64,000 bases of DNA from a virus. Numbering within the stretch: position 1 is the first letter of the stretch; every line of letters begins with the position of its first letter. Shown in pieces: positions 1 to 64,000 of this stretch. The position numbers and the translations under genes were made by a program. Location of the stretch: the IMG/VR virus record IMGVR_UViG_3300026534_000102, positions 1-64,000 of that record, one strand, 5' to 3'. The notes under the pieces were generated by a model. That model searched no databases. It was not told the origin of the DNA and saw only the letters and a list, made by a program, of their open reading frames with translations.

Positions 1-119
1 TCTTTTTCTATATCTAATTCTTTTTTCAACTCCTTAATTAATTTCCCATTTTTATAAATAATTATAGTTGATACAAAAAAGAATAAAAAAGTAATAATGT
101 TATAAATATAAATCAACAT
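1..119 (-). CDS. Partial membrane-anchored protein (N-terminus only)
   Basis: Only the first 39 or so codons are in the window; the gene runs off the left edge. The product starts MLIYIYNIITFLFFV, giving one hydrophobic segment at about residues 2-22, followed by a basic and acidic helix (KELKKELDIEK) typical of a coiled coil. Its ATG overlaps the stop of the upstream gene as TAATG, which indicates translational coupling. It is likely a small inner-membrane protein with a cytoplasmic helix, similar in plan to spanin or anchor proteins, but the visible part does not allow a function. Confidence 0.6.
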   Translation of the reverse strand, partial: MLIYIYNIITFLFFFVSTIIIYKNGKLIKELKKELDIEK

Positions 120-643
120 TAACTATCCTTTCTACTTTGTTTATACTTTGCATTATAAAACAACCGATCACTAAGATACTCAGCTAATACAACACCTTCC
201 CATTGATGATTTCCAACCATGGAACGAAGAGGTCTAAAATTAAAAAACTGGCTATTCAAGAAACAATGAGAATATCTATCATGAACAATTTTTAAAGTAT
301 CTATATCTAATTCCTTTATTGCAAATAAAGTATTTAAATGAAATAATTGTGTAAATAATTGTTTGTTGTTTTCAACAACTACCTCAGAATCAATCCATTG
401 TCCAGTGTGCGCAACCTCAAACCCATGTTGTCGTAAAAATCGTTTAATACTAAAAATAAATTTTTCTAGACATCTAATAATGATATAATCCTCTTCATAA
501 AAAAAATGCCAAGTAGAATCACCTCTTAAAATTGTATGATTTAATTTTAAAAGCATTTCCCAAACCAAATCTTCTGTCATATCCTTCTTTATTTTAAACA
601 AAACTTCATGTAGTATAACATCATTTTTCGCCGGCTTCTTCAT
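119..643 (-). CDS. Hypothetical protein, 174 aa
   Basis: I do not recognise a family. The chosen start (MKKPAKND) follows AGGGTGG at a short distance; an in-frame start 10 codons earlier is possible but lies deeper inside the preceding HD gene. The protein is mixed alpha/beta by composition, with aromatic-rich stretches (TWHFFYEED, NSQFFNFRPLR) and no signal peptide or membrane segment. It overlaps the end of the HD-domain gene by about 20 bases and is coupled to the membrane protein downstream, so the three are probably one operon. Confidence 0.75.
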   Translation of the reverse strand: MKKPAKNDVILHEVLFKIKKDMTEDLVWEMLLKLNHTILRGDSTWHFFYEEDYIIIRCLEKFIFSIKRFLRQHGFEVAHTGQWIDSEVVVENNKQLFTQLFHLNTLFAIKELDIDTLKIVHDRYSHCFLNSQFFNFRPLRSMVGNHQWEGVVLAEYLSDRLFYNAKYKQSRKDS

Positions 644-1355
644 AATCCACCCTTTTTTGATAAGTTCCTTCAAGTTCTTTTGCCAAAGATAATTTTATTT
701 TTTTCAAATCACCTAATCTAATAACAACCTCATCAAGCTGACCATCATCTATCAGATAACTAATTGTATCTTCAATTAAATTTTTTGGATTAAATTTATT
801 TATTTGAATAAGAGATTTAGATCTAGCTTCAATTTGATCACAAATCATCAAAATAGCAGATTGAACAGAATTAGGTTTTTTTAGTTTATATCTATATTTA
901 TTTTCATCTGTTTCTTTAGATTTTTTGAAAAAATATTGCTGAATCATGTTTCCATGATGTTGAGCAATAATTTCTATTATTTCTCTAGAAAAATTTTTAT
1001 CAAATAACAAAATAGCTACAGAATCAGAAACGTGTCTAGTAATTATGTTATAACTTAAAAATGGAGGTAAATTTTTATGTAAATTTTCATCTTCTAGCTG
1101 GTTTTCAGTAAAAAATTTTGGATTCATAATTTTTCCAATATCATGATATAAAGCTGCAACCTTCATACATTTAATATCTAATCCTAAATCAATACTGATT
1201 CCTTCTATCATAGATGAAAGAGCCTGTGAATGTTTATATGTTCCTGGACAAAGCTCTCTAAACTTTTTTAATAATGGATAAGAAGAATCTAACAAAACAT
1301 CGTAAGTGCTATTTTCTTTAACTTCTTCTGTTGAATCTGTGGGTGCGTCCGTCAT
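621..1355 (-). CDS. HD-domain phosphohydrolase, PgpH-like (c-di-AMP phosphodiesterase family)
   Basis: The 244-residue protein closely resembles the cytoplasmic HD domain of PgpH/7TM-HD proteins, which hydrolyse cyclic di-AMP. Visible metal-site motifs are H42 in the ELCPGTYKHS segment, the HD pair at 71-72 (ALYHDIGK), H108, HH at 133-134 (QHHG) and D173 (ICDQIEARS). The spacing and the PGTYKHS, HDIGK and QHHG signatures are those of the PgpH family rather than of dGTPase or RelA-type HD enzymes. The transmembrane and extracellular parts of bacterial PgpH are absent, so this is a free-standing soluble catalytic domain. The likely role is degradation of a cyclic dinucleotide in the host cytoplasm; the substrate is inferred from the family. 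Confidence 0.85.
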   Translation of the reverse strand: MTDAPTDSTEEVKENSTYDVLLDSSYPLLKKFRELCPGTYKHSQALSSMIEGISIDLGLDIKCMKVAALYHDIGKIMNPKFFTENQLEDENLHKNLPPFLSYNIITRHVSDSVAILLFDKNFSREIIEIIAQHHGNMIQQYFFKKSKETDENKYRYKLKKPNSVQSAILMICDQIEARSKSLIQINKFNPKNLIEDTISYLIDDGQLDEVVIRLGDLKKIKLSLAKELEGTYQKRVDYEEAGEK

Positions 1356-1367
1356 AAAATCACCGCC

Positions 1368-1550
1368 TTATAATATTTTTTCCTGCAATTCTCCGCCACA
1401 ATCTGCACAAATATAATGTGTTCCAAATTCAACATTTTTTATATATTGAATTTTTGAACATTCTATACAAATAAATCTCTTACCCTTCTCTTTAATTGCT
1501 GCATTTGTTTTAGTTGGTTTTTCTAGTCTACCATTTATTTTATTTGGCAT
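1368..1550 (-). CDS. Small zinc-ribbon protein, 60 aa
   Basis: The protein has two CxxC pairs (CIECSK and CADCGGEL) about 18 residues apart, which should bind one zinc ion. The N-terminal part is basic (KTNAAIKEKGKR). The start MPNKINGR is chosen because AAGGGG lies seven bases upstream; a longer version begins 10 codons earlier without a good ribosome site. Such ribbons often bind nucleic acid or a polymerase, but no specific role can be given. Confidence 0.7.
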   Translation of the reverse strand: MPNKINGRLEKPTKTNAAIKEKGKRFICIECSKIQYIKNVEFGTHYICADCGGELQEKIL

Positions 1551-1560
1551 ATTATTCCCC

Positions 1561-2046
1561 TTATTCTGGTAAGTAGTCAAAAAAGCCCGGTTCTACAGAC
1601 ATTAAATAACCACTACTTACCCCGATTGTTTTAGTATTATAATCAATTAAAAACCTATATTTAGGTTTACCATCCCAAACTTTAATACGTTCTTTAATTA
1701 TTTTTTCACCATAATTATAATTTAAAATCAAATTTTTAAATGCTTGTGGGTTTTCATGTCTAAGCCAGATCATGTATCCGGCTTTAGACAATGTCCAAAT
1801 AATTTCTTCTTTCTTCTTAATTAAATCATCAGTTCTATCAATATAAATTTGAAACCACTCTTCATATGGGTCTATTCCAGGTTCTGGAAATTCAAAAAAT
1901 CGAGTGTCTATAACATGAACTACTGTTCCAAATTTGTCTATAATAAACTGAAATTGAATTTTTGAATTTGGATAATGCTCTTTTACTTCGACCCTTAAGG
2001 TTTTAAGAATGATTCTTACCTCATTACACATCTCATCAAATGTCAT
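1561..2046 (-). CDS. Hypothetical protein, 161 aa
   Basis: I do not recognise a family. It is acidic, with regular beta-rich segments (KIQFQFIIDKFGTVVHVIDT) followed by a helical central part and an aromatic C-terminus (EPGFFDYLPE). There is no signal peptide or membrane segment. It sits three bases downstream of the Clp-like ATPase gene, so the two are probably cotranslated; it could be an adaptor or substrate-binding partner, which is only a guess from position. Confidence 0.7.
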   Translation of the reverse strand: MTFDEMCNEVRIILKTLRVEVKEHYPNSKIQFQFIIDKFGTVVHVIDTRFFEFPEPGIDPYEEWFQIYIDRTDDLIKKKEEIIWTLSKAGYMIWLRHENPQAFKNLILNYNYGEKIIKERIKVWDGKPKYRFLIDYNTKTIGVSSGYLMSVEPGFFDYLPE

Positions 2047-2048
2047 TA

Positions 2049-4001
2049 TTAAACTCCTAATCTCATTTCCTTTTCACAAACAGGGGCTTCCTCAGAGACC
2101 TCATTTTTTAAATTTTCAAATTCAAAAACTATTTCCCCCGACTTAGCAGTTACTTTCACTTTGCTTTTTCTACCTATATCTGTGTTCAATAGCTTCAATG
2201 CCAAGGGGGTAGATACACTCGTTTCAATGTATCTTTTTAATGGCCGAGCTCCGTATTCTTCATCAATGCCTTTTTTATAAATTAAGTTTTTAACTTTACT
2301 ATCAAAACTTAGAGAAACACCACTATATTCTGTAGCATTTGCTTTAAGATATTCATTAAGTTTGTTTAATTCTAATTCAATTATCTTTAAATAGTCTGCT
2401 TTTGTCAGAGTTTTAAAATGAATAACATTATCTAATCGATTTAAAAACTCTGGTTTAAAGGTTTTTCTCAGAGCCCCATCAAGAGCTGCATCTTTTTTTT
2501 CGTCAGTTAACTTAGCTACATCTCCAAAACCTATTGTTTTGCCAATCCTATTTACCTCTTCTACTCCTATGTTAGAAGTCAAGATTATAACAGCATCTCC
2601 AAAGGAAACACTCTTCCCTTTACCATCTGTTAAACGGCCCTCTTCTAAAACTTGTAAGAGGAGCTCATGAACTTTTTTACTTGCCTTTTCTATTTCATCA
2701 AACAATACGATACTAAATGGACGTGCTGCAAGTGCATTCGTAAGAAAACCACCACTTTCATGGCCCACGTATCCCGCCGGCGCCCCAATTAATTTAGAAT
2801 ATTCATGATCGGCCGTATACTCTGAACAATCTACTGTTATAATACCATCCCGTTCTTGAATGAGCTCCTGAGCCAAGACTTTAGAGGCAAGTGTTTTACC
2901 AACACCAGTACGACCTGCAAATAAGAAAGAACCAATTGGTTTTTCAGGGTTTTTTAAGCCAACACTTGCTCTTTGAATTGCACTTACAAGTTCATCTATA
3001 GCCTCATCTTGACCAATTAAAAACTTTTTCATGTTGGTGCCTAACTTTAAAAGAGACTCTTTAGAAACATCTCGAAATCGTTTTGCAGATTCTCTTTTAA
3101 GATAGTCAGTCATAGACGAAGTCTTGTAAGGAGAACGCCCTTTCTTAGTCTTTTTCTTTGAAGAAGGGTCTTCATCTGACAAAACTTGTGCGTTTTCAAA
3201 AGTCAAAAATGGGTTTTCAGACTTACATAAATCATAAAGCTCTTTCATAAGTATTTGCGGCGATACTCTATTCGAAACACCCATACTATCCAAAAGGCGA
3301 AACAAATCTTCAAAGTTTTCCACACAGACAGATACAACAAAAGTAAGGAAACTAACTCGACTATGAAAAAAACGAGATCTTAAAATACTTTCTTCATCTT
3401 TAGCATTGTACTTTTTTATAGTTACATATTGTCCTATACGTTTCCACCACTTTTTAATAAAAGTAGTTTTTAGTTCATCAATATCTTTCAAAGACTCTCT
3501 GGGCAGTTTAGGTCCTTTTTCGTCCTTTGGCGGTTTTGGTGGTTCGGGAGGAGTTTTTTTCTTCTTTTCCTCGTCATATACTTTTTCTATTTCATCATAA
3601 TAATTAGTGCTCCAGTGTTTATTGCTGGTTAGTGGTTTCTCTCCCTTTTTCAATTTCCCATCTGGTCTAATTTTAATGACATAGTTTTGATTAATTACAA
3701 GTACTTTTGGAGACAATAATGGATTAACATCAATAACCGCTTCCATTATTTTCTTTTTAATGGAAACAATACTTAGCCCCGAAGACGCCATTTTATTCAT
3801 ATGATGTAGTAATTGATTTATATTAGCTACACATGTTGCTATAACGAAATCCTCATAAAAACTTTTTGTAATTTGTCCTTTTTCTCGTGCTAAATACGTT
3901 AATTTATCCAGCAAGTCATCTTCCGGAATCCTCAATACCAAAAGATAAAAATCTATTTCCTCAATATATTTTTTGACCACTTCATATTTATCATTGGACA
4001 T
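2049..4001 (-). CDS. AAA+ ATPase, ClpB/ClpC D2-like unfoldase
   Basis: The 650-residue protein has one Clp-type AAA+ module at the C-terminus. Walker A is GRTGVGKT at 363-370, Walker B is LFDEIEK at about 433-439, sensor 1 is in ILTSNIG, and the C-terminal D2-small domain is recognisable (FLNRLDNVIHF, GARPLKRYIE). The module matches the second ATPase domain of ClpA/B/C. The first 300 residues are unlike the Clp N-domain or D1 and include a charged, proline-rich linker at about 140-170. It probably unfolds or remodels proteins in the infected cell. No ClpP is seen in the window, so it may use the host peptidase or act as a disaggregase. Confidence 0.9.
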   Translation of the reverse strand: MSNDKYEVVKKYIEEIDFYLLVLRIPEDDLLDKLTYLAREKGQITKSFYEDFVIATCVANINQLLHHMNKMASSGLSIVSIKKKIMEAVIDVNPLLSPKVLVINQNYVIKIRPDGKLKKGEKPLTSNKHWSTNYYDEIEKVYDEEKKKKTPPEPPKPPKDEKGPKLPRESLKDIDELKTTFIKKWWKRIGQYVTIKKYNAKDEESILRSRFFHSRVSFLTFVVSVCVENFEDLFRLLDSMGVSNRVSPQILMKELYDLCKSENPFLTFENAQVLSDEDPSSKKKTKKGRSPYKTSSMTDYLKRESAKRFRDVSKESLLKLGTNMKKFLIGQDEAIDELVSAIQRASVGLKNPEKPIGSFLFAGRTGVGKTLASKVLAQELIQERDGIITVDCSEYTADHEYSKLIGAPAGYVGHESGGFLTNALAARPFSIVLFDEIEKASKKVHELLLQVLEEGRLTDGKGKSVSFGDAVIILTSNIGVEEVNRIGKTIGFGDVAKLTDEKKDAALDGALRKTFKPEFLNRLDNVIHFKTLTKADYLKIIELELNKLNEYLKANATEYSGVSLSFDSKVKNLIYKKGIDEEYGARPLKRYIETSVSTPLALKLLNTDIGRKSKVKVTAKSGEIVFEFENLKNEVSEEAPVCEKEMRLGV

Positions 4002-4018
4002 CTAAAGCTCTCCTTTTA

Positions 4019-5089
4019 TTAGGGATTATTTATTTTTTGGATTACACTAATAGCCTGTGTATGTGTTAAATTTTCAACCGTAGGAATTTCTTCCTTACTT
4101 AAATTTAGTGCTTCTGAAGCCACTTCTTCATAATTTAAGTTCTTCATTTCAATCAACCCTTCAATAGCCACTTTTTGAACGCTTGTAATCATATCTTCGT
4201 TTGCCGAAGTCTCGTTTGGTGTGTTCACTGTAGGCTGCCCTACGTTAGGCTCAGGAACAGCTGGCATAGTAGGTGCAGCAGTTTGTGGCGGTTGCTGCAC
4301 TTGTTCTTTTTTCTTAGCCTTCAACACTCTTTCAGCAGGACTTAAAGGCACATCCTTAGGTCTTGATGGCTGTTGTACTTCTACAGAAGGCGGAATCATT
4401 GGTGCCTCATTTGCGGCTGGAACTTCAACCGCCGGCGCTGACGAAGTATCTGTTTTTGGCACAGCTGCCTCTGATACCTCAGGGATATCAGGGGTTTGAG
4501 GAATTACTGGCGTTTCATTATTCTCAACCACTTCTTGTGTCACTACCGTAGTATTTTCTACAACAGGCGGTACGTTTGGTGGCAAAGGTGCAGCTGGTGG
4601 TGTCTCTACCGCCGCAGCAACAGGTGCCTGTGGTTGTTCTGGTGCTACTGGAGTAGGTGCTGTATTAGTCGTATCCTTTGCTGTATACGGTGTTGGAGGT
4701 GTACTTACAGAAATCTCTGATTCTTCTATATCGCTTTCTTTTAAATGCAAAGCCACCCCTAATTTTTTACAAGCGTCTTTCAATGCTTTAGAATAAGCTG
4801 ATTTGAAAGCATTTCCTGGTTCGTCACCGCTGTTTAAAAGAGCTCCTCCAAATCCTTCCTGAAAAAACCACTCTTTAGACTCAGGATGCTTAATTGTCAC
4901 TCTCACTCTTAAAATTACTTCACTGTTGATTACTTCTTGAAAAACTGCCTCACTTGACCATTCTATACCAAAGACCTGATTCATTCGATCCACTACATCT
5001 TGAAACCTCACAAATTTATAAAAACCACCGCGGCCTCTTCTCGTGGAAAGACTATTAAATGGTTCATATAATTTTTCTAAAATACCCAT
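4019..5089 (-). CDS. Rad52/Rad22-family single-strand annealing protein
   Basis: Residues 1-130 match the Rad52-family annealing core of phage and bacterial proteins: FYKFVRFQDVVDRMNQVFG, a central beta-sheet, and NAFKSAYSKALKDACKKLGVALHL. A long low-complexity tail rich in Pro, Ala, Thr and Glu spans about 130-300, and a short conserved-looking helix pair ends the protein (SVQKVAIEGLIEMKNL), probably a partner-binding or SSB-binding tip. It should anneal single-stranded DNA during recombination-dependent replication, with the RecA and nucleases found elsewhere in the window. It lies just downstream of a methyltransferase gene. Confidence 0.88.
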   Translation of the reverse strand: MGILEKLYEPFNSLSTRRGRGGFYKFVRFQDVVDRMNQVFGIEWSSEAVFQEVINSEVILRVRVTIKHPESKEWFFQEGFGGALLNSGDEPGNAFKSAYSKALKDACKKLGVALHLKESDIEESEISVSTPPTPYTAKDTTNTAPTPVAPEQPQAPVAAAVETPPAAPLPPNVPPVVENTTVVTQEVVENNETPVIPQTPDIPEVSEAAVPKTDTSSAPAVEVPAANEAPMIPPSVEVQQPSRPKDVPLSPAERVLKAKKKEQVQQPPQTAAPTMPAVPEPNVGQPTVNTPNETSANEDMITSVQKVAIEGLIEMKNLNYEEVASEALNLSKEEIPTVENLTHTQAISVIQKINNP

Positions 5090-5107
5090 TATTATATCTC
5101 CTCTATT

Positions 5108-5962
5108 TTATATCTCTTTGCTTATATTAATGTCGCAAAATAATTGAGAATTTGAAAAGCGCTTCTCCATTATTTCTATAGCCTCTTTCTTCTCATCAAT
5201 TAAAATACAACTTCTGCCATAACTAATTGCTGCTTGACCAAAAGTACCGCTACCTGCAAAAAGGTCTAACAAAAGACCTTCGGGGTTAGAATGCACTTTA
5301 ACGATTCTTTCCAATAATGCAACAGGTTTTTGTGTAGGATACCCTGTTTTTTCTTTTCCACAGACTATGGTATTCCACCAAACGTCTGTTAATATTTTTC
5401 CTTTAGATGCTTTTTCTTCTGTTACCAACGAAGGCGCCATGTAAGGAACTCGATCCATCTGATTATAATTAAAAATGTAATCGTTGCTATCTTTCACATA
5501 CCACAAAATAGTGTCATGTTTTGCTGGCCATCTGTTCTTAGGTTTAGCACCGTAATCATACGCCCATATAATTTCATTCATAAAGTTAGACTTACCAAAA
5601 ATTGGATCCATTACTTTTACTTTAACATCATGAATTTCTCTATAGTCCAAATGAATAAAAATACTTCCGTTAGGCGTAAGAATCCGATTACACTCTTCTA
5701 TACGTGGGTAGAGAAACTTAGATAAATCTTCAAAAGTATCATTATAACTAATATCTCCAATAACTTCGGCCTTATACAATTTATCTTTATACCCTTTTCG
5801 TTCTCCAACTTCAGAGGGCACCATTTTAAGAGAAACTTTATGTTGCTCTTTCTTAGTATTGAAAGGAGGGTCTGTGTAAATAAGTTGAACCTTAGAACTC
5901 GATAAAGATTTTAGAACTTCTAAATTATCACCTTGAATGATATCTAACGATACTCTACCCAT
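5108..5962 (-). CDS. DNA methyltransferase (N4-cytosine/N6-adenine, beta-type order)
   Basis: The catalytic motif IV DPPF is at residues 31-34, and the AdoMet-binding motif (LLLDLFAGSGTFGQAA) comes near residue 240. This IV-before-I order is that of beta-class amino methyltransferases. The target recognition region is the variable middle. The conserved TQKPVALLERIVKVHSNPEGLLLD segment is typical of the class. It methylates phage DNA, probably to avoid host restriction. The adjacent upstream gene may encode a nuclease, so a restriction-modification pair is possible. Confidence 0.92.
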   Translation of the reverse strand: MGRVSLDIIQGDNLEVLKSLSSSKVQLIYTDPPFNTKKEQHKVSLKMVPSEVGERKGYKDKLYKAEVIGDISYNDTFEDLSKFLYPRIEECNRILTPNGSIFIHLDYREIHDVKVKVMDPIFGKSNFMNEIIWAYDYGAKPKNRWPAKHDTILWYVKDSNDYIFNYNQMDRVPYMAPSLVTEEKASKGKILTDVWWNTIVCGKEKTGYPTQKPVALLERIVKVHSNPEGLLLDLFAGSGTFGQAAISYGRSCILIDEKKEAIEIMEKRFSNSQLFCDINISKEI

Positions 5963-5973
5963 ATATAAAACCC

Positions 5974-6615
5974 CTACTTATTCAAAAGACCTGCTAAAAT
6001 TTTGTTATTTTCACACATAAGAGCATATTCTCGTTTTCTACGAGCAATCTCATATTTAGCAAATTCACCTTTATCCGACACATAATCTTCAATAAAAGCA
6101 TCTATAATTCTTCCACGAAGATTTTTATAAGAGCACCCAAACTTTGCAACGTCTCTGGGAGACACAGAAAAATTACAGCAGACCATACTATCCTGAGTAT
6201 GTTGTCCAGAATTTGGCAAAGCTTTTCTCAAAACATCTAAAGCAGAAAACACTAAACAATCACAACCAAATGCAGGCATGTTCTGCGTCACTATTACCAA
6301 CACGTTATACTTAAAAGGGCGTATCTGATTCGCAGTATAGTTAGTAACCTTGTAAATGTTTCTAGAAATTTTTGATTTTACCTCAACTCTTATTTCAGTG
6401 TTACCATTAATCGGTTTTATTAATGGAATTACCACATCACATATATTTCTATCGCTGGGTAATGTTCCATTAACGTGCCGCATAACTCGTTTTTCTGCCC
6501 ACCTGCTTGTGGCAGTAATACCCTTGCGAACAATTGGTCTATGCTGAACTTTTCCAATTGTCCGGCCCATTGTAGTCCGATGCCGTTCCGTTGCCATTCC
6601 TTTACTTCTTGTCAT
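5974..6615 (-). CDS. Basic protein with possible PD-(D/E)XK nuclease fold
   Basis: The 213-residue product starts at MTRSKGMATE, chosen because AAGGAG lies eight bases upstream; a longer reading begins at 6660 without a good site. A candidate PD-(D/E)XK core is ICDVVIPL followed by TEIRVEVKSK, giving D...ExK, about residues 75-100. The N-terminus is very basic and could bind DNA. The C-terminal part is rich in Cys and aromatic residues. It lies 11 bases upstream of a DNA methyltransferase, so it could be the cognate endonuclease, although the fold is judged only from motif spacing. A strong promoter lies at 6661-6688. Confidence 0.55.
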   Translation of the reverse strand: MTRSKGMATERHRTTMGRTIGKVQHRPIVRKGITATSRWAEKRVMRHVNGTLPSDRNICDVVIPLIKPINGNTEIRVEVKSKISRNIYKVTNYTANQIRPFKYNVLVIVTQNMPAFGCDCLVFSALDVLRKALPNSGQHTQDSMVCCNFSVSPRDVAKFGCSYKNLRGRIIDAFIEDYVSDKGEFAKYEIARRKREYALMCENNKILAGLLNK

Positions 6616-6660
6616 TTTTTTTCTCCTTATGAATTTAATTTTTTCCCTTCCAACAATCAT

Positions 6661-6688
6661 ATTATAATCATTAATTACTATTTGTCAA
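6661..6688 (-). promoter_or_regulatory. Sigma-70-type promoter (shared phage consensus)
   Basis: The minus strand reads TTGACA (6688-6683), a 16-base spacer, then TATAAT (6666-6661). It shares TTGACAAAT and TGATTAT with other promoters in the window. It fires toward the gene starting at 6615. Confidence 0.75.
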
Positions 6689-7008
6689 GACCAAAATCCA
6701 AAAACCTGTTTTATCTTTGCCCATAACGAAAAAGACGGGCCTTGCTCTTCCATATTAACATAGTGCCTCATCTCAGATATTCCACCATTGGGAACATAAA
6801 TTGATTTTTCGGTTTCAGATATAGTCCCATTAGATACCTCTACAACGTAGTCTACTAAATTATGAAAATAAATATACCCATGTTTATCACACAACGCCGC
6901 TGGAAATCTTCTTAGTTTATGATATTTTTTTCCTTCTTTATTGTATAAACAATGACGAGCATTTATATTCCATAATTTATTTAATTTTCTACCTGTAACG
7001 CTTCTCAT
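6685..7008 (-). CDS. Hypothetical protein, 107 aa
   Basis: No family is recognised. The N-terminal half (LWNINARHCLYNKEGKKYHKL, FPAALCDKHGYIYFHNLVDYVV) has paired Cys and His residues and looks like a small alpha/beta fold that could bind a metal. The C-terminus ends FSLWAKIKQVFGFWS, an amphipathic aromatic tail. Its start overlaps the end of the HhH-GPD glycosylase gene by four bases (ATGA), so the two are coupled. Confidence 0.65.
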   Translation of the reverse strand: MRSVTGRKLNKLWNINARHCLYNKEGKKYHKLRRFPAALCDKHGYIYFHNLVDYVVEVSNGTISETEKSIYVPNGGISEMRHYVNMEEQGPSFSLWAKIKQVFGFWS

Positions 7009-7604
7009 TTTGCCTCCTTTTCCTCGTTCTGTACTTTATATTTATTCCATATTGCCAGATCGTATTCCGCTGGTGTAAACCCCATCCTTTTAGCAAACTT
7101 TAAAACTTTCTTTTCTAATCTTAAATAGGTTTTTTTAGACGCAGGAGTCGATTTAGGCACTTTTTTTACTCCCATTGCTTTTAAATGTTTCAACATATGT
7201 GTATCTAATCCTGCTACCTGAGCATTTTTTCTTGTGTGCAGAATAAAACACCGCGATGTTTTCATACCAATACCATAAATCTGCTCCAATTCTTCTGAAC
7301 TACATGTTTTCAAATCAATATCAGAATGAACAAGTTGATGAAAGGTTCTTGCTTTGTGTGTGTAACAACCTATCCCTGCCCATTTCATTAATTCTGTTAA
7401 AGGTTTAGGAACCTTAGTATTAATAATTTCCCTGATAACTCCAAACGGTGACTTGTTATTATAAGTAGTAGAAGATAAAAGTTTTTCTAAACATCTGGCG
7501 GCGGTGGTTCCGTTTTTGCCGGCCGCACAAATCCAAAAAAGAAGATGCTCTTCCAGTTCTGCATCAGTGAGTTTATAATTTGTAATATTAGCAGGATCTA
7601 TCAT
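7005..7604 (-). CDS. HhH-GPD DNA glycosylase/lyase-like protein (endonuclease III superfamily)
   Basis: The 199-residue protein contains the helix-hairpin-helix signature LEQIYGIGMKTSRCFILH followed by the conserved aspartate region AGLDTHMLKHLKAMG, matching the G-x-G-x-K-T and VDTH motifs of Nth/MutY. A preceding helical domain (WAGIGCYTHKARTFHQLV) fits the family. The C-terminal 4Fe-4S cysteine cluster of Nth is absent. It probably removes a damaged or foreign base from DNA. Together with the uracil-DNA glycosylase at 25.3-25.9 kb it suggests an active base-excision capacity. It overlaps a 58-residue small gene upstream by four bases. Confidence 0.75.
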   Translation of the reverse strand: MIDPANITNYKLTDAELEEHLLFWICAAGKNGTTAARCLEKLLSSTTYNNKSPFGVIREIINTKVPKPLTELMKWAGIGCYTHKARTFHQLVHSDIDLKTCSSEELEQIYGIGMKTSRCFILHTRKNAQVAGLDTHMLKHLKAMGVKKVPKSTPASKKTYLRLEKKVLKFAKRMGFTPAEYDLAIWNKYKVQNEEKEAK

Positions 7605-7777
7605 AATTCTACCCTTATAGTAACATTTGCTATTTCAGAAATGATACCCATACTGGAAATACGTTCCAATGATATATTTTCTACACGAACACCCGTTTGT
7701 TTCTCATAATTTTTTAGCATTTCTAAAATCGTAGTTTGTAGTTCCCCTTTTAATTTCTTTGCTTTTTGAACATCCAT
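7601..7777 (-). CDS. Small conserved-looking protein, 58 aa
   Basis: The reading frame begins ATGGATGTTCAAAAAGC and encodes a helical N-terminus (MDVQKAKKLKGELQTTILEML) followed by a beta-rich end (ISEIANVTIRVEL). Its TGA overlaps the ATG of the glycosylase gene as ATGA, and the start is 13 bases after the methyltransferase stop, with AGGAG upstream. It fills the otherwise empty 180 bases here. Function unknown. Confidence 0.65.
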   Translation of the reverse strand: MDVQKAKKLKGELQTTILEMLKNYEKQTGVRVENISLERISSMGIISEIANVTIRVEL

Positions 7778-7789
7778 TTTAGTTCTCCT

Positions 7790-8674
7790 CTATAAAAACA
7801 TACCCCTTATATTATTGATTCCGTCTAATCGTGCCTTAGCTACTTTAATAGAGTCAGGATCATTATCTATACCTATAAAACCGCGATTTAGAAGTTTACA
7901 AGCACAACCAGTGGAGCCTGTTCCACAAAAAGGATCTAATACTACTTGTTTTTCGTATGATGTCGTTAGATTAATCAACCACATCATAAGTTTTATTGGC
8001 TTTACTGTTTCGTGTTTATTCTTCACAAGACCATCTATGGTTTTTTCTTTAGATGTAGCCCTTGGAAAGTATTGTAAATTTACGGGTTCTCTTCCGCGTG
8101 AATCTGGAACCCATCCTTTCCTCCCCATTGTTTTGAATGTGTTACTTTTTTTTTCAGACTGATAATGTTTTTTACCAGTTTTGTTGTATTTGTCCATTAT
8201 ACTCGTATGATTACCTTTATATGGCTCTCTTACAACATCGATATTCAATAAATTTGTGTGATATTTTCGCCAATTATGTAGTTCTGAGATTTCTATCTGT
8301 TTTCTAAATACATAGATCGGATTGAAAACGTTTCGTATCCTACTACGAAAAAGACCTTCTGGGGTTTCCAATTTTATCCCTTTCGTATGTGTTCCCTGGT
8401 AATGCCAGACCCACATGTCTCTATATTCGAACTTAGTGGATGACATTACTTTAATTATATCGCATACCATACTTGGTTGACCGAATATTATACAATAACT
8501 GCCTGGTTTCAACACCCTATAACACTCATTCCAAATATCGTTTGACGGAACCGCATTATCCCAATTGGAATTTATCTTAACACCATAAGGAATATCGCTT
8601 ATAAGTACATCAATCGATTCATCATCAAATTTAGATACAGTGTCTTTAGCATCACCAAGAAATAATCTATACAT
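7790..8674 (-). CDS. DNA methyltransferase (beta-type, DIPY motif), probable RM partner
   Basis: Catalytic motif IV is SDIPYG at about residues 26-31, with Ile in place of the usual second residue of DPPY. The AdoMet site VLDPFCGTGSTGCACKLL lies near residue 255. The KPIKLMMWLINLTT segment before it is the usual family motif. This is an amino-methyltransferase acting on adenine or cytosine. It sits six bases downstream of a gene with a likely PD-(D/E)XK nuclease, and both follow one promoter, which suggests a phage-borne restriction-modification pair. Confidence 0.9.
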   Translation of the reverse strand: MYRLFLGDAKDTVSKFDDESIDVLISDIPYGVKINSNWDNAVPSNDIWNECYRVLKPGSYCIIFGQPSMVCDIIKVMSSTKFEYRDMWVWHYQGTHTKGIKLETPEGLFRSRIRNVFNPIYVFRKQIEISELHNWRKYHTNLLNIDVVREPYKGNHTSIMDKYNKTGKKHYQSEKKSNTFKTMGRKGWVPDSRGREPVNLQYFPRATSKEKTIDGLVKNKHETVKPIKLMMWLINLTTSYEKQVVLDPFCGTGSTGCACKLLNRGFIGIDNDPDSIKVAKARLDGINNIRGMFL

Positions 8675-8680
8675 ACCTAT

Positions 8681-9514
8681 TTACACCTCGTCAAAAGTTG
8701 GATTCTTACAAGAAATTAATTTGCGTAATAGAAACTTTAGATTGTCATCTTCATCTTTTAATTTAGGAATAAATGTGTTCTCTGGATCACGCTCTGAAAG
8801 AATTCGTATAATTTTTCTACGCACATCCGAATCGTTTAGTGTATCGAATAGACGATGACAGCCTTTAAAATCTTTATACTCAAATCCCCAATAACTGCCA
8901 TCCACAATCCTATATCTAATTAATTTATTAGTTTTCTGTTCTCTATCTACGAATACAACTAATACATCCATGAATTCATCAAGAATGTCAGATCCATAAA
9001 GATTAATATAATATTCATGAAATTTACAGGGAACAACATCACGCACCTTTACTTCATTAGGGTATATAGTGGCATTAGTTAGTATATATCGATTCTTACT
9101 ATAGGTACCACCATCATGTAATAATTTTACATTAGAATTTTTGTTCTCTATAGCGACTCTGGCTTCAATTGAATATATATCAAAAGGACGTTGACTAGAA
9201 TTTTTTTTCCAACCCCAATCAGGAAATTCCTTTTCTAAATGTTCTCGCATTGAAGAGGAATGTAAATCCTCATACCCATTGCCCAAAACAGTACAATTTA
9301 ACATAAGAAAATCTTCTATAGCAATGGCTGTAATCTCCTTGTTCCCATTTGAATGGACACCATCACATATCTTAATACGGCAAGGGGAGCTTGTTTTAGA
9401 AATACAACCCTTCTCCCTTCTAGTTGAACGTGGCGTTAAATTGCTTCTGCTAATGTGATTACTACTAATAAATCCCACCTCAGTAGTAATAACTTTCTGC
9501 CTCTTACTTTCCAT
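8681..9514 (-). CDS. Putative PD-(D/E)XK restriction endonuclease, partner of the downstream methyltransferase
   Basis: The 277-residue product starts at MESKRQKV, ten bases after GGAG; a TTG three codons earlier is less likely. Residues around 115-130 read RPFDIYSIEARVAIENKNSN, fitting a D...ExK nuclease core. The later part is mixed alpha/beta and acidic (SERDPENTFIPKLKDEDDN). The size, the position directly upstream of a methyltransferase and the shared promoter at 9580-9607 make a type II restriction enzyme the best guess. The family is not certain. Confidence 0.55.
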   Translation of the reverse strand: MESKRQKVITTEVGFISSNHISRSNLTPRSTRREKGCISKTSSPCRIKICDGVHSNGNKEITAIAIEDFLMLNCTVLGNGYEDLHSSSMREHLEKEFPDWGWKKNSSQRPFDIYSIEARVAIENKNSNVKLLHDGGTYSKNRYILTNATIYPNEVKVRDVVPCKFHEYYINLYGSDILDEFMDVLVVFVDREQKTNKLIRYRIVDGSYWGFEYKDFKGCHRLFDTLNDSDVRRKIIRILSERDPENTFIPKLKDEDDNLKFLLRKLISCKNPTFDEV

Positions 9515-9579
9515 GTTATACAATCTCCTTTCTTATTTTGAGGTTATCTTATATCAAAGCCACCTATACCTTACACATA

Positions 9580-9607
9580 AACATAATCATTAAATTCCAT
9601 TTGTCAA
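9580..9607 (-). promoter_or_regulatory. Sigma-70-type promoter (shared phage consensus)
   Basis: The minus strand has TTGACA (9607-9602), a 16-base spacer with TTTAATGATTAT, and TATGTT (9585-9580). It drives the probable restriction gene at 9514 and the methyltransferase after it. Confidence 0.7.
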
Positions 9608-9623
9608 GCCCGTCATAAACCCG

Positions 9624-9662
9624 AAAAAGGCCATGAAGTAGCTATTCTACTACTGCATGGCC
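9624..9662 (-). terminator. Rho-independent terminator
   Basis: On the minus strand GGCCATG pairs with CATGGCC, extended by an inner AGTAG/CTACT helix, followed directly by TTTTT. It lies about 40 bases after the LamG-like gene and just before the next promoter, separating two transcription units. Confidence 0.85.
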
Positions 9663-9702
9663 CATTTTGTATCGCTTGTTGATATGTCTATACCTATCTT
9701 TC

Positions 9703-10530
9703 TTATAACGTTATAGGCGTAATATTACCAAAACTTTCCATAGCATCAGTACTATCTGATATTGCAGCCACATTCACCTTATCAGTATTATCAAATAAAT
9801 CCACCTCATAAGATCCAGAGGCCACATGTTTAACCCGTATAATTCTATTATCATTCTTATTCAGTATAATAATGTTGGCTGCATTATTTGTAGTACCAGA
9901 AATACCATAAAGTGTCCCCCATGTTCCATTGGAAATAGTACCATCATTAGAACCAGCTGTATCATTTGCAGTAGACCCTGTGCCTTCAGTTAAACGCCAT
10001 TTACCAACAGGTGTGTAAGATGTGCTAGTATAATCTCCTCTACTGTGAGCAGCTACAAAATTAGCTGAAAGTTCAGTATTATAAATAGCTACATCTTTTA
10101 TCCAACCATCAAAAGGAGAATTACCAACTCTATCTTCACCAACCCTCAAATTTTCGCCGGCGGAGGAAACTAAATTAGTAGTAGCATTACTACTTGCCAC
10201 AACATTACCATTTAAATAAATTTTATGTCTATTTGCTGTACTATTAATTGAAGCAACCACATGATAGATATTTCCCGTAGTAACCAAACCAGAATCAGAA
10301 AGCACCGTAACCCAACCAGCATTATACCATCTCATTTCAAGTGATCCATCGGATTTTACAGCTATATGATAGTTGACTTTTGTTGCCGAGCCTCGCTGTA
10401 TGATCATTGATAATGCTGATAATGTATTAAGGCTTATAGTCGCTTCCATTACTACAGTGCTTGTAAGTCCTAAAACATCTCCCATATTTACTACTGTATC
10501 AGAACCATTGAAATTTAATATTCCTGACAT
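9703..10530 (-). CDS. LamG/concanavalin-like virion or adhesion protein
   Basis: Residues 1-170 form a laminin-G/concanavalin-type jelly-roll: FNGSDTVVNMGDVLGL, then WYNAGWVTVLSDSG, YHVVASINSTANRHKIYLNGNVVAS, LRVGEDRVGNSPFDGWIKDVAIYNTELS. A linker with GKWRLTEGTGSTANDTAGSNDGT follows, as in phage tail-associated carbohydrate-binding proteins. The last 60 residues look like a small beta domain. There is no signal peptide. It is probably a tail fibre or capsid decoration protein binding glycans. It is the last gene before a terminator, downstream of the tRNA-Pro gene. Confidence 0.75.
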   Translation of the reverse strand: MSGILNFNGSDTVVNMGDVLGLTSTVVMEATISLNTLSALSMIIQRGSATKVNYHIAVKSDGSLEMRWYNAGWVTVLSDSGLVTTGNIYHVVASINSTANRHKIYLNGNVVASSNATTNLVSSAGENLRVGEDRVGNSPFDGWIKDVAIYNTELSANFVAAHSRGDYTSTSYTPVGKWRLTEGTGSTANDTAGSNDGTISNGTWGTLYGISGTTNNAANIIILNKNDNRIIRVKHVASGSYEVDLFDNTDKVNVAAISDSTDAMESFGNITPITL

Positions 10531-10546
10531 TATGTGCTCCCTTATT

Positions 10547-10619
10547 CGGGGCAGGAGGACTCGAACCTCCGGCCTGACGGCCCCAAACCGCCCGCTCTCC
10601 CAGACTGAGCTATGCCCCG
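10547..10619 (-). tRNA. tRNA-Pro (TGG)
   Basis: Cloverleaf with acceptor CGGGGCA/TGCCCCG, anticodon stem GGCGG/CCGTC and loop TTTGGGG, anticodon TGG. The T-loop is TTCGAGT. CCA is not encoded. Confidence 0.95.
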
Positions 10620-10627
10620 TATTATTA

Positions 10628-10704
10628 TGGGGTGATCGACGGGAATTGAACCCGTTTACACTGGAGCCACAATCCAGCCGCGTACCTGTATGCGTCCGAC
10701 CACC
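10628..10704 (-). tRNA. tRNA-His (GTG)
   Basis: Acceptor GTGGTCG/CGATCAC with an extra G at -1 opposite C73, the histidine identity element. The anticodon stem is CTGGA/TCCAG, loop TTGTGGC, anticodon GTG. CCA is encoded (10628-10630). Confidence 0.95.
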
Positions 10705-10707
10705 ATA

Positions 10708-10797
10708 CTAAGTATCCCTATATAAGACATAAAGAACAACAGCACCTAGACATATCACCGATGCTATTAATACTATTTTAAAAACTATAGCTATCAT
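10708..10797 (-). CDS. Possible 29-residue membrane peptide
   Basis: Between two tRNA genes, a frame with AAGGA six bases before ATG encodes a peptide with one hydrophobic segment of about 20 residues (FKIVLIASVICLGAVVLYVL) and ends with a charged tail. It may be a real membrane micropeptide; length alone prevents certainty. Confidence 0.45.
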   Translation of the reverse strand: MIAIVFKIVLIASVICLGAVVLYVLYRDT

Positions 10798-10806
10798 TAT
10801 TTTCCT

Positions 10807-10880
10807 TGGTGGGTCGAGAAGGAATCGAACCTTCATAGACTGGTTAAAAGCCAGCTATTCTACCATTGAATTACCGACCC
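10807..10880 (-). tRNA. tRNA-Lys (TTT)
   Basis: Acceptor GGGTCGG/TCGACCC, anticodon stem GCTGG/CCAGT, loop CTTTTAA, anticodon TTT. CCA is encoded (10807-10809). The 5' end overlaps the 3' end of the HNH gene by ten bases. Confidence 0.95.
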
Positions 10881-11164
10881 ATATTGTGTTTTCTATCATG
10901 ACATTTTTTACACCATGTTATCAGATGTTCCATGGGCTCGTTCCGTGGATACTTTTTGGTGTATTTTAAATGATGTACCACCAACATTCTCTTCTTACTG
11001 CCGCATTTTCGACATTTCCAACTATCTCTTTCAAAAACTTTTAGACGCCTCTTTTGCCATTTGGGGTCTTGTAATGCTTTATAGTATTGTTCTTTAGTTA
11101 ATTTGACAAATGCCTTCCTACGAATAGGTTTTTTAGCACGCGTTTTTTTCTTTTTGGGTTTCAT
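10871..11164 (-). CDS. HNH endonuclease, free-standing
   Basis: The 97-residue protein has a basic N-terminus (KPKKKKTRAKKPIRRK) and an HNH domain: FERDSWKCRKCGSKKRMLVVHHLKYTK, then ITWCKKCHDRKH. Two CxxC pairs bind the structural zinc and HH lies at the catalytic position. It is a typical phage homing-type or helper endonuclease. The stop codon lies inside the tRNA-Lys gene, and the start overlaps a 54-residue gene by 32 bases. Confidence 0.9.
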   Translation of the reverse strand: MKPKKKKTRAKKPIRRKAFVKLTKEQYYKALQDPKWQKRRLKVFERDSWKCRKCGSKKRMLVVHHLKYTKKYPRNEPMEHLITWCKKCHDRKHNMGR

Positions 11165-11297
11165 CTTTAAAAGCCCTTAGTATTTTGAGAGTCTCCTCTC
11201 GCTGTGCAAAAAGAACTTTTCGATAGTTTTCTAAAGTTTTACTAGCTTTTAAACCAACCTTCATCATGTGTTCAAGTTCTTTGCTTATTTTACTCAT
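11133..11297 (-). CDS. Small helical protein, 54 aa
   Basis: The frame starts five bases after AAGGAG and encodes an all-helical, charged product (MSKISKELEHMMKVGLKASK, then TLENYRKVLFAQREETLKIL). It overlaps the HNH start by 32 bases. It is coiled-coil like. Function unknown; the strong ribosome site supports it. Confidence 0.65.
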   Translation of the reverse strand: MSKISKELEHMMKVGLKASKTLENYRKVLFAQREETLKILRAFKDETQKEKNAC

Positions 11298-11313
11298 CCT
11301 GTCTCCTTAACTA

Positions 11314-11389
11314 TGGAGCGGGAACTGAGATTCGAACTCAGACCCTCTGGTTGGAAACCAGAGATGCTAGCCATTAACACCATTCCCGC
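11314..11389 (-). tRNA. tRNA-Gly (TCC)
   Basis: Acceptor GCGGGAA/TTCCCGC, anticodon stem TCTGG/CCAGA, loop TTTCCAA, anticodon TCC. CCA is encoded (11314-11316). Confidence 0.95.
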
Positions 11390-11400
11390 AAAACAATAAG

Positions 11401-11478
11401 AGCGGACGTCCAGATTCGAACTGAAACCTTCTGCTCGGCAAGCAGAAATGCTACCATTAGCCGTTACACCACATCCGC
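11401..11478 (-). tRNA. tRNA-Gly (GCC)
   Basis: Acceptor GCGGATG/CGTCCGC, anticodon stem TCTGC/GCAGA, loop TTGCCGA, anticodon GCC. The D-loop is unusually long (about 14 bases, with GGCTAATGGTA). CCA is not encoded. Confidence 0.92.
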
Positions 11479-11489
11479 TGTACATCATA

Positions 11490-11732
11490 TTAAGTTTTAA
11501 GTTTATCAGCTAAATAATTTCTAAAACTGTCAAACTTACTTTTTGCCGATTCTGTTAATTCATTTAAGAAAGAGGTTTTTAATTCCTCTATCTGATTTTT
11601 TATATCATCTATTTCCTTTTTAAGTTCTGTTAATTTAACATGAATAGCTGTAAGACTTTCTTTCTCATTCATCTCTCTGTCCATGTCTGATTCTTTATTT
11701 ACTTCTTTCCTACCATCATCATAAGGACTCAT
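11490..11732 (-). CDS. Coiled-coil protein, 80 aa
   Basis: The product is highly charged and shows heptad periodicity in LTAIHVKLTELKKEIDDIKN and QIEELKTSFLNELTESAK. There is no membrane segment. It lies between tRNA-Gly(GCC) and the tmRNA. It could be a scaffold or oligomerisation protein. Function unknown. Confidence 0.65.
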   Translation of the reverse strand: MSPYDDGRKEVNKESDMDREMNEKESLTAIHVKLTELKKEIDDIKNQIEELKTSFLNELTESAKSKFDSFRNYLADKLKT

Positions 11733-11761
11733 TTATAATCCTCCTTTATTTTTTATCTTTT

Positions 11762-12370
11762 TGGTGGAGGCGACGGGACAGGTGCCCCATAACTTTCATT
11801 ATGGCCTGGACTATTCCTTCATCTAATTTATAAACATTAGACGGGAAGCGTATTATGGTAGAATTCTGCCACATATACATGTTTTAATTCATCTACCATC
11901 CTAGTGATCCTTTGCTTTAAACTTTAGGACTCTATGAGTCTCTAGACGGCTTACTCTTTTCAGATTCACCGTACGGCGTTGGCACCGGCCGAACCGCTGA
12001 GCGTTCACCGTATGAGCTTCCTTTTCACCTAATTATCACTAATTAGGGCGACCGTTTAAAATCGAACCCGTGTCCGCAATGCTTCTTCTAAAGGGTTGAC
12101 GATGATAATTTATAAAACAAGAGGTCAATTAATGAAATACAAGGAAAAACGATGTAAGATTCTGTTGCTAGGTTCTTACTCACCCCAAAGCTTAGGCGAC
12201 CGCCAAGGCTTTATTATGTAGCAGCTCTACTCCTTCAAGAGCATCAGCTGCAAAGTCCATCATCGAGTTGTTGTCGATTAAATTTTAAGTGTCCAATTTT
12301 AACGATGATCGGTACCGTCATCGCATCGAGTCTTTAGCGTCATTCACCACGTCGAAGCCGTTTCGCCCCC
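11762..12370 (-). ncRNA. ssrA: tmRNA (ssrA), interrupted in the T-loop by a group I intron
   Basis: The ends form a tRNA-like acceptor GGGGGCG/CGCCTCC with the G3-U70 wobble that specifies alanine, discriminator A and encoded CCA (11762-11764). The 5' part carries the tmRNA signature GGCTTCGACG. The tag reading frame begins after TTTAATC at codon GAC (12275), starts DNNSMMDF, ends ALAVA and stops with TAA at 12194-12192, giving 27 encoded residues, longer than usual tags. CTAAAG near the 5' end pairs with CTTTAG near the 3' end, as in helix 2. The T-stem ACGGG/CCCGT is split by a 282-base insert. The mature RNA would be about 327 bases. It should rescue stalled ribosomes; smpB is not in the window. 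Confidence 0.93.
11779..12060 (-). other. Group I intron in the tmRNA T-loop
   Basis: The 5' exon ends ...GTTCGAT (a U at the splice site) and the intron ends in G, as required for group I splicing. Joining the exons restores the T-loop TTCGATT between ACGGG and CCCGT. P1 can form between exon CGAT and intron GTCG, with the conserved U-G wobble at the splice site, extended by GGG/CCC. A P7 pair is suggested by an R-like element CTAGAGACTCA (11935-11947) and an S-like element GGAATAGTCCA (11807-11819), pairing GACT with AGTC. No homing endonuclease frame lies inside. Confidence 0.8.
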
Positions 12371-12378
12371 AGTTTATA

Positions 12379-12915
12379 CTAGAAAATCCCTATATTTACT
12401 CGTCTATCTTTCCAACACTCCTGGCAAAAATTATTATTTAATTTTCTCACTGGAGCATCATCGCTTCCATTATTTGTTATAACAAATGGTACCTCAATAT
12501 TATTATCAATAAACCATTCCTCTACAGCATTAATACGTTTTTGACCAAGTGTTTTATTATATGCGGCAGAGCCTCTGAAATCACAGAATGCAGACAAAGC
12601 TATGCCAGTAACATTATGTTTTTTAACATAAGCCCGTATTTCATTTAAAATATTTAATTGGTCCTTTTTAATATCGGCTTTGTCAAAATCAAAGAAAATT
12701 ACAAACAGCCTAAGTTCTTTAGTTGTTGCTACTTTTACAACCACATTTTTGGCGCCACATACCCATATAGGTGCCTCTGTATTATAATAATCAATAGACA
12801 TGAAGCATGGGGAATTTACTCCGTAAAAAGATCCAAAACTTGTGTCATCTCCTGCAAAACTGGTACCAGCAATCATACATATCATACTAAGCGCTACAAT
12901 AAAATATTTAAACAT
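12379..12915 (-). CDS. OmpA-domain periplasmic/outer-membrane protein
   Basis: Residues 1-21 are a signal peptide (FIVALSMICMIAGTSFA). Residues about 68-178 are an OmpA-like peptidoglycan-binding domain: VIFFDFDKADIKKDQLNIL, ALSAFCDFRGSAAYNKTLGQ, KRINAVEEWFIDNNI and KDRRVNIGIF. A Cys pair in the second half (NNFCQECWKDRR) is unusual. In the family such domains hold proteins to the cell wall. In a phage it may modify the infected cell envelope or block superinfection; that is inference. It ends nine bases before the tmRNA. Confidence 0.85.
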   Translation of the reverse strand: MFKYFIVALSMICMIAGTSFAGDDTSFGSFYGVNSPCFMSIDYYNTEAPIWVCGAKNVVVKVATTKELRLFVIFFDFDKADIKKDQLNILNEIRAYVKKHNVTGIALSAFCDFRGSAAYNKTLGQKRINAVEEWFIDNNIEVPFVITNNGSDDAPVRKLNNNFCQECWKDRRVNIGIF

Positions 12916-12957
12916 AACTTCCTCCTTTTACTACTTCCTTATTTATCACAACCACAT

Positions 12958-13029
12958 CTGGGGCGGGAGGATTCGAACCCCCGAATACAAGGACCAAAAC
13001 CTTGTGTCTTACCACTTGACGACGCCCCA
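12958..13029 (-). tRNA. tRNA-Gln (TTG)
   Basis: Acceptor TGGGGCG/CGCCCCA, anticodon stem CAAGG/CCTTG, loop TTTTGGT, anticodon TTG. CCA is not encoded. Confidence 0.94.
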
Positions 13030-13036
13030 TTTTATT

Positions 13037-13119
13037 TGGCTCCGAGGGGAGGATTCGAACCTCCATATGTATTACACCTGGTTAACAGCCAGGCCTCTTG
13101 CCAATTAGAGTACCTCGGA
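13037..13119 (-). tRNA. tRNA-Asn (GTT)
   Basis: Acceptor TCCGAGG/CCTCGGA, anticodon stem CCTGG/CCAGG, loop CTGTTAA, anticodon GTT. CCA is encoded. The variable region (TGTAATACATAT) is 12 bases, longer than normal for asparagine. Confidence 0.92.
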
Positions 13120-13146
13120 ATCTTTTTTTATCTCTCTCTATCTTAC

Positions 13147-13174
13147 AAGATAATCACTAAATAGTATTTGTCAA
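13147..13174 (-). promoter_or_regulatory. Sigma-70-type promoter (shared phage consensus)
   Basis: The minus strand has TTGACA (13174-13169), a 16-base spacer containing TTTAGTGATT, and TATCTT (13152-13147). It drives tRNA-Asn, tRNA-Gln and probably the OmpA gene and tmRNA. Confidence 0.72.
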
Positions 13175-13175
13175 G

Positions 13176-13358
13176 TTATTTCCACCAAATTGTGTAAGCA
13201 AAATTTAAAGCTTGAATAATTCCTCCTAAAATACTAGCCCACAAAATTATTCTGTTTCTAATTTTTTGCTGAGTAATTTCATCGGTCGTATTAGCAATTT
13301 CTTGGCCCACAAGCCCATGAGTCAATTTAATTTTTGCTGTAGTAAGCTTTCCCATCAT
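13176..13358 (-). CDS. Small single-pass membrane protein, 60 aa
   Basis: The N-terminal 35 residues are polar (LTTAKIKLTHGLVGQEIANT) and residues about 37-57 are a membrane segment (IILWASILGGIIQALNFAYT), ending WWK. The start overlaps the stop of the caspase-like gene by four bases (ATGA), so the two are translated together. A membrane partner of the peptidase, possibly anchor or effector, is the obvious hypothesis; there is no direct evidence of interaction. Confidence 0.7.
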   Translation of the reverse strand: MMGKLTTAKIKLTHGLVGQEIANTTDEITQQKIRNRIILWASILGGIIQALNFAYTIWWK

Positions 13359-14344
13359 AATCCCCCAAACACTTTTCTATTCAATAAATCTTTTTCACCA
13401 GTTAATTGTGGATCTTGTTCATAACCCAAAGACTTCAACTTACTTACTGTTTTAGAATAAGCACTTGTCCAACTGTCATCTTCAGACAGAGTAGCCACAA
13501 AAGAATATGTTAGAATCCCGTGCCAATTGTTATCAATAATCACACTCATAGAAGTCTGTGTAGATTTGCAACCACTTAATAGAACATGTCTCTGTGGTCT
13601 TCCATCCTCTCGTCTTCCTATCGAATTAGTAATTAAGTTTTTGGTAGTAAAAATAGCTTGCAAAAATTCCTGCGGCGGGACAATAAACCGCTCCATAGTA
13701 TTAAGGTCTTTACTTATTGTTCCACTATGACAAGAATCACTAATCATTGATAAGAAAACCCCCATAGGTAGTTTCTTAAAAATAGCTGCAATTTCATCAT
13801 CTACAATATAACCACCATCCCAATTAAAATCGTGCGGAATTAAAACTTCATCTAGTTTATCCACTTCATCCCCATTTATATCAGGAACTTGGCTACCATG
13901 TCCTGAAAAATGAAAAACAAGTTCGTCTCCTTTAACAGAAGCGGTAATCATTTTATCCAATTCAGTTAAAATATTGTTTTTAGTTGCTTTTTCATTTGTC
14001 AACAACACAATATTATTTTCATTAAATCCTCTATCTAACAGTACAGATTTTATTTGAAGAGCGTCAGCTACACATCCTTGAAGTCCCACTTTAGGATCAT
14101 TATACACATCTATTCCTACCAATAAAGCGTATTTTGTATCCCGTGTTTTTTCTACAGGAACTTCTGGTGTCGTAGAAGGTGTGTCTTCTAAACTTTCAGA
14201 ACTTTGATCAGGTTTAGAAACAACTATACTTATTTCATCTGGAGCTTCATCTACGTCTGAAGAAGGCTCTTCAGGTGCTTCTTCTATAATAGAGGACTTA
14301 AATAAATTTTGTATCCAATCTATAAAGGCTGCCCACCAAGTCAT
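13355..14344 (-). CDS. Caspase-like peptidase (C14 / type I metacaspase fold)
   Basis: The start MTWWAAF follows AAGGAG at seven bases; a longer frame to 14401 lacks a ribosome site. The first 60 residues hold an aromatic/hydrophobic N-terminus and an acidic, Pro-rich linker. The peptidase domain begins KYALLVGIDVYNDPKVGLQG at about 71. The catalytic dyad is complete: H149 in HFSGHGSQ and C205 in SDSCHSG. The DELVFHFSGHG and NGDEVDKLDEVLIPHDF segments are classic metacaspase sequence. Such enzymes cleave after basic residues in many bacteria. A phage copy could act in host killing, lysis, or disarming host defence. It is coupled to a 60-residue membrane protein. Confidence 0.9.
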   Translation of the reverse strand: MTWWAAFIDWIQNLFKSSIIEEAPEEPSSDVDEAPDEISIVVSKPDQSSESLEDTPSTTPEVPVEKTRDTKYALLVGIDVYNDPKVGLQGCVADALQIKSVLLDRGFNENNIVLLTNEKATKNNILTELDKMITASVKGDELVFHFSGHGSQVPDINGDEVDKLDEVLIPHDFNWDGGYIVDDEIAAIFKKLPMGVFLSMISDSCHSGTISKDLNTMERFIVPPQEFLQAIFTTKNLITNSIGRREDGRPQRHVLLSGCKSTQTSMSVIIDNNWHGILTYSFVATLSEDDSWTSAYSKTVSKLKSLGYEQDPQLTGEKDLLNRKVFGGL

Positions 14345-14433
14345 ATTTCTCTCCTTCTTAAATTTATTATGTCGCCAAAAACTATGCCCACAAATACCCA
14401 ATACCCAATATATTTTACATAAAATTAGACCAA

Positions 14434-14745
14434 TTAAGTTCGAGTGATTTGAATTGGCCCTGGGGCATCTGGAGCAATAAAATCTAAAGGGACGCCACTC
14501 ACCGTTGTCATATCACTTTCATTTCCCGCATCATCCACAGCTGTAACTCCAAGGTTAAATACACCATCTACATTCTTTAATGGATCAAGTGTATTAATAT
14601 TAACCGAATTATTTTTCCCAAGGTCAATAAACTGAGAATTGTATGACACTGGAGCTGGGGTTTCTTGAAAATAAAGTTTATAGCCTACTAAATCTGGAGC
14701 ATTTACTTCCGGGAATGTTAATGTTACATCTTTAATTTTAGACAT
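14434..14745 (-). CDS. Fibronectin type III-like protein, 103 aa
   Basis: The protein is a single beta-sandwich of FN3 type: DVTLTFPEVNAPDLVGYKLYFQE, a middle SVNINTLDPLKN and the strand FNLGVTAVDDAGNESD, which is the usual FN3 F-strand motif. The end (PDAPGPIQITRT) looks like the start of a further domain. There is no signal peptide. FN3 domains are common on phage tails and capsids, where they bind surface carbohydrate. It lies just downstream of a second FN3 protein. Confidence 0.75.
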   Translation of the reverse strand: MSKIKDVTLTFPEVNAPDLVGYKLYFQETPAPVSYNSQFIDLGKNNSVNINTLDPLKNVDGVFNLGVTAVDDAGNESDMTTVSGVPLDFIAPDAPGPIQITRT

Positions 14746-14756
14746 TTTTATCCTCC

Positions 14757-15203
14757 TTAACGACCAATTTGGTCTGGATTATTTAAACCAGTTACTCTTG
14801 AGATTACTATTGAACCAGGGGAAGCTATATGACCATATATCCACCAGCTTCTAGGCTTATTATTAACTACAGCATAAGTAGCATCAACAGACCTGGCCCA
14901 AGCACTACTGCTATATGAATTCACTGCTGCTACTTCAAATATATAATGACCACTTTTTGGCAACGTAATTGAAATTTGAGTAGAAGTTATACCACTAATA
15001 ATTGGTAAGTAGCGTTTTTGTTCAACAAAATACTCACGGACTTTGTAACTTGTAGCTCCATCTACCGGACTCCATGCTACAGTTATTGAATGATCAGTAG
15101 TTCCATAATAGGTTACGTAATCCTTAGCTTCCCAATTTGCAGCAAAACACAAAGAAGTCAATAAATACAAAATAAATAAAATTATAATTATATTTTTATA
15201 CAT
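14757..15203 (-). CDS. Secreted fibronectin type III-domain protein, 148 aa
   Basis: Residues 1-21 form a signal peptide (IIIILFILYLLTSLCFA) with a cleavage site before ANWEA. The mature protein carries one FN3 domain: HSITVAWSPVDGATSYKVRE, then TSTQISITLPKSGHYIFEVA and AVNSYSSSAWA. The last 35 residues form a separate short region. A secreted phage protein with an FN3 domain could act in the periplasm or at the infected-cell surface. It lies between the large fibre gene and the non-secreted FN3 gene. Confidence 0.75.
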   Translation of the reverse strand: MYKNIIIILFILYLLTSLCFAANWEAKDYVTYYGTTDHSITVAWSPVDGATSYKVREYFVEQKRYLPIISGITSTQISITLPKSGHYIFEVAAVNSYSSSAWARSVDATYAVVNNKPRSWWIYGHIASPGSIVISRVTGLNNPDQIGR

Positions 15204-15208
15204 TTTTA

Positions 15209-18200
15209 TTATTCCCTAAGGTTCTTAAATAACAATGGAATTCCTTCATCAAATCCTGACGTTGTAGTCAATCCTTCATTATATGCAAAAGAGCCTGAAA
15301 TTACAGTAGGCATAATTTTACCATAAATAAGATGATTATAGTCAGGTTTCGACTCGTCATCTAGACAAACAACATAATGATGCTCACCGTAAGGTGTTTC
15401 TAACCAGAAATAACCAGTACCACTTGCAGACACAGCACTATCAACCAATGAGTGATCACTGCTTCTATATAAAGCAACCTCCCTTTGAACAGGCTGACCC
15501 TTTTCTTTTACATATCCTTCTATGAAGTACTTATTGTACTCTGGCCACTGATAGACATAAGCTGCACTATTAGTATAACTACCACCAGTCTTACGGGCTA
15601 CAAGATTTGTGTTGTCTTTGAACCAAAAGTAGTAGCTTCCTTCACCCCAAGCATTAGAACTACCTGTATATACTCTTCCTTGCCCTAGCATGTCTGATGT
15701 TATTATCATAGATCGACTGATGTCTATCGGCTCTTTGAGCTTTAGTGGATAAACACCAGATGCAGTAGTTGACAAGCCTACAAAATACTTCCTACTCATA
15801 AAATCTAAATCTGTATACATCTCTATGATTTCGCAGGCCCTGTGTTCCAAAGAATATGAAGAATAAGACCGATCAAACCTGATTCTATCACCATATAAAT
15901 CATAAATTCTATAAGTGCCTGCATCTGGTCTATAGCTTGTATAACTATGAGAATATGACGCTAAAAGCATGCTTTTAGAAAAAACAGGTTTATACTCTAC
16001 GGACATATCTACAGTGTTATTACTGTTACTTGTTGTCTCATATAAATGCTGAACGGTCCAATAGTTACTCTCATTTATACACTCTACTACATACCAACTA
16101 ATATATATATTGTCGCTTGAACTATTTCGTCTAAAAGCTATTTCTTCATCACTATTGAAGTGCCCAACCACGGCATTATATGCTGGACCATCACCGTAAG
16201 AATCTGAAAAAGCATAAAATAATAGAAACGCTCTATCCAGGTCTACTTTATCAATAGAGAGTGTTATAGTATTACCATTTGAATATCCGAAGCCGTGCTG
16301 AATTTTAATGTTATCATTAAACTCGACTATGTATACGGTTACATATCGTGAAGCGGCGGTGCCGAATCGTACTCTAAAACAATCAGGGTCTTCAAATCGA
16401 TAAATTGCCCTTGATCGACGAATGGCATCAGCATTTGAGGTTTGATTTGAATAGTTCATAAACGGGATACATTGTTTGATGTTTTGTCCTTTAGTCAAGT
16501 ATGCCTCAATAAGAGAAGAACTTGCATACTGTTTAAATACTTGTAACGATCTAATAAACCCTTTTGTTGGTACAGAAGGTCTTATACTATGTGCATCCTG
16601 ATAATGATACCCAGTCCAATTTATTAATCCAAAATTACCCTGACTACTTGTACCTGAACCTCCTTTGGCAACCTCAACTGTTTTTGTTTCATAATCCGAT
16701 ATGCGAATTGTACCAATAGCCTGTGACCATGTTGCTGAACTTGTGGAACATATCATAGTACTGGACTGTATATGATTGAAACAAGTTAGACCATCCTCCT
16801 CTAAAAAGTTGCTTACATATGTGAAAGTGTTAGTGGTATCTGTCTGAACGGAGTAAAAAGTATCAGTATGCCTTTTCTCATCTAAAAATTTAACGAATGT
16901 AACAGTAAAGTAAGCTGTGTAAGTAGCATAACCGCGAAAACAATCAAATCTAAAATCCAACCATAATCCAGCGCGCCATGCGGAAGCATCCATTCTTGTA
17001 GAAGAATAATTAGTAGCATAGGATGCTATGGAAAATGAATTATGACTTGACCATATGTAGTCATCGTTGTAAAAACTAAGACGAGTAGAAGAAGATGAAC
17101 TATTAGCATGTCGAGTAACAAAGTTATCTTTAAGATCCTCTACCACGAAAATAGATGTATCAACCTCATAGCTTGTACCAGCTTTATAAAACTCTACATG
17201 AGAAGTGTCTGTAAATCTAACCCTCACCATGCTATAACTCGGCCGCGCATCCCCCGATGTAAATGTTTTGGATAAAATGAAGCATTTATTAACATCAGAG
17301 ACTTCTTCTATCGGCAATGTAGTAGTTGTTTGGCCTGATACATACGTATTCTTATGCTGTACCTTGACTTGATTTGGCCAAAATTCTACTACACTTATAT
17401 CAACTCGAAGCTGCCCAGCTGTACTCCACCTCTTAACACAAACTATACCAGGAGAAACCAAATAAACATTAGCCATTTGATCTCTTAGGTTATTACCCGA
17501 AGTACTACTAGTTGATGCGAATACAGCACAATTTTCCCAATTTTGTCCTTTAGATAACTTACGGCACGCAAAATTCCTTTCGCCACTTATACGGAAATTT
17601 TCAACGGATTTGACAAACGATTTCCCAGGACCATTACCTTCTGGTATAGGATTAGAATTAGATCCAATATCTATTTGTATACCCGCCCAATCAACTACTA
17701 TTAAATATGATGGGTATGCAGTGTAACCACTACTACTTCTTTCTAAGAAAATACCGTCATCATTATTTAATTTAGCAGATACAAACATCTGATCTATAGC
17801 GCTGGTAGACGAAGTATTAACACGACACACTCCTTGCGCCATAGCACATACTATAGTAGAAGTATCTGTATTAACTGCAAACGGGACTCTATTAGAATCA
17901 TTTCCGTAAGTAAGTGTGTTAGAAGTAGATGTTGAATCAACACTAACTAGTTGATGAATAAACGGTGTATAGATCTTTTCTTTATCAAGAAATTCGACCA
18001 CTTGATATGCCCAGTAGATAGTATAGGATGCGTATCCACGATCACATCTTATTGATCCGTCAGAATACAAAAATATCCTTGCCATTCCAGCATCTGGTCT
18101 GGTGGCTGAGTAGTTAGTTGCACAACTGCCTATAATAAAAGTTCGCAAAGGATCGACGCAGTGCCTATCGGGATGCACAATAGTTGTCTCGCCTGTACCA

Positions 18201-18754
18201 CTGTAACTATGAGAATGATGCGTAACTCTAAAATTATTTTTTAAATCCTCAAATAAATACCAATGTCCTTGACAAGAAGCACCTGCATCATTTCTGTAAA
18301 AATCAATAGTTGATTCATTAACAACACGGCCCCTAACACAATGGTATCTAAAGTTTTGACTAGTTGAAGAACTCCACCAGAAATGAGTCATTGCAGCCCG
18401 ATCCGTACCACTTAAAGTTGTTCCTAGTGTTATTGCATCAGTGATCTGATCATTTAAATCAAAGGATCCTTGTTGAACTCTTACCTCTTCGGGATTAAAT
18501 TCTACAATATAACATCTAATAGTTAATGCATTACTTCGTTGTTTAATACGTTTGAAAACAATATTGGCTGTACTTTCAAAATAGATATCAAGCATATGAG
18601 AGTCTTGATAGTCACTTCCTCCATGAGCAGTCATGAATGGTATACAATTACTCAAATCAGGGGTACCACTTAAAGTAACAGAGCCGCTTAAAGAAGTGGC
18701 ACCTAAAGTGTATTCTACAAATTGTACTGATTCTACCCAACTAGATACAGCCAT
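15209..18754 (-). CDS. Large repetitive beta-rich protein, probable tail fibre/adhesin (1181 aa)
   Basis: The protein contains three divergent copies of a unit of about 350 residues, starting near 1, 375 and 735. Each copy shows the same order of motifs: a V-x-S-V/L-x-x-F start, a YIVEFN or VVEFWPNQVKVQH strand, an S-Y-x-x-x-x-x-F hydrophobic block, a VVEDLKDNF segment, ATNYSSTRPDAG and RGYATYTxY...V-x-F-L-D. Residues about 1080-1150 (FIEGYVKEKGQPVQREVALY) resemble a carboxypeptidase-regulatory-like beta domain. There is no signal peptide. The most likely role is a virion fibre that binds the host surface. Serine and threonine richness is high. A lone CRISPR-type repeat lies just upstream of the start. 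Confidence 0.7.
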   Translation of the reverse strand: MAVSSWVESVQFVEYTLGATSLSGSVTLSGTPDLSNCIPFMTAHGGSDYQDSHMLDIYFESTANIVFKRIKQRSNALTIRCYIVEFNPEEVRVQQGSFDLNDQITDAITLGTTLSGTDRAAMTHFWWSSSTSQNFRYHCVRGRVVNESTIDFYRNDAGASCQGHWYLFEDLKNNFRVTHHSHSYSGTGETTIVHPDRHCVDPLRTFIIGSCATNYSATRPDAGMARIFLYSDGSIRCDRGYASYTIYWAYQVVEFLDKEKIYTPFIHQLVSVDSTSTSNTLTYGNDSNRVPFAVNTDTSTIVCAMAQGVCRVNTSSTSAIDQMFVSAKLNNDDGIFLERSSSGYTAYPSYLIVVDWAGIQIDIGSNSNPIPEGNGPGKSFVKSVENFRISGERNFACRKLSKGQNWENCAVFASTSSTSGNNLRDQMANVYLVSPGIVCVKRWSTAGQLRVDISVVEFWPNQVKVQHKNTYVSGQTTTTLPIEEVSDVNKCFILSKTFTSGDARPSYSMVRVRFTDTSHVEFYKAGTSYEVDTSIFVVEDLKDNFVTRHANSSSSSTRLSFYNDDYIWSSHNSFSIASYATNYSSTRMDASAWRAGLWLDFRFDCFRGYATYTAYFTVTFVKFLDEKRHTDTFYSVQTDTTNTFTYVSNFLEEDGLTCFNHIQSSTMICSTSSATWSQAIGTIRISDYETKTVEVAKGGSGTSSQGNFGLINWTGYHYQDAHSIRPSVPTKGFIRSLQVFKQYASSSLIEAYLTKGQNIKQCIPFMNYSNQTSNADAIRRSRAIYRFEDPDCFRVRFGTAASRYVTVYIVEFNDNIKIQHGFGYSNGNTITLSIDKVDLDRAFLLFYAFSDSYGDGPAYNAVVGHFNSDEEIAFRRNSSSDNIYISWYVVECINESNYWTVQHLYETTSNSNNTVDMSVEYKPVFSKSMLLASYSHSYTSYRPDAGTYRIYDLYGDRIRFDRSYSSYSLEHRACEIIEMYTDLDFMSRKYFVGLSTTASGVYPLKLKEPIDISRSMIITSDMLGQGRVYTGSSNAWGEGSYYFWFKDNTNLVARKTGGSYTNSAAYVYQWPEYNKYFIEGYVKEKGQPVQREVALYRSSDHSLVDSAVSASGTGYFWLETPYGEHHYVVCLDDESKPDYNHLIYGKIMPTVISGSFAYNEGLTTTSGFDEGIPLLFKNLRE

Positions 18755-18778
18755 AAAAGTTCCTTAAAGTTTATTTTG

Positions 18779-18811
18779 GTTTCAATCCACGCACCCCCTG
18801 CGGGGTGCGAC
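18779..18811 (-). repeat. Solitary CRISPR repeat-like unit (type I-C consensus), possible RNA anti-CRISPR
   Basis: The minus strand starts GTCGCACCCC, has loop GCAG, continues GGGGTGCG and ends TGGATTGAAAC, 33 bases in all. The arms CGCACCCC and GGGGTGCG form an 8-bp hairpin. The start GTCGC, hairpin and 3' handle GTGGATTGAAAC are the hallmark of type I-C repeats (for example GTCGCACTC...TGGATTGAAAT in Bacillus halodurans). Only one copy exists and no cas genes are seen. It lies 15 bases after tRNA-Thr and 24 bases before the fibre start, on the transcribed strand. Confidence 0.8.
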
Positions 18812-18826
18812 CCACTCGGCATCGAT

Positions 18827-18902
18827 TGGAGCCCCCGACAGGAATCGAACCCGTGACATCCTCATTACAAGTGAGGTGCTCTTCCAGCTGAGCTACGGAG
18901 GC
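18827..18902 (-). tRNA. tRNA-Thr (TGT)
   Basis: Acceptor GCCTCCG/CGGGGGC, anticodon stem CCTCA/TGAGG, loop CTTGTAA, anticodon TGT. CCA is encoded (18827-18829). Confidence 0.95.
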
Positions 18903-18964
18903 TTTTACTAATAAACTGGTTAGATAATTGGTGGGCTCTTCCCAATAACCATATTTAATTTTTT

Positions 18965-18992
18965 TTTGTGCCTAATCTTTATTAGACACAAA
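18965..18992 (-). terminator. Hairpin at gene end (possible terminator)
   Basis: A 12-bp stem (TTTGTGTCTAAT with ATTAGGCACAAA, loop AAAG) overlaps the stop codon of the nuclease-like gene. On the minus strand it is followed by a run of A, not T, so termination is not certain; it may protect the 3' end. Confidence 0.45.
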
Positions 18993-19413
18993 CCCCTCTG
19001 CCCCAAAGTTTAAACTCTTCAAATGTAAACATTAATACATCTTTATATAAGATTCCTTCACATCTAGATTTTAACCATGCTTTTGCACCGTGTTTATAAC
19101 CCTCCCCTTCAACTATAAGAATAACAATCCTTTCTTCAAACGCTAATGCGGTCTCAAAAAAATAAGGTAATTTTTCATCAACTGATCCTGCCACATTTTG
19201 AAAACGACATTCTATTCTAATATCTTTTTTACCATCTAGAGTTAAAACGAATTCTCCTCTACCATTACCTCCATATATTGTAATGTAAGGAACATTTTTT
19301 AATAGTAGTCCTTTGATTAATAACGGAAACTGTATACGATCGTGCACCCAATCAGAAAACATAATTGAGGTAATACCATGCTCCACAAAAAAAAGTCTCA
19401 ACCTTGTCTTCAA
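18982..19413 (-). CDS. PD-(D/E)XK-like nuclease, possibly split by a frameshift at its 5' end
   Basis: The frame begins at TTG and encodes a compact alpha/beta domain with a probable nuclease core: NGRGEFVLTLDGKKDIRIEC followed by RFQNVAGSVDEKLPYFFETA, giving E...D...ExR/K-like spacing as in phage PD-(D/E)XK proteins, then a beta segment (RIVILIVEGEGYKHGAKAWL). The start is unusual. A better ATG with AGGGAAG upstream at about 19458 opens another frame (MEMNQGQLAKQS) that stops at the TGA near 19412, exactly where this frame opens. That N-terminus suits this family, so the gene may carry a one-base frameshift, real or from sequencing. Confidence 0.6.
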   Translation of the reverse strand: MKTRLRLFFVEHGITSIMFSDWVHDRIQFPLLIKGLLLKNVPYITIYGGNGRGEFVLTLDGKKDIRIECRFQNVAGSVDEKLPYFFETALAFEERIVILIVEGEGYKHGAKAWLKSRCEGILYKDVLMFTFEEFKLWGRGVCV

Positions 19414-19487
19414 GCATTTTGCCTGCTTTGTTTTGCTAACTGTCCTTGATTCATTTCCATTAATCTTCCCTTTTTTAAAAAATTAAA

Positions 19488-20288
19488 TTAATTATACACT
19501 ACTAACACTTCCTCTACCTTTCCTCTGCCGCTTGCCTTCGCACTTATAAATCTGTTTATAAACTTTCTATGACTACAATCACCATTTTTATACAATTCTT
19601 CAGTAATCTGAGGAATCCAATGATTTGATATTAATACCTTACATTCACTTGCCTCAGCACAAGCTACTAATTTCTTTTGGTGGTCAAAAGTAAATATTTT
19701 ATCAACATAACTGGTAAAATAAGAACTTGCACCTAAAGGTATATAAGGTGGATCACAATAAAAAACATCACCTTTCTGTTCACGATTAAATGTTTCTTCA
19801 AAATCACAACAAAGGAACTCAAACTTTTTTGCTTTCTTATGGAAAACCAACATCTCTTTATCTGGAAAGTAGACTGATTTGTATTTTCCAAAAGGCACAT
19901 TAAATTTACCGCTTAAATTATATCTACACAACCCATTAAAAGCATGACGATTTAAATAAAGAAATAAAGCAGCACGTTCTGTATTAAATGTTAATGAGTT
20001 GAATGTATCACGCCTACTGTAATAAACAGATTTATTATTTCCGTCTATGAAAAATTTTTGACAATAAGCAATAAAATCTGTTCCATTATTTTTTATATTC
20101 TCAAATAAATTAATTAAATCTTGGTTACAATCCGCCAATAAATAACTATCAGCATCAATATTTAATGACATTACCCCCGAACCCACAAATGGTTCAACAA
20201 ACCGTACTATTTTTTTTGGGAGTACTTCTTTGATAAAATCAATACTTTGTGTTTTACCACCAGCCCATTTTAAAAAAGACTTATTCAT
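19488..20288 (-). CDS. dam: Dam-type N6-adenine DNA methyltransferase (D12 class)
   Basis: The 266-residue protein has the family motifs in the alpha-class order: KWAGGKTQSI at 8-16, the AdoMet site FVEPFVGSGVMSLNI at about 30-44, and catalytic DPPY at 179-182 (FYCDPPYIPLG). The NRHAFNGLCRYN region and the C-terminal VLISNHWIPQ are typical of Dam-like phage enzymes. It should methylate adenine, probably in GATC, to protect phage DNA or change its replication and packaging. A promoter lies at 20318-20345. Confidence 0.93.
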   Translation of the reverse strand: MNKSFLKWAGGKTQSIDFIKEVLPKKIVRFVEPFVGSGVMSLNIDADSYLLADCNQDLINLFENIKNNGTDFIAYCQKFFIDGNNKSVYYSRRDTFNSLTFNTERAALFLYLNRHAFNGLCRYNLSGKFNVPFGKYKSVYFPDKEMLVFHKKAKKFEFLCCDFEETFNREQKGDVFYCDPPYIPLGASSYFTSYVDKIFTFDHQKKLVACAEASECKVLISNHWIPQITEELYKNGDCSHRKFINRFISAKASGRGKVEEVLVVYN

Positions 20289-20317
20289 AACATAAACTTT
20301 TGGTTCTTCGTATTAAT

Positions 20318-20345
20318 AGTATAATACAGCTTAAAGAGTTGTCAG
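20318..20345 (-). promoter_or_regulatory. Sigma-70-type promoter upstream of the Dam-type gene
   Basis: The minus strand reads CTGACA (20345-20340), a 16-base spacer and TATACT (20323-20318), about 30 bases before the methyltransferase ATG. The -35 has one mismatch. Confidence 0.6.
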
Positions 20346-20353
20346 CCTTTTAT

Positions 20354-20444
20354 TGGCGGAAAGGGTGGGATTTGAACCCACGAACCGTTTTCACGATTGC
20401 TTCCTTAGCAGGGAAGTGCCTTCAGCCAACTCGGCCACCTTTCC
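20354..20444 (-). tRNA. tRNA-Ser (GCT)
   Basis: Acceptor GGAAAGG/CCTTTCC, anticodon stem CTTCC/GGAAG, loop CTGCTAA, anticodon GCT. It has the long serine variable arm, and CCA is encoded. Confidence 0.95.
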
Positions 20445-20450
20445 ATATTG

Positions 20451-20533
20451 TGCCCAGGGTGAGAGTTGAACTCACATGTCTTAAAGACATCGGTTTTTGA
20501 GACCGACGTGTATACCAGTTCCACCACCTAGGC
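20451..20533 (-). tRNA. tRNA-Leu (CAA)
   Basis: Acceptor GCCTAGG/CCTGGGC, anticodon stem TCGGT/ACCGA, loop CTCAAAA, anticodon CAA. It has a long variable arm (TGTCTTTAAGACA), and no encoded CCA. Confidence 0.94.
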
Positions 20534-20535
20534 AT

Positions 20536-20611
20536 TGGTGCCAGATCCTAGACTTGAACTAGGGACCACACGATTATCGGTCGTGGGCTCTACCAACTGA
20601 GCTAATCTGGC
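20536..20611 (-). tRNA. tRNA-Ile (GAT) with C33
   Basis: Acceptor GCCAGAT/ATCTGGC, anticodon stem CACGA/TCGTG, loop CCGATAA, anticodon GAT, encoded CCA. Position 33 is C, whereas U33 is nearly invariant in tRNAs. Confidence 0.92.
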
Positions 20612-20851
20612 TTATTCAAACCATGTTACAATGTATCCTTTATTATTTAAATCAAACATGCGACCGATCTGATATTTAAGACTGTATTCATCAAGCACAC
20701 TTATGACTATAGCTTGCATACTCCTACTGTTCCCGGTTATTATCTCAGCTTCTAAACCAGACCCCCAGTTATTTTCTATAAATCTGATAACCGCATAACG
20801 TGCATCTTCATGTCGTACTTTGTGAAGATCAATTGTCGGAATTACTATCAC
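20612..20851 (-). CDS. Small Smr-domain protein, 79 aa
   Basis: The protein carries the Smr signature: VIPTIDLHKVRHEDARYAV (the DLH motif) and EIITGNSRSMQAIV, equivalent to the (T/I)G(x)G/S loop. The Smr domain often nicks or binds nucleic acid, as in MutS2 and the ribosome-rescue endonucleases SmrB and Cue2. The standard second motif HG is replaced by TGNS, so activity is uncertain. The stop codon abuts the 5' end of tRNA-Ile without a gap. Confidence 0.8.
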   Translation of the reverse strand: MIVIPTIDLHKVRHEDARYAVIRFIENNWGSGLEAEIITGNSRSMQAIVISVLDEYSLKYQIGRMFDLNNKGYIVTWFE

Positions 20852-21008
20852 TCAACACCTCTATAAGGTCTAGATTTTTTCCTCCCGCTCGCATATATAC
20901 ATCACCGCCATCAATAAATGTTTCATTATCACAGTTACAAGAAACAAAATCATGTATACGTTTAGATTCTAGTATGGTACCGCACTGCTTACATTTTATC
21001 TTACTCAT
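20829..21008 (-). CDS. Small zinc-binding protein, 59 aa
   Basis: The frame starts MSKIKCKQCGTIL and continues to FVSCNCDNETFIDGGDVYMR. Two Cys pairs (CKQC and CNC) can hold one zinc ion. A small family of phage and bacterial proteins with this C-x2-C...FVxCxC...DGG layout exists. It overlaps the Smr gene by 23 bases and follows tRNA-Trp. Confidence 0.7.
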   Translation of the reverse strand: MSKIKCKQCGTILESKRIHDFVSCNCDNETFIDGGDVYMRAGGKNLDLIEVLSDSNSDN

Positions 21009-21021
21009 AATTTATCCCTTG

Positions 21022-21090
21022 CGGGCCAGCGAGGATTTGAACCCCGTCCTAGAGTTTTGGAGACTCTTTGGTCACCATGACCTCTGACCC
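21022..21090 (-). tRNA. tRNA-Trp (CCA), short D-arm
   Basis: Acceptor GGGTCAG/CTGGCCC, anticodon stem AGAGT/ACTCT, loop CTCCAAA, anticodon CCA. The D region GTCATGGTGAC has only a three- to five-base loop without the full GG pair. CCA tail is not encoded. Confidence 0.85.
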
Positions 21091-21094
21091 TATT

Positions 21095-21265
21095 TTAAAT
21101 ATTCTCGGATTGAATTTTAATCTTAACTATATAAGACCTATTACATCTTGGACAATACGCTTGGTATACTTCATTATCAATTTTTTTATCAAAAGTTATA
21201 GTAACCTTGCACCTATGACAACTAAAGTTTCTCAATATTTCAATTTCATTCTTTTTCCACTCCAT
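21095..21265 (-). CDS. Small zinc-ribbon protein, 56 aa
   Basis: MEWKKNEIEI starts eight bases after AAGGAG. Two CxxC pairs (NFSCHRCKVT and AYCPRCNRSY) about 20 residues apart form a zinc ribbon with beta strands between them (VTITFDKKID). A longer in-frame reading upstream runs through three tRNA genes and is rejected. Function unknown; likely nucleic-acid binding. Confidence 0.7.
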   Translation of the reverse strand: MEWKKNEIEILRNFSCHRCKVTITFDKKIDNEVYQAYCPRCNRSYIVKIKIQSENI

Positions 21266-21280
21266 ATAAAATTCTCCTTG

Positions 21281-21351
21281 CGGTCTGTAGGAGTATCGAT
21301 CTCCTGACTCCACCGTGACAGAGTGGCGTGATACCATTTCACCAACAGACC
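21281..21351 (-). tRNA. tRNA-Asp (GTC), T-loop starting with A
   Basis: Acceptor GGTCTGT/ACAGACC, anticodon stem CCACT/GGTGG, loop CTGTCAC, anticodon GTC. The T-loop is ATCGATA, with A in place of the near-universal T54. CCA is not encoded. Confidence 0.88.
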
Positions 21352-21354
21352 CTG

Positions 21355-21426
21355 TGGTCGCTGCTGGATTTGAACCAGCGACATTCTGCTTGTAAGGCAG
21401 ACACTCTCCCACTGAGCTAAGCGACC
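21355..21426 (-). tRNA. tRNA-Val (TAC)
   Basis: Acceptor GGTCGCT/AGCGACC, anticodon stem TCTGC/GCAGA, loop CTTACAA, anticodon TAC. CCA is not encoded. Confidence 0.95.
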
Positions 21427-21439
21427 TTGTGTATTTTTT

Positions 21440-21495
21440 GCAGGGGAAAGTTACGCCGCTTTCCCCTGCACGGCCAATAGCGGCGTCTACTGGCC
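21440..21495 (-). ncRNA. Two hairpins with complementary loops (kissing-loop RNA element)
   Basis: On the minus strand the first hairpin is GGCCA/TGGCC (21495-21491 with 21476-21472) with a 14-base loop containing ACGCCG; the second is an 11-bp stem GCAGGGGAAAG/CTTTCCCCTGC with loop CGGCGTAA. The loops can pair over six bases (ACGCCG with CGGCGT), or eight if the stem edge opens. It lies between tRNA-Glu and tRNA-Val and is followed by AAAAAA. It may be an independent structured RNA or a processing element. Confidence 0.6.
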
Positions 21496-21504
21496 TAATA
21501 TTTG

Positions 21505-21577
21505 TGATACCGGGGAGAATTGAACTCACCATTTCCAGGTTGAAAGCCTGGTGTCCTAACCGTTAGACGACGGTACC
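21505..21577 (-). tRNA. tRNA-Glu (TTC)
   Basis: Acceptor GGTACCG/CGGTATC, anticodon stem CCAGG/CCTGG, loop CTTTCAA, anticodon TTC. The T-stem has one mismatch. CCA is not encoded. Confidence 0.92.
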
Positions 21578-21580
21578 GTG

Positions 21581-21662
21581 TGCTAGAGGAGAGATTCGAA
21601 CTCTCAAGCCTTACGGCACTGGTGTCTAAGACCAGCATGTATCCCAGTTCCATCACTCTAGC
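21581..21662 (-). tRNA. tRNA-Leu (TAG)
   Basis: Acceptor GCTAGAG/CTCTAGC, anticodon stem CTGGT/ACCAG, loop CTTAGAC, anticodon TAG. It has a long variable arm (TGCCGTAAGGC). CCA is not encoded. Confidence 0.94.
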
Positions 21663-21867
21663 TAAAGTAAGGTCGTAAGCAGGACTCACCGAAGATTCGC
21701 ATTCCATTCCCTCCTCGTGCCTAATACCAGTGGGTTTGTGGTTACTTACGACCGAAGAATTGTGGGTACCAAACCTCACGATGCCAAGGGCTGATTTCTC
21801 AGATGTTTCCTTTATCTCAGAAGCGCTTCCCTCGGCCCCGATTCGAACAGGTTAACTTGTTATTAAG
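21663..21867 (-). other. Gene-free structured stretch with tRNA-like remnants
   Basis: No convincing gene is seen in these 205 bases. The minus strand has an isolated T-arm (CCTG-TTCGAAT-CGGG, 21837-21851) followed by CCGAGGG, like the 3' end of a tRNA without its body. Two long-range helices follow: GCCGAGGG with CCCTTGGC (21836-21829 and 21790-21783) and GGTCGTAAG with CTTACGACC (21753-21745 and 21679-21671). It may hold decayed tRNA genes or a structured RNA. Confidence 0.5.
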
Positions 21868-21940
21868 AGGCGGTGACAGGAGTTGAACCCGTTATGAACT
21901 GGTTTGCAACCAGTCGCCTTTCCACATTGGCCACACCGCC
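21868..21940 (-). tRNA. tRNA-Cys (GCA)
   Basis: Acceptor GGCGGTG/CACCGCC, anticodon stem ACTGG/CCAGT, loop TTGCAAA, anticodon GCA. CCA is not encoded. Confidence 0.94.
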
Positions 21941-21949
21941 TACCTTATA

Positions 21950-22243
21950 TTAATAACAGCGCAAAAAGTATCTACTAGAATTTCTACGCATCATTCCAGG
22001 ATAAATATAATACTTCATTCTGTGTTGATAATGCATCATGTGACCGTATTGATTTTGAAGTATTCTGTTGTTATGCTGAGGCCAGTATTCATTCTTCCAA
22101 TAACTGCTGTGATGATCAAGGAAAGTATTATGCTCAGTATAACTATCAAACCCTTTACTTTTATATATTCCATCAGCATTAACAAGCACAGGTATCGAAC
22201 CAATAAACAACAATATGCTTAGTATTAAAATTATTTTTTTCAT
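21950..22243 (-). CDS. Small secreted protein, 97 aa
   Basis: Residues 1-23 form a signal peptide (KKIILILSILLFIGSIPVLVNA). The mature part is rich in His, Tyr, Asn and Met (HHSSYWKNEYWPQHNNRILQ, MMHYQHRMKYYIYPGMMRR), which might bind metal. No family is recognised. Its ATG overlaps the stop of the next gene upstream by four bases (ATGA). Confidence 0.7.
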   Translation of the reverse strand: MKKIILILSILLFIGSIPVLVNADGIYKSKGFDSYTEHNTFLDHHSSYWKNEYWPQHNNRILQNQYGHMMHYQHRMKYYIYPGMMRRNSSRYFLRCY

Positions 22244-22482
22244 TTTATTTTTCCTTTTAATTCTTTAGTTAAAACCTCATATAGTAACTCTATCGCACCA
22301 CGATTTCTATCAAATTTTTTGATAATACCTGTTGAGTCATCACTTAAGGAATCGGTGTGTATTTTATATTTATATTTTCCAATAGAATCATTGCCGCCTA
22401 TATTAGCCACCTCTATTGTTCCTATAGTTCGTTTACAAGACTCCATCCCAAACGGTATTATTTCCGCAGTAAATCTTAGCAT
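22240..22482 (-). CDS. Small conserved phage-type protein, 80 aa
   Basis: The start MLRFTAEIIPFG follows AGGAG by eight bases; a longer frame crosses the tRNA-Met gene and is rejected. The sequence pattern (IPFGMESCKRTIGTIEVANI, then GKYKYKIHTD) recalls a small family of beta-rich proteins often found in phages. It ends with a charged helix (LYEVLTKELKGKIK). Function unknown. Confidence 0.72.
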   Translation of the reverse strand: MLRFTAEIIPFGMESCKRTIGTIEVANIGGNDSIGKYKYKIHTDSLSDDSTGIIKKFDRNRGAIELLYEVLTKELKGKIK

Positions 22483-22494
22483 TTTAATTCTCCT

Positions 22495-22564
22495 TTGCGG
22501 AGGTGGGAGTCGAACCCACGAAGGCAGGCGTATGAGACCTGCTTGAATGCCCATTCTCTCCGCT
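22495..22564 (-). tRNA. tRNA-Met-like (CAT), unusual D-arm and 1:72 mismatch
   Basis: Six acceptor pairs GCGGAG/CTCCGC plus an A-A mismatch at 1:72, anticodon stem CAGGT/GCCTG, loop CTCATAC, anticodon CAT, T-arm GTGGG/CCCAC. The D-arm GAAT-GGGC-ATTC is reduced. It could be elongator Met or a lysidine-modified Ile tRNA; the initiator GGG/CCC stem is absent. Confidence 0.82.
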
Positions 22565-22569
22565 ATAAA

Positions 22570-22935
22570 TTATCTCGTATCCATTGGAACAGCGTAATTA
22601 TGCTCCAAAATAACCGAATTAACAGACAGATCTAAATCATTGTTTTTAGAATCGTGGTAATCTGCAGGCAAATATATATCTCCCAACCACCTACCCCACT
22701 TTTCTTTTCTATCTTTATGGGTAACTACAACTATATCTTTACCTAAAACAAGTTTCCTAAGAAAATCGCGTGATTTAATCCCATCATCATGCTCTTCTCC
22801 TCGCAATTCAGGAGCATCAATTCTCGCTAATCTAATCTTCTGACCTCGAACCCACACTCCCAATCCTAAGTCTATATCTACAGTAATAGTATCCCCATCA
22901 TAAACCTTAGTAACATGTGCATTATAAGTGTACAT
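22570..22935 (-). CDS. Thermonuclease-like (SNase) protein
   Basis: The 121-residue protein is a staphylococcal-nuclease fold: HVTKVYDGDTITVDIDLGLG (the DGDT motif), KIRLARIDAPELRG with the active-site Arg and Asp, GIKSRDFLRKLVLGKDI, and KWGRWLGDIYL with the second catalytic Arg. It has no signal peptide, unlike secreted nucleases. It could degrade host DNA or RNA. A promoter lies at 22957-22984. Confidence 0.9.
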   Translation of the reverse strand: MYTYNAHVTKVYDGDTITVDIDLGLGVWVRGQKIRLARIDAPELRGEEHDDGIKSRDFLRKLVLGKDIVVVTHKDRKEKWGRWLGDIYLPADYHDSKNNDLDLSVNSVILEHNYAVPMDTR

Positions 22936-22956
22936 TTTTAATTCTCCTTATTTATA

Positions 22957-22984
22957 ACTATAAGCACTAAATCTTATTTGTCAA
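22957..22984 (-). promoter_or_regulatory. Sigma-70-type promoter (shared phage consensus)
   Basis: The minus strand has TTGACA (22984-22979), a 16-base spacer containing TTTAGTGCT, and TATAGT (22962-22957). It drives the SNase gene and the genes and tRNAs after it. Confidence 0.75.
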
Positions 22985-22994
22985 CTTATTTTTT

Positions 22995-23084
22995 TGGCGG
23001 AGGAGGTAGGATTCGAACCCACGGGGCTTGTTACACCTCACTGGTTTTCAAGACCAGCGCCTTAAACCACTCGGCCACTCCTCC
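22995..23084 (-). tRNA. tRNA-Ser (TGA)
   Basis: Acceptor GGAGGAG/CTCCTCC, anticodon stem CTGGT/ACCAG, loop CTTGAAA, anticodon TGA. It has a long variable arm (GAGGTGTAACAAGCCCC), and CCA is encoded. Confidence 0.95.
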
Positions 23085-23099
23085 CCATTTATTATAATA

Positions 23100-24218
23100 T
23101 TAATGATGCACAATTATTGATTCAACACTTCTATTTTTCTGACGACCAGCATCAGTATCATTAGGAGCCAAAGGAGAGCTTTCTCCCAAAGGATCAATAA
23201 TAATACGATGCGCTCCAATACCCGCCTCTACTAGATATTTCTTTACAGCCTCGGCACGGCGTTTTGATAGTTCTAAATTATACTCAGCTGCGCCAACACT
23301 ATCAGCACGACCTTCTAATTTTAAATCTAATTCTCGATTAACAGACATAACTAGCGCCACATCATTTAAAATTGGATAGAATTCTGGCTTCACTTTATCA
23401 TTATCAAAATCAAATAGTGTAAGCTTAATAACCCAACAACCCTTTTCGTCCACCTTGGCTCCAATAGGAGTGTTAGGACACTGATCAGATGGATTCAACA
23501 CGCCGTCTTTATCGGCATCGCCAGCCGGTTTTAAAAATACAGATTTAATAAAATCACCCACATTAAAATTATCCATAGTTCTAGAAAAACCACAAATACC
23601 CGCTTTAGCCACATTATTAATTTCTCGTTGTCCAAATTTAGATGTACCAACAAAAATAGTATAAACACATAAATCTGGTCCCATTTCTTTCTTTAGTAAC
23701 TTCAATGCAGGAATAGCTTTTTCAATATATTCACCATCACTGATGATCACAAGAGCGGTTGTTCCCGGCAGACTCTTAATATCTTTTCTAAGTCCCAAAA
23801 TAGCTGCCGCTAAATCACTTGTGCCTCCTGTGCCTTTTATAGCATCTAATGCTAAATTAAACTTTTTTCGTGAATGAACCGGTGATAAATAATGTAATTT
23901 AGTAGAATTCCAGTCAAATAAACTCTGTCTTCCAAAAGTTCGTAAGGCACTCCCAAATCCCATGTCCATAGGAAGTGTGTTATTAAGGCCTCCGGCAACC
24001 ATTTTGGCTACCATAAACCGTGTGGTTTTCTTTGTATAAGCCTTTCCCATAGAACTGGAAGCATCTAGAATAACATACATATTGTTAAAATTACGCTCAT
24101 ATAGCTTACTATTTAAATATACACTTTTATAAAGGTTTTTATCAATAGTTTTATGAACAGGCGCGCAACCCACAGCCAATAGCGTCATTAGAAAAAAAAA
24201 TGCTATTTTTTTTACCAT
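23100..24218 (-). CDS. Lipoprotein with vWA, TSP3-like and OmpA domains
   Basis: A lipoprotein signal peptide ends in the lipobox LAVGC with C18. A von Willebrand A domain spans about 45-215 and has the MIDAS start LDASSSMG (D52, S54, S56) and later TTALVIISDGE. Residues about 232-260 form a calcium-binding TSP3-like loop (DADKDGVLNPSDQCPNTPIG). The C-terminal OmpA domain (FDFDNDKVKPEFYPILNDVA, LEGRADSVGAAEYNLELSKR, GRQKNRSVE) binds peptidoglycan. It should sit in the outer membrane or periplasm of the infected cell and may mask the surface or block superinfection. Such a three-domain protein is rare on phage genomes and looks like a host acquisition. Confidence 0.88.
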   Translation of the reverse strand: MVKKIAFFFLMTLLAVGCAPVHKTIDKNLYKSVYLNSKLYERNFNNMYVILDASSSMGKAYTKKTTRFMVAKMVAGGLNNTLPMDMGFGSALRTFGRQSLFDWNSTKLHYLSPVHSRKKFNLALDAIKGTGGTSDLAAAILGLRKDIKSLPGTTALVIISDGEYIEKAIPALKLLKKEMGPDLCVYTIFVGTSKFGQREINNVAKAGICGFSRTMDNFNVGDFIKSVFLKPAGDADKDGVLNPSDQCPNTPIGAKVDEKGCWVIKLTLFDFDNDKVKPEFYPILNDVALVMSVNRELDLKLEGRADSVGAAEYNLELSKRRAEAVKKYLVEAGIGAHRIIIDPLGESSPLAPNDTDAGRQKNRSVESIIVHH

Positions 24219-24658
24219 AATATTTGATCTCCTTTCTTATTAGTAGTGCTTTGTATTTTCTGTATCGATGCCGACATAACCCAAAAATCAGTATCATTAA
24301 TAGTACTTTTCAAATGGACAAAAGTCTGTGACGAATTAAATTTAGATATTCTTGTGTCAAGTATAATGAACCTCCCACCAGTGGGAAGTTTTAACAAGAA
24401 ACCCTGAGATTGTAATTCAGATGTAAGTTTAATTAGTATTCTAGGATCATCTGTTACTACTTGTTTGCATAAGACCAAAAATTCTAAAACATCAACATCT
24501 TCAGATAGATAACCATTAGAAATGGTTCTATACACAGTACTGCTCTTTCTATGAAAAAGAGACTTTACATCCACAGTTGTAAGTACACCCCCCGCTACAA
24601 TACCGATAACAAAAAACAAAAGCAGTGTTGGTAAAGCACGTTTAATAATCATGACCAT
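24212..24658 (-). CDS. Membrane-anchored protein, 148 aa
   Basis: The N-terminus has a membrane anchor (RALPTLLLFFVIGIVAGGVL) at about residues 7-27. The rest is a soluble, probably periplasmic domain without recognisable motif. It overlaps the vWA-OmpA lipoprotein start by seven bases and the HNH stop by ten bases, so it is in the same operon. A role with the lipoprotein at the envelope is plausible but not shown. Confidence 0.7.
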   Translation of the reverse strand: MVMIIKRALPTLLLFFVIGIVAGGVLTTVDVKSLFHRKSSTVYRTISNGYLSEDVDVLEFLVLCKQVVTDDPRILIKLTSELQSQGFLLKLPTGGRFIILDTRISKFNSSQTFVHLKSTINDTDFWVMSASIQKIQSTTNKKGDQILW

Positions 24659-25140
24659 AACTCATCTAAAACAAATTGTAATCCAGACCTTTTTAATTTT
24701 TTCTTCAAAAACTCTACTAAAGATGGGTTACGGGGGGATATATCGGGTTTTATATCACACCTATCGCCCTTTTTATTATTACAAGTTTTACAAGCTACAA
24801 CACAGTTTTCGAAAGTTGATCTACCGCCGCAAGCTTTGGGCAACACATGGTCAATAGTTAAGTCTTGTGTGCTTCCACAGTATTGACATGTGAAATTATC
24901 TCTAATGTACACATTTTTATATGAAAAAGGAACATTTTTACTCAACATCCCTTTCACAAATTTAAGTAGTCTAATGACCAATGGTACTTTAACCACAATT
25001 GATCTATCTACATTAGCTATCTCCTTGTCACTCTTACGTAAGCTTTCCGCTTTTTTCGTGATAATGTATGTAACGGCTTTTTTCCAAGAAACGGTGTTTA
25101 AATATGTATAATCCAAATTAAGAACGATTACGTTATTCAT
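24649..25140 (-). CDS. HNH endonuclease (163 aa)
   Basis: The C-terminal half is a clear HNH domain: RDNFTCQYCGSTQDLTIDHVLPKACGGRSTFENCVVACKTCNNKKG, with CxxC pairs, DH catalytic residues and NCVVACxxCN. The N-terminal part (VLNLDYTYLNTVSWKKAVTY) matches the stand-alone HNH family found in many bacteria. The strand order and length are normal. It may be a homing or host-DNA-degrading nuclease. The stop overlaps the following gene. Confidence 0.9.
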   Translation of the reverse strand: MNNVIVLNLDYTYLNTVSWKKAVTYIITKKAESLRKSDKEIANVDRSIVVKVPLVIRLLKFVKGMLSKNVPFSYKNVYIRDNFTCQYCGSTQDLTIDHVLPKACGGRSTFENCVVACKTCNNKKGDRCDIKPDISPRNPSLVEFLKKKLKRSGLQFVLDELWS

Positions 25141-25155
25141 CTATCTAATCCTCAA

Positions 25156-25329
25156 TCATTCAGTAGGTTTATTTTCTACAACTTGGCTAGAAGAGTCTGC
25201 GGGCTCTGATGGGTGCTTCTTAAACTTTGACATGATTTTATTCCAAAGCGATTTAACCCAAACTGGTTGAGGTAGAATATTCCAACCTATTATAAGACCT
25301 ACTATAAAACCAAAAATTAATTTACCCAT
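25156..25329 (-). CDS. Small single-pass membrane protein, 57 aa
   Basis: The frame begins MGKLIFGFIVGLIIGWNILP with GGAGG upstream. Residues 3-22 are a membrane segment, followed by an amphipathic segment (VWVKSLWNKIMSKFKK) and a polar, acidic tail. Its ATG overlaps the UDG stop (TAATG). A small envelope protein; function unknown. Confidence 0.65.
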   Translation of the reverse strand: MGKLIFGFIVGLIIGWNILPQPVWVKSLWNKIMSKFKKHPSEPADSSSQVVENKPTE

Positions 25330-25904
25330 TATATACTTCCTCCTTTTATTATATGTAATGCTAAAGTAAAATCCTCAACAATTCTATCATAGTGTATATG
25401 CTTAGTACCACCGTTTCGTACAAAATACGAGGGGTGGTAGGTTGCTAACAAACTGATACTGTGTGTATATTGATATAATTTATTCCTCATTTTAAACATA
25501 GGTGTATTTAAAGGTTTGTTTAATAACGCCCTTGATGCGTCCGCCCCTAAACTTATTAACAATTTAGGGTTTACAATAGTTATTTCAGCAATAAAATAAG
25601 AAATACATGCAGCAATCCAACTATCTTTCAATGGAGTACCAGGAGCTACAAAACATTTAACAATATTAGTAATATAAACATCATCTAAAGATAATCCTGC
25701 ATCACTTAATACTCCATCCAATAACTGACCAGACTTTCCAACAAAAGGAACACCCTTTTCATTTTCTTTAGGGCCAGGACACATTCCACAAATAATAATA
25801 TCTGCTTTAGGATTTCCTTTTGAAAACACTGGAACGTTTCTATTTTTATATAGGTCGCATTGACAGCATGTACTAGCAGCATCGACCAATTCTTGAAATT
25901 CCAT
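25329..25904 (-). CDS. Uracil-DNA glycosylase, family 4/5 type
   Basis: The 191-residue protein shows family 4 motifs: GMCPGPKENEKGVPFVGKSG (motif 1), YITNIVKCFVAPG (motif 2) and TYHPSYFVRN (motif 3, HPS). N-terminal cysteines CCQCDLYKN and a later KCF-x~14-C can hold a 4Fe-4S cluster. It excises uracil from DNA. Together with the dUTPase in the window it keeps uracil out of phage DNA, or it attacks uracil-containing host or competitor DNA. Confidence 0.93.
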   Translation of the reverse strand: MEFQELVDAASTCCQCDLYKNRNVPVFSKGNPKADIIICGMCPGPKENEKGVPFVGKSGQLLDGVLSDAGLSLDDVYITNIVKCFVAPGTPLKDSWIAACISYFIAEITIVNPKLLISLGADASRALLNKPLNTPMFKMRNKLYQYTHSISLLATYHPSYFVRNGGTKHIHYDRIVEDFTLALHIIKGGSI

Positions 25905-25913
25905 TTTAACCCT

Positions 25914-26333
25914 TTATTTAGTAATCTGCTTTACGTAAAATTCGATATCCTTATCAGGATCTTTTATCGAAGCTTCAACAAGACGTTTTGTAGTAGCAAA
26001 AACATCAGAACTGTAAAGTTTCTTTTCTACATAAGATAATTCTATAAAAGCTTTGGCTTTTTTACTCACATCACAACCAAGTGCCTTGGCTTTACGATTG
26101 ATGCAGGCAGCAATCTTCTTTTTTGTCTCAGCAGAAAACTTAGATCTACTTAAATATGCCTTAGCAGCTGCTACATGTTTACAATCTGGAACAGGAAAGG
26201 ATCTACCAGGACCACAAAAAGTCCCACTTTTAAGTTTTTTTCTATCTTTGGTTGTTAATTTTTTACCCATCACTTCTCTAGCGCGCTCAATTAATTCACC
26301 CAAAGATTTGTCATTACAACTATCACAACCCAT
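25914..26333 (-). CDS. Small protein with CGPGRSFPVPDC motif, 139 aa
   Basis: The middle reads FCGPGRSFPVPDCKHVAAAK, then AYLSRSKFSAETKKKIAACI and NRKAKALGC, a motif known from tailed-phage head-associated proteins of unknown function (often near prohead proteases). The N-terminus has a CDSCND cluster and a basic segment. Cysteines are spaced as if metal-binding. It is separated from the UDG gene by nine bases. Function unknown. Confidence 0.65.
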   Translation of the reverse strand: MGCDSCNDKSLGELIERAREVMGKKLTTKDRKKLKSGTFCGPGRSFPVPDCKHVAAAKAYLSRSKFSAETKKKIAACINRKAKALGCDVSKKAKAFIELSYVEKKLYSSDVFATTKRLVEASIKDPDKDIEFYVKQITK

Positions 26334-26354
26334 TTTTACCTCCTCTTACTTACA

Positions 26355-26954
26355 CTATTTTGCTTTGATTGGAAAGATAGAATTAAACTCCTCCATAAAT
26401 TCTTCGGGAGTATAAGGATCTAACCAGGCATAAACCAATCCATTCTCTTTCAAAACTTTTTTACAACCATTTGCCATATCTTTTATAAGAGGTAATGTAT
26501 CTTCGTCTATTCTATCGTAAAAATCCAAGAATATAAAATCGTATTTAAACTCAGTAGCATATAAATAACTTAAACCATCAATATGCAATACTATATGTTT
26601 TTTATTTTTTATTATCTTCTTATAATCTTTTGTATATAAATGGTCATAAATCTGTTCATGAACTCTTATCACATCCATGTTTTGTTCAACCGTAGTGACT
26701 GAATTGACTTTAGGAAAAGTTAAAAGATAACGAGACATGACCCCTAAACCCAAACCGATCTCTAGTACATCACCATTAGGTTTATCTCCTATTTGATTCA
26801 TGTAATCAAAAATTTCACTTTCTAATGCCCAAAGGGTATGTCCTTTTCCTATTTCTAAAAATAATTCATTATTCATTTTATATACTTTAACATCATTACT
26901 TTTAGCCAATAATTCACCATCTTCAAAATAAATTAGTCCTTTATTTCTCGACAT
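26355..26954 (-). CDS. SAM-dependent methyltransferase (class I)
   Basis: A class I Rossmann domain: GDVLEIGLGLGVMSRYLL (motif I), VNSVTTVEQNMDVIRVHEQ with the acidic residue after strand 2, and YDFIFLDFYDRIDEDTLPLI. The spermidine-synthase-like order suggests a small-molecule or protein substrate, but the substrate cannot be read from sequence. It is coupled to the short gene upstream. Confidence 0.85.
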   Translation of the reverse strand: MSRNKGLIYFEDGELLAKSNDVKVYKMNNELFLEIGKGHTLWALESEIFDYMNQIGDKPNGDVLEIGLGLGVMSRYLLTFPKVNSVTTVEQNMDVIRVHEQIYDHLYTKDYKKIIKNKKHIVLHIDGLSYLYATEFKYDFIFLDFYDRIDEDTLPLIKDMANGCKKVLKENGLVYAWLDPYTPEEFMEEFNSIFPIKAK

Positions 26955-27234
26955 TTGTTTCCTCTGAAGGTTTCTCTACATTATTTTTGGGCTTCTGTTT
27001 GAGAGGAGACTCAAAATTAAACATAAGATGTATCTCCACACCAGTATATTCACTTAAATCATATTCTTCAGCACCTTCATATTGTACTTTGATTGGGTGT
27101 ATATACTTTATACCTACGTTGCCACTAGCCGAAAAAGGCAAAAACGTATTTAATAATGCATTAACTTCTTGTTTTACATAACTTTCCCAAGTTGTTTTTT
27201 CCTCAAGTCGTTCAGTTTCAGTTGTTTTATCCAC
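26941..27234 (-). CDS. Hypothetical protein, 97 aa
   Basis: No family is recognised. The core has alternating hydrophobic strands (YIHPIKVQYEGAEEYDLSEY, GVEIHLMFNF) and a charged tail rich in Glu, Lys and Asn. The start follows the metallopeptidase stop by two bases, and the end overlaps the methyltransferase start by 14 bases. It looks like a small beta-sheet protein. Confidence 0.6.
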   Translation of the reverse strand: MDKTTETERLEEKTTWESYVKQEVNALLNTFLPFSASGNVGIKYIHPIKVQYEGAEEYDLSEYTGVEIHLMFNFESPLKQKPKNNVEKPSEETNVEK

Positions 27235-27236
27235 TC

Positions 27237-27725
27237 CTACAACCCCCTTTTTATTTCTTTTTTTGAAGCCTTTGCCAATTCTCTTTCCTGCTCATAAACA
27301 TCTACTACAAGAGTTGATAGCTTCCGAGCCCATTCAGCATCATCCTCGTTCAATTTTAATTCTGCATAAAAATCCTCTATTTCATGCCCAATGACTTTTG
27401 GAATACCGTTTTCATTAATAAAAACATGTCTCAACTCATGAGAAATAATCCTCTTTTTATCCAAATCGCTAGCCAATTCCCATGCTTTCTTATCTACAGT
27501 TAACACATAATCATAACCATCAACTGCGATAGCGTCCTTTGAAAAAAACTTGATCTTCTCACTTGCTGTCTCTATGGAAGCAAGCATTATTTTACCTTGC
27601 TTAATTCTCTTTTTAAGATCAAAAATAAGTTTAAACTTAAGATTCCCATACGCAGGAAACCGTTCTTCTAAAATTTCCAAAAACACTTCCACTAAGCTAT
27701 CATCAGCTTCTTCATACCTTACCAT
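27237..27725 (-). CDS. Putative phage metallopeptidase
   Basis: The 162-residue protein has a zinc-binding helix of the HExxH kind: RIISHELRHVFI, followed by GHEIEDFYAELKLNEDDAEW, which supplies a glutamate ligand. The LASDLDKKRIISHELRHV pattern is that of the phage metallopeptidase family related to putative minigluzincins. It could process a phage or host protein. A weak promoter-like sequence lies at 27746-27774. Confidence 0.78.
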   Translation of the reverse strand: MVRYEEADDSLVEVFLEILEERFPAYGNLKFKLIFDLKKRIKQGKIMLASIETASEKIKFFSKDAIAVDGYDYVLTVDKKAWELASDLDKKRIISHELRHVFINENGIPKVIGHEIEDFYAELKLNEDDAEWARKLSTLVVDVYEQERELAKASKKEIKRGL

Positions 27726-27745
27726 AATTTCTCCTTTTCCATTAC

Positions 27746-27774
27746 TTCATATTAATTTTTATAGTGTTTGTCAA
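27746..27774 (-). promoter_or_regulatory. Possible promoter upstream of the metallopeptidase gene
   Basis: The minus strand has TTGACA (27774-27769), then TATGAA (27751-27746) after a 17-base spacer. It lies within the end of the next gene upstream, and the -10 is poor. Confidence 0.45.
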
Positions 27775-27994
27775 AATGTTTTTTCAACTTTAACAAGTCA
27801 GACATTAGGACTTTTGATGCACTAATTAGCTCATCATCTTTTTTAGATTTTTCTTTGCTCTTTGTTTTTACTTCGCTCACGTGACTTTTTCCTTTTTTAT
27901 CATAACAAATATGAATATATTTACGATTCTTTAATTTCTTAGTAACTACTTTCCCACCTGCATTTACACATTTTATAAAATCCGCGGGCATCAT
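27752..27994 (-). CDS. Small basic protein, 80 aa
   Basis: A compact beta-rich N-terminus (DFIKCVNAGGKVVTKKLKNR, YIHICYDKKGKSHV) is followed by a lysine-rich helix (KTKSKEKSKKDDELISASKV). No family is recognised. It follows the Hsp20 terminator by 13 bases, but may be transcribed by read-through. Possibly nucleic-acid binding from its charge. Confidence 0.6.
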   Translation of the reverse strand: MMPADFIKCVNAGGKVVTKKLKNRKYIHICYDKKGKSHVSEVKTKSKEKSKKDDELISASKVLMSDLLKLKKHFDKHYKN

Positions 27995-28006
27995 TTCCCT
28001 CGCTTT

Positions 28007-28028
28007 GTAAAAGGCGCGGGCCTTTTAC
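28007..28028 (-). terminator. Hairpin terminator after Hsp20
   Basis: A 9-bp stem GTAAAAGGC/GCCTTTTAC with a four-base loop starts directly after the Hsp20 stop. The T tract is inside the stem, so it may be partial. Confidence 0.6.
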
Positions 28029-28520
28029 TTAATCTATTTTAATTTTAATTGAGTCTTTTTTATCTTCAAGAAGCAGCTTACTAATGGAACATACCACAAG
28101 TCCATCTTTGTACGAACACTCAATATCGCTACCATCAACTTTTTCAGGAAATCTTACAACACGACTAAAAGAACGTCGTGCAATTTCTCTGTAAATATAA
28201 TCATCCTCCGATTCTTTAGACTCATCTCTCTTATCTGCTTTAATCAAAAGACAATTATCCCGCAATTCAAGATCGATATCTGATTTATCGAATCCCGCAA
28301 CTGCTATTTCTACAACGTATTTATCATCCAAGGATCTTACATTAATTTTGGGAAATCTTCCTTTGGGCTGGATTTCCTCAAAAATTTTAGCATCCCAATT
28401 ATGGCCGCTCCAAAAGTAATCCATCATTCTATCCAACTGAGAAAAAATGTCGGGGAAACGACCCATAGGAAATGTTCTGCCCAAAGGGCCAGCTACATTT
28501 GTAGTTATAAGGTCTTTCAT
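28029..28520 (-). CDS. Small heat-shock protein, Hsp20 family
   Basis: The alpha-crystallin domain spans about residues 55-150: FPKINVRSLDDKYVVEIAVA, GFDKSDIDLELRDNCLLIKA and FSRVVRFPEKVDGSDIECSY, then KDGLVVCSI. The final GxL motif (A-x-x-x-x-G-V-L in most) is KDGLVVC here. The N-terminal arm is short. It holds denatured proteins as an ATP-independent chaperone, often found in large phages. A promoter of the shared consensus lies at 28578-28605. Confidence 0.92.
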   Translation of the reverse strand: MKDLITTNVAGPLGRTFPMGRFPDIFSQLDRMMDYFWSGHNWDAKIFEEIQPKGRFPKINVRSLDDKYVVEIAVAGFDKSDIDLELRDNCLLIKADKRDESKESEDDYIYREIARRSFSRVVRFPEKVDGSDIECSYKDGLVVCSISKLLLEDKKDSIKIKID

Positions 28521-28577
28521 AGTCTTATTCCTCCTTATTATTCAAAGATTTATAAGACCCGCGCCAATTACTCTAAT

Positions 28578-28605
28578 AAAATAAGACATAATTATTGTTT
28601 GTCAA
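28578..28605 (-). promoter_or_regulatory. Sigma-70-type promoter for Hsp20
   Basis: The minus strand has TTGACA (28605-28600), a 16-base spacer with TGTCT, and TATTTT (28583-28578). It overlaps the end of the receiver gene. Confidence 0.6.
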
Positions 28606-28952
28606 GTTAAATTTTCGATAAATTTAATAAAATTCTTACTGTTGTATGGAAACAAATAAGCCCGTGGCAACAAACTAGAAATCAACATTGCAGCGGGCGT
28701 ATTCCAGCTATGAACAACAACACAAGTAGAGTTGTTCTTATGATCATTAGTAGCTAAAAAGTTAGCAACATCAACACCCTCTCCGGCGTTAATTCCTAAA
28801 TCATTATCTAAAAAAATGACATCATACTTAGTCTTAATTAACGCATTTATAGCTTCCACAGCAGTTTGATATATGTCGCAACTCGTGGCCCCTAATTTGT
28901 TAATAAAAAACTTTACTCTATGACTATCATCTTCAAGTATAAAAAAATTCAT
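28602..28952 (-). CDS. Receiver-like protein (cyclic-phosphate-type response-regulator fold)
   Basis: The protein begins MNFFILEDDSHRVKFF with the acidic pair, and has YDVIFLDNDLGINAGEGVDVANF with the phospho-acceptor Asp, then TCVVVHSWNTPAAMLIS. The HSWN motif and short length match the cyclic-phosphate-processing receiver domain rather than a CheY-type receiver. There is no output domain. It lies next to a PAS-domain protein, and no kinase is seen in the window, so its signal partner is unknown. Confidence 0.8.
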   Translation of the reverse strand: MNFFILEDDSHRVKFFINKLGATSCDIYQTAVEAINALIKTKYDVIFLDNDLGINAGEGVDVANFLATNDHKNNSTCVVVHSWNTPAAMLISSLLPRAYLFPYNSKNFIKFIENLT

Positions 28953-28970
28953 AATTCTACAAAACCTTGA

Positions 28971-29450
28971 TTAAACTACACTGCCTGTAGGGATCCGTTG
29001 ACTAATATCAAACATGCTATAATGATCGACATTTTCAACGGATTTTATAAGTTTGGTAATATTAACTAGTGAACATATATATCCGATTATTCTATCAGCT
29101 TCTATTATAGGTGTTTTAGAATGTAAGTATTTTGATCCGCCCACATCAAAAACCTCTTTAAGAAAACCAGAACAATTCACACAAGAAGCGCAGGCGCAAT
29201 TTTCTTTTTTATCTACTTTACCGACTATAGAATGACAGGGCTGTCCCTCAATCTCTTTTTTATTAAGATTTAATTCTTTCTCCATAGCAATATTAACTAA
29301 TTCAATATCGCCGTCTTCATTTGTAATGAAAAGAGGAATTGGTAAAATATCTAATATATTCCGCCACCTCTTAACTACCAAACTAATATGTTGCTCTTGT
29401 TCCAATAATGATTCTGTAAGTTTTCTCAGTTCTGCTAAATCACTATTCAT
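28971..29450 (-). CDS. PAS-domain protein, 159 aa
   Basis: Residues about 26-140 form a PAS sensor fold: VVKRWRNILDILPIPLFITN, EDGDIELVNIAMEKELNLN, then EIEGQPCHSIVG and RIIGYICSLVNITKLIKS. Five cysteines between 75 and 96 (HSIVGKVDKKENCACASCVN, CSG) suggest an iron, heme or redox centre like other PAS-4 sensors. A short helix at the N-terminus (ELRKLTESLLEQEQHISLVV) may dimerise. It is adjacent to the receiver-like gene. Confidence 0.78.
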   Translation of the reverse strand: MNSDLAELRKLTESLLEQEQHISLVVKRWRNILDILPIPLFITNEDGDIELVNIAMEKELNLNKKEIEGQPCHSIVGKVDKKENCACASCVNCSGFLKEVFDVGGSKYLHSKTPIIEADRIIGYICSLVNITKLIKSVENVDHYSMFDISQRIPTGSVV

Positions 29451-29463
29451 AGTAAGTATCCCT

Positions 29464-29979
29464 TTATTTTAAAGCCACTTTAAATAATACTGCGCAAAGT
29501 AATCCAAGGAGAACTCCCCAAACAGCTAACTTACCTCTTGATACCCATACTTCCTTTGAAAGAGGATCCAATTTAGTATCAAGTTTGGTATCGAGCTTGG
29601 TCTTAAGTTTTTCCATTTTTGCATTCACGTCATCTACAAATTTTTTATCCTTATCTGCTCTATTCATATGCTCCTCTATAAACTTTTTATCTATGGTTTT
29701 AATTAAATCCTCGGCTTCTTTAATTCTAGTTTCTAAAGCAGCAAATAATTCTTTAATTTCCTGTTTAAATTTATCTATTTCACCAGAAGTATAATTTCTC
29801 ATACTATCTTTTAACTCATAGTGCTCTTTAACTGCTTTATTAATTTCACTAAGCAACTCTTGTTTGTTTTTTACAACCTCATCTGCCAATTTTTCTACAT
29901 TAAACAAAACATGTTTAATCCATGTGTTTTGTAATGTCTGTGCTTCTTCTGGCTCAACATTTAATATACTCGGACTCAT
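29464..29979 (-). CDS. Coiled-coil protein with C-terminal membrane anchor
   Basis: Residues 20-140 are a long charged helix region, including EVVKNKQELLSEINKAVKEH and FAALETRIKEAEDLIKTIDK. The run KLKTKLDTKLDTKLDPLSKEV repeats KLDT. Residues about 152-169 are a membrane segment (LAVWGVLLGLLCAVLFKVAL). It is a tail-anchored protein with a cytoplasmic coil, perhaps a scaffold at the inner membrane. Function unknown. Confidence 0.7.
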   Translation of the reverse strand: MSPSILNVEPEEAQTLQNTWIKHVLFNVEKLADEVVKNKQELLSEINKAVKEHYELKDSMRNYTSGEIDKFKQEIKELFAALETRIKEAEDLIKTIDKKFIEEHMNRADKDKKFVDDVNAKMEKLKTKLDTKLDTKLDPLSKEVWVSRGKLAVWGVLLGLLCAVLFKVALK

Positions 29980-29981
29980 TA

Positions 29982-30200
29982 TTATTTACTTTCAGAACTG
30001 CCTTCGGATTTAAGTTTTTTTCCACAAAAAGGACAAAAAATTATTTTTATACCATAACGTGACTTTACAATTCTATTATTACATGTACTTAAATCTAACC
30101 ATGAGATAACCCATCCATAAACTTCATCATGAACAAAAACAGAAGGATTGGTTTTACTTAGTTTGTCCCAATCATCACAATTACAAAAATTAATGTTCAT
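29982..30200 (-). CDS. Small zinc-ribbon protein, 72 aa
   Basis: CNCDDWDKL near the N-terminus and FCPFCGKKLKSEG near the C-terminus give two Cys pairs for zinc. The middle is aromatic (VYGWVISWLDLSTC). The layout is that of small phage zinc-finger proteins of unknown function. It starts just after the hypothetical 30207 gene. Confidence 0.65.
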   Translation of the reverse strand: MNINFCNCDDWDKLSKTNPSVFVHDEVYGWVISWLDLSTCNNRIVKSRYGIKIIFCPFCGKKLKSEGSSESK

Positions 30201-30206
30201 AGGATT

Positions 30207-30689
30207 TTACAATATGTTCCCTCTTAATTTACTACCCTGGTATGGAATGCTAAAGTCATTTTTGCGGCCAAAAGAACTCCAACCTTCTACAGGCATATAA
30301 ATTTCAACATCAGGTTCGGCCTGTTTCGTATCAGAAGTGTCAGCCGAAGGTGCACTGAAAAAAGCGCCACTTTCTTTGGACATCCCTAATCTAATAAACT
30401 GATCATCTCTAACTCGTTTAACCGTAGAATCCTCTAAGTATGGGTTTAAATCTCTCTCAGCTTCTTGCCATTCAGGGATAATACCTGCCCAATTAGACAA
30501 TCGTTCTTTATCTGCAAAACCTAAACTTGTTTTAGTATAGTCATCCCCTCGTCTAAGACCTACATACATAGCATTAAAATCAGAAACCTTCATATCAGCA
30601 TTGCGAGATTGATTCCCAATACCTAGTGTTTCATCATCTACTCCACTCTGTGGGATTTGAAAAAAATCGAATTGATTACCATTACTCAT
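30207..30689 (-). CDS. Hypothetical protein, 160 aa
   Basis: No family is recognised. It is polar and rich in Asp, Ser and Gly, without signal peptide or membrane segment, and appears largely unstructured (SGVDDETLGIGNQSRNADMK, FSAPSADTSDTKQAEPDVEI). It could be a scaffold, decoration or minor virion protein; this is a guess. The ATG is 50 bases after the -10 of the promoter at 30743. Confidence 0.6.
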   Translation of the reverse strand: MSNGNQFDFFQIPQSGVDDETLGIGNQSRNADMKVSDFNAMYVGLRRGDDYTKTSLGFADKERLSNWAGIIPEWQEAERDLNPYLEDSTVKRVRDDQFIRLGMSKESGAFFSAPSADTSDTKQAEPDVEIYMPVEGWSSFGRKNDFSIPYQGSKLRGNIL

Positions 30690-30742
30690 AATTGCATCTC
30701 CTTATTTAAAAGTTTGGCCGTTAAAACTCAGCCTCTACTATT

Positions 30743-30751
30743 ATTATACCA
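30743..30751 (-). promoter_or_regulatory. Extended -10 promoter (TGGTATAAT)
   Basis: The minus strand has TGGTATAAT, an extended -10 with TGn before a perfect TATAAT. A clear -35 is missing. It precedes the gene at 30689. Confidence 0.5.
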
Positions 30752-30779
30752 CAAAAACAATAAAATATTAAATATTTTT

Positions 30780-31631
30780 TTATTTTTCCAGAAATGAGTA
30801 TACCCTGACTTTCAAACCACTATTAGCCAATAAATAACTAGAATTAAGTTCGTCATAGAAAGTCATCCCAGTAACAATGATTTCTTCAACCCCAGCATTA
30901 ATTATCTCAACAAGACAAGGGCTACATGGAATATCGCAAGTCATATACATTTTAGTATCAATTGTAGAAATACCTTGTCTCGCAGCATTGATTAAAGCAT
31001 TCCGTTCAGCATGCCCTGCCACACATAGCTCCAACCCTTCTCCTGATTTAAATCCTAAAACATGGCGTGGGCATTTTTCCACAACGGTGTCTTTTGTTGA
31101 AAATTGTTTTTTGAAATTTGGATCAATTTCCCACCGTTTATCACAAGTAGGAATCCCACGTGGTGGTCCATTATATCCAGTACTAATAATACTCTTATCT
31201 TTAACCAGTATCGCGCCAATCTGTCTAGAAAAACACTTGGAATTTGACGCCACCACCTTACATACATTGAAAAAATATTTATCCCACCTGTCTCTATTCA
31301 TTCCTTTATCCATATCACCGCTCCTTAAATTAATTTTACAGACTTTTTTAAATTGTACGATATCTATTTGATAAATATATAACAACAATAAAGCCACTAT
31401 ACATTTAATATCCTTTAAACCAGTTAAATCAATAACATTTGATTTAAAATCCGAATAAGAAGCTCCTATAACATTTGACGTTTTCAATAAATTAAGCACA
31501 TCTATAGGATTTATCTGAGTATTAACATTAAACATCTCTTCAACATAGTTTCTTAATTTATCAACGACCAATTCTTCTTTTAAAAAAGAGACCTTTAAAT
31601 CATCTTTAAAATCATCGTTCAACTGAATCAT
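30780..31631 (-). CDS. dCMP deaminase-family protein with an N-terminal extension
   Basis: The deaminase domain starts at about residue 107 (MDKGMNRDRWDKYFFNVCKV). It has the zinc site HAERNALINAARQG and PCSPCLVEIINAG, plus the Arg/Asn-rich insert (TGYNGPPRGIPTCDKRW) typical of ComEB/dCMP deaminase. The first 105 residues are unrelated to the enzyme and helical; they may regulate or oligomerise it. It makes dUMP from dCMP and feeds the TS-family enzyme at 53.2 kb. It overlaps the next gene by 20 bases. Confidence 0.9.
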   Translation of the reverse strand: MIQLNDDFKDDLKVSFLKEELVVDKLRNYVEEMFNVNTQINPIDVLNLLKTSNVIGASYSDFKSNVIDLTGLKDIKCIVALLLLYIYQIDIVQFKKVCKINLRSGDMDKGMNRDRWDKYFFNVCKVVASNSKCFSRQIGAILVKDKSIISTGYNGPPRGIPTCDKRWEIDPNFKKQFSTKDTVVEKCPRHVLGFKSGEGLELCVAGHAERNALINAARQGISTIDTKMYMTCDIPCSPCLVEIINAGVEEIIVTGMTFYDELNSSYLLANSGLKVRVYSFLEK

Positions 31632-31869
31632 TATATTTTTCCTCTACCACATTATTCAATATAATTGCTACGCCATAGTCCGTATTACTGTTTAATTTAC
31701 TTTCATCTGAAACTAGAATAATTCGTCTAGACTGACCACACATTGCGCATACTAGTTCTACTACTAAGGCCTCTTCATTGCCTAAAGGACGTATCAAACA
31801 AACACCAGTCGCTCCACAACTACAGGTGTAATAAATAGAATGTTTCTTATAATTTAATACATTAAGCAT
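31612..31869 (-). CDS. Small Cys-rich protein, 85 aa
   Basis: The N-terminal half holds YTCSCGATGVCLIRP and the next VCAMCGQSRRI, a likely zinc site. The rest is beta-rich (GVAIILNNVVEEKYND). No family is recognised. It is coupled with the deaminase by a 20-base overlap. Confidence 0.6.
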   Translation of the reverse strand: MLNVLNYKKHSIYYTCSCGATGVCLIRPLGNEEALVVELVCAMCGQSRRIILVSDESKLNSNTDYGVAIILNNVVEEKYNDSVER

Positions 31870-31883
31870 GTTTTCCTCTTTTA

Positions 31884-32501
31884 TTATAACAATTTATAAC
31901 TTTTTCTATGAAAAATACTAGGCCCATATAATTTAATAGCCTCTCTATGTTTCTTTGTTAAATACCCTTTATTATGTTTCCAATCATAAATAGGAACTTT
32001 TCTATCTAACTTATATAAAATTTTATCTCTATACACCTTTGCCATAATAGATGCCGCTGCTATAGATAAGACAGTGTTGTCACCTTTAATTATTTGTTCA
32101 TTAGTTATACCATTCTTCAAAACGTCCTTAATTTTAAAATCACCATCTATAAGAACATAGTCTACGGAAGTAGATAATCTTTTAACTGCTTCAACCATTG
32201 CCAATTTCGTAGCTTCTAAAATGTTTATTTGATCTATAATCTCGTTACTAACAGCAAAAACACTACAATCACAAATTTCCAGAATCAAATCATAACACTC
32301 GTTGCGTTTATTTTCACTTAATTTTTTAGAATCCCTTACCTTTCCATATAATTTATCAACCGCTGAATAAGGCACCCTTACAGCAGCAGCTACAACAGGA
32401 CCTACGGCCGAGCCTCTGCCTGCCTCATCCACACCAACTATATATTTATAACCATTTGCAAAAAGTTCTGCTTCCCTATCAAATGGTGGGTAATCAGTCA
32501 T
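31884..32501 (-). CDS. rnhB: Ribonuclease HII
   Basis: The start MTDYPPFDRE is chosen because it gives an eight-base overlap with the gene upstream; a longer reading begins at 32534. Motifs are YIVGVDEAGRGSAVGPVVAA (catalytic D24, E25), RDSKKLSENKRNE, VDYVLIDGDFKI and IIKGDNTVLSIAAASIMAKV. All four acidic ligands are present. It cleaves RNA in RNA-DNA hybrids, for primer removal and ribonucleotide excision. Confidence 0.92.
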   Translation of the reverse strand: MTDYPPFDREAELFANGYKYIVGVDEAGRGSAVGPVVAAAVRVPYSAVDKLYGKVRDSKKLSENKRNECYDLILEICDCSVFAVSNEIIDQINILEATKLAMVEAVKRLSTSVDYVLIDGDFKIKDVLKNGITNEQIIKGDNTVLSIAAASIMAKVYRDKILYKLDRKVPIYDWKHNKGYLTKKHREAIKLYGPSIFHRKSYKLL

Positions 32502-32817
32502 CAGAATCCTCTTTAATTGTAGTTTTAAACGCATCTAAATCACCAGTAAGAGGATGTTTCTCATCCACTTTGGCAAAATATTGTTTTTTAAGTGCTTCTA
32601 ATTTAGCTGCTTTACGAGCCCGATATCTATGTTTTTTGGCTAATTCAGGTGGTAAAACTCTACGCGAGGGGAGAACTTGTCGTTCTTTTACCTTACTCTC
32701 ATCCAAAGAATAAAAATCACAGGTTCTTTTTTTTGCGACCGCAACTTTAACCTTTTTGATTTTACATTTTCCGTCTTCTAAATAATTTTTACATCTACCA
32801 CAACGTACATTTCTCAT
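32494..32817 (-). CDS. Small Cys-rich basic protein, 107 aa
   Basis: The N-terminus has RNVRCGRCKNYLEDGKCKIK and KKRTCDFYSL, giving four Cys with zinc-finger spacing; the rest is basic and helical (KKHRYRARKAAKLEALKKQY). No family is recognised, but the charge suggests RNA or DNA binding. It overlaps RNase HII by eight bases. A promoter-like sequence lies upstream at 32907-32935. Confidence 0.6.
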   Translation of the reverse strand: MRNVRCGRCKNYLEDGKCKIKKVKVAVAKKRTCDFYSLDESKVKERQVLPSRRVLPPELAKKHRYRARKAAKLEALKKQYFAKVDEKHPLTGDLDAFKTTIKEDSDD

Positions 32818-32831
32818 ACCAAAAGCTCCTT

Positions 32832-33440
32832 TTAAATTCTATTGTGTATGCCAAGATGTCTTTGCACAGCTTTCCAGTTTTTTAACCTCAAAAACTTGCT
32901 ACCATCAATATAAGCAGTATTCCAAGGTTTGTCAAGCAGACAAAGTCCTTTTCTCCATCTTTTTTTATATTTGTACAAAGAATATAAAGACTTTTCTAAG
33001 TCATCTAAGAAAAAATCCAAATTTAAAAGTCTGGCAATTTGCCCTTTTTCACCATTATGTCCTACAAAATGAACTGAATCAAACACCAGTTTATTTTTTC
33101 TCAACCAGTTTATAGTTATATCTTTAAATGCCTCACTTCTACTTGTAATAAAATGAATACTGTGGCTATTATGTTTTAACATCCTAATAATTTTCTGGGC
33201 TTCTTTATCCACAGGAGCCGATAATAAGGTTTTTTCATTATAAGCTTTCTCTAAAAAAAATTGAGTTACTTCGTCTACATGTCCGTGAACATCATTTATT
33301 TTAAAATTATAATCTTCAATAAATTTAAAAATTAAATCCAAACTTTCTTTCTTAGTCAACTCATATTCTTCAGAAAGTTCATCAGCAATCCTCTGGGATA
33401 ACAAACATACTACCTCATCTATATCAAATCCAAGCCTCAT
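32832..33440 (-). CDS. HAD-family 5'(3')-deoxyribonucleotidase-like
   Basis: The protein starts with the HAD nucleophile motif MRLGFDIDEVV (D6, D8). Motif II is IHFITSRSEAF and motif IV is FFLDDLEKSLYSL. The late CLLDKPWNTAYI motif is also seen in YqfW/5'-nucleotidase C-type enzymes. It may dephosphorylate deoxynucleotides to balance pools, in line with RNR and dUTPase nearby. Confidence 0.8.
   Translation of the reverse strand: MRLGFDIDEVVCLLSQRIADELSEEYELTKKESLDLIFKFIEDYNFKINDVHGHVDEVTQFFLEKAYNEKTLLSAPVDKEAQKIIRMLKHNSHSIHFITSRSEAFKDITINWLRKNKLVFDSVHFVGHNGEKGQIARLLNLDFFLDDLEKSLYSLYKYKKRWRKGLCLLDKPWNTAYIDGSKFLRLKNWKAVQRHLGIHNRI
32907..32935 (-). promoter_or_regulatory. Possible internal promoter
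   Basis: Within the nucleotidase gene the minus strand has TTGACA (32935-32930) and TATATT (32912-32907) after 17 bases, preceded by TGCT as in the shared consensus. It could drive the genes at 32817 and beyond. Confidence 0.4.
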
Positions 33441-33451
33441 GTATCCTCCTT

Positions 33452-35185
33452 TTATAATTCACACTTACCAGTACTGCAACGTACCGTCTCTGTGTCAGCA
33501 TTACTATCCATATTACCAGATTTAATATGTTTTTTTAATTCCTCTTTAGACACTTTATTCAAAACTTGTCCTTCTCGACTTCCATCTATATACACTGTAA
33601 CACCTTTGAGATCATAAATATATTCTAAAGTAAGATCACTTAGTTCCTCAGTAGTAGTCCCTGCTGGCATATTAATAGTTTTTGACACCGCTCCATCAGT
33701 ATATTTCTGCACAACAACTTGGGTTTCAAAATGATCAGTAGGCACAAGATCATCCGTATCAACAAACCAATCAGAAACATCTTTTGGATTTTCATTTTTA
33801 AGTATTGACTCGTACAGTGGATGAACGTAAATACGATCGCTAACTCTATCAGAACGCTTATATGCTTTTCTAAATAAAGGTTCAATACCAGATGTAACTT
33901 CTGGTAATAAACTAATAGTACCAGTTGGCGCCATAGCCATTAAAGTAACATTTCGAGTACCATGTTTTTTTATTTTCATTCTAAGAGACGCAGGCAAGCT
34001 TCTTATAAAATGTGCTTTTCCATACTGTGCAGCATCAAATTTTGGAAAGGCACCCTTTTCAATAGCTAATTCAACTGAGGCCTCATACGCCGTATCTCTA
34101 ATAAAACGCATAAGCCTTTCAATTTCATAAATGGCTTTTTTAGATCCATATCTTAATTTTTTAGCAAATAAGTATTCAGCTAAGCCCATAACCCCGAGCC
34201 CTATTCGACGAGCATTGTGTGCTTTAATATCTATTTCTCGTAAAACATATTTATTAATATCTATAATATTATCAAGAAATCTTACAGCTAATTTAATCAC
34301 CCTTTCAAGTTTTTTCCAATTAGTATTAACACTACCTGTAATAAAATTAGGAAGAACTAAAGAACCAAGGTCACACACACCGTAGCTGGCTAAGGGGACT
34401 TCTCCGCAAGGATTGGTCGATAATATGGGATCAAAATAGTACGAATTGTTACTTGTAAGATTTCCCCAATGTAATAGCCCTGGTTCAGCACACTTTACCA
34501 TGTTTTCTATAATCTTATCCCATATAACTCTGGCCCCCACTTTACCATAATCTTGCTGAGCAAAAGTAAATTTCCAATCTGCGTTACTCTCGACGGCTTC
34601 TAAAAATTTATCATCTACAGCTACGGATAAATTGAAATGATCTAATTTTCCATGAACTAATTTAGCATCAATAAATTCAAGTATATCTGGATGTGAAACA
34701 TGCATTCCGGCCAAAGCAGCTGCACGGCGAGAACCGCCAGATTCAATTGTTTTTGATACAGCATTAGCAGCTTCAAGAAAACTTACAGGACCAGAAGAAA
34801 CGCCGCCTTTGCCTCTAATTATGGCTCCTCGTGGTCGTAAGTGAGAGATGTTTACACCGACCCCACCCCCCTCACTCCAAAGAATTAAGGAGTCTTTAAT
34901 ATACTGACCTATTTCTTCAATGGAATCTCCGCAGGGAAGCACATAACAATTAAATAAAGAGCCTCTGGGCCTACCAATATTTCTTAAAATTCTTCCGCCG
35001 GGCAAAAAATCCAAACCACTTATCATTTCAAAAAAGTTGTCTATAAATATTTGTTTTTGACCATTTTCTACAGAAGCAGCATAGGTAGCAAGGCGTAGCG
35101 CAAGTTGTGGCCAAGTTTCTCCCTCCATAAAATATCGTTCCTCTGCTATTTTTAGTGCACTTTCAGACAAATTCTTTTTTGTCAT
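33452..35185 (-). CDS. nrdJ: Adenosylcobalamin-dependent (class II) ribonucleotide reductase
   Basis: MTKKNLSESA follows AAAGGAGG by eight bases; a longer reading exists but lacks a site. Motifs include FNCYVLP with C80, GGGVGVNISHLRPRG, NPCGEVPLASYG at about 258, and TGTISLLPEVTSGIEP. The C-terminal CSTGKCEL supplies the redox pair. The glycyl radical and class I diiron partners are not needed. This points to class II, B12-dependent NrdJ of 577 aa. It reduces ribonucleotides for phage DNA synthesis under any oxygen level. Confidence 0.93.
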   Translation of the reverse strand: MTKKNLSESALKIAEERYFMEGETWPQLALRLATYAASVENGQKQIFIDNFFEMISGLDFLPGGRILRNIGRPRGSLFNCYVLPCGDSIEEIGQYIKDSLILWSEGGGVGVNISHLRPRGAIIRGKGGVSSGPVSFLEAANAVSKTIESGGSRRAAALAGMHVSHPDILEFIDAKLVHGKLDHFNLSVAVDDKFLEAVESNADWKFTFAQQDYGKVGARVIWDKIIENMVKCAEPGLLHWGNLTSNNSYYFDPILSTNPCGEVPLASYGVCDLGSLVLPNFITGSVNTNWKKLERVIKLAVRFLDNIIDINKYVLREIDIKAHNARRIGLGVMGLAEYLFAKKLRYGSKKAIYEIERLMRFIRDTAYEASVELAIEKGAFPKFDAAQYGKAHFIRSLPASLRMKIKKHGTRNVTLMAMAPTGTISLLPEVTSGIEPLFRKAYKRSDRVSDRIYVHPLYESILKNENPKDVSDWFVDTDDLVPTDHFETQVVVQKYTDGAVSKTINMPAGTTTEELSDLTLEYIYDLKGVTVYIDGSREGQVLNKVSKEELKKHIKSGNMDSNADTETVRCSTGKCEL

Positions 35186-35198
35186 ATAATTACCTCCT

Positions 35199-35645
35199 TT
35201 ATCTACCTGTGTGACCAAACCCGCCAACACCTCTATTTGTAACTTCTAAATTATCTACTTCTAAAAAATATCCTGTATAAACAGGTGAAAACTTCATTTG
35301 TGCTATTCTATCGCCTTTATTAATTTTGACAACATCATCACTTAAATTAATCATTGGAAGTTTTAGCTCCCCTCTATATTGAGAATCTATAGTTCCAACA
35401 CCATTTACCATAACTAGTCCTTGCCTCAAAGATAAACCACTACGAGATCTAATTTGTGCTTCAAATCCAGGTGGAATTTGAATAGCAATTCCAGTACAAA
35501 TTAGTTGCCTCTCCATAGATGTTAATATAACGCCCTCTACACTGTAAAGATCACAACAAGCATCTCCATCAAATGCATATGTTGGAACTATAGCATCCTT
35601 ATGGAGACGTTTAAATAAAACTTTTAAATTCCTACCAACTTCCAT
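35199..35645 (-). CDS. dut: dUTP diphosphatase (dUTPase)
   Basis: All five motifs of trimeric dUTPase are present: DACCDLYSVE, RSRSGLSLRQ, GVGTIDSQYRGEL, GDRIAQMKFSP and the C-terminal RGVGGFGHTGR. The length, 148 residues, is normal. It hydrolyses dUTP to dUMP, giving substrate to TS-type enzymes and preventing uracil in DNA. It is 13 bases upstream of nrdJ. Confidence 0.95.
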   Translation of the reverse strand: MEVGRNLKVLFKRLHKDAIVPTYAFDGDACCDLYSVEGVILTSMERQLICTGIAIQIPPGFEAQIRSRSGLSLRQGLVMVNGVGTIDSQYRGELKLPMINLSDDVVKINKGDRIAQMKFSPVYTGYFLEVDNLEVTNRGVGGFGHTGR

Positions 35646-35648
35646 ATC

Positions 35649-38600
35649 TTAAATCTCCTTTTTACACTTATTGCAAATCAATTTTGTTTTGTATTTCTTA
35701 TCTGGAACAAAAATCATTTCATCATTTCCACAATCACATTCACTTTTCAACCAACAAGGCCCAATTAAAGCATCAGTTTCCATAGGAATTTTGTGGAAGT
35801 AATGTCCAAACCCATCAATTAATGAATTTGCTACAAGTTTACCCACGTCATGTCTTTCTTCATGTTTACACTCTACAACTACTTCATCATGAACTGTTAA
35901 TATCAATTTAGCATCATAAGAGCTTTTTTCTAGTCTGTCAACTAAGTAAATCATAGATTGTTTAATAGTATCTGCATTTGAATTGTGGACTAACACACCA
36001 TTAGCTGTAAAATAATGAATATTATTGCACATTAAATCATAAGTCTTTTCTTTTCCTTTATAACTTATGTGTTTTTTCTTACAAAAATCAAAATTCAAAA
36101 ACCGAGAAAGTAGTTGTTTATTCGGTCCATTAGGAAGTTTATAATAAAATTTTCTCCAACTCACATAAGAACTTTTACCTAACTTAAATCTTCTTAAATG
36201 TGCTTTCTCTGGAAAGGACAATGATGCATAACGATCTTTGTTTTCCCTGAATGTTTTTTCTATAAGTTTTGGTATAAACTCAGGCACAACACCCCCATCA
36301 CCAAACATTGGAATGGAACTTTCTTCGTCAAGAATTTTATCTTTAATTTTTGTAGAAAAACCCACATATTTTTTAAATCTACTATTAAATCTTTTAGGAA
36401 TCTGTATTTTATAAACTCTATCATATATTTTCAAGTTAGAATTTATACCTAACGAAAATAGAAGTTGATGTACTGACTTTGCAAGCTGTTCAGAAGTAGT
36501 AGTAAAACTTGGACCTGATTCTTTAGTCATCTCACCACCTGTTGAAAACAGCCCATTTAACAAGGCCCCTTTATTTTCTATAGTTTCAGTATGAAAATAA
36601 TCAGGAATAGCTTTTTTATGATGAGACACATAATCAAGCCCTATATGTTTTAGAAAGCCACGTATTACTACAGAATTAACTTGTGACCAGGGTAACGGGT
36701 CCCTATTGGCATCATTTTTATGGCGCATCCTTATTTTTGATTTATACCCGAACTGATCGTACACCGCATTATTAAATTTCTCAAATAGCTCTTTTTGATT
36801 TTGTGGACAAACAAAAGCAAAGTGGTTGTGTTTTGTGTAACTACCGTTCCCTATCAGACACCCTATAATAAAAGCCAAATCAGCATTCATTTTAGAAGGT
36901 AAATTATAATTTACATAAGTTTCTCGGCGGTGGCCTTTTTCATACTTAAATCCTGACAAATTAGTAGTTCGGCCTGAAACAATATTTAAAGGAATTATTA
37001 ACAAATCGTCTTCTTCTAAGTCAGCTACCTTTACATCTTCTATATTATAATTGTCACCATATTGCTTGCATATGGGAATTTTATGATCCGATGTAATATC
37101 CAGTGTAGCTCCATTAGATAAAGTAAGTGTGAATACCTCCTTTTCTCCAGAATATACTCCAATAGCATTATCACTGCCTATACCTGTTTCTAAAGAACAC
37201 TGTACATTCTTAAGAGAGCCTATCTTACCCTGCCCTTTAATTATAGTATCGAATGACAAGCAACCTTGAATAGGGGCATTTTTAGCCCTGCGTTCAACAC
37301 TACTTTTTAATCTCCCGAAATCTGGATTGCCATACTCTGGTAAAGTGTAATATCTTTTTCTTCCGCTTATAGATCTGCTAAACCTATTCATGACTGCGTC
37401 TTTAGCAGCTTTTTCTAAATATTTTTTAACTCCTCTGTATCTTTTAAAGTATGTTGTTATCATCTGATCAGCTTTTGCTTCAGATATTTTTAGCCGCCGC
37501 GCGAGACCATATTTAGAAAGTCCATAACAATTATGAACCACAAAACCATTTGCAAGAAAATATGGATGTTCTTCTACAGATATATCATATACTTTCTTTA
37601 ATCCTTTACTTTTTATAGATCTGATTTCCAAAGGAACTATGCCTTTTTCGTAAAGCATCTTAAAAAGAGAATCATATTTAGAAAGCTCTTTTAAATAAAT
37701 ATCTCCGACAGAATCAGAAAATCTGCTTTTATAAAACCTGTCCTTTAATTGTTTACTTATTTCATAATTATGTACTGTGTGGTCTATTCTATCTTTATAT
37801 TTGCCAATAAAATATGAGGAAACATTATAATGCACTTCACTCTTACACTTACAATTTTTTAAATCTGTAACAAACCCAATATATTTAATAAACAATTCAG
37901 AACTATTTTGAGATATAACAGATAAAACATAATATGTATTATTATATCCTTCACGAGATTCCTCTATGATAGAAGACACAATACCTAAGTTTAAAAGCAT
38001 TAATTGTACGTCTTTAACAAGGTTATAAGAAGCACTACTATAGGTTATCTTATAACCAGCCCCATTTAACTTTACAGAACCATCCCCTTCGAATAACCAC
38101 TTTAAAAACTCTGTTTGATAACCTAAAGGTGCCCTTTTAATACAGCCCGGAACACCAACATCAAAAGTTTTATTTTTATTATTTATATCACAAACATTAA
38201 CAAGCCATTCTGCAAACAGTACTGAATTAATAGTATATCTTGTATACGTTCCCTCAGTCTTAGAAATGCGATCCTTAAATAAACGAAACAATAATTTATC
38301 TATTTTTGAAATGAATTCTTTATTTTCATTACTAAACCCAAAGGAAACAGTACTATAATGTTCGCGCCCTTTGGCTTTAAGTATACTTCCCTCAGCCACA
38401 AACAACCCTAAAAAAGCAGCTACATCTTTATTCATTTCATCTGGCAAAGGCATAGGTTTATAATTGGTTCCTTCAACTACTTTAAAATCACCAAATTTTG
38501 GTAACATTTCTGGAAACAAAAAAGAACCTTTTTTAATACAAATCAAGTCTTGTTTTATATCAATTTTATTTAATGGAACATCTACATACTCTCCATTAGC

Positions 38601-40112
38601 ATTTATAACTTTAACTATGTGATCAGAAGTTAACTCAATAGAATAACCGTATTTAGTCTGTATTTCGAAAACTTCCTTTTCTCCCATATATTGTTTATCT
38701 ATTATTTGATTGCTACCAAAATCATGTGCCACTACATCGTTCAAGTTGCTATGTATAATTTTTTTTATTCCACCGTTAGTAATAAGTTGAGTATCTGCAG
38801 TGGTACAAAGACCGAAGTTGATCGCCTTGGCAGCATTTCTCATATCCTTTGTAACTTTATCCATTGAAACATTAAAAACTTCAGATGCAGTTCGAGTATG
38901 TAGATCAATTCCAGTAGCGTAACATTCTATAAACACTGGGTCAGCAGACAAATTACCTAAAATACGTAATTCGGCACCAGACATGTCTGCTGTAATTAAA
39001 GAATTACCTTCTTCTGCTATAAAACATGATCTATATAATTGTTTCTTGGGTATGTTTTGTAAATTAGGACGGGCGCTGCTCATCCTTCCAGTAGAAACCA
39101 TTTGTTTGAAATCAGTATGTAGCCGGTTTGTAACTGAATGAATCTGATTTAACAATGCCTCGCCATAAGTTGAAATTAATTTATTTGCTTTTCTATATTT
39201 TAATAAGGTATCTATAACTGGAATCCCTTGAAATTTAGTTAGTGTGGCTTCATCTGTGCTATCAATGTTTGACAAACCATGATGACTCAATGCTTCTTTT
39301 AATTGGATTGGGCTATCAATATTAACCGAAGGCACACCAAATAAAAACCCTTGATCGGAACCCTTTGAAAGCATCTTAGATATATCAAAATGTAGTTTTT
39401 CCCGTTGCTCAGCAATGTTCTCCATTATAAGGTGCCATTTATCCACATCTATTTTAATTCCATTTAATTCCATTTCACACATAGGCTTAGTAAACTCAAA
39501 TTCAAGTCTGGCAGCATCTGTAAGTCCTTCTTTAACAATTTGACCCCATTGTAGTTCTTTTATGGTTGATAAAACCACCACGTCATTAGCAGCATATTCT
39601 AATTGAAAAGGTTTAAATTTTTGATAGTAGTCCTTAAACGTGTGGGCTGGTTCTTTTGGCATTGTTATGCCTAAATATTTTTTAACTAACTTTGCCAAGG
39701 ATGCACCAGCAAAAACTTTTCCCAAGCCCAGTAATTGTTCAATAAGCATAAGATCCACGATATTATTTATATAAAAACCATGATTAGCTTTTATCAATTT
39801 CATATCAAACACAGCATTTTGCAATAATTTTTGAATATGTGGATTTACTAATAAAGGCTCAAATAATGACAAGTCAACATTACTGAAATCTGTGTCTGAC
39901 CTTACATCAAACACATACACCTTCGTTGGGGTTCCAATTTGAAGTAATGACACCTTAGCATAAAATGGATCCAAATCAGTAGCCTCAGTATCAATAGCAA
40001 TACGATCAAACTTGCTTATCTCACTAAGAGCAGTCCGTGCTTTTTCTTCCGAAACAATGTAATCATACTCCGGTTTCGGCAGATAAATCTCTTTTGTTTC
40101 TACTAAAGACAT
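35649..40112 (-). CDS. polA: Family A (PolA-type) DNA polymerase interrupted by two inteins
   Basis: The 1487-residue precursor has a 3'-5' exonuclease domain (IAIDTEATDLDPFYAKVSLL, FDMKLIKANHGF, YAANDVVVLSTI). The polymerase motif A is ITADMSGAELRILGNLSADP near 374, motif B is RNAAKAINFGL then CYGLSKYGLARR, and motif C is TVHDEVVVE near 1397. The 5' nuclease domain is absent. Removing the two inteins (436-861 and 951-1377) leaves 634 residues, a normal T7-like or Pol I Klenow size. Inteins sit at the catalytic O-helix and at the APIQG-SNADTIK motif. The C-terminus carries a zinc-ribbon-like tail (CDCGNDEMIFV, CNKCKKEI). It is the replicative polymerase of the phage. Confidence 0.95.
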   Translation of the reverse strand: MSLVETKEIYLPKPEYDYIVSEEKARTALSEISKFDRIAIDTEATDLDPFYAKVSLLQIGTPTKVYVFDVRSDTDFSNVDLSLFEPLLVNPHIQKLLQNAVFDMKLIKANHGFYINNIVDLMLIEQLLGLGKVFAGASLAKLVKKYLGITMPKEPAHTFKDYYQKFKPFQLEYAANDVVVLSTIKELQWGQIVKEGLTDAARLEFEFTKPMCEMELNGIKIDVDKWHLIMENIAEQREKLHFDISKMLSKGSDQGFLFGVPSVNIDSPIQLKEALSHHGLSNIDSTDEATLTKFQGIPVIDTLLKYRKANKLISTYGEALLNQIHSVTNRLHTDFKQMVSTGRMSSARPNLQNIPKKQLYRSCFIAEEGNSLITADMSGAELRILGNLSADPVFIECYATGIDLHTRTASEVFNVSMDKVTKDMRNAAKAINFGLCTTADTQLITNGGIKKIIHSNLNDVVAHDFGSNQIIDKQYMGEKEVFEIQTKYGYSIELTSDHIVKVINANGEYVDVPLNKIDIKQDLICIKKGSFLFPEMLPKFGDFKVVEGTNYKPMPLPDEMNKDVAAFLGLFVAEGSILKAKGREHYSTVSFGFSNENKEFISKIDKLLFRLFKDRISKTEGTYTRYTINSVLFAEWLVNVCDINNKNKTFDVGVPGCIKRAPLGYQTEFLKWLFEGDGSVKLNGAGYKITYSSASYNLVKDVQLMLLNLGIVSSIIEESREGYNNTYYVLSVISQNSSELFIKYIGFVTDLKNCKCKSEVHYNVSSYFIGKYKDRIDHTVHNYEISKQLKDRFYKSRFSDSVGDIYLKELSKYDSLFKMLYEKGIVPLEIRSIKSKGLKKVYDISVEEHPYFLANGFVVHNCYGLSKYGLARRLKISEAKADQMITTYFKRYRGVKKYLEKAAKDAVMNRFSRSISGRKRYYTLPEYGNPDFGRLKSSVERRAKNAPIQGCLSFDTIIKGQGKIGSLKNVQCSLETGIGSDNAIGVYSGEKEVFTLTLSNGATLDITSDHKIPICKQYGDNYNIEDVKVADLEEDDLLIIPLNIVSGRTTNLSGFKYEKGHRRETYVNYNLPSKMNADLAFIIGCLIGNGSYTKHNHFAFVCPQNQKELFEKFNNAVYDQFGYKSKIRMRHKNDANRDPLPWSQVNSVVIRGFLKHIGLDYVSHHKKAIPDYFHTETIENKGALLNGLFSTGGEMTKESGPSFTTTSEQLAKSVHQLLFSLGINSNLKIYDRVYKIQIPKRFNSRFKKYVGFSTKIKDKILDEESSIPMFGDGGVVPEFIPKLIEKTFRENKDRYASLSFPEKAHLRRFKLGKSSYVSWRKFYYKLPNGPNKQLLSRFLNFDFCKKKHISYKGKEKTYDLMCNNIHYFTANGVLVHNSNADTIKQSMIYLVDRLEKSSYDAKLILTVHDEVVVECKHEERHDVGKLVANSLIDGFGHYFHKIPMETDALIGPCWLKSECDCGNDEMIFVPDKKYKTKLICNKCKKEI
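35982..37262 (-). other. Intein 2 of the DNA polymerase (residues 951-1377)
   Basis: The element starts CLSFDTIIKG (Cys1), has a block B-like TSDHKIPICK, and ends ANGVLVHN followed by Ser. The LAGLIDADG positions read FIIGCLIGNGSY and LLNGLFSTGGEM; in the second motif the catalytic acid is replaced (STGG), so the endonuclease may be dead while splicing residues are intact. It is 427 residues long. Confidence 0.9.
37530..38807 (-). other. Intein 1 of the DNA polymerase (residues 436-861)
   Basis: It starts CTTADTQLITNG (Cys1), has block B LTSDHIVKVI, and ends FLANGFVVHN followed by Cys. LAGLIDADG motifs are AFLGLFVAEGSI and FLKWLFEGDGSV, both with an acidic residue at the active position, so homing activity is plausible. 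The insertion point is in the polymerase O-helix just before CYGLSKYG. It is 426 residues long. Confidence 0.92.
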
Positions 40113-40115
40113 AAA

Positions 40116-41201
40116 TCACCTATTATATTTCTTAACTACAGAAACAATCTTATACATAATATTTATTAACAACGTGTCAGCTAATTTTCCTGTATCAGGA
40201 GAAAGATAGGAGGAAAGCAAAGTTAAAATTTCGCTGAACTTATCACCCTCTTTTACTGTTCTGGCGCCCTTTAGACATGCTAAAAAATAAAAAGCTACTG
40301 CTATTCTGACATTGTCTGCACCTTTTGTTTTTACTTTATCATAAAGTGATATTGCTTCCTTAAACTTGGCTTTATTTAAAGATCTACAAATCTCTATTAT
40401 CTGTGGATCTACTTCTTCAACTAATGTTCCAATAATTTTTTTTGCCACATCTAATTCCCAGCTACCATCGTCAATCACTTGTCGTAACCATTTAAGGGCT
40501 TTTCTGGGAATACCAGCTGCTTCGTCAGCTAAGTAAGTTATAACCTCTTTTTTATATTCAACCCCTTCCCACACACAAACTTCGCTTAATAATTGAAAAA
40601 TGTCTTCTGACGCAATTGGACCAAAATGCATTGTATAGCATCTATCAAGAAAAGCTTCCCCATCCTTTTTATTTTTACGAGTTTTAAGCTTTTCTGGATG
40701 ATTTGTACAAAAAATATAGTACACATGCTCATATCCATCTTCTATAGGTTTTAATAATAAATCTTGCGCAGCATCAGTAAGTTTATGAGCTTCATCAAAA
40801 ATCAAAACTTTATACCGTGTATTAAACGGTGCGGATGGTAAATCTGACACAATCTTATCGACATCTCCCTTGCCACCTGTCTGACCTACATTTATTTCCA
40901 ATACATCCACACTATTATAATCAATAACGGATTTACATGAAGGACATTTTAAACATGGGGTTGAAGTAGGCCCATTAAAGGACTCACAATTTAATCCTGT
41001 AGCAATAATTCTAGCCATCGTGGTTTTCCCACACCCAGCAGGACCAGTAAATAACAGAGTATGCGGCAAAGTTCCAGTGTCCAATCCTTTTTTTATAATC
41101 CTTTTATTAGAGACGTTTCCCAGAAGGTGTTCTAATTTATAAGGTCTATAAACTACATGTAAATCTCTGGAACCAGTAGCACTTTCATATTTAAAAATCA
41201 T
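40116..41201 (-). CDS. dnaX: DNA polymerase clamp loader subunit (DnaX/RFC-small-like)
   Basis: An AAA+ clamp loader: YRPYKLEHLLGNVSNKRIIK, Walker A FTGPAGCGKT at 51-60, zinc-binding C72, C83, C86 and C89 (PCLKCPSC) as in gamma/tau, Walker B VLIFDEAHKL with DEAH at 136-139, and sensor YYIFCTNHPEKL. The length, 361, is like a gamma subunit without tau domains. It loads a sliding clamp, which is not in this window. It ends four bases before the polymerase start. Confidence 0.92.
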   Translation of the reverse strand: MIFKYESATGSRDLHVVYRPYKLEHLLGNVSNKRIIKKGLDTGTLPHTLLFTGPAGCGKTTMARIIATGLNCESFNGPTSTPCLKCPSCKSVIDYNSVDVLEINVGQTGGKGDVDKIVSDLPSAPFNTRYKVLIFDEAHKLTDAAQDLLLKPIEDGYEHVYYIFCTNHPEKLKTRKNKKDGEAFLDRCYTMHFGPIASEDIFQLLSEVCVWEGVEYKKEVITYLADEAAGIPRKALKWLRQVIDDGSWELDVAKKIIGTLVEEVDPQIIEICRSLNKAKFKEAISLYDKVKTKGADNVRIAVAFYFLACLKGARTVKEGDKFSEILTLLSSYLSPDTGKLADTLLINIMYKIVSVVKKYNR

Positions 41202-41219
41202 TTGTGTGTATTAAACTCC

Positions 41220-42815
41220 TTATTTTATTTTGTAGTACACCACATCTTCATTCAATCTATCTGCTCTATTTTCACCAATAATAACTGCACCATTATTTGT
41301 CGCCAAAAAAACAGTATTCCCACTGGTAGAAGTTCTTTCCGTAATAAAAAAATCATTTATTTGGACTTCTTTAGGAAATATCTTGTCAATGCCTCTATAT
41401 ACATAATCTAAACTATCTTCTGTCCAATCTGAACTATTATCGTAGAGTACGTTTAAATTATTATAATACAGAAGCTGCTCTTTGTCAATACTACTAACAT
41501 GAATATTACTAGAATCATAAGTTCTTACCCGAATCCAATATAAATCAATATAAAAATTAGAGTCTGTTGACTCGCCGGCGAATAATTTTAATCTTCTTTC
41601 TGCTTTATTATTAGTTTCACCTATCCACACATCATTAATATACAACACATCGTTTTTTTCCACCCACATCTCTATTTTATTTTGAGAAATAGTAGTTGTA
41701 AACAAATATTTAGCAGTATCAGAAAAATTATTGTTAGTAGCTTTTCTATAAGCTACTTCATTAAACAAAACTTCTCTAGCAATACTATTCCCTTTATACC
41801 ACTGTATCCCTTCTTCATAAGGAACTATTGTATTTACATAATTAATTCTATCAGTAGTCCCATGATTTTTATATAAATATTGTTCTATAATTAGTGGAAA
41901 ATTCACAGTACCGCTACTCAATAAATAATCACCAGTAGTAGCTTTGTATCTTAAAGCACCATTTACTATTGAAAAAGAAGATGGATCACCAACAACAGTC
42001 CATTTATTAGTGTCTAAAGTTGTAGAATTAAAATCATCGTATAAAACAAAAACCTCATCAGGGTCACTTTCAGAAACCGTTAAATTCTCATCCCCATATA
42101 ACATATAGACATAAGAAGATCCGAAAGGCGGTTTTATCCAAATAACAGAACCTGTTGGTGACCATTTTTCTATGAAATAAGGAACTTTATTTCCCGCGGA
42201 ATCAAAAAATCTAATATCATACCCATACGTATGTGCGTGTGAATAATCAAAAGTAATAGAATTAAATTCAACTTTAATTTGATAATCATCTTTAGATACA
42301 GGACCAGAAAAATTTATTTTTTGAAAGTACTTTCCATTGTAGACCAAATTATGCTGTGTATGTTTTGTGGTGTAATACAATTCTCCCAGAGAGGTCTGAT
42401 AACATTTTTCAAATGCACAAAATAAACCACCACTTATAGAGGTTTTTATATGTGTGCCTGATGAAAATTTAATTTGGTCTACACCAGATACAGTGGTGGC
42501 ACACAAATAATCACCATTACCATGAATGTAATTTATACCATTGTTTGTAATATCTGGAAATTGTTTATAATAACTTAAATCATTAAATATACCACCAGAA
42601 ATAGAAGTTAGTGGGTGTTTTAATATACCTGATACTGTTGTACCGATATATAAAAATTCATTATTTGCCCAAACAGAAGAGGCCTTATCTTCTACTAAAA
42701 TAATCCCTTTAAAATTAGCATTAACATCGTAAACATTAACACCTGACACTACACAATGAAAAATATAGTCATCAGAAACCCATATGTTTCTATATTGTGG
42801 CTCAAGGACGCCCAT
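41220..42815 (-). CDS. Virion fibre/adhesin-like protein with DUF2341 domain
   Basis: The N-terminal 150 residues have repeated SGVxxI/SxSGGIF-like strands that look like a beta-propeller or beta-helix (VSGVNVYDVNAN, VSGILKHPLTSISGGIFNDL, VSGVDQIKFSSG). From about 180 to 280 a DUF2341-type region (FDSAGNKVPYFIEKWSPTGS) and then a concanavalin-like domain (VLYDDFNSTTLDTNKWTVVG) follow. There is no signal peptide. It is likely a tail or capsid fibre carrying a carbohydrate-binding domain. It precedes the sugar cluster on the same strand. Confidence 0.7.
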   Translation of the reverse strand: MGVLEPQYRNIWVSDDYIFHCVVSGVNVYDVNANFKGIILVEDKASSVWANNEFLYIGTTVSGILKHPLTSISGGIFNDLSYYKQFPDITNNGINYIHGNGDYLCATTVSGVDQIKFSSGTHIKTSISGGLFCAFEKCYQTSLGELYYTTKHTQHNLVYNGKYFQKINFSGPVSKDDYQIKVEFNSITFDYSHAHTYGYDIRFFDSAGNKVPYFIEKWSPTGSVIWIKPPFGSSYVYMLYGDENLTVSESDPDEVFVLYDDFNSTTLDTNKWTVVGDPSSFSIVNGALRYKATTGDYLLSSGTVNFPLIIEQYLYKNHGTTDRINYVNTIVPYEEGIQWYKGNSIAREVLFNEVAYRKATNNNFSDTAKYLFTTTISQNKIEMWVEKNDVLYINDVWIGETNNKAERRLKLFAGESTDSNFYIDLYWIRVRTYDSSNIHVSSIDKEQLLYYNNLNVLYDNSSDWTEDSLDYVYRGIDKIFPKEVQINDFFITERTSTSGNTVFLATNNGAVIIGENRADRLNEDVVYYKIK

Positions 42816-42818
42816 AAT

Positions 42819-43310
42819 CTACTCCATAATTTTGTTTCTAAGAATTTCATACACTTCACATAATACTCCATCACCACCATTAGATTTAAGAACAATGTCG
42901 GATAATGCTTTTATTTCGTATATAGCATCAGCTGGGCAAATTGAAATCTGTGCCATCTTAAATAAAGAGATATCTGAAAAACTACTACCTATATATAAAA
43001 CATTTTCTAATGTTACATTATATCTTCTAAGGGCAGCCAAAAATGCTTCTTTTTTTCCTTGCTCCGACCAAAAAAATGGTATATTTTTTCGGCGGCATAA
43101 GTGATAATTTATTCTATTATCAGACGATACGAAAATAAACTTATATCCACGTTTTTTTATCTCATTAATAGCTTCGAAGTCTTTAAAGTTATATGTCTTA
43201 AAAAGAGTATTTCCTAACTCATCAATAGGTGATGAGTGATTAGTTAAAATACCATCTATTTCACTTACGCAAATCTTAATATTATTCAACATGATTTGAT
43301 TATTTCCCAT
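42819..43310 (-). CDS. KdsC-like HAD protein, catalytic Asp replaced by Glu
   Basis: The protein matches the KDO-8-P/NeuA-type HAD family: SEIDGILTNHSSPI, FVSSDNRINYHLC, VLYIGSSFSDISLFKMAQIS, and SNGGDGVLCEVYEIL. In KdsC the first motif is DxDGxLT; here E17 takes the nucleophile position and D19 is kept. The second motif also differs. It may be inactive or have a changed role. It overlaps the aminotransferase gene by 11 bases. Confidence 0.75.
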   Translation of the reverse strand: MGNNQIMLNNIKICVSEIDGILTNHSSPIDELGNTLFKTYNFKDFEAINEIKKRGYKFIFVSSDNRINYHLCRRKNIPFFWSEQGKKEAFLAALRRYNVTLENVLYIGSSFSDISLFKMAQISICPADAIYEIKALSDIVLKSNGGDGVLCEVYEILRNKIME

Positions 43311-44427
43311 TTAAAAAATTATCCAATAACACTGTGATAAACCTGACTTTTTCTCCAGAAAGATTAGGGTGCATTGGTAAAGACAGTAAAGTTTTACTTA
43401 ACTCCTCAGCAACTGGAAACACCTGTTTATTATATTCTTTATAAGCAGTTTGTTTATGACACGGAATAGGATAATGCAAAGCAGCTTCTACCCCATTAGA
43501 TTTTAAATACCTTTGAAGACTATCTCTAATGTTTCTAGACTTACACTTTACTTCATACAAATGGTATACATTACTTACTTTAAATTTAGATCTAACTGTA
43601 TGTTGTCTATCTAAATTTTTAATATTATCTATGCCAGTATTATACAACGTAGCAAAAAATGTTCTGAAAAAATTCCAAGTAGATATCTCATTTAGACAAT
43701 AATACAAAAATAAAGCATTAATAGAGTCTAGTCTTGAATTAAAACCTACGTATTGATATTCATAGTGGGAATCTTTAACTCGGCCAACGTTTGCTAAGCT
43801 CTCTATTTTATCTGCGAGTTCTTTACTGTCAGTAATTATTGCCCCACCTTGTCCTAAACCACCTAGATTTTTCGTTGGGTAAAAAGAAAATGCACCAATA
43901 TCTCCAAAAGTTCCAACTTTTTGATTATTATAAACAGCACCAATAGCTTGAGCACAATCTTCTATAACTTTTAAGTTATATTTATTAGCAATCTCTAATA
44001 CTTTTTTCATATCTACTGGATTACCATATAAATGTACAGGAATAATTGCTTTAGTTTTATCAGTAATAGCTTCTTCTATTTTTTCACAATCTATATTATA
44101 AGTTTTAGGGTCAGCATCTACAAAAACAACTTTTGCGCGCGCGTGGGAAACAGCAAAAGCTGTAGCAATAAAAGTATTAGCAGGAACAATTACTTCGTCT
44201 CCTGGACCAATATCTAATGCAAGTAAAGATAATAAAAGAGCATCTGTTCCAGAACCAACTCCAACGCAATAATTAACATCATGAAATTCAGCAAACGCCT
44301 TTTGAAACGTATCAACCCAATAACCACCTACGAACGTACCTCGTTCTATACACGTATATATATCAGAAATAATTAATGGTGCTATATTTTCATATTGTTT
44401 TTTCAGATCTACAAACGGTATTGTCAT
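43300..44427 (-). CDS. DegT/DnrJ/EryC1/StrS sugar aminotransferase
   Basis: Clear family markers: VGVGSGTDALLLSLLALDIG, DEVIVPANTFIATAFAV, VIEDCAQAIGAVYN and the PLP-lysine motif SFYPTKNLGGLGQGGAI with K186. The length of 375 residues is normal. Such enzymes transfer an amino group to a 3- or 4-keto-sugar-nucleotide. With the nearby acyltransferases and the Gfo/Idh oxidoreductase it fits a WbpB/E/D-like route to an acylated amino sugar. Confidence 0.93.
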   Translation of the reverse strand: MTIPFVDLKKQYENIAPLIISDIYTCIERGTFVGGYWVDTFQKAFAEFHDVNYCVGVGSGTDALLLSLLALDIGPGDEVIVPANTFIATAFAVSHARAKVVFVDADPKTYNIDCEKIEEAITDKTKAIIPVHLYGNPVDMKKVLEIANKYNLKVIEDCAQAIGAVYNNQKVGTFGDIGAFSFYPTKNLGGLGQGGAIITDSKELADKIESLANVGRVKDSHYEYQYVGFNSRLDSINALFLYYCLNEISTWNFFRTFFATLYNTGIDNIKNLDRQHTVRSKFKVSNVYHLYEVKCKSRNIRDSLQRYLKSNGVEAALHYPIPCHKQTAYKEYNKQVFPVAEELSKTLLSLPMHPNLSGEKVRFITVLLDNFLNGK

Positions 44428-44930
44428 TTATTACTTCCTTTCTTTTTTACTAACTTCACGGGAGTTCCGACATAAATACCTGGTTCAACTATATCATCTT
44501 TAACAAAAGAATTAGCACCAACTATGACATCATCACAAATTTTTGCTGAAGCAGAAATTTTAGTGCCCGCGCCAATAAAACAATTCTTTCCTATAATAGC
44601 CCCTATCTTTTTCTCTCTATCAGATTCGGCACCCAAAGTAATTACATTTGGACCTATAAAAGTGTTATTTCTTATCATAGCATAATCAGTTACAATAGTA
44701 CCATATTTGATAATAACATTATCTTCTATAACAGCATGGCTGCCTATTCTTATCCTACCTTGTATCAAACAACCATTTCCTATCATTACACCTGGTTCTA
44801 ACTCGCAATAACTACCCACACGAGTTCCTCTGCCAATAAAAACATCTTTCCAAATATGATTAAAATGACCGATCGAAACACCATTATCAATGCGATCTGA
44901 TTCTATAACGTTAAACTGTCCTATTTGCAT
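44424..44930 (-). CDS. Left-handed beta-helix acyltransferase (168 aa)
   Basis: Hexapeptide repeats ([LIV]-G-x4) fill most of the chain: IGHFNHIWKDVFIGRGTRVG, GNGCLIQGRIRIGSHAVIED, GKNCFIGAGTKISASAKICD. This is a WbbJ/FdtC-type O- or N-acyltransferase. It probably acetylates the amino sugar made by the adjacent aminotransferase. Start overlaps the next gene by 10 bases, stop overlaps the aminotransferase by four. Confidence 0.88.
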   Translation of the reverse strand: MQIGQFNVIESDRIDNGVSIGHFNHIWKDVFIGRGTRVGSYCELEPGVMIGNGCLIQGRIRIGSHAVIEDNVIIKYGTIVTDYAMIRNNTFIGPNVITLGAESDREKKIGAIIGKNCFIGAGTKISASAKICDDVIVGANSFVKDDIVEPGIYVGTPVKLVKKKGSNK

Positions 44931-45574
44931 CTGGTTTCCTCCACAGTTATATTTCTAACAACTTTAGCCGGCACACCCATGGCCAACACTCCCGCGGGAA
45001 TATCTTTGGACACTACAGCGCTTGCTGCTATGATAGAGTCAGCCCCTATAGTTACTCCAGGTAATACACTAACATTCATTCCAAGAGTCGCCCAATCCTG
45101 TATTTTTGGGCCAGTAAATGCAAAACCATCACCAGCATCATCTCGACCCATGCTATTATCATTGCCCATCATAACTCCTGGACCTATAAACACATTATTA
45201 CCTAAAACAGCATCACTAGATACATTTGTGAGATCCATTACTCTAGTATTACAACCTATAATTGTACGTGCACCTACTTTACAACTTATGCCAATTATGC
45301 TTCCATCTCCAATAGAAACGCCTTCTCTTATATAAACACCGTCACCTATTAAACAATCTTTGCCAATACTCACATTATTATATATAACGGAATTAGCTCC
45401 AATTATTGTGCCATCTCCAATATAGACAGGCAAAGATGCTAACTTAGAATAATCAATTTCGGTCCTCCCTTTGGGAGCCATTGGAGGACGTCCTAATACT
45501 ACATTGGGAAATATAGTAACGTTCTTCCCTATTTGTACATCACCAAAACTAATTAAATTGTTTGAATAAGTCAT
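44921..45574 (-). CDS. Sugar O/N-acyltransferase with hexapeptide repeats (217 aa)
   Basis: Repeats such as IGKNVTIFPNVVLG, IGDGTIIGANSVIYNNVSIG, IGDGVYIREGVSIGDGSIIG and VFIGPGVMMGN form a left-handed beta-helix. The tail (DIPAGVLAMGVPAKVVRNI) is the standard cap of such enzymes. It is the second of three acyltransferases in the cluster. The donor and acceptor are unknown. It overlaps the GT2 gene by 26 bases. Confidence 0.88.
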   Translation of the reverse strand: MTYSNNLISFGDVQIGKNVTIFPNVVLGRPPMAPKGRTEIDYSKLASLPVYIGDGTIIGANSVIYNNVSIGKDCLIGDGVYIREGVSIGDGSIIGISCKVGARTIIGCNTRVMDLTNVSSDAVLGNNVFIGPGVMMGNDNSMGRDDAGDGFAFTGPKIQDWATLGMNVSVLPGVTIGADSIIAASAVVSKDIPAGVLAMGVPAKVVRNITVEETRCK

Positions 45575-46532
45575 ATTCTATTTCAGTCCTATCTAATTTT
45601 TTATATAATTCCCTATGTTGGTTTGCCACACTTTCATTGTATTTCACAATAACATCAAAAAAAGATTTAATTTCGGGCAATGGCGCATCTGGAACTTCTC
45701 CTAAAACCCATTCTTTTCTAACTCTTGTCAATTTTAAAAATTGTTCATGCGCTAGTTTATATCCATTATAACCATTCCATTGAGAGGGGTGTGGTGGGTT
45801 CTTTATACTTGGCATCCCAATCGCCTGCCCATCTAAATTTAAACTATATCTAAACTGTCTATTTAATTTATTAGCTATTTTTTTGTGTGAGCTCATACCA
45901 TGATGTAAAACAACTAAAGGAAGTGGCTGCTTATCAGAAACAAAATTTATACTTGCAACTTTCATAGAACCATTGAACCTATTAGGCCTATGGGCTCCTT
46001 GATGTGCTACACTAACTCTGTACGGACCTACAAACTCCCACCCACTGTTATGCTTCCAACAGGAATTTGAGACACTTGTGATAACAGCATTGCCCCAAAT
46101 ACCATCTGATCTAAACCACCACTTAGAACGCCATAAATTAACTATAGGAAAACAAATCATATTTATATCTTTATCCATATAATATTCCAATCGTTCTCTA
46201 AATAAACTCTTACCATTTATGGCATAAAATGCTTTCGAATATGTCTGATCCATCGCACGCATTTCGATCCAATCAGGCTCAAACGTGGCACAGTACTTCG
46301 CTAACACCATCCATCTATTAAGTGAATAATTTTTTATACTATTTTTTTCATTTCTAAAGACATGTATGTGAGAGTATTTTTTTTCATACTGTAAAAGCTC
46401 TTCATAACCACCATCAGTACTACCATCATCTAAAAATACAATATGATCATGGTCTGTTAAAAGCAGATCATCAATTCGCTGCTTTATATAATCTATTTCA
46501 TTAAAACAAGGAATTCCAACAACAATTTTCAT
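45549..46532 (-). CDS. Glycosyltransferase family 2-like (327 aa)
   Basis: A GT-A fold: VVGIPCFNEIDYIKQRIDDL, IVFLDDGSTDGGYEELLQY with the DDGS nucleotide-sugar motif, and further WIEMRAMDQTYSKAFYAI. The C-terminal 130 residues are specific to this gene. It should transfer a sugar to an acceptor, possibly on virion protein or DNA. It lies in the centre of the sugar cluster. Confidence 0.85.
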   Translation of the reverse strand: MKIVVGIPCFNEIDYIKQRIDDLLLTDHDHIVFLDDGSTDGGYEELLQYEKKYSHIHVFRNEKNSIKNYSLNRWMVLAKYCATFEPDWIEMRAMDQTYSKAFYAINGKSLFRERLEYYMDKDINMICFPIVNLWRSKWWFRSDGIWGNAVITSVSNSCWKHNSGWEFVGPYRVSVAHQGAHRPNRFNGSMKVASINFVSDKQPLPLVVLHHGMSSHKKIANKLNRQFRYSLNLDGQAIGMPSIKNPPHPSQWNGYNGYKLAHEQFLKLTRVRKEWVLGEVPDAPLPEIKSFFDVIVKYNESVANQHRELYKKLDRTEIEYDLFKQFN

Positions 46533-46534
46533 AT

Positions 46535-47170
46535 TTACAACTTCTCCCCACTTTTATAAACAAAAAATCCCTTTATAAAGTCTGACGCAGTTATAATAAG
46601 ACTTTTTCTAATAAGTTTTGAAGCATGTCTATTTAAACCTACCTCATTAACTTTAATAGGCTTAGCAGGAACACCTGCCCAAATTACACCGTCTGGAGAA
46701 GTACCTTTAAAAAAAGCATTCGCGCCAATCATACAATAATTTCCAATTTTGGCTCTCTGATGTGTAGTAGAATTTAAACCAAAATAACAATAATCTCCTG
46801 AAACATGATGCCCTCCGATGATACTTTCTGTAGATAGCACACTATACTTACCCAAAATGGCATCATGCCCAACATGTGCCTTAGCCATTATGTAACTATG
46901 TTCTCCTATCCTGGTTTCCTCACTAAAAATAGGAGCATTTATAGTAACATACTCCCTTATTTCAACATTATCTTCTATAATAACTTTTCCGTTTTGATCA
47001 TCAGGATCATGTGGATGTTCTCCTGGCAATCCCAAAGAGGCATTATAAATCTTACAATTCTTACCAACTACAACTCTAGAAGATATATAAGTAAATGGGC
47101 CTATATAAGTTCCTTCTCCAATTTCTTCTGTTTCCACTACCGCAGTCGGATGTATAAAAACATTATTCAT
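46535..47170 (-). CDS. LpxA-like acyltransferase (211 aa)
   Basis: Starts FIHPTAVVETEEIGEGTYIG, continues GLPGEHPHDPDDQNGKVIIE and VEIREYVTINAPIFSEETRI, then AHVGHDAILGKYSVLSTESI. The order matches LpxA-type UDP-sugar N/O-acyltransferases. It lacks the C-terminal helical domain of true LpxA, so it probably acylates another nucleotide sugar. Confidence 0.85.
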   Translation of the reverse strand: MNNVFIHPTAVVETEEIGEGTYIGPFTYISSRVVVGKNCKIYNASLGLPGEHPHDPDDQNGKVIIEDNVEIREYVTINAPIFSEETRIGEHSYIMAKAHVGHDAILGKYSVLSTESIIGGHHVSGDYCYFGLNSTTHQRAKIGNYCMIGANAFFKGTSPDGVIWAGVPAKPIKVNEVGLNRHASKLIRKSLIITASDFIKGFFVYKSGEKL

Positions 47171-47173
47171 AAC

Positions 47174-48013
47174 TTAATTCTCCTTAAAACACCATAATTT
47201 ATTAATTTCCTTATCATCACATATATATTCAGTAGCTTGGTTTTTATGGTCTTCTATCCATTTGGAAACATATTTAGGATGACTTCCGGTAAAAACTTTA
47301 GCCCCGACTTTATCAAAAGCGTAACTGAAAGAACGAGGCTCTGCTAATTTACCACCTTTATATTCGGAGCTATATTGATATAAATCATCTGCCTTTTTTG
47401 ACTTCCTACCAAGCGCCCTTGGGTCTCTACAATTACCGTAATGATATAAAACAATGTTGGAAAGAAAACAACCAGCCATATGTGCGGTCATACCATTCGG
47501 CCAAATTAAATCATCCGCACAGCCCTTTTCAATATGATGGAGCCTAATTCCTGTACTACGTTTACATAACCTTGTGTGTCTTTTGTACCAAGCAGGGCCA
47601 TCTATATAATGTGTTGGTCTACCATAAAAATGTATAACTTTAAAAGAAACAGCAGGAATTCCTTTATTAGTTAGCTCACGTATAGCTAAAATATCATTTT
47701 CATGTATCACTTCATCTGCATCTATAAATATAACATAAGCATCAAAAGGTATTTTGTCAAGTAGGAAATTCTTCTGATCAGCCCACACACGCCTATTATG
47801 TTCCCACTCCCTTTCAAAAATCACAACACGGTCTTTACCATATTCTTTTTGCAAAGTATACAATAGGTCTAACGTGCCATCAGTAGATTTCCCATCATTA
47901 ATATAAATGTTATCACACAAGTCCATCATACTACGCACAGTGGCCTCTAAACAATAATCAAGGGTAAGACATTGGTGAGTTATTAAATGCGCTGAAATCA
48001 CACTTGAGCCCAT
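47174..48013 (-). CDS. Glycosyltransferase family 2-like (279 aa)
   Basis: Motifs are YCLEATVRSMMDLCDNIYIN, DGKSTDGTLDLLYTL and FDAYVIFIDADEVIHENDIL with the DxD metal site. The C-terminal half (GRPTHYIDGPAWYKRHTRLC) supplies acceptor specificity. It overlaps the oxidoreductase gene by 16 bases. Confidence 0.85.
   Translation of the reverse strand: MGSSVISAHLITHQCLTLDYCLEATVRSMMDLCDNIYINDGKSTDGTLDLLYTLQKEYGKDRVVIFEREWEHNRRVWADQKNFLLDKIPFDAYVIFIDADEVIHENDILAIRELTNKGIPAVSFKVIHFYGRPTHYIDGPAWYKRHTRLCKRSTGIRLHHIEKGCADDLIWPNGMTAHMAGCFLSNIVLYHYGNCRDPRALGRKSKKADDLYQYSSEYKGGKLAEPRSFSYAFDKVGAKVFTGSHPKYVSKWIEDHKNQATEYICDDKEINKLWCFKEN
47734..47762 (-). promoter_or_regulatory. Weak internal promoter-like sequence
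   Basis: Inside the GT2 gene the minus strand has TTGACA followed after about 17 bases by TATGTT with TGCT before it. It resembles the shared consensus but may be chance in coding sequence. Confidence 0.25.
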
Positions 48014-49008
48014 TTACCACCCTCCTTTAGTGATCGTTGCATCGCGGAAAGAGTTTTAACAACACTTACTCCAACTTCCGCTGAAGAGAGGGGTTGTTTA
48101 TTAGTTTTAATAGCATCAATAAAAACCTGGCATTCTTTCATTAGCGGCTCATAGTTTTCCAAATAAGGAATAATAGCGTCACCATATTTATAAAGCATCA
48201 TATGGGATGCAAAAGAACGACTTATTTTAGCCTCCTCTTCATCTATATCTACAGATTTATTATAAAGAGTTATTTTTTTAGGAGCTGATTCGCATACGGC
48301 CATTTGTTTTTCACCAACTACCACTAAACTCCTAATTTTTAGAGGGTCTAACCAACTTAAATGTAAATTACAAATCACTCCATTTTGATATTTCATATTT
48401 ATAAAAGCCACATCTTCTGACCCCTCAAGAATGTGTGCCTTAGCAAACACTTGCGTTTCTTTACATTTGTCTTCTAAAAGAAAATCAATAATGCTGATAT
48501 CGTGAGGAGCTAAATCTTCTATTACATTTGCTGGAGACTGTACTTTTCCTAAATTAAGTCTCTTAGTATAGATATATCTAATTTTACCAAAAGCTTTATT
48601 ACTTATAATTTCTTTCAATTTTAATATTTCAGGGCTGTATAAAAAGATATGTCCAACCATTACTATACTTTTATGCTTTTCTGCCAATTCTTGTATTTTT
48701 TCGGCTTCTTTCACATCCAAAGTCATTGGTTTTTCTATAAAAACATGTTTGCCGTTCATAATAGCTTTTTTAGCTATTTCATAATGAGTGTGCGGAGGTG
48801 TAGCTATAACAACTCCTTGAACATCTTTTTTACCAAGACACCTCTCCCAATCAGTATCAAAAAAAACATCTTTGTATTGGTTATTAGTTGCAAAATTTTT
48901 CAGCGCTTTTTCATTAATATCAAATGCTGCAGCTAAAGAGCCCATATTAAAAAAGGTTCTAAATAAATTTGGTCCCCAATACCCTAATCCAATTAAAACT
49001 ACTTTCAT
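47998..49008 (-). CDS. Gfo/Idh/MocA-family sugar oxidoreductase
   Basis: MKVVLIGLGYWGPNLFRTFF is an N-terminal Rossmann NAD-binding motif (GxGxxG), so the start at 49008 is preferred over an earlier one. EKPMTLDVKEAEKIQELAEK carries the catalytic EKP lysine, and VMVGHIFLYSPEILKLKEII follows. The length of 336 residues is normal. It is WbpB/MviM-like and should oxidise a nucleotide sugar at C3 to set up transamination by the DegT enzyme. Confidence 0.9.
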   Translation of the reverse strand: MKVVLIGLGYWGPNLFRTFFNMGSLAAAFDINEKALKNFATNNQYKDVFFDTDWERCLGKKDVQGVVIATPPHTHYEIAKKAIMNGKHVFIEKPMTLDVKEAEKIQELAEKHKSIVMVGHIFLYSPEILKLKEIISNKAFGKIRYIYTKRLNLGKVQSPANVIEDLAPHDISIIDFLLEDKCKETQVFAKAHILEGSEDVAFINMKYQNGVICNLHLSWLDPLKIRSLVVVGEKQMAVCESAPKKITLYNKSVDIDEEEAKISRSFASHMMLYKYGDAIIPYLENYEPLMKECQVFIDAIKTNKQPLSSAEVGVSVVKTLSAMQRSLKEGGKWAQV

Positions 49009-49021
49009 GTCTACTTCTTCT

Positions 49022-49675
49022 TCACATTTCATCAGGCCAAATATTACCTCCACCATCAATTTTTTGTTTTTCTTGCAAGGTTCTATAAAGCTCATTCATT
49101 TTGTCAAAATTATATTCTATTCTGGGCTTCCAGTACATATTAAAATGGTGTATATCCTGCTCAACTTTAATTTGTTTCCTCAACCCCATCGGCCATTCAT
49201 GGACATAATGCACTAAATGAATTCTTGGAAAATCATTTCTTATTAATCTAAGCTGCCAATCTGGATACCAATTCTGTTTAGTATATTCTTTTTTCATTTC
49301 AAGATCTTCCCAGTGCCGCCGAGGAAACCATACCCCATCTATATTAGTTTTATTAATTTCTTCTATTAAAGGAGCTAATTTTTCTCCAAACTCGGGCGTA
49401 ATACATTCATCAGGAGCAATGAATAAGGTCCAATCAGACTTACCTTTTAACCAATATAACAAAGTATTCCAAGTTTTACCAAAATTTTCAAATTTAAAAA
49501 ATTTGGTCTTACAACCCAAAGACTCTGCTATTTCTTTAGTGTTGTCAGTGGTAGTATCGTCTATAATTACATAACTTTCATCCACATAAGGTTGCACAGA
49601 ATCCAACATTTTTTCTATACAATGAGCTTCATTTTTCACAAAATTAGCACTAATAAGTTTCGACATATCAAACAT
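49022..49675 (-). CDS. Glycosyltransferase family 2-like (217 aa)
   Basis: SKLISANFVKNEAHCIEKML, VDESYVIIDDTTTDNTKEIA and SDWTLFIAPDECITPEFGEK (DE at the metal position) show the GT-A fold. The later region (WYPDWQLRLIRNDFPRIHLV) fits tetratricopeptide-linked glycosyltransferases. It overlaps the methyltransferase stop by eight bases. Acceptor unknown. Confidence 0.82.
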   Translation of the reverse strand: MFDMSKLISANFVKNEAHCIEKMLDSVQPYVDESYVIIDDTTTDNTKEIAESLGCKTKFFKFENFGKTWNTLLYWLKGKSDWTLFIAPDECITPEFGEKLAPLIEEINKTNIDGVWFPRRHWEDLEMKKEYTKQNWYPDWQLRLIRNDFPRIHLVHYVHEWPMGLRKQIKVEQDIHHFNMYWKPRIEYNFDKMNELYRTLQEKQKIDGGGNIWPDEM

Positions 49676-50204
49676 CCCTCACCTTTTTCATTTTAACAAC
49701 CATATTATAACCTTCCTTTTTCCAAGACTGTTCTTCCAACCCCACGTCTTTGCATATAAACTCAAAAAATCTCCTATCAAAACCTACATAATGAAAATTG
49801 CCTACATAATCTTGACCACCATATAGTAACCAAGAAAAATAATGTGCTATAGGAACACCTCCCTGCATGTCGCTCCTATTTTCTTGATGTCGTTTAACAT
49901 AGTCTTCACAAATAGCCAACAGGTTTGGCAACCTAAATTCTATAATCCCTTCTTTTTTTAAAACTCTAAGCCATTCTCTCATAACGGAAGTAGTTTCAGC
50001 AATAGGGAAGTGTTCTATGATATCACTGGCAAGGATATAATCAAAGTATCCATCTCGGAATGGCAGGTGTCTTACATCTCCTACTATATCGACACAGGGT
50101 AAGGGTCTAAAATCATAATTAGTACACCTATAAAAAGGATGAGGATAACCAGAATATACACGTTCTCCACATCCTATATTCAAAGTCATTTTACGCATAG
50201 TCAT
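49668..50204 (-). CDS. SAM-dependent methyltransferase (178 aa)
   Basis: LNIGCGERVYSGYPHPFYRC is motif I (GCGxR/Y), VDIVGDVRHLPFRDGYFDYI motif II/III and ILASDIIEHFPI the next. Size and spacing match the predicted methyltransferases (COG4627 type) found in glycan clusters. It probably methylates a sugar. It overlaps the sulfotransferase gene by 14 bases. Confidence 0.85.
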   Translation of the reverse strand: MTMRKMTLNIGCGERVYSGYPHPFYRCTNYDFRPLPCVDIVGDVRHLPFRDGYFDYILASDIIEHFPIAETTSVMREWLRVLKKEGIIEFRLPNLLAICEDYVKRHQENRSDMQGGVPIAHYFSWLLYGGQDYVGNFHYVGFDRRFFEFICKDVGLEEQSWKKEGYNMVVKMKKVRDV

Positions 50205-50949
50205 ATCTTTCTAACTGTTCTATAAATTCATCAGATAAATTATTCATCAAATTAGGGTAAGTTTTCTTCCAGTTGAATTGTGTCGGTTTAAAGAAACTTT
50301 CTACCATTTTTACATCAGTTTCTATGAAACTTGACATTTGTTCTCTAAAATTAGATGGGTTAGTTAATAAATCTTCATATTTATAAAACATAATTCTATC
50401 TGTTTTATTTTGTAATTTATTAATCTTTTTCATAGAAGCTAACCAAAGATCTTCTGCTTCAGATATATCATTTCTATACCAGAATACATCAAAAATAGAA
50501 GGATCTTTAGCACGCCTTACCTGGGACTCCATTACATCTCTCCCATCCCTGATCAGTATTAAAATTTTCAAATTATTAAACATATCTAAAAATTCTTCTG
50601 CTCTATTCAAATAAGTAATGGGAAGTTTGTCACCAAAAATAGTCACTTTATCTGGACAATGCTCTATTACCTTTTCCAAACTTTGCTTACCAGTAGTTTT
50701 TTCTATCTCTAACCTTCTAGTAAATGAATAACCATGAATTCCTTTGTAATAAAAAATTCTATTATTAACAAGAGCCCGCATCATAGTATATATTCTCATA
50801 TAATTATTGGGGTCTTCCCACTCACTATAAAAGGCAAATTCAGCTGGAATTATAATTGAATCAGACATACTTAAAAACTCTGCCACAGCTGTAGTACCAG
50901 AACGAACACATCCTGTAATAAGCAAATGTGTTTTTACTTTATCAAGCAT
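50191..50949 (-). CDS. Sulfotransferase-family protein
   Basis: The PAPS-binding P-loop LLITGCVRSGTTAVAEFLSM (residues 9-28), then IFGDKLPITYLNRAEEFLDM and ILILIRDGRDVMESQVRRAK match the cytosolic sulfotransferase fold. It should transfer sulfate from PAPS to a sugar or other group. It lies directly next to the intein-split glycosyltransferase. Confidence 0.82.
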   Translation of the reverse strand: MLDKVKTHLLITGCVRSGTTAVAEFLSMSDSIIIPAEFAFYSEWEDPNNYMRIYTMMRALVNNRIFYYKGIHGYSFTRRLEIEKTTGKQSLEKVIEHCPDKVTIFGDKLPITYLNRAEEFLDMFNNLKILILIRDGRDVMESQVRRAKDPSIFDVFWYRNDISEAEDLWLASMKKINKLQNKTDRIMFYKYEDLLTNPSNFREQMSSFIETDVKMVESFFKPTQFNWKKTYPNLMNNLSDEFIEQLERYDYA

Positions 50950-53189
50950 TATAGTTCTTCTATTTCCTTTACTATTTTATTTCCAATATGTTCCCAAGTA
51001 AAATTATCCGCTATATATTCTTTAATTTTTTGCCCGCGAGCGGCCGCTTCTTCTTGATCCTCATAAACATGTTTCATCAAATCAGAAGCATGCTTTACAT
51101 CTGGTTCGGCCCACAGTTGATCCCCTCGATACCATGGTGAATTACTTGAAGCAATACCATTTAAAATATAACTTCCTCCGTTTATAATATCTTCATCATC
51201 GTCTGGTTCTACGGAAATACTACATATAAATTCATTAGATGCTTCTAATAATTCTTTACCAGTAACTAACACACCAAAACCACCATCACTGCTGTCCTTC
51301 TTAAACCTACTACTGATCCTGTTGGCATTATTTATGCCCAAAATGGCATCAAACTTTTCATCTGAAACAGATATAATATAACTAATTCTACCATCAACCC
51401 TCTCACTCTTACGCAAGGAGGGTACAATTCCAAGGGACAGTAAAACATCCCGCACACACATAACTAGCTCTAGGGAAGCAGTTTCTGCTATACATTCGGG
51501 ACTAATACGTTTTTTACCGGTTTTTTTATTCTTGTACCCCTCTTTTCTTATATGACCATCACCATCCCAATATCCTCTTAACAAATCCTTGTTACAGGGG
51601 TTGAATTTAATAATGGGCGAAATAAACTTTTCGTGACTGCCACTACCGAAATTCTTCTTAAAGAACTTCGCCGCATTAGCATCATTAAACATCACCTCGT
51701 AACCATTACGATCGAGCATATCCCGTTCATAAATGTTGTCATCTTTGATAGAAAAAATATCTTTCATATAGTCTTTACATATCTTCCCTAAAGTATTTTT
51801 CTCGTTGATACGGAAGGAAAACGAAACATAACTGTAGTGTCTATGAATATAGCCCTCGGCTATATACAAACCTGATAGATACGATAATTTGGATAGCAAA
51901 TCAGTTTGGATAGGATGTATTGCTGATTTATCATCCCTGTATTGTATAGGTTGTTGGGAATTAATAGTGGGCTTGGGAATATATAAATAATCACCTACAT
52001 TAATGTCAACTACCGCTTTTCTAACTGGGACATTATTTTCACCTAATACATATAATTTATGTTCCCCAGTCAATTCTAATTTTTCTGGGCAAGAAAAACA
52101 CTTAAGTGTGTAAACATCCTCATGTTCTAAAAGGGGTCTAAACTCTACTTTATTAATCTGTTTTATCTGTAAATTTTTATTAACTACCGACATTCCACTA
52201 CGTAAATCACATGCCCTTTTGAAACCTTCGGTAGTTTTTACTAATGATTCCAATGACATACACCACGGCATTCCAAAAACTGGAGTTAGGCTATAATTTA
52301 CCAAATAAGAGTTGTCTTCCTTAGCATACTCTGTACTACCACCAAAACCAGTTACTATGATGGGATTACCACAAGCGCCGGCGGTAAAAGGGCTTAAACC
52401 AAAACCTTCACCCCTATCAAAAGATATATAACAATCACCTCTTGCATGTAGTCCCAAAATTTCTTCATTTGATAGTAAATTTAAGATTAAATAGATCTTT
52501 GGATACCGCTCCATAGGAGTTACGGCTTTAAGTCTTTTAATTGTAGTTCTAATAGCATCTTTTTCTGGTTCACTGTAGTCACTTCTATAAGTTTTTAATA
52601 CCAACGCAACATTTTCGTTATTTTGAAATGCATGCCAATAAGCTTTTACCATAGAAAGCGGATGTTTGCGTTCGGTCCATTGGAGAATACTATAGAACAT
52701 ATAGGTATCTTTTTCTACTCCCCGCACATCATACTCTTTAATACCATTAAATTCTGACATATCTATTCCATGGGGGACTACTCCAATAGGAATTGTAACA
52801 CCACTTTCTTCAAAAACTTCTTTATTCCAACTACATCCTACTAAAACTTTATCTACATTTTCATTAATATACCCAGGCCAGTCTGGATGTAATTTAGTAG
52901 TTTCCCAAATAGTATATCCTACATTAACTTTGTCCTTTTCTCTATATTTTTGCCAGAATTCAGGAGTCGTATGTATAAACACTACGTTATAATCAATCTT
53001 CTTATCAATTAAACTTTTTAAAATCTCGCCATTTTTACCTAAGCCAGGTCGAGCTGCCTCAAAAGATATCGGTGCTAAAGTAAGAGGAATCCCTTTGTTA
53101 TAAAGTGCCATTATGTTACCTCTACAAGCTTGAGCATACCCTGAATTATCAAAAATAGGACCAATATATTTTATACCAGTAATCTCCAT
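50949..53189 (-). CDS. Glycosyltransferase family 4-type enzyme carrying an intein
   Basis: The precursor is 746 residues. The extein has GT4 features: VFIHTTPEFWQKYREKDKVN, VGCSWNKEVFEESGVTIPIG, YMFYSILQWTERKHPLSMVK, YISFDRGEGFGLSPFTAGAC and GNPIIVTGFGGSTEYAKEDN, with the FxxGEGFGLSP/xE motif for the nucleotide. An intein interrupts it after GMPW309. Removing it gives a 372-residue protein with W309 joined to S684 PWYRGDQLWAEPD. The insertion is in the sugar-binding region, not a nucleic-acid enzyme. It may glycosylate virion or DNA. Confidence 0.9.
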   Translation of the reverse strand: MEITGIKYIGPIFDNSGYAQACRGNIMALYNKGIPLTLAPISFEAARPGLGKNGEILKSLIDKKIDYNVVFIHTTPEFWQKYREKDKVNVGYTIWETTKLHPDWPGYINENVDKVLVGCSWNKEVFEESGVTIPIGVVPHGIDMSEFNGIKEYDVRGVEKDTYMFYSILQWTERKHPLSMVKAYWHAFQNNENVALVLKTYRSDYSEPEKDAIRTTIKRLKAVTPMERYPKIYLILNLLSNEEILGLHARGDCYISFDRGEGFGLSPFTAGACGNPIIVTGFGGSTEYAKEDNSYLVNYSLTPVFGMPWCMSLESLVKTTEGFKRACDLRSGMSVVNKNLQIKQINKVEFRPLLEHEDVYTLKCFSCPEKLELTGEHKLYVLGENNVPVRKAVVDINVGDYLYIPKPTINSQQPIQYRDDKSAIHPIQTDLLSKLSYLSGLYIAEGYIHRHYSYVSFSFRINEKNTLGKICKDYMKDIFSIKDDNIYERDMLDRNGYEVMFNDANAAKFFKKNFGSGSHEKFISPIIKFNPCNKDLLRGYWDGDGHIRKEGYKNKKTGKKRISPECIAETASLELVMCVRDVLLSLGIVPSLRKSERVDGRISYIISVSDEKFDAILGINNANRISSRFKKDSSDGGFGVLVTGKELLEASNEFICSISVEPDDDEDIINGGSYILNGIASSNSPWYRGDQLWAEPDVKHASDLMKHVYEDQEEAAARGQKIKEYIADNFTWEHIGNKIVKEIEEL
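51141..52262 (-). other. Intein in the glycosyltransferase (residues 310-683)
   Basis: It starts CMSLESLVKTTEGFKRACDL (Cys1), has block B ELTGEHKLYVLG, LAGLIDADG motifs LSGLYIAEGYIH and LLRGYWDGDGHI (acids kept), and ends ILNGIASSN followed by Ser. The penultimate residue is Ser, not the usual His. It is 374 residues long. Confidence 0.9.
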
Positions 53190-53986
53190 TAATTATACTC
53201 CTCTTTCATACATCTTATCTTTGCCAAATCTTCTGCATATCCATAAATGTGTAAACCTTTACTTTCAACAATCATTTCCCCATCATCTACTCCTATTTCG
53301 CTGGCCATGAAAGATTTTAATTCTTGAATACCAGCAAGATTTGCGGGTAAACCTCCCCATAAATCCCAAGATCTAAAATAGACGAAAAAATGCAATTGAT
53401 TATCTTGAACACGTGTATCAATTCCTCTTAAACAAGGTGGGTCTTTCAATAAAATATCATCTGGCTTTGCAACCTGCAGCACCAATTGATTATTTCTATG
53501 CCCATGTTTTTTATATGTTTCTATAATATAATCTATTTGATTAACATACGGAGAAAAACCATCCCAATAAACGCCTCGATCATTATCTGTGTATAAAATA
53601 TTATCTGCTTCAAGTTCTCTAAATTCCATTATATCTTTACTTAATGTAAAGTGGGTTAGTCTTTCCCCATAAGTATAAGATTCTCCCGGTTCTTTTCTAT
53701 CTGTCATTATATATTCTATATAAGATCTATCATACCCTTCGCCACCATAAATATAAGCCTCCTCTACAGGCGCCGGTATGTTAAGATGTGGTGGAATCTC
53801 TGGAATTAAAGGTTTAATCCATGGCTTAGTAATATGTCCCGTAAAATAATCAAACTCTAATCGTGTCTGTCCTTCATAAGAACCCCGATCTATGGTTTCT
53901 TTACGACCATTTTCTAATAGTTGATAAACAGCTTGAAACCATAGGTCAGGCAATGTTATCGCATCTACTCTTATAATTTTCAACAT
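53189..53986 (-). CDS. Thymidylate synthase/dCMP-hydroxymethylase family protein
   Basis: The 265-residue protein has the catalytic motif KDPPCLRG with C185, the phosphate motif FRSWDLWGGLPANL (R205, S206, W207, D208) and N216. N216 corresponds to the TS Asn that selects uracil; dCMP hydroxymethylases usually have Asp there. So dUMP is the expected substrate, giving dTMP or 5-hydroxymethyl-dUMP. Late YGxxYG/HIYGYAED residues match TS. The N-terminus (ITLPDLWFQAVYQLLENG) is like archaeal TS. It is coupled to the GT4 start by one base and lies in the sugar cluster. Confidence 0.82.
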   Translation of the reverse strand: MLKIIRVDAITLPDLWFQAVYQLLENGRKETIDRGSYEGQTRLEFDYFTGHITKPWIKPLIPEIPPHLNIPAPVEEAYIYGGEGYDRSYIEYIMTDRKEPGESYTYGERLTHFTLSKDIMEFRELEADNILYTDNDRGVYWDGFSPYVNQIDYIIETYKKHGHRNNQLVLQVAKPDDILLKDPPCLRGIDTRVQDNQLHFFVYFRSWDLWGGLPANLAGIQELKSFMASEIGVDDGEMIVESKGLHIYGYAEDLAKIRCMKEEYN

Positions 53987-53988
53987 AT

Positions 53989-55266
53989 CTAAAATTCCTC
54001 TGTTTCAATAGACTTCTCTCCCTCAACAGGTGCTTTTTCCGATGCAGACGTGAGTTCATCATGTGCTTTATTAAAAACTTCTAACCATTTTGGAACAATG
54101 CTTTGTTGCCAATCCATTTTTGTAAGAACCCATTCATATGCTTTTTCTGCCTTCTTCAAAGCACCATCATAATCACCGTACACCGTCAACATTTTAGCAA
54201 CCATATCTTCCACATCAACCAAGGGACGTATAACCTCATTATCATGAGGCAATACAGTGAATAAACTAGAATTAGAGCCGCTATTAACAAGGTATCCTCG
54301 CTCATCAATAATATTTTCAGAAATAGCTGTATTATTGGGCATAATTACCGGAGTTTTAGTGGCCATGGCTTCAATCCAAGACAATCCCCAACCCTCCCCT
54401 AAACTAGTACTAATAACACAATCGCTAATATTATAGATCATATTAACAATTTGAATCGGGTAACCTTGATTGGGACCAAAATTCTCTGGAAAAATAACAT
54501 CATCATTAATATTAAAACCATAAGATTTACAGACTTCTGGCAAATGCCAGCCCTGATCTTGTCTAGCCATATGTAAGTACAACAATGATTCAGGTACATG
54601 TTTTCTAAACTCTGCAAAAGCTTGTATAGTTCTAGGTATATCTTTACGTTGCTGATTCCTATTAAGATTAGTAAAAATAAACCTATCACTATATTTACCA
54701 AAATATCTTTTTCTAAATTTTAATTTCTCATCATCATCCAAAGGGAAAAAATTAGTGGTATTAACTCCATGTGGGATAACAATAATATCCTTAGTCAAAT
54801 CTGGACAAGCTTTTTCTGCTTCTCGTTTACCATATTCAGAATACGCTACAGTAAAATCGGCAGCACTTACATTTTTAATCCATTGCTCTTTAGGAGCACC
54901 ATCAACTGGAAAATAACAAATACTTCTAAAAGGTTTAGAGTAGTTTGCTCTCAAATAGTCCATAAGCTCTGGAATAAAATCCATGATAAAAGAATCCTGC
55001 AGCAAGAATAAAATGTCAAAATCCATTCGAGGAATCATGTTGCAAATTTTTTTGCGGCCATACGGATCCCGCTCCGCATTAGTACCAGTTGGCCAAATTC
55101 TATAGGGAAAATTATGTGGATCTCCCCAATAATTTATACCAAGAATATCAATATCAAACCTACCAGTTCTATATAGTCCTTCAAAAATGTTACGACTAAC
55201 CGTTCCAAATCCTGTAGCACAGGTGGGTGAATCACAATATGCCAATACTTTAATCTTTTTGTCCAT
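53989..55266 (-). CDS. Glycosyltransferase family 4 (425 aa)
   Basis: KVLAYCDSPTCATGFGTVSRN and IDILGINYWGDPHNFPYRIW at the N-terminus, then the C-terminal Rossmann part: DRFIFTNLNRNQQRKDIPRT, VNMIYNISDCVISTSLGEGW, GLSWIEAMATKTPVIMPNNT with the GEGWGLSxxEAM motif. A retaining GT-B enzyme; donor not clear. It is the most upstream glycosyltransferase of the cluster. Confidence 0.88.
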   Translation of the reverse strand: MDKKIKVLAYCDSPTCATGFGTVSRNIFEGLYRTGRFDIDILGINYWGDPHNFPYRIWPTGTNAERDPYGRKKICNMIPRMDFDILFLLQDSFIMDFIPELMDYLRANYSKPFRSICYFPVDGAPKEQWIKNVSAADFTVAYSEYGKREAEKACPDLTKDIIVIPHGVNTTNFFPLDDDEKLKFRKRYFGKYSDRFIFTNLNRNQQRKDIPRTIQAFAEFRKHVPESLLYLHMARQDQGWHLPEVCKSYGFNINDDVIFPENFGPNQGYPIQIVNMIYNISDCVISTSLGEGWGLSWIEAMATKTPVIMPNNTAISENIIDERGYLVNSGSNSSLFTVLPHDNEVIRPLVDVEDMVAKMLTVYGDYDGALKKAEKAYEWVLTKMDWQQSIVPKWLEVFNKAHDELTSASEKAPVEGEKSIETEEF

Positions 55267-55288
55267 TCTAATAAATTCTCCTATTCTT

Positions 55289-56446
55289 TTATAATTTTTT
55301 TACCGCCAAAAAAGGACTGGTATAATTAATATGCAAAGCTTCTTCCAATTTTTCCATTACAGCTGGATTAGCCTCCGCATATTTTTTTACTGCCTTATTA
55401 TTTAATGTTGACACTAAGGTAGCAAAAACCTCATGATCCGAAACACACTTTGCTACCTGCACCGGATCATAACTACTCCTGGAATTTTGTCGTATATACA
55501 ATTGCTGTTCTTCATCCTTTATCACACTATCATGATCTCGAATACGTTCCTGCATAAGCATGGAGAGTTCCCGTTCCCTTCCCTTCAGTAGAGACATAAC
55601 ATTTCTTATATTTTTCCACTCTTTAAACATCTCAGTACTGGACATATTAGAGGTTTGTAAAAATTTATAGTCTGATTTAGACAAAGTTTTCTTATATTCA
55701 TCGCAAAATTCTTTATATTCACACCAAGGACAGAAAAAGTTTAGCGTAGGAGTAGCATCCTTATCTGAAAAATTCATCATTTCTTTATGAATAGTAGTCA
55801 GATAGGACGAAAACTCTAATCGCTCCTCGGGTGTTCTGTAAGTATAAACTGGATCAAATTTTAACATATCTAAACTTAAAATAATACGTTTATAACCGGG
55901 AAAAATCTTAGATGAGACTAAGTCGTAGATAGAAAGCTGGATATCGTTTTTCAACTCATCTGCTGTGGGCACCATAGAAGAAGTCTTATAATCAGTTATA
56001 AGTAACGTATCTTCATTAATCTCACTAACCATATCCATTGCCCCAATTAAAGGCACTCCATCGTCCGTAGATACTTTATAAGTGTTTTTCCCCATCCCAA
56101 ATTTTATTTCCAAACCGATAATTTTTTTGCCCAAAACAAAATTATTAAGGCGTGCCTCTACCAAGTCCTTGCCCTTAGTATGAATAGCGAAATCGCTTAT
56201 ACCCTCTCTTACAGAGACCTCAGTATATTTTTGAATAATTTTCTTCTTATCAGCATCAGAAAATTTACCTTTTTTCATCCATATATTTCCTGCCAACTCT
56301 AAGGATTCATGACACGCTATACCTAATTTAAAAGCTGGGTTCGAAATTTTTGGCAATTTATCCACATACATAAACTTGTATTTTTGCTTACAAGATAGAA
56401 AAGTTTTAATTCTAGATGCACTTAATTTAACTACTTTTTTTGACAT
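55289..56446 (-). CDS. RecB/Cas4-type nuclease with Fe-S cysteines
   Basis: A PD-(D/E)XK exonuclease of the RecB/AddB family: FLSCKQKYKFMYVDKLPKI, GAMDMVSEINEDTLLITDYK (D138, D152, K154) and QLSIYDLVSS. Four cysteines (C19, C239, C242, C248 in FCPWCEYKEFC) form the iron-sulfur site seen in Cas4 and AddB. It probably resects DNA ends to make 3' single strands for RecA/Rad52. It is 385 residues long. Confidence 0.9.
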   Translation of the reverse strand: MSKKVVKLSASRIKTFLSCKQKYKFMYVDKLPKISNPAFKLGIACHESLELAGNIWMKKGKFSDADKKKIIQKYTEVSVREGISDFAIHTKGKDLVEARLNNFVLGKKIIGLEIKFGMGKNTYKVSTDDGVPLIGAMDMVSEINEDTLLITDYKTSSMVPTADELKNDIQLSIYDLVSSKIFPGYKRIILSLDMLKFDPVYTYRTPEERLEFSSYLTTIHKEMMNFSDKDATPTLNFFCPWCEYKEFCDEYKKTLSKSDYKFLQTSNMSSTEMFKEWKNIRNVMSLLKGRERELSMLMQERIRDHDSVIKDEEQQLYIRQNSRSSYDPVQVAKCVSDHEVFATLVSTLNNKAVKKYAEANPAVMEKLEEALHINYTSPFLAVKKL

Positions 56447-56449
56447 AAC

Positions 56450-56863
56450 CTAATTTCCCTCCATAGAAGCTTTATCTATGCTTTTTAATTGATATTCTAA
56501 AAGTTGTTTCAGTATTCCAAAAAACACTGTTGCATCTAAAACCACAATGGGCTCATGATGATTTCTTTTACATACCAACAACCAATTTGTATTTTCTTTT
56601 TGATTTGCTTTTGCTTGTTTTATCCAAGCTGGAAGTGACCACGTTTCTTGGTTTTTACATTCTACAGAATAATTAAACTTTTCTTGAGCCTCGCCAATTA
56701 ATCTTATATCAGTGCCACTTTGTCCCATTTCCCTAGAGGCAACAACACAATCTTTTCCCCAATCACAGCTTAATAACTTCGCAATTTGTTTAGCAGTCCA
56801 GTCTTGTAAGCGTCTTGCTTTAGCTTTTTTAGACGCCACACTTATAGTCTTCTTACTCATCAT
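56450..56863 (-). CDS. PD-(D/E)XK nuclease, possible resolvase-like (137 aa)
   Basis: SGTDIRLIGEAQEKFNYSVECKNQ gives the D...ExK core near residues 52-75. The N-terminus is basic (SKKAKARRLQDWTAKQIAKL). NTNWLLVCKRNHHEPIVVLD continues the beta sheet. Such small proteins are found in phages as Holliday-junction-type or repair nucleases; the substrate is not known. It lies between DnaJ and the RecB-like gene. Confidence 0.7.
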   Translation of the reverse strand: MMSKKTISVASKKAKARRLQDWTAKQIAKLLSCDWGKDCVVASREMGQSGTDIRLIGEAQEKFNYSVECKNQETWSLPAWIKQAKANQKENTNWLLVCKRNHHEPIVVLDATVFFGILKQLLEYQLKSIDKASMEGN

Positions 56864-56874
56864 TATTTTTTCTC

Positions 56875-57636
56875 CTAATACGGTAATGTTCTTAAAAAGT
56901 CTTTTTGCTTCTCAGACATTATATTAACATCCGGGAAAAGCATAAAAATTTTAATAATTAACGTTCCTTTCGGCCCGCCAAAAACACCTGTAGCACCCTC
57001 TTGTGCAAAAGTTATAACCTGCCCATCATGAATCCCAGCCGGTAGGGTGAACTCAAAATGCTTGTGGGCTTTAATTGTACCACCTCCACTACACTCTGAA
57101 CAAGGTTTTACCGTTATCACTCCATTACCTTTACACTCGGGGCAGGGACGTGCAGATGAAATATTAAACCCTGGCGCTCTTGATACATGCTGAATAATTC
57201 CCAAACCCTGACAATTTGAACACGTTTTGGTTTCAGAAGCACCTAGCCCATCACATGTTGCACAAACATCAGTGTAATCAAAATCAATAGAATGCTGCTC
57301 ACCAAATAAAACTTTGTAGAAAGGCACTCTCACTATAAATCTAAGATCAGCTCCTGCTTTTGGTGCTCGCGGATTATGTCTACGTAAATTCGAGAAAGGA
57401 GAAGCGCCATCGAAAAAACTAAAGGGACTAGAAGAAAAAAGGTCATACTCTTTTCGCTTGTTCGCATCTGATAAAACCGAATAAGCTTCACTTATCTTTT
57501 TAAATTTTTCTTCAGCCTCAGAATTATTTGGATTACGGTCTGGGTGGTATTTCATAGATAACTTTCTGTACACCTTCTTTAAATCCGCTTGAGTAATATT
57601 TCTACTTACACCTAAAACATCATAATAATTACTCAC
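56875..57636 (-). CDS. dnaJ: DnaJ co-chaperone (type I, short)
   Basis: GTG start, with GGGAGG nine bases upstream, gives [20 protein letters not shown]; a longer ATG reading lacks this. The J-domain has the HPD motif ([10 protein letters not shown]). A central zinc domain carries four CxxC-type repeats ([32 protein letters not shown]). The C-terminal domain is about half the usual size (253 aa in all). It should stimulate host DnaK, perhaps in replication complex or virion folding. Confidence 0.92.
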
Positions 57637-57961
57637 TTTTATAAACCTCCCAACTAAACCCACACTTCATACATTTAAAACTATTTTCTTTTACTTCAAA
57701 TGCATATTGATTACATCGCAAACACTTATGTAAATAATCCGACATACATTCCGATGTAGCAGAAGTAACCTCGACTATATCTATGTCATCATGATACAAA
57801 AGAAACGTATCTAGCTCTTCCATATCTTGAAACTCTACAAGTTGATATACAGAGTCATCTAAAGAAGTCATAAAACCACAAATTTTACATTCTAAATACA
57901 ACTCATCTTCATCCTTATCAATATGTTCGGTAAGAACTCTTCCACAATCTGGGCATATCAT
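57629..57961 (-). CDS. Two zinc-ribbon protein, 110 aa
   Basis: [20 protein letters not shown], then [11 protein letters not shown], and C-terminal [20 protein letters not shown] with KCGFSWEV give two zinc ribbons separated by an acidic middle. No family is recognised. It overlaps dnaJ by eight bases and the radical SAM gene by four, so it may work with one of them. Confidence 0.65.
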
Positions 57962-58701
57962 ATAACAATCTCCTTATGTTTAATAGCTTCATATATAACC
58001 AAATCAATTATATAGGAATCTTCAAAAATTGAATCGCCAAACTCCAATGACATTTCCAACATAAATTTACTTAAATTAGTTTTATCCGGGTTAGTAAAAG
58101 TAATGTAAAAATTAACATCTGCCACTATTAATTTAGCTAAGTTGTTTTTCAATAGATTCCAATTTAATCTTCTTTGCGTATTCTTATAAAAATCTTCTGA
58201 TGTAACTCCTTTTATATTTACTGCTAATAATACATTATCCCTTCTTAATCTTAATAACCAATTAATATCATACTCTTTTTCTATTAACATTAAATCACTA
58301 TGAAAAATTGTATTTGTTGGCAACCTGTCCACAATGTCAGACCAATGCTCCAAATAAAGAGCAGGGGCGCCGCCCATCAGATGAAAGACATTAGTTCCAG
58401 AAGCCTCAAAAGCTTTTATAAGACTTTCTGTTGAATGGTGTTTTACTTTTCCAAATACTCCCGAATGTGTAACATAACAATAATGGCAATCAAGTGGACA
58501 TCCATATAACTGCACCACAAATTGCTTACTTAATTCAGACTCATCTAAATTAGGAAGTAAATTTCTTTTTTTACAGATTTTAGGAAACATATCATAACCA
58601 CCGCCACCACGGTATGTCTCACATAACCTAAAATCTCCAAATAAATCCTCTTGTCTAACATCTAATAACTGTCTTCCTTGTATCGGAACTACTTTCCACA
58701 T
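57958..58701 (-). CDS. Radical SAM protein (247 aa)
   Basis: The 4Fe-4S motif is YGCPLDCHYCYVTH (CxxxCxxC). GGGGYDMFPKICKKRNLLP precedes it, and FHLMGGAPALYLEHWSDIV has the GGEP-like SAM motif (GGAP). The barrel is short. The family resembles activating enzymes such as the PflA-like or anaerobic RNR activase group, but no partner is visible. It forms an operon with a zinc-ribbon protein. Confidence 0.82.
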   Translation of the reverse strand: MWKVVPIQGRQLLDVRQEDLFGDFRLCETYRGGGGYDMFPKICKKRNLLPNLDESELSKQFVVQLYGCPLDCHYCYVTHSGVFGKVKHHSTESLIKAFEASGTNVFHLMGGAPALYLEHWSDIVDRLPTNTIFHSDLMLIEKEYDINWLLRLRRDNVLLAVNIKGVTSEDFYKNTQRRLNWNLLKNNLAKLIVADVNFYITFTNPDKTNLSKFMLEMSLEFGDSIFEDSYIIDLVIYEAIKHKEIVI

Positions 58702-58705
58702 AAAA

Positions 58706-59032
58706 TCACTCCTCTAGCACGATGAAGTTATCAACAACCACTTCAGTCCAATACTTCTTTTCATAGCCCCCACAATATCTGCATTTACCTGAATAAAAAC
58801 GCTCTTCAATATGTCCCTCAATTTGAACAAAAGTCCCATTTTCAAGTGGCTCCAAAGCATCAGCGCAAGAAAAAGATGAAATTTTAATATACTGAGCACC
58901 TTTTGCAGGAGCAGGTGCTGGTATAGCTAGTAAAGCGTTGAAAACCAATGAATTGTATTGGCCTACGCGCCTAACTTTAGCTTTCGTTATCTTACCCCTC
59001 AACCTTACATAATTTAATCCTGTTAACTCCAT
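58706..59032 (-). CDS. OB-fold single-stranded DNA-binding-like protein, 108 aa
   Basis: TGLNYVRLRGKITKAKVRRV, then YIKISSFSCADALEPLENGT and VQIEGHIEERFYSGKCRYCG fit an OB-fold SSB. A CxxC pair sits in a loop near the end. It lies next to primase and helicase genes, which supports a role coating replication-fork single strands. The acidic C-terminal tail of bacterial SSB is short (VVVDNFIVLEE). Confidence 0.65.
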   Translation of the reverse strand: MELTGLNYVRLRGKITKAKVRRVGQYNSLVFNALLAIPAPAPAKGAQYIKISSFSCADALEPLENGTFVQIEGHIEERFYSGKCRYCGGYEKKYWTEVVVDNFIVLEE

Positions 59033-59039
59033 TTCACAC

Positions 59040-60098
59040 CTATATATTCTTCAAAATTTTAAGTAGTTCATTCTCTTTTAAATCAGCTGGGTCTGTCCCC
59101 TCAGGCCCATACATGATTAAAGGAGTAATTTTAATTTTTTTACCCATCTCCACAAAAGCTTTGTTGGCACCAACAATACCTGGAACATCATTATCAAACA
59201 AAATCGCTATTCCCTTGTTAGCATATTTATAAATTAAACTTTGTTGACCCGGAGTAATTACAGAACCCATTACTGCGACCACGTTATACATCCCTATTTC
59301 ATATAACTTCCAAACACTTTTAAATCCTTCAACTACAATCAGCTTCTGAGTAGTTAAAAAATCTTTGGCGTTGTTTAAGTTGTACAAAACCCGATCTTTA
59401 AGTAAACCTGGAGTAATGATATATTTTTCTGAATCATCGATGTCCTTTATTCTACGAACATCACGTAAACTATACGCTAATAATGTGCCATCCACATCTC
59501 TTATAGGAATAATATCTCTAATATTCCCTTCTCCATCAACATAGCCGCCGCCTATTTCAAAATGGTCTAAGGTTTTTGGACTAAAACCATCCTTTAAAAA
59601 CCCATTAGATCTAAAGCTTAAATGTGCATGTAAATGTTCTTCTGATACATATGAGGGTTTATGATGCGTAGTACAATGCTCTCTTATAAAAGCTTTTTTC
59701 TCTTGTTCTATCTTCAATTTATTAAATACATCATCATTCAAGTCAACCGAACCTACTAACGTTTTTAAATAATTTACGGCGCCAAAAAAATCTAAATCTT
59801 TACTAACTCTTATTAAAGAAATTATATCTCTACCTAATATATCATGGCATTTATGAGTAAAACAAACCCAGGTGCGGCTTTCTCTGTTGAACCTAAAAGC
59901 AGAAGAATTATCCCCACCATGTATATGACAAGATGCCCTAAACTCTTTTGCTGTCTCCCGAACGATAGTAAAACCTAAAGACTCTAAAAGAACTCTACAA
60001 TCAACAGAATTCTTCAAGACCATCAATTCTTTCTTAAACGCTTCCCAATCTTCAAAAGTATTATTCTTAGATAAGTTCTTCATCTGAATATGTTGCAT
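59040..60098 (-). CDS. DNA primase (DnaG/TOPRIM type with zinc finger)
   Basis: The start is taken at MQHIQMKNL (GAGGA eight bases upstream), overlapping the helicase end; other starts exist within 24 bases. A CHC2-like zinc finger (RASCHIHGGDNSSAFRFNRE, WVCFTHKC) is followed by a TOPRIM domain (KLIVVEGFKSVWKLYEIGMY with the E of EGxxD, IAILFDNDVPGIVGANKAF with the D-x-D). The C-terminal helicase-binding domain is short. It makes RNA primers on the lagging strand. Confidence 0.9.
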   Translation of the reverse strand: MQHIQMKNLSKNNTFEDWEAFKKELMVLKNSVDCRVLLESLGFTIVRETAKEFRASCHIHGGDNSSAFRFNRESRTWVCFTHKCHDILGRDIISLIRVSKDLDFFGAVNYLKTLVGSVDLNDDVFNKLKIEQEKKAFIREHCTTHHKPSYVSEEHLHAHLSFRSNGFLKDGFSPKTLDHFEIGGGYVDGEGNIRDIIPIRDVDGTLLAYSLRDVRRIKDIDDSEKYIITPGLLKDRVLYNLNNAKDFLTTQKLIVVEGFKSVWKLYEIGMYNVVAVMGSVITPGQQSLIYKYANKGIAILFDNDVPGIVGANKAFVEMGKKIKITPLIMYGPEGTDPADLKENELLKILKNI

Positions 60099-61473
60099 CC
60101 GCACTATCCTCATTGAGTACATCGTCGTCTTTCATATAATTAATAAGCTGGTTTTCAGCGTCCACCTCTTTAATTCTTAGGTATTCTTTGAAAAAATAAT
60201 AACCTATACCAGCTTCCCCAGTACTGCCGCCTCTACGAGTATCTCTAATAAGAAGTTTATGAGTTCCACCTTTATAACCACCGGCCTCAATTTCTTCTTT
60301 TTCCTTTTTAAACCAATGAGCAATAATGTCAGCATATCGTGCTATTTTATCACTGTCCGCAACATCGTTGGCTCTATTTAATTGAACGGCACTTAGAATA
60401 GGGACATCTAACTCCCCCGACAAATCTTTCAGTTTAGTTGCCACGTCTCCTAAAATTTGGTATTCTTTTCTCTGTTTGTCAGAATTACCATAAATAGCAG
60501 GTTCTTTCAAATAATCAAACACTATCAAACCTATATTATGTTTTAGTTTAAACTTTTTACAAAGCGCTACTAATTTGTCAATACTATACCCAGGCATATA
60601 CTCATGAAATAAAAGACCATTCGCAATTAAATTTAAACATCGTTTGATAATATTATTATACTCGTCTTCACTGTAGCCACCATGTATAATAGTTCGTTCT
60701 TTTACACCAGACATTCCTGCTACCAATCTTGACCTAAATTGATGGAATGGAAGTTCAGTGTCAATATAAAGGGTGGGAACTCTCAACTTGTAAGCATCAT
60801 ATGTAGCTATATTGGTAAGTAAAGCACTTTTTCCCATTTTCTTACGAGCAGCTATAAACATTAAAGTGCCTGGGATTAAACCATCTATTTGTTTGTCTAA
60901 TATAGGATATCCAGTTGACAACCCAGACATCTCTATTTTATGTTCTTTTCGATCTTCAATCCATTCTTTAAGACCATCAGCAACATCCAAAGGTTCCTGA
61001 ATAGACCTGCTTTGCGTAGAAAGGTCTAAAATATAATTTTCAAGGCTTCCTATTAGTTCTTCGCTCGTTTTTTCATCATTTACGCTGTTTTTAATAGCTT
61101 TTTCATGCTCTAAAACAGCCTCATAGAGTTTACATTTTGTGCTAGACTCTAATACATTAAACAGAACCTTATCAAAATTTTCACCTTTAGTGCTTGTACC
61201 GACTACCCCATTAACATATTCATAGCCACCTAAATTGTCTATAATTCCTTGTTTACGGGCCTCATTTAATATGATAACTCCATCTAACTTTTTATAACCC
61301 GACAAGTATAAATCACTGATAAGTATAAAAAACAATCGATGTTCAGCATCCAAAAAATCCTCTGGCACAAGCTTAGATGCTACAGTATAATATAAATCTT
61401 GATCGGACAAACAAAAATTTAATAACAACCGCTCATCACCAGCAGAACAAAAAAGAGCCTTACCTTTGCCCAT
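60067..61473 (-). CDS. dnaB: Replicative DNA helicase, DnaB type
   Basis: N-terminal helical domain (DFLDAEHRLFFILISDLYLS), then the RecA-fold helicase domain: FIAARKKMGKSALLTNIATY with Walker A, TELPFHQFRSRLVAGMSGVK, VFDYLKEPAIYGN (H2/Walker B region), LSAVQLNRANDVADSDKIAR and LIRDTRRGGSTGEAGIGYYF. It is 468 residues, a normal DnaB size. It unwinds DNA and recruits primase. A likely promoter lies in the previous gene at 61584-61611. Confidence 0.95.
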   Translation of the reverse strand: MGKGKALFCSAGDERLLLNFCLSDQDLYYTVASKLVPEDFLDAEHRLFFILISDLYLSGYKKLDGVIILNEARKQGIIDNLGGYEYVNGVVGTSTKGENFDKVLFNVLESSTKCKLYEAVLEHEKAIKNSVNDEKTSEELIGSLENYILDLSTQSRSIQEPLDVADGLKEWIEDRKEHKIEMSGLSTGYPILDKQIDGLIPGTLMFIAARKKMGKSALLTNIATYDAYKLRVPTLYIDTELPFHQFRSRLVAGMSGVKERTIIHGGYSEDEYNNIIKRCLNLIANGLLFHEYMPGYSIDKLVALCKKFKLKHNIGLIVFDYLKEPAIYGNSDKQRKEYQILGDVATKLKDLSGELDVPILSAVQLNRANDVADSDKIARYADIIAHWFKKEKEEIEAGGYKGGTHKLLIRDTRRGGSTGEAGIGYYFFKEYLRIKEVDAENQLINYMKDDDVLNEDSADATYSDEELI

Positions 61474-61477
61474 CCAC

Positions 61478-61936
61478 TTACCTCCTATTCATTTTAGAAA
61501 ATGACAGTTCTTCGCCTCGCCGTGTCAATTCTCGTTTCAATGCGTTTATTAGTTCTAAAATAGTTTTATCCATTCCTTCAGTCATTATAAGCTCATAATT
61601 CAGTTTGTCAAGCGCTTTTCTCATGGAAGACAAGGACGCATTGTTACTAATTAAATATTCCCTAGCATCTGCCTTTGTTTTAAATTTTTTTAATATCTCT
61701 TGGCCTAACAAATGAAATACAATCCTTTCTATTTCTTGTTTAATCTTTAAAATTTTCATTTTTAATTTATTACGTTGATATCGCATATAAACTAAATACT
61801 GTGCCAGAGCAGCACAAAACTTACTTAGCTCGACACTTTCTAAACTATCTAATTTATTAAAATTGTAAGAAAAAGCCCGTTCCACCAAATCAAGTGTGGG
61901 CGCTATTTTTTTATACATAAAAATGGTTTGATCCAT
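61478..61936 (-). CDS. Helical hypothetical protein, 152 aa
   Basis: The product is mostly alpha-helical, without signal peptide: LVERAFSYNFNKLDSLESVE, AALAQYLVYMRYQRNKLKMK, and a basic C-terminus LINALKRELTRRGEELSFSK. No family is recognised. The position just before dnaB suggests a replication role, such as a helicase loader; that is speculative. Confidence 0.65.
   Translation of the reverse strand: MDQTIFMYKKIAPTLDLVERAFSYNFNKLDSLESVELSKFCAALAQYLVYMRYQRNKLKMKILKIKQEIERIVFHLLGQEILKKFKTKADAREYLISNNASLSSMRKALDKLNYELIMTEGMDKTILELINALKRELTRRGEELSFSKMNRR
61584..61611 (-). promoter_or_regulatory. Internal promoter before dnaB (shared phage consensus)
   Basis: The minus strand has TTGACA (61611-61606), a 16-base spacer with ATGAGCT, and a perfect TATAAT (61589-61584). 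It lies inside the preceding coding region, so dnaB and primase can be transcribed separately. Confidence 0.65.
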
Positions 61937-62184
61937 TAGGAAATTTCCTCATCTACTCCTTTAGTTTCCTCGGTAACATTCATTCCCGTACAAAAATAAT
62001 CAAACTCTAATTTTCCAGTTTCTTTATTAATGAACGATAACCAATCACTTTTCATATTAATTTGTCTACACAAAAGACTAAGAGAACAGTATTTAGTGTC
62101 TCCTACTTTGGTACCATCTTCCATTGGGCACCAATCCATACAATCCTTATTGTGTTTTTTATTTATGTTTATAATTTTACTCAT
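61936..62184 (-). CDS. Hypothetical protein, 82 aa
   Basis: Cysteines in HNKDCMDWCPMEDGTKVG, DTKYCSLSLLCRQI and LEFDYFCTGMN suggest a metal site or a small disulfide fold. No family is recognised. It overlaps the Vsr-like gene by eight bases and the following helical gene by one. Confidence 0.6.
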   Translation of the reverse strand: MSKIININKKHNKDCMDWCPMEDGTKVGDTKYCSLSLLCRQINMKSDWLSFINKETGKLEFDYFCTGMNVTEETKGVDEEIS

Positions 62185-62533
62185 AAAAACCCCTATCTAA
62201 GGCTTTGTTTATTTTTTCTTTCACAAAAGCACCAGAAATTTTTTCGTTATAATAAAATCTAACCAAACTACGTGTATTGTCCTGTTGTATGTATTCTATT
62301 TTAAGATTATCTCTTTTCTTTTGGTTCAGAAAACGCTCTTTTGTACCATGGAAATGAAGATTAAATTTAACATGTTGCTGCCCCTGAACCTCTACATACA
62401 AATTAAATTCTTTTATATAAAAATCAAAAAACAACTTAGTATTTCGATAGTTCACATAAAGTTCAGGTATAATGGTATACCTGGGAAATAGAGCTTTCAA
62501 AATTTCATGAACACTATTTGCTATTTCGCTCAT
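62177..62533 (-). CDS. Vsr/PD-(D/E)XK endonuclease-like protein, 118 aa
   Basis: Residues 15-60: FPRYTIIPELYVNYRNTKLF and FDFYIKEFNLYVEVQGQQHV. The DFY...EVxGxQH pattern is that of very-short-patch and DUF559-type endonucleases (D, E, Q in place of the usual K). NQKKRDNLKIEYIQQDNTRS follows. It may nick or repair DNA. It overlaps the recA start region by 20 bases. Confidence 0.75.
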   Translation of the reverse strand: MSEIANSVHEILKALFPRYTIIPELYVNYRNTKLFFDFYIKEFNLYVEVQGQQHVKFNLHFHGTKERFLNQKKRDNLKIEYIQQDNTRSLVRFYYNEKISGAFVKEKINKALDRGFYE

Positions 62534-63554
62534 ATTGTTCCTTTAGTCCAGTAAGCTCTACTATTTGAGTTCTAAGGGTTGAATAAAAGTCATCATGCTC
62601 TTTAAGATAAGCTACAGCATTTTCTTCTCCCTGCGCAAATTTTTCATCTGAATGATAATAATAAGCCCCCCTTTTTTCTATCAAACCTAACCCTTCGGAT
62701 AATACCAACACTTCCCTATAAACATCATATCCAACACCATAAATTAAAGGCACCTCCGCCGTACGATAAGGTGGCGCCAACTTATTTTTTCTAACCGTAA
62801 AAGTAGTCTTATGACCCAAAACTTCTCCTGTAATAGGATCAACAATTCTTTGATTTTTAAATGCGCCACCAGATACTTGAATACGGCCAGTTGCATAAAA
62901 ATCCAATGCGGCGCCGCCAGTAGTTGTAGTAGGATCGCCCCAACTCCCAATTTTAGTTCTTATCTGATTAATAAAAATAACCAATGTATTAGTTTCACTA
63001 GCAAGAGGACTAAAACGGCGCATTGCCTTACTCATAAGACGTGCTAACAACCCAATATGATCATCTCCTATGACTGAGTCTGCTTCCGCAGACGGCATAA
63101 GAGCAGAAACACTATCAATAACGGCAACATCTATTTCTCCTGTCTTTACTAATGTTTCTACGGCATCTAGATTTTCTTCGCCATTAAAAGCCCTAATTAG
63201 TTCAACCTCATCTATATTAACGCCCATAGATTTAAATAATTTAGGATCGGCTGCATGCTCGGCATCACAAAAACAACACTTCATACCCCGTTTTTGAGCT
63301 TGTGCCATTATACTCATAGCCAATGTGGTTTTTCCACAAGACGGCTCCCCAAATAATTCATAAATCCTACCCAGAGCCACTCCTCCACGGCCTAACGCAA
63401 TATCCAAACCTAAACATCCGGTTGAAACCGTGTTGATGTCTAAGTCGCCTTGTTCACCTAAAGTACTTATAATGCTACCATACTTTTTTATTATAGCCTT
63501 CTTGGCCAACTCTAAACTATTAATCTCTTTCTTAATACTTTTCTTTTTTGCCAT
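62514..63554 (-). CDS. recA: RecA recombinase
   Basis: 346 residues, full length. Walker A is GEPSCGKTTLAMS, then CCFCDAEHAADPKLFKSMGV, VDVAVIDSVSALMPSAEAD with slight changes, and LVIFINQIRTKIGSWGDPTT (the RecA loop signature). The C-terminal domain is conserved. It performs strand exchange during recombination-dependent replication. It works with Rad52-type and RecB-type proteins in this window. Confidence 0.95.
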   Translation of the reverse strand: MAKKKSIKKEINSLELAKKAIIKKYGSIISTLGEQGDLDINTVSTGCLGLDIALGRGGVALGRIYELFGEPSCGKTTLAMSIMAQAQKRGMKCCFCDAEHAADPKLFKSMGVNIDEVELIRAFNGEENLDAVETLVKTGEIDVAVIDSVSALMPSAEADSVIGDDHIGLLARLMSKAMRRFSPLASETNTLVIFINQIRTKIGSWGDPTTTTGGAALDFYATGRIQVSGGAFKNQRIVDPITGEVLGHKTTFTVRKNKLAPPYRTAEVPLIYGVGYDVYREVLVLSEGLGLIEKRGAYYYHSDEKFAQGEENAVAYLKEHDDFYSTLRTQIVELTGLKEQYERNSK

Positions 63555-63555
63555 A

Positions 63556-64000
63556 CTAAATCCCTTCCAACCTTAAGAATTCAACACCTTTTTCCTTTAA
63601 AATTTTGTCTAATATTTCTTTTTCAATACGTTCATCCAAACAACGTTGTTGTTCTTTATTTTTATCATGAATAATTCTAATTATTTTCTCAGTAACCCAT
63701 CCCATTTTTTGCTGACCAAAAATCCCAAAATTGCTAACAGGCCCATCAAAATTAAATTCAGAACTGTTTTTAAATAATGTCTCTATAATAAGGGAACATT
63801 CTTGAAGTGCTTCTTTCTTGGTTATAGAAGATGCATCCATTCTACTTTGTACAAAATCTTTGGCAATCTTCATATCTTTTTTAATGTTCCTATAGTAACC
63901 CACGGCTTGAGGATAGTGATAATCAACCAATGCATAAAACAACTGAACTAAATCTTTGGTATTTTTCACATTTGTATATTTCGGTTCAATTGGTTCAATG
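63556..64000 (-). CDS. Hypothetical protein, 5' end beyond the window
   Basis: The visible 148 residues have no family I recognise. They are mostly helical and charged (HYPQAVGYYRNIKKDMKIAK, LDERIEKEILDKILKEKG). A GTG at 63969 could be a start, but the same frame stays open to the right edge and reads IEPIEPKYTNV, so the protein probably continues. It lies directly upstream of recA, two bases away, and may be translated with it. Confidence 0.6.
   Translation of the reverse strand, partial: IEPIEPKYTNVKNTKDLVQLFYALVDYHYPQAVGYYRNIKKDMKIAKDFVQSRMDASSITKKEALQECSLIIETLFKNSSEFNFDGPVSNFGIFGQQKMGWVTEKIIRIIHDKNKEQQRCLDERIEKEILDKILKEKGVEFLRLEGI

What the first reader, a model, noticed from the sequence alone, without database searches (positions are those of the whole stretch)
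18779..18811. Solitary type I-C-like CRISPR repeat next to tRNA-Thr: possible RNA anti-CRISPR
A single 33-base unit carries GTCGC, an 8-bp hairpin CGCACCCC/GGGGTGCG and the handle GTGGATTGAAAC. It sits in the transcribed strand 15 bases after a tRNA and before a large fibre gene. There are no cas genes and no second repeat. Solitary repeat units in phages that mimic repeats and sequester Cas proteins (RNA anti-CRISPR, Racr) are an established class. The tRNA context would give co-transcription and 5' processing by RNase P/Z-type cuts. That it inhibits a Cas system, and that the host carries I-C, is inference.
Basis: partly seen in the sequence, partly recalled or inferred. Interest (0 to 1): 0.9.

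Follow-up and report, generated by a model that had tools for sequence, protein, structure and literature searches.

The report
Lone CRISPR-repeat mimic in phage genome
A bacterial virus carries one stray copy of a type I-C CRISPR repeat just after a tRNA gene and just before a large protein gene, probably a decoy RNA that jams the host's CRISPR immune system; such decoys are a known class, and this is a good new member whose activity has not been tested.

Summary
Window 18779-18811 (-) is a 33-nt type I-C CRISPR repeat (GTCGCACCCCGCAGGGGGTGCGTGGATTGAAAC) with a perfect 8-bp stem. It starts 15 nt after the CCA end of tRNA-Thr and ends 24 nt before the ATG of a 1181-aa gene. It occurs once in the whole 115-kb record, which has no hits to the Cas1c, Cas5c or Cas7c profiles. 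The closest true array repeats differ by one loop base (97%, 58 bits). Repeats of this sequence family lie beside Cas5c, Cas7c, Cas1c and Cas4c genes in several genomes. The unit meets every published SRUFinder sequence criterion for a solitary repeat unit, the class that includes RNA anti-CRISPRs (Racr; RacrIC1 has been tested). At least 84 other hairpin-bearing solitary I-C units turned up in viral contigs, so this is a new member of a known kind. Five sampled phage relatives lack the tRNA genes, and none of 45 relative records has the handle. tRNA linkage recurs in two other contigs, one with the same tRNA-14 nt-repeat order. New mechanistic point: Cas5c cleavage would place the 11-nt crRNA 5' handle on the downstream gene's mRNA leader, with its ribosome site and start codon in the "spacer" position. 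Host, transcription and inhibition are untested.

The parts
18779..18811 (-). Solitary type I-C CRISPR-like repeat unit, 33 nt, candidate RNA anti-CRISPR
   Evidence: 97% identical to array repeats of L004 and L022
18790..18809 (-). Stem-loop CGCACCCC-GCAG-GGGGTGCG (8 bp, 4-nt loop), the Cas5c-recognised hairpin in real I-C repeats
   Evidence: fold
18779..18789 (-). TGGATTGAAAC, the 11-nt stretch that would become the crRNA 5' handle after Cas5c cleavage at the base of the stem
   Evidence: sequence; the 11-nt handle of I-C crRNAs is from PMC5965380
18812..18826 (-). 15-nt tRNA 3' trailer ATCGATGCCGAGTGG between the CCA end and the repeat
18827..18902 (-). tRNA-Thr (TGT) with encoded CCA
   Evidence: ARAGORN; Rfam 66.3 bits
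18755..18778 (-). 24-nt leader of the next gene (CAAAATAAACTTTAAGGAACTTTT) with an AAGGA ribosome site; lies in the 'spacer' position behind the handle
   Evidence: sequence; no second genomic match
15209..18754 (-). 1181-aa gene of unknown function; 28% identical to another gene of this record (record 70806-74213); about 40% to a gene in the large-gene block of relatives G003 and G033
   Evidence: no Pfam or PHROG hit
18982..19413 (-). PD-(D/E)XK nuclease-superfamily protein (PF20472), neighbour upstream
   Evidence: E 8e-21
19488..20288 (-). D12-class adenine DNA methyltransferase (orphan type), possible anti-restriction neighbour

Best explanation
The unit is a solitary type I-C repeat that works as an RNA anti-CRISPR (Racr). 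It is transcribed within the minus-strand tRNA-island transcript. The tRNA is trimmed at its 3' end, leaving or exposing the hairpin. In a host with type I-C CRISPR, Cas5c binds the hairpin as if it were pre-crRNA and cuts at its 3' base. One Cas5c stays on the hairpin; the downstream RNA now bears the 11-nt 5' handle that nucleates Cas5c-Cas7 assembly, but no phage-targeting spacer follows it. Cas5c, and probably Cas7c, are thus tied up in useless complexes while the phage replicates. Shown: sequence, structure, solitariness, sense placement, kinship to real I-C repeats. Inferred: transcription, processing, Cas binding, inhibition, and an I-C host.
For: Exact repeat anatomy with a perfect stem. 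Once in 115 kb, with no Cas1c, Cas5c or Cas7c hits. 58-bit, 97% match to array repeats, above the SRUFinder limits of 90% identity, 90% coverage and 41.1 bits (limits from PMC10651486). Repeats of the same family sit beside Cas5c, Cas7c, Cas1c and Cas4c genes. 102 distinct solitary I-C units (this one included) were collected from viral contigs; 83% keep a stem, against 31% when arms are shuffled between units. The stem is therefore kept as RNA pairing across the class. RacrIC1 inhibits type I-C, and it too is expressed as part of a longer co-transcript (PMC10651486). The tRNA-repeat order recurs independently in L229. The neighbours are a DNA methyltransferase and a PD-(D/E)XK protein.
Against: No expression data. 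No host known, and no spacer among 249 collected I-C spacers matches the phage convincingly. The exact 33-mer was not found in the 84,980-species genome collection. The handle is absent from all 45 relative records, most of them fragments, so the unit is not conserved in the lineage. No nearby promoter-like or terminator-like signal exceeds chance. In a long fold of tRNA plus leader the tRNA mispairs, although the repeat hairpin still forms.
Confidence: 0.66

Rival explanations
1. Remnant of a viral CRISPR array or mini-array: the phage once had two or more repeats and a spacer, and only one repeat is left, without present function.
For: Viral contigs with whole I-C-type arrays exist (L110, L040, L053). 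Mini-arrays are known in viruses (PMC8616872).
Against: No partial repeat within 100 nt on either side. The unit is intact, with 0 mismatches to the motif and a perfect stem. The expected spacer position holds the ribosome site and start codon of a gene, with no match elsewhere in the record.
Confidence: 0.12
2. CRISPR-dependent regulator of the downstream gene. Cas5c cleaves the leader and Cas5c-Cas7 assembles over the ribosome site and start codon, so the 1181-aa protein is made only, or less, when the host has an active I-C system. The decoy effect is secondary.
For: The 11-nt handle is followed by 24 nt and then ATG, so the 33-nt spacer footprint covers both the AAGGA site and the start codon. 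In many other solitary I-C units the next co-directional ORF also starts within 60 nt (20 of 35). The Cas5c-Cas7 clamp on the handle nucleates assembly (PMC7684278).
Against: Short intergenic gaps are usual in phages, so the spacing may be incidental. Among intergenic stem units 17 of 52 have the next gene on the other strand. A phage would pay for CRISPR presence with a structural-type gene.
Confidence: 0.1
3. Crossover site: the repeat lets the phage recombine or insert into a host I-C array and interrupt it.
For: Proposed for solitary repeats in the literature (PMC10651486; PMC8616872).
Against: 33 bp is short for homologous recombination; no integrase was sought or seen; nothing in the record points to a temperate life.
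Confidence: 0.03
4. A chance hairpin or an ordinary RNA-processing or stability hairpin between tRNA and mRNA that merely resembles a CRISPR repeat.
For: tRNA islands need processing signals, and chance look-alikes do occur: tRNA-Phe anticodon arms read GTGGATTGAAAA/T, and tRNA or tRNA-like look-alikes gave 9 of 11 hits in a tRNA-linked scan.
Against: All 17 fixed motif bases plus the full stem match; the unit is not part of a tRNA; chance expectation is 0.05 per window even with 3 mismatches allowed. There is no T-run and so no terminator.
Confidence: 0.06

Closest known systems
RacrIC1 (solitary I-C repeat in a Bifidobacterium pseudocatenulatum prophage, PMC10651486)
   Same: Solitary type I-C repeat in a phage genome, in sense with a neighbouring gene, expected to be expressed as part of a longer RNA.
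   Different: RacrIC1 lies 11 nt downstream of acrIC5 in a bicistronic RNA and has tested activity. This one lies downstream of a tRNA and upstream of a large structural-type gene, has no known acr neighbour and is untested.
RacrIF1 (Thiocystis violascens prophage, type I-F; PMC10651486)
   Same: Repeat mimicry without cas genes or spacer.
   Different: Type I-F with Cas6f. After processing, RacrIF1 lacks a 5' handle; in type I-C the Cas5c cut would leave a 5' handle on the downstream RNA.
Viral CRISPR mini-arrays (for example in Saccharolobus portogloboviruses)
   Same: Orphan CRISPR repeats in a viral genome.
   Different: Mini-arrays have one or two spacers between repeats; here there is one repeat only and no second half-repeat.
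L229 unit (IMGVR_UViG_3300021254_001626, 904-937)
   Same: tRNA, then 14 nt, then a solitary I-C unit, in a tRNA island with DNA methyltransferase genes.
   Different: Different tRNA (Leu-CAA), different stem sequence, contig not closely related (only a methyltransferase and one further weak protein match).

Membership tests
Solitary repeat unit (SRU, as defined by SRUFinder) | At least 90% identity and 90% coverage to a known CRISPR repeat, score at least 41.1 bits | tested here: met
   97.0%, 33 of 33 nt, 58 bits to array repeats in L004 and L022; my repeat set came, not from the SRUFinder database
Solitary repeat unit (SRU, as defined by SRUFinder) | Intergenic | tested here: met
   Lies between tRNA-Thr (ends 18827) and the ATG at 18754; no ORF of 90 aa or more overlaps it
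Solitary repeat unit (SRU, as defined by SRUFinder) | No other full or partial repeat within 100 bp | tested here: met
   Flank alignments not above shuffled flanks; one copy in 115 kb
Type I-C repeat | Repeat family found in arrays next to Cas5c, Cas7c, Cas1c or Cas4c genes | tested here: met
   L007, L008, L014, L023, L028
Type I-C repeat | Hairpin followed by an 11-nt 5'-handle sequence | tested here: met
   8-bp stem then TGGATTGAAAC; 11-nt handle from PMC5965380
RNA anti-CRISPR (Racr) | Expressed as RNA during infection | not testable with these tools
   Sense orientation in an all-minus-strand gene order is only suggestive
RNA anti-CRISPR (Racr) | Host carries a CRISPR system of the matching subtype | tested here: inconclusive
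   Host unknown; exact 33-mer absent from the genome collection; no convincing spacer match among 249 spacers
RNA anti-CRISPR (Racr) | Relieves CRISPR interference | not testable with these tools
   Needs a phage-resistance assay
CRISPR mini-array | At least one spacer between two full or partial repeats | tested here: not met
Phage-borne CRISPR-Cas | cas genes in the record | tested here: not met
   No hit to Cas1c, Cas5c or Cas7c profiles; other Cas families were not sought

The most novel reading that the evidence does not exclude
A CRISPR-sensing leader: the solitary repeat is part of the mRNA of the downstream gene. I-C Cas5c cuts it and leaves a crRNA 5' handle on that mRNA, and Cas5c-Cas7 assemble over the ribosome site and start codon. 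Host CRISPR is then both sponged and used as a switch for a phage gene; the tRNA upstream supplies the 5' end by 3' tRNA processing.
Probability: 0.08. Interest if true: 0.75.

Novelty: new member of a known kind. Interest (0 to 1): 0.42.

Why it matters
If active, it adds a type I-C RNA anti-CRISPR from a phage lineage with no recognisable structural-gene relatives among sequenced isolates, and it suggests tRNA genes as carriers that express and trim such decoys. It also raises a testable type I-C question: what happens to an mRNA when Cas5c leaves a crRNA handle on its leader.

Tried and rejected
Close relatives by the downstream gene and by a large-gene-block protein: none found in viral contigs. 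The DnaB helicase found 45 relatives. None has the 12-base handle, and the five larger ones have no tRNA genes. Spacer matches from the I-C arrays to this phage: best is 19 of 20 matching bases within a 35-nt spacer, not convincing. The downstream 36 nt as a real guide: no second match in the record and only weak, short matches in relatives; the bases before it are AAC, not the TTC expected for a type I-C PAM (PAM from my own knowledge), so self-targeting is unlikely. tRNA-linked scan: 9 of 11 hits were tRNA look-alikes (8 tRNA-Phe genes, plus L221, a tRNA-like stretch) and were discarded; of the other two, L228 has no tRNA by ARAGORN, leaving L229. The reverse order (repeat, then tRNA) gave L104 only. 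Terminator and promoter scans: nothing above shuffles. Drawing relatives for a virus record, and laying the whole record as a file, were not available.

Full report
OBSERVATION. The claimed unit is at window 18779-18811 on the minus strand, letter for letter: GTCGCACCCCGCAGGGGGTGCGTGGATTGAAAC. It folds into an 8-bp stem with a 4-nt loop and an 11-nt single-stranded tail, -17.5 kcal/mol, z -3.0. With three mismatches allowed, the motif occurs once in the window, perfectly; shuffled windows give 0.05 on average. The full 33-mer occurs once in the 115,311-base virus record that holds the window. The tRNA-Thr ends with CCA at 18827, so the trailer is 15 nt; the unit ends 24 nt before the ATG at 18754. 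The unit is 64% G+C in a 34% G+C record (sequence). The 100 nt on each side contain no part-repeat, and Cas1c, Cas5c and Cas7c profiles find nothing in the record.

WHAT IT IS. A scan of one genome per species (84,980 species) for the same stem with any loop found 32 stretches of DNA, many of them CRISPR arrays, from Bacteroidales, Clostridia and other Bacillota, Pseudomonas and others. The nearest repeats differ by one loop base (GCAC in L022, 29 copies; GCAA in L004) or lack one G (L007, L016, L020, L021, L028); the exact 33-mer was not found. Beside such arrays lie Cas5c (L007, L014), Cas7c (L007, L008, L014), Cas1c (L008, L028) and Cas4c (L008, L023) genes. The unit is therefore a type I-C repeat by sequence and structure. 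It meets the published criteria for a solitary repeat unit (90% identity, 90% coverage, 41.1 bits, intergenic, no flanking repeat; PMC10651486) at 97%, 100% and 58 bits.

THE CLASS. With the window's unit included they gave 102 distinct solitary I-C-like units, of which 85 keep a stem of at least 5 bp. That is 83%, against 31% (maximum 42%) when arms are shuffled between units, so the stem is kept as pairing while its sequence varies. Of the 85, 56 are intergenic; the next gene is in sense for 35 and opposed for 17. Solitary type I-C repeats are thus common in viruses. This agrees with the published survey (2,103 SRUs in viral sequences, RacrIC1 tested; PMC10651486), and the finding is a new member of a known kind. 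Whether this very unit is already in that survey's tables could not be checked.

CONTEXT. The record is a phage-like genome with all main genes on one strand, 19 tRNA genes in window 10.5-23.1 kb, and a DNA polymerase, DnaB helicase and exonuclease. The structural-type proteins that I tested have no PHROG match, apart from one marginal hit to a family of unknown function, and the two run against annotated phages have none there. Relatives with DnaB at 43-55% identity exist only as metagenomic contigs. None of the 45 records contains GTGGATTGAAAC, and the five largest examined have no tRNA genes, so tRNA island and unit are accessory. The gene behind the unit is 40-41% identical to a gene in the large-gene block of relatives G003 and G033, and 28% identical to another gene of its own record, 70806-74213; it appears to be an additional copy placed in the tRNA island. 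On the other side are a PD-(D/E)XK protein and a D12 adenine methyltransferase.

tRNA LINKAGE. I searched viral contigs for a tRNA T-arm followed closely by an I-C unit. Nine of eleven hits were false: in eight, the anticodon arm of tRNA-Phe reads GTGGATTGAAAA or GTGGATTGAAAT, and a ninth (L221) is a tRNA-like stretch. This is a trap for CRISPR-repeat searches. Of the remaining two, L228 has no recognised tRNA, and L229 has tRNA-Leu(CAA), 14 nt, then GTCGCCCCCTCTCACGGGGAGCGTGGATTGAAAT, in a tRNA island with four DNA methyltransferase genes on the contig. L104 has the opposite order, unit then about 16 nt then tRNA-Leu. So tRNA linkage recurs but is rare, and it could reflect nothing more than accessory islands.

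MECHANISM. In type I-C, Cas5c (Cas5d) replaces Cas6. It cuts the repeat so that the crRNA has an 11-nt 5' handle and a 21-nt 3' hairpin tail, and one Cas5d stays on the hairpin (PMC5965380). The handle is clamped by Cas5c and Cas7, which nucleates assembly (PMC7684278). Applied here by inference: a transcript through the tRNA would be trimmed at the CCA end; Cas5c would bind the hairpin, cut between G18790 and T18789, and leave TGGATTGAAAC on the downstream RNA. That RNA continues with the leader of the next gene, so an assembling Cas7 filament would cover its ribosome site and start codon. The bases in front of this pseudo-spacer are AAC and it has no second match in the record, so it should not guide cleavage of the phage. 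The net effect would be titration of Cas5c and Cas7, as in the Racr model. It differs from RacrIF1, whose processed product lacks the 5' handle (PMC10651486).

VERDICT. Interest is moderate: the class is established; the extra points are the tRNA linkage and the Cas5c-handle consequence for the downstream mRNA.

Noticed in passing
L220, L222, L223, L224, L225, L226, L227, L230 (tRNA-Phe genes); L221 similar but not called a tRNA: The anticodon arm of tRNA-Phe(GAA) reads GTGGATTGAAAA/T and mimics the type I-C repeat handle, a false-positive source for solitary-repeat searches.
   Followed up: yes
window 13355-14401 (-): Caspase-fold peptidase gene (Peptidase_C14, E 4e-23) in a phage genome, close to the tRNA island.
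   Followed up: no
window 35649-40112 (-): 1487-aa protein whose N-terminal third matches DNA polymerase I type phage families; the long C-terminal part has weak matches to polymerase, helicase and terminase-type families. Possibly a fusion or an intein-bearing polymerase.
   Followed up: no
window 15209-18754 and record 70806-74213: Two homologous large genes in one phage; the copy in the tRNA island is closer (41% vs 28%) to the gene in the large-gene block of relatives than the copy in place.
   Followed up: partly
L110 (IMGVR_UViG_3300045115_000211, 113 kb): Viral contig with about ten regularly spaced I-C-type repeats (a phage-borne array) and a further, solitary unit about 6 kb away.
   Followed up: no
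L052 and L060 (same contig IMGVR_UViG_3300031673_000079): Three identical solitary I-C units dispersed in one 50-kb viral contig, two of them about 600 bases apart.
   Followed up: no
L232 1501-1530 (Akkermansia phage Chantilly): Isolate phage with a solitary I-C-like hairpin, GTCGCACTCCGCAAGGTGTGCGTGGATTGA, followed by CCCC instead of AAC: handle end altered, about 20 nt before the next gene.
   Followed up: partly
G000 and contigs L158-L202: Phage lineage whose tested structural-type proteins have essentially no PHROG family match and, for the two searched, no match in annotated phages; known only from metagenomic contigs.
   Followed up: partly
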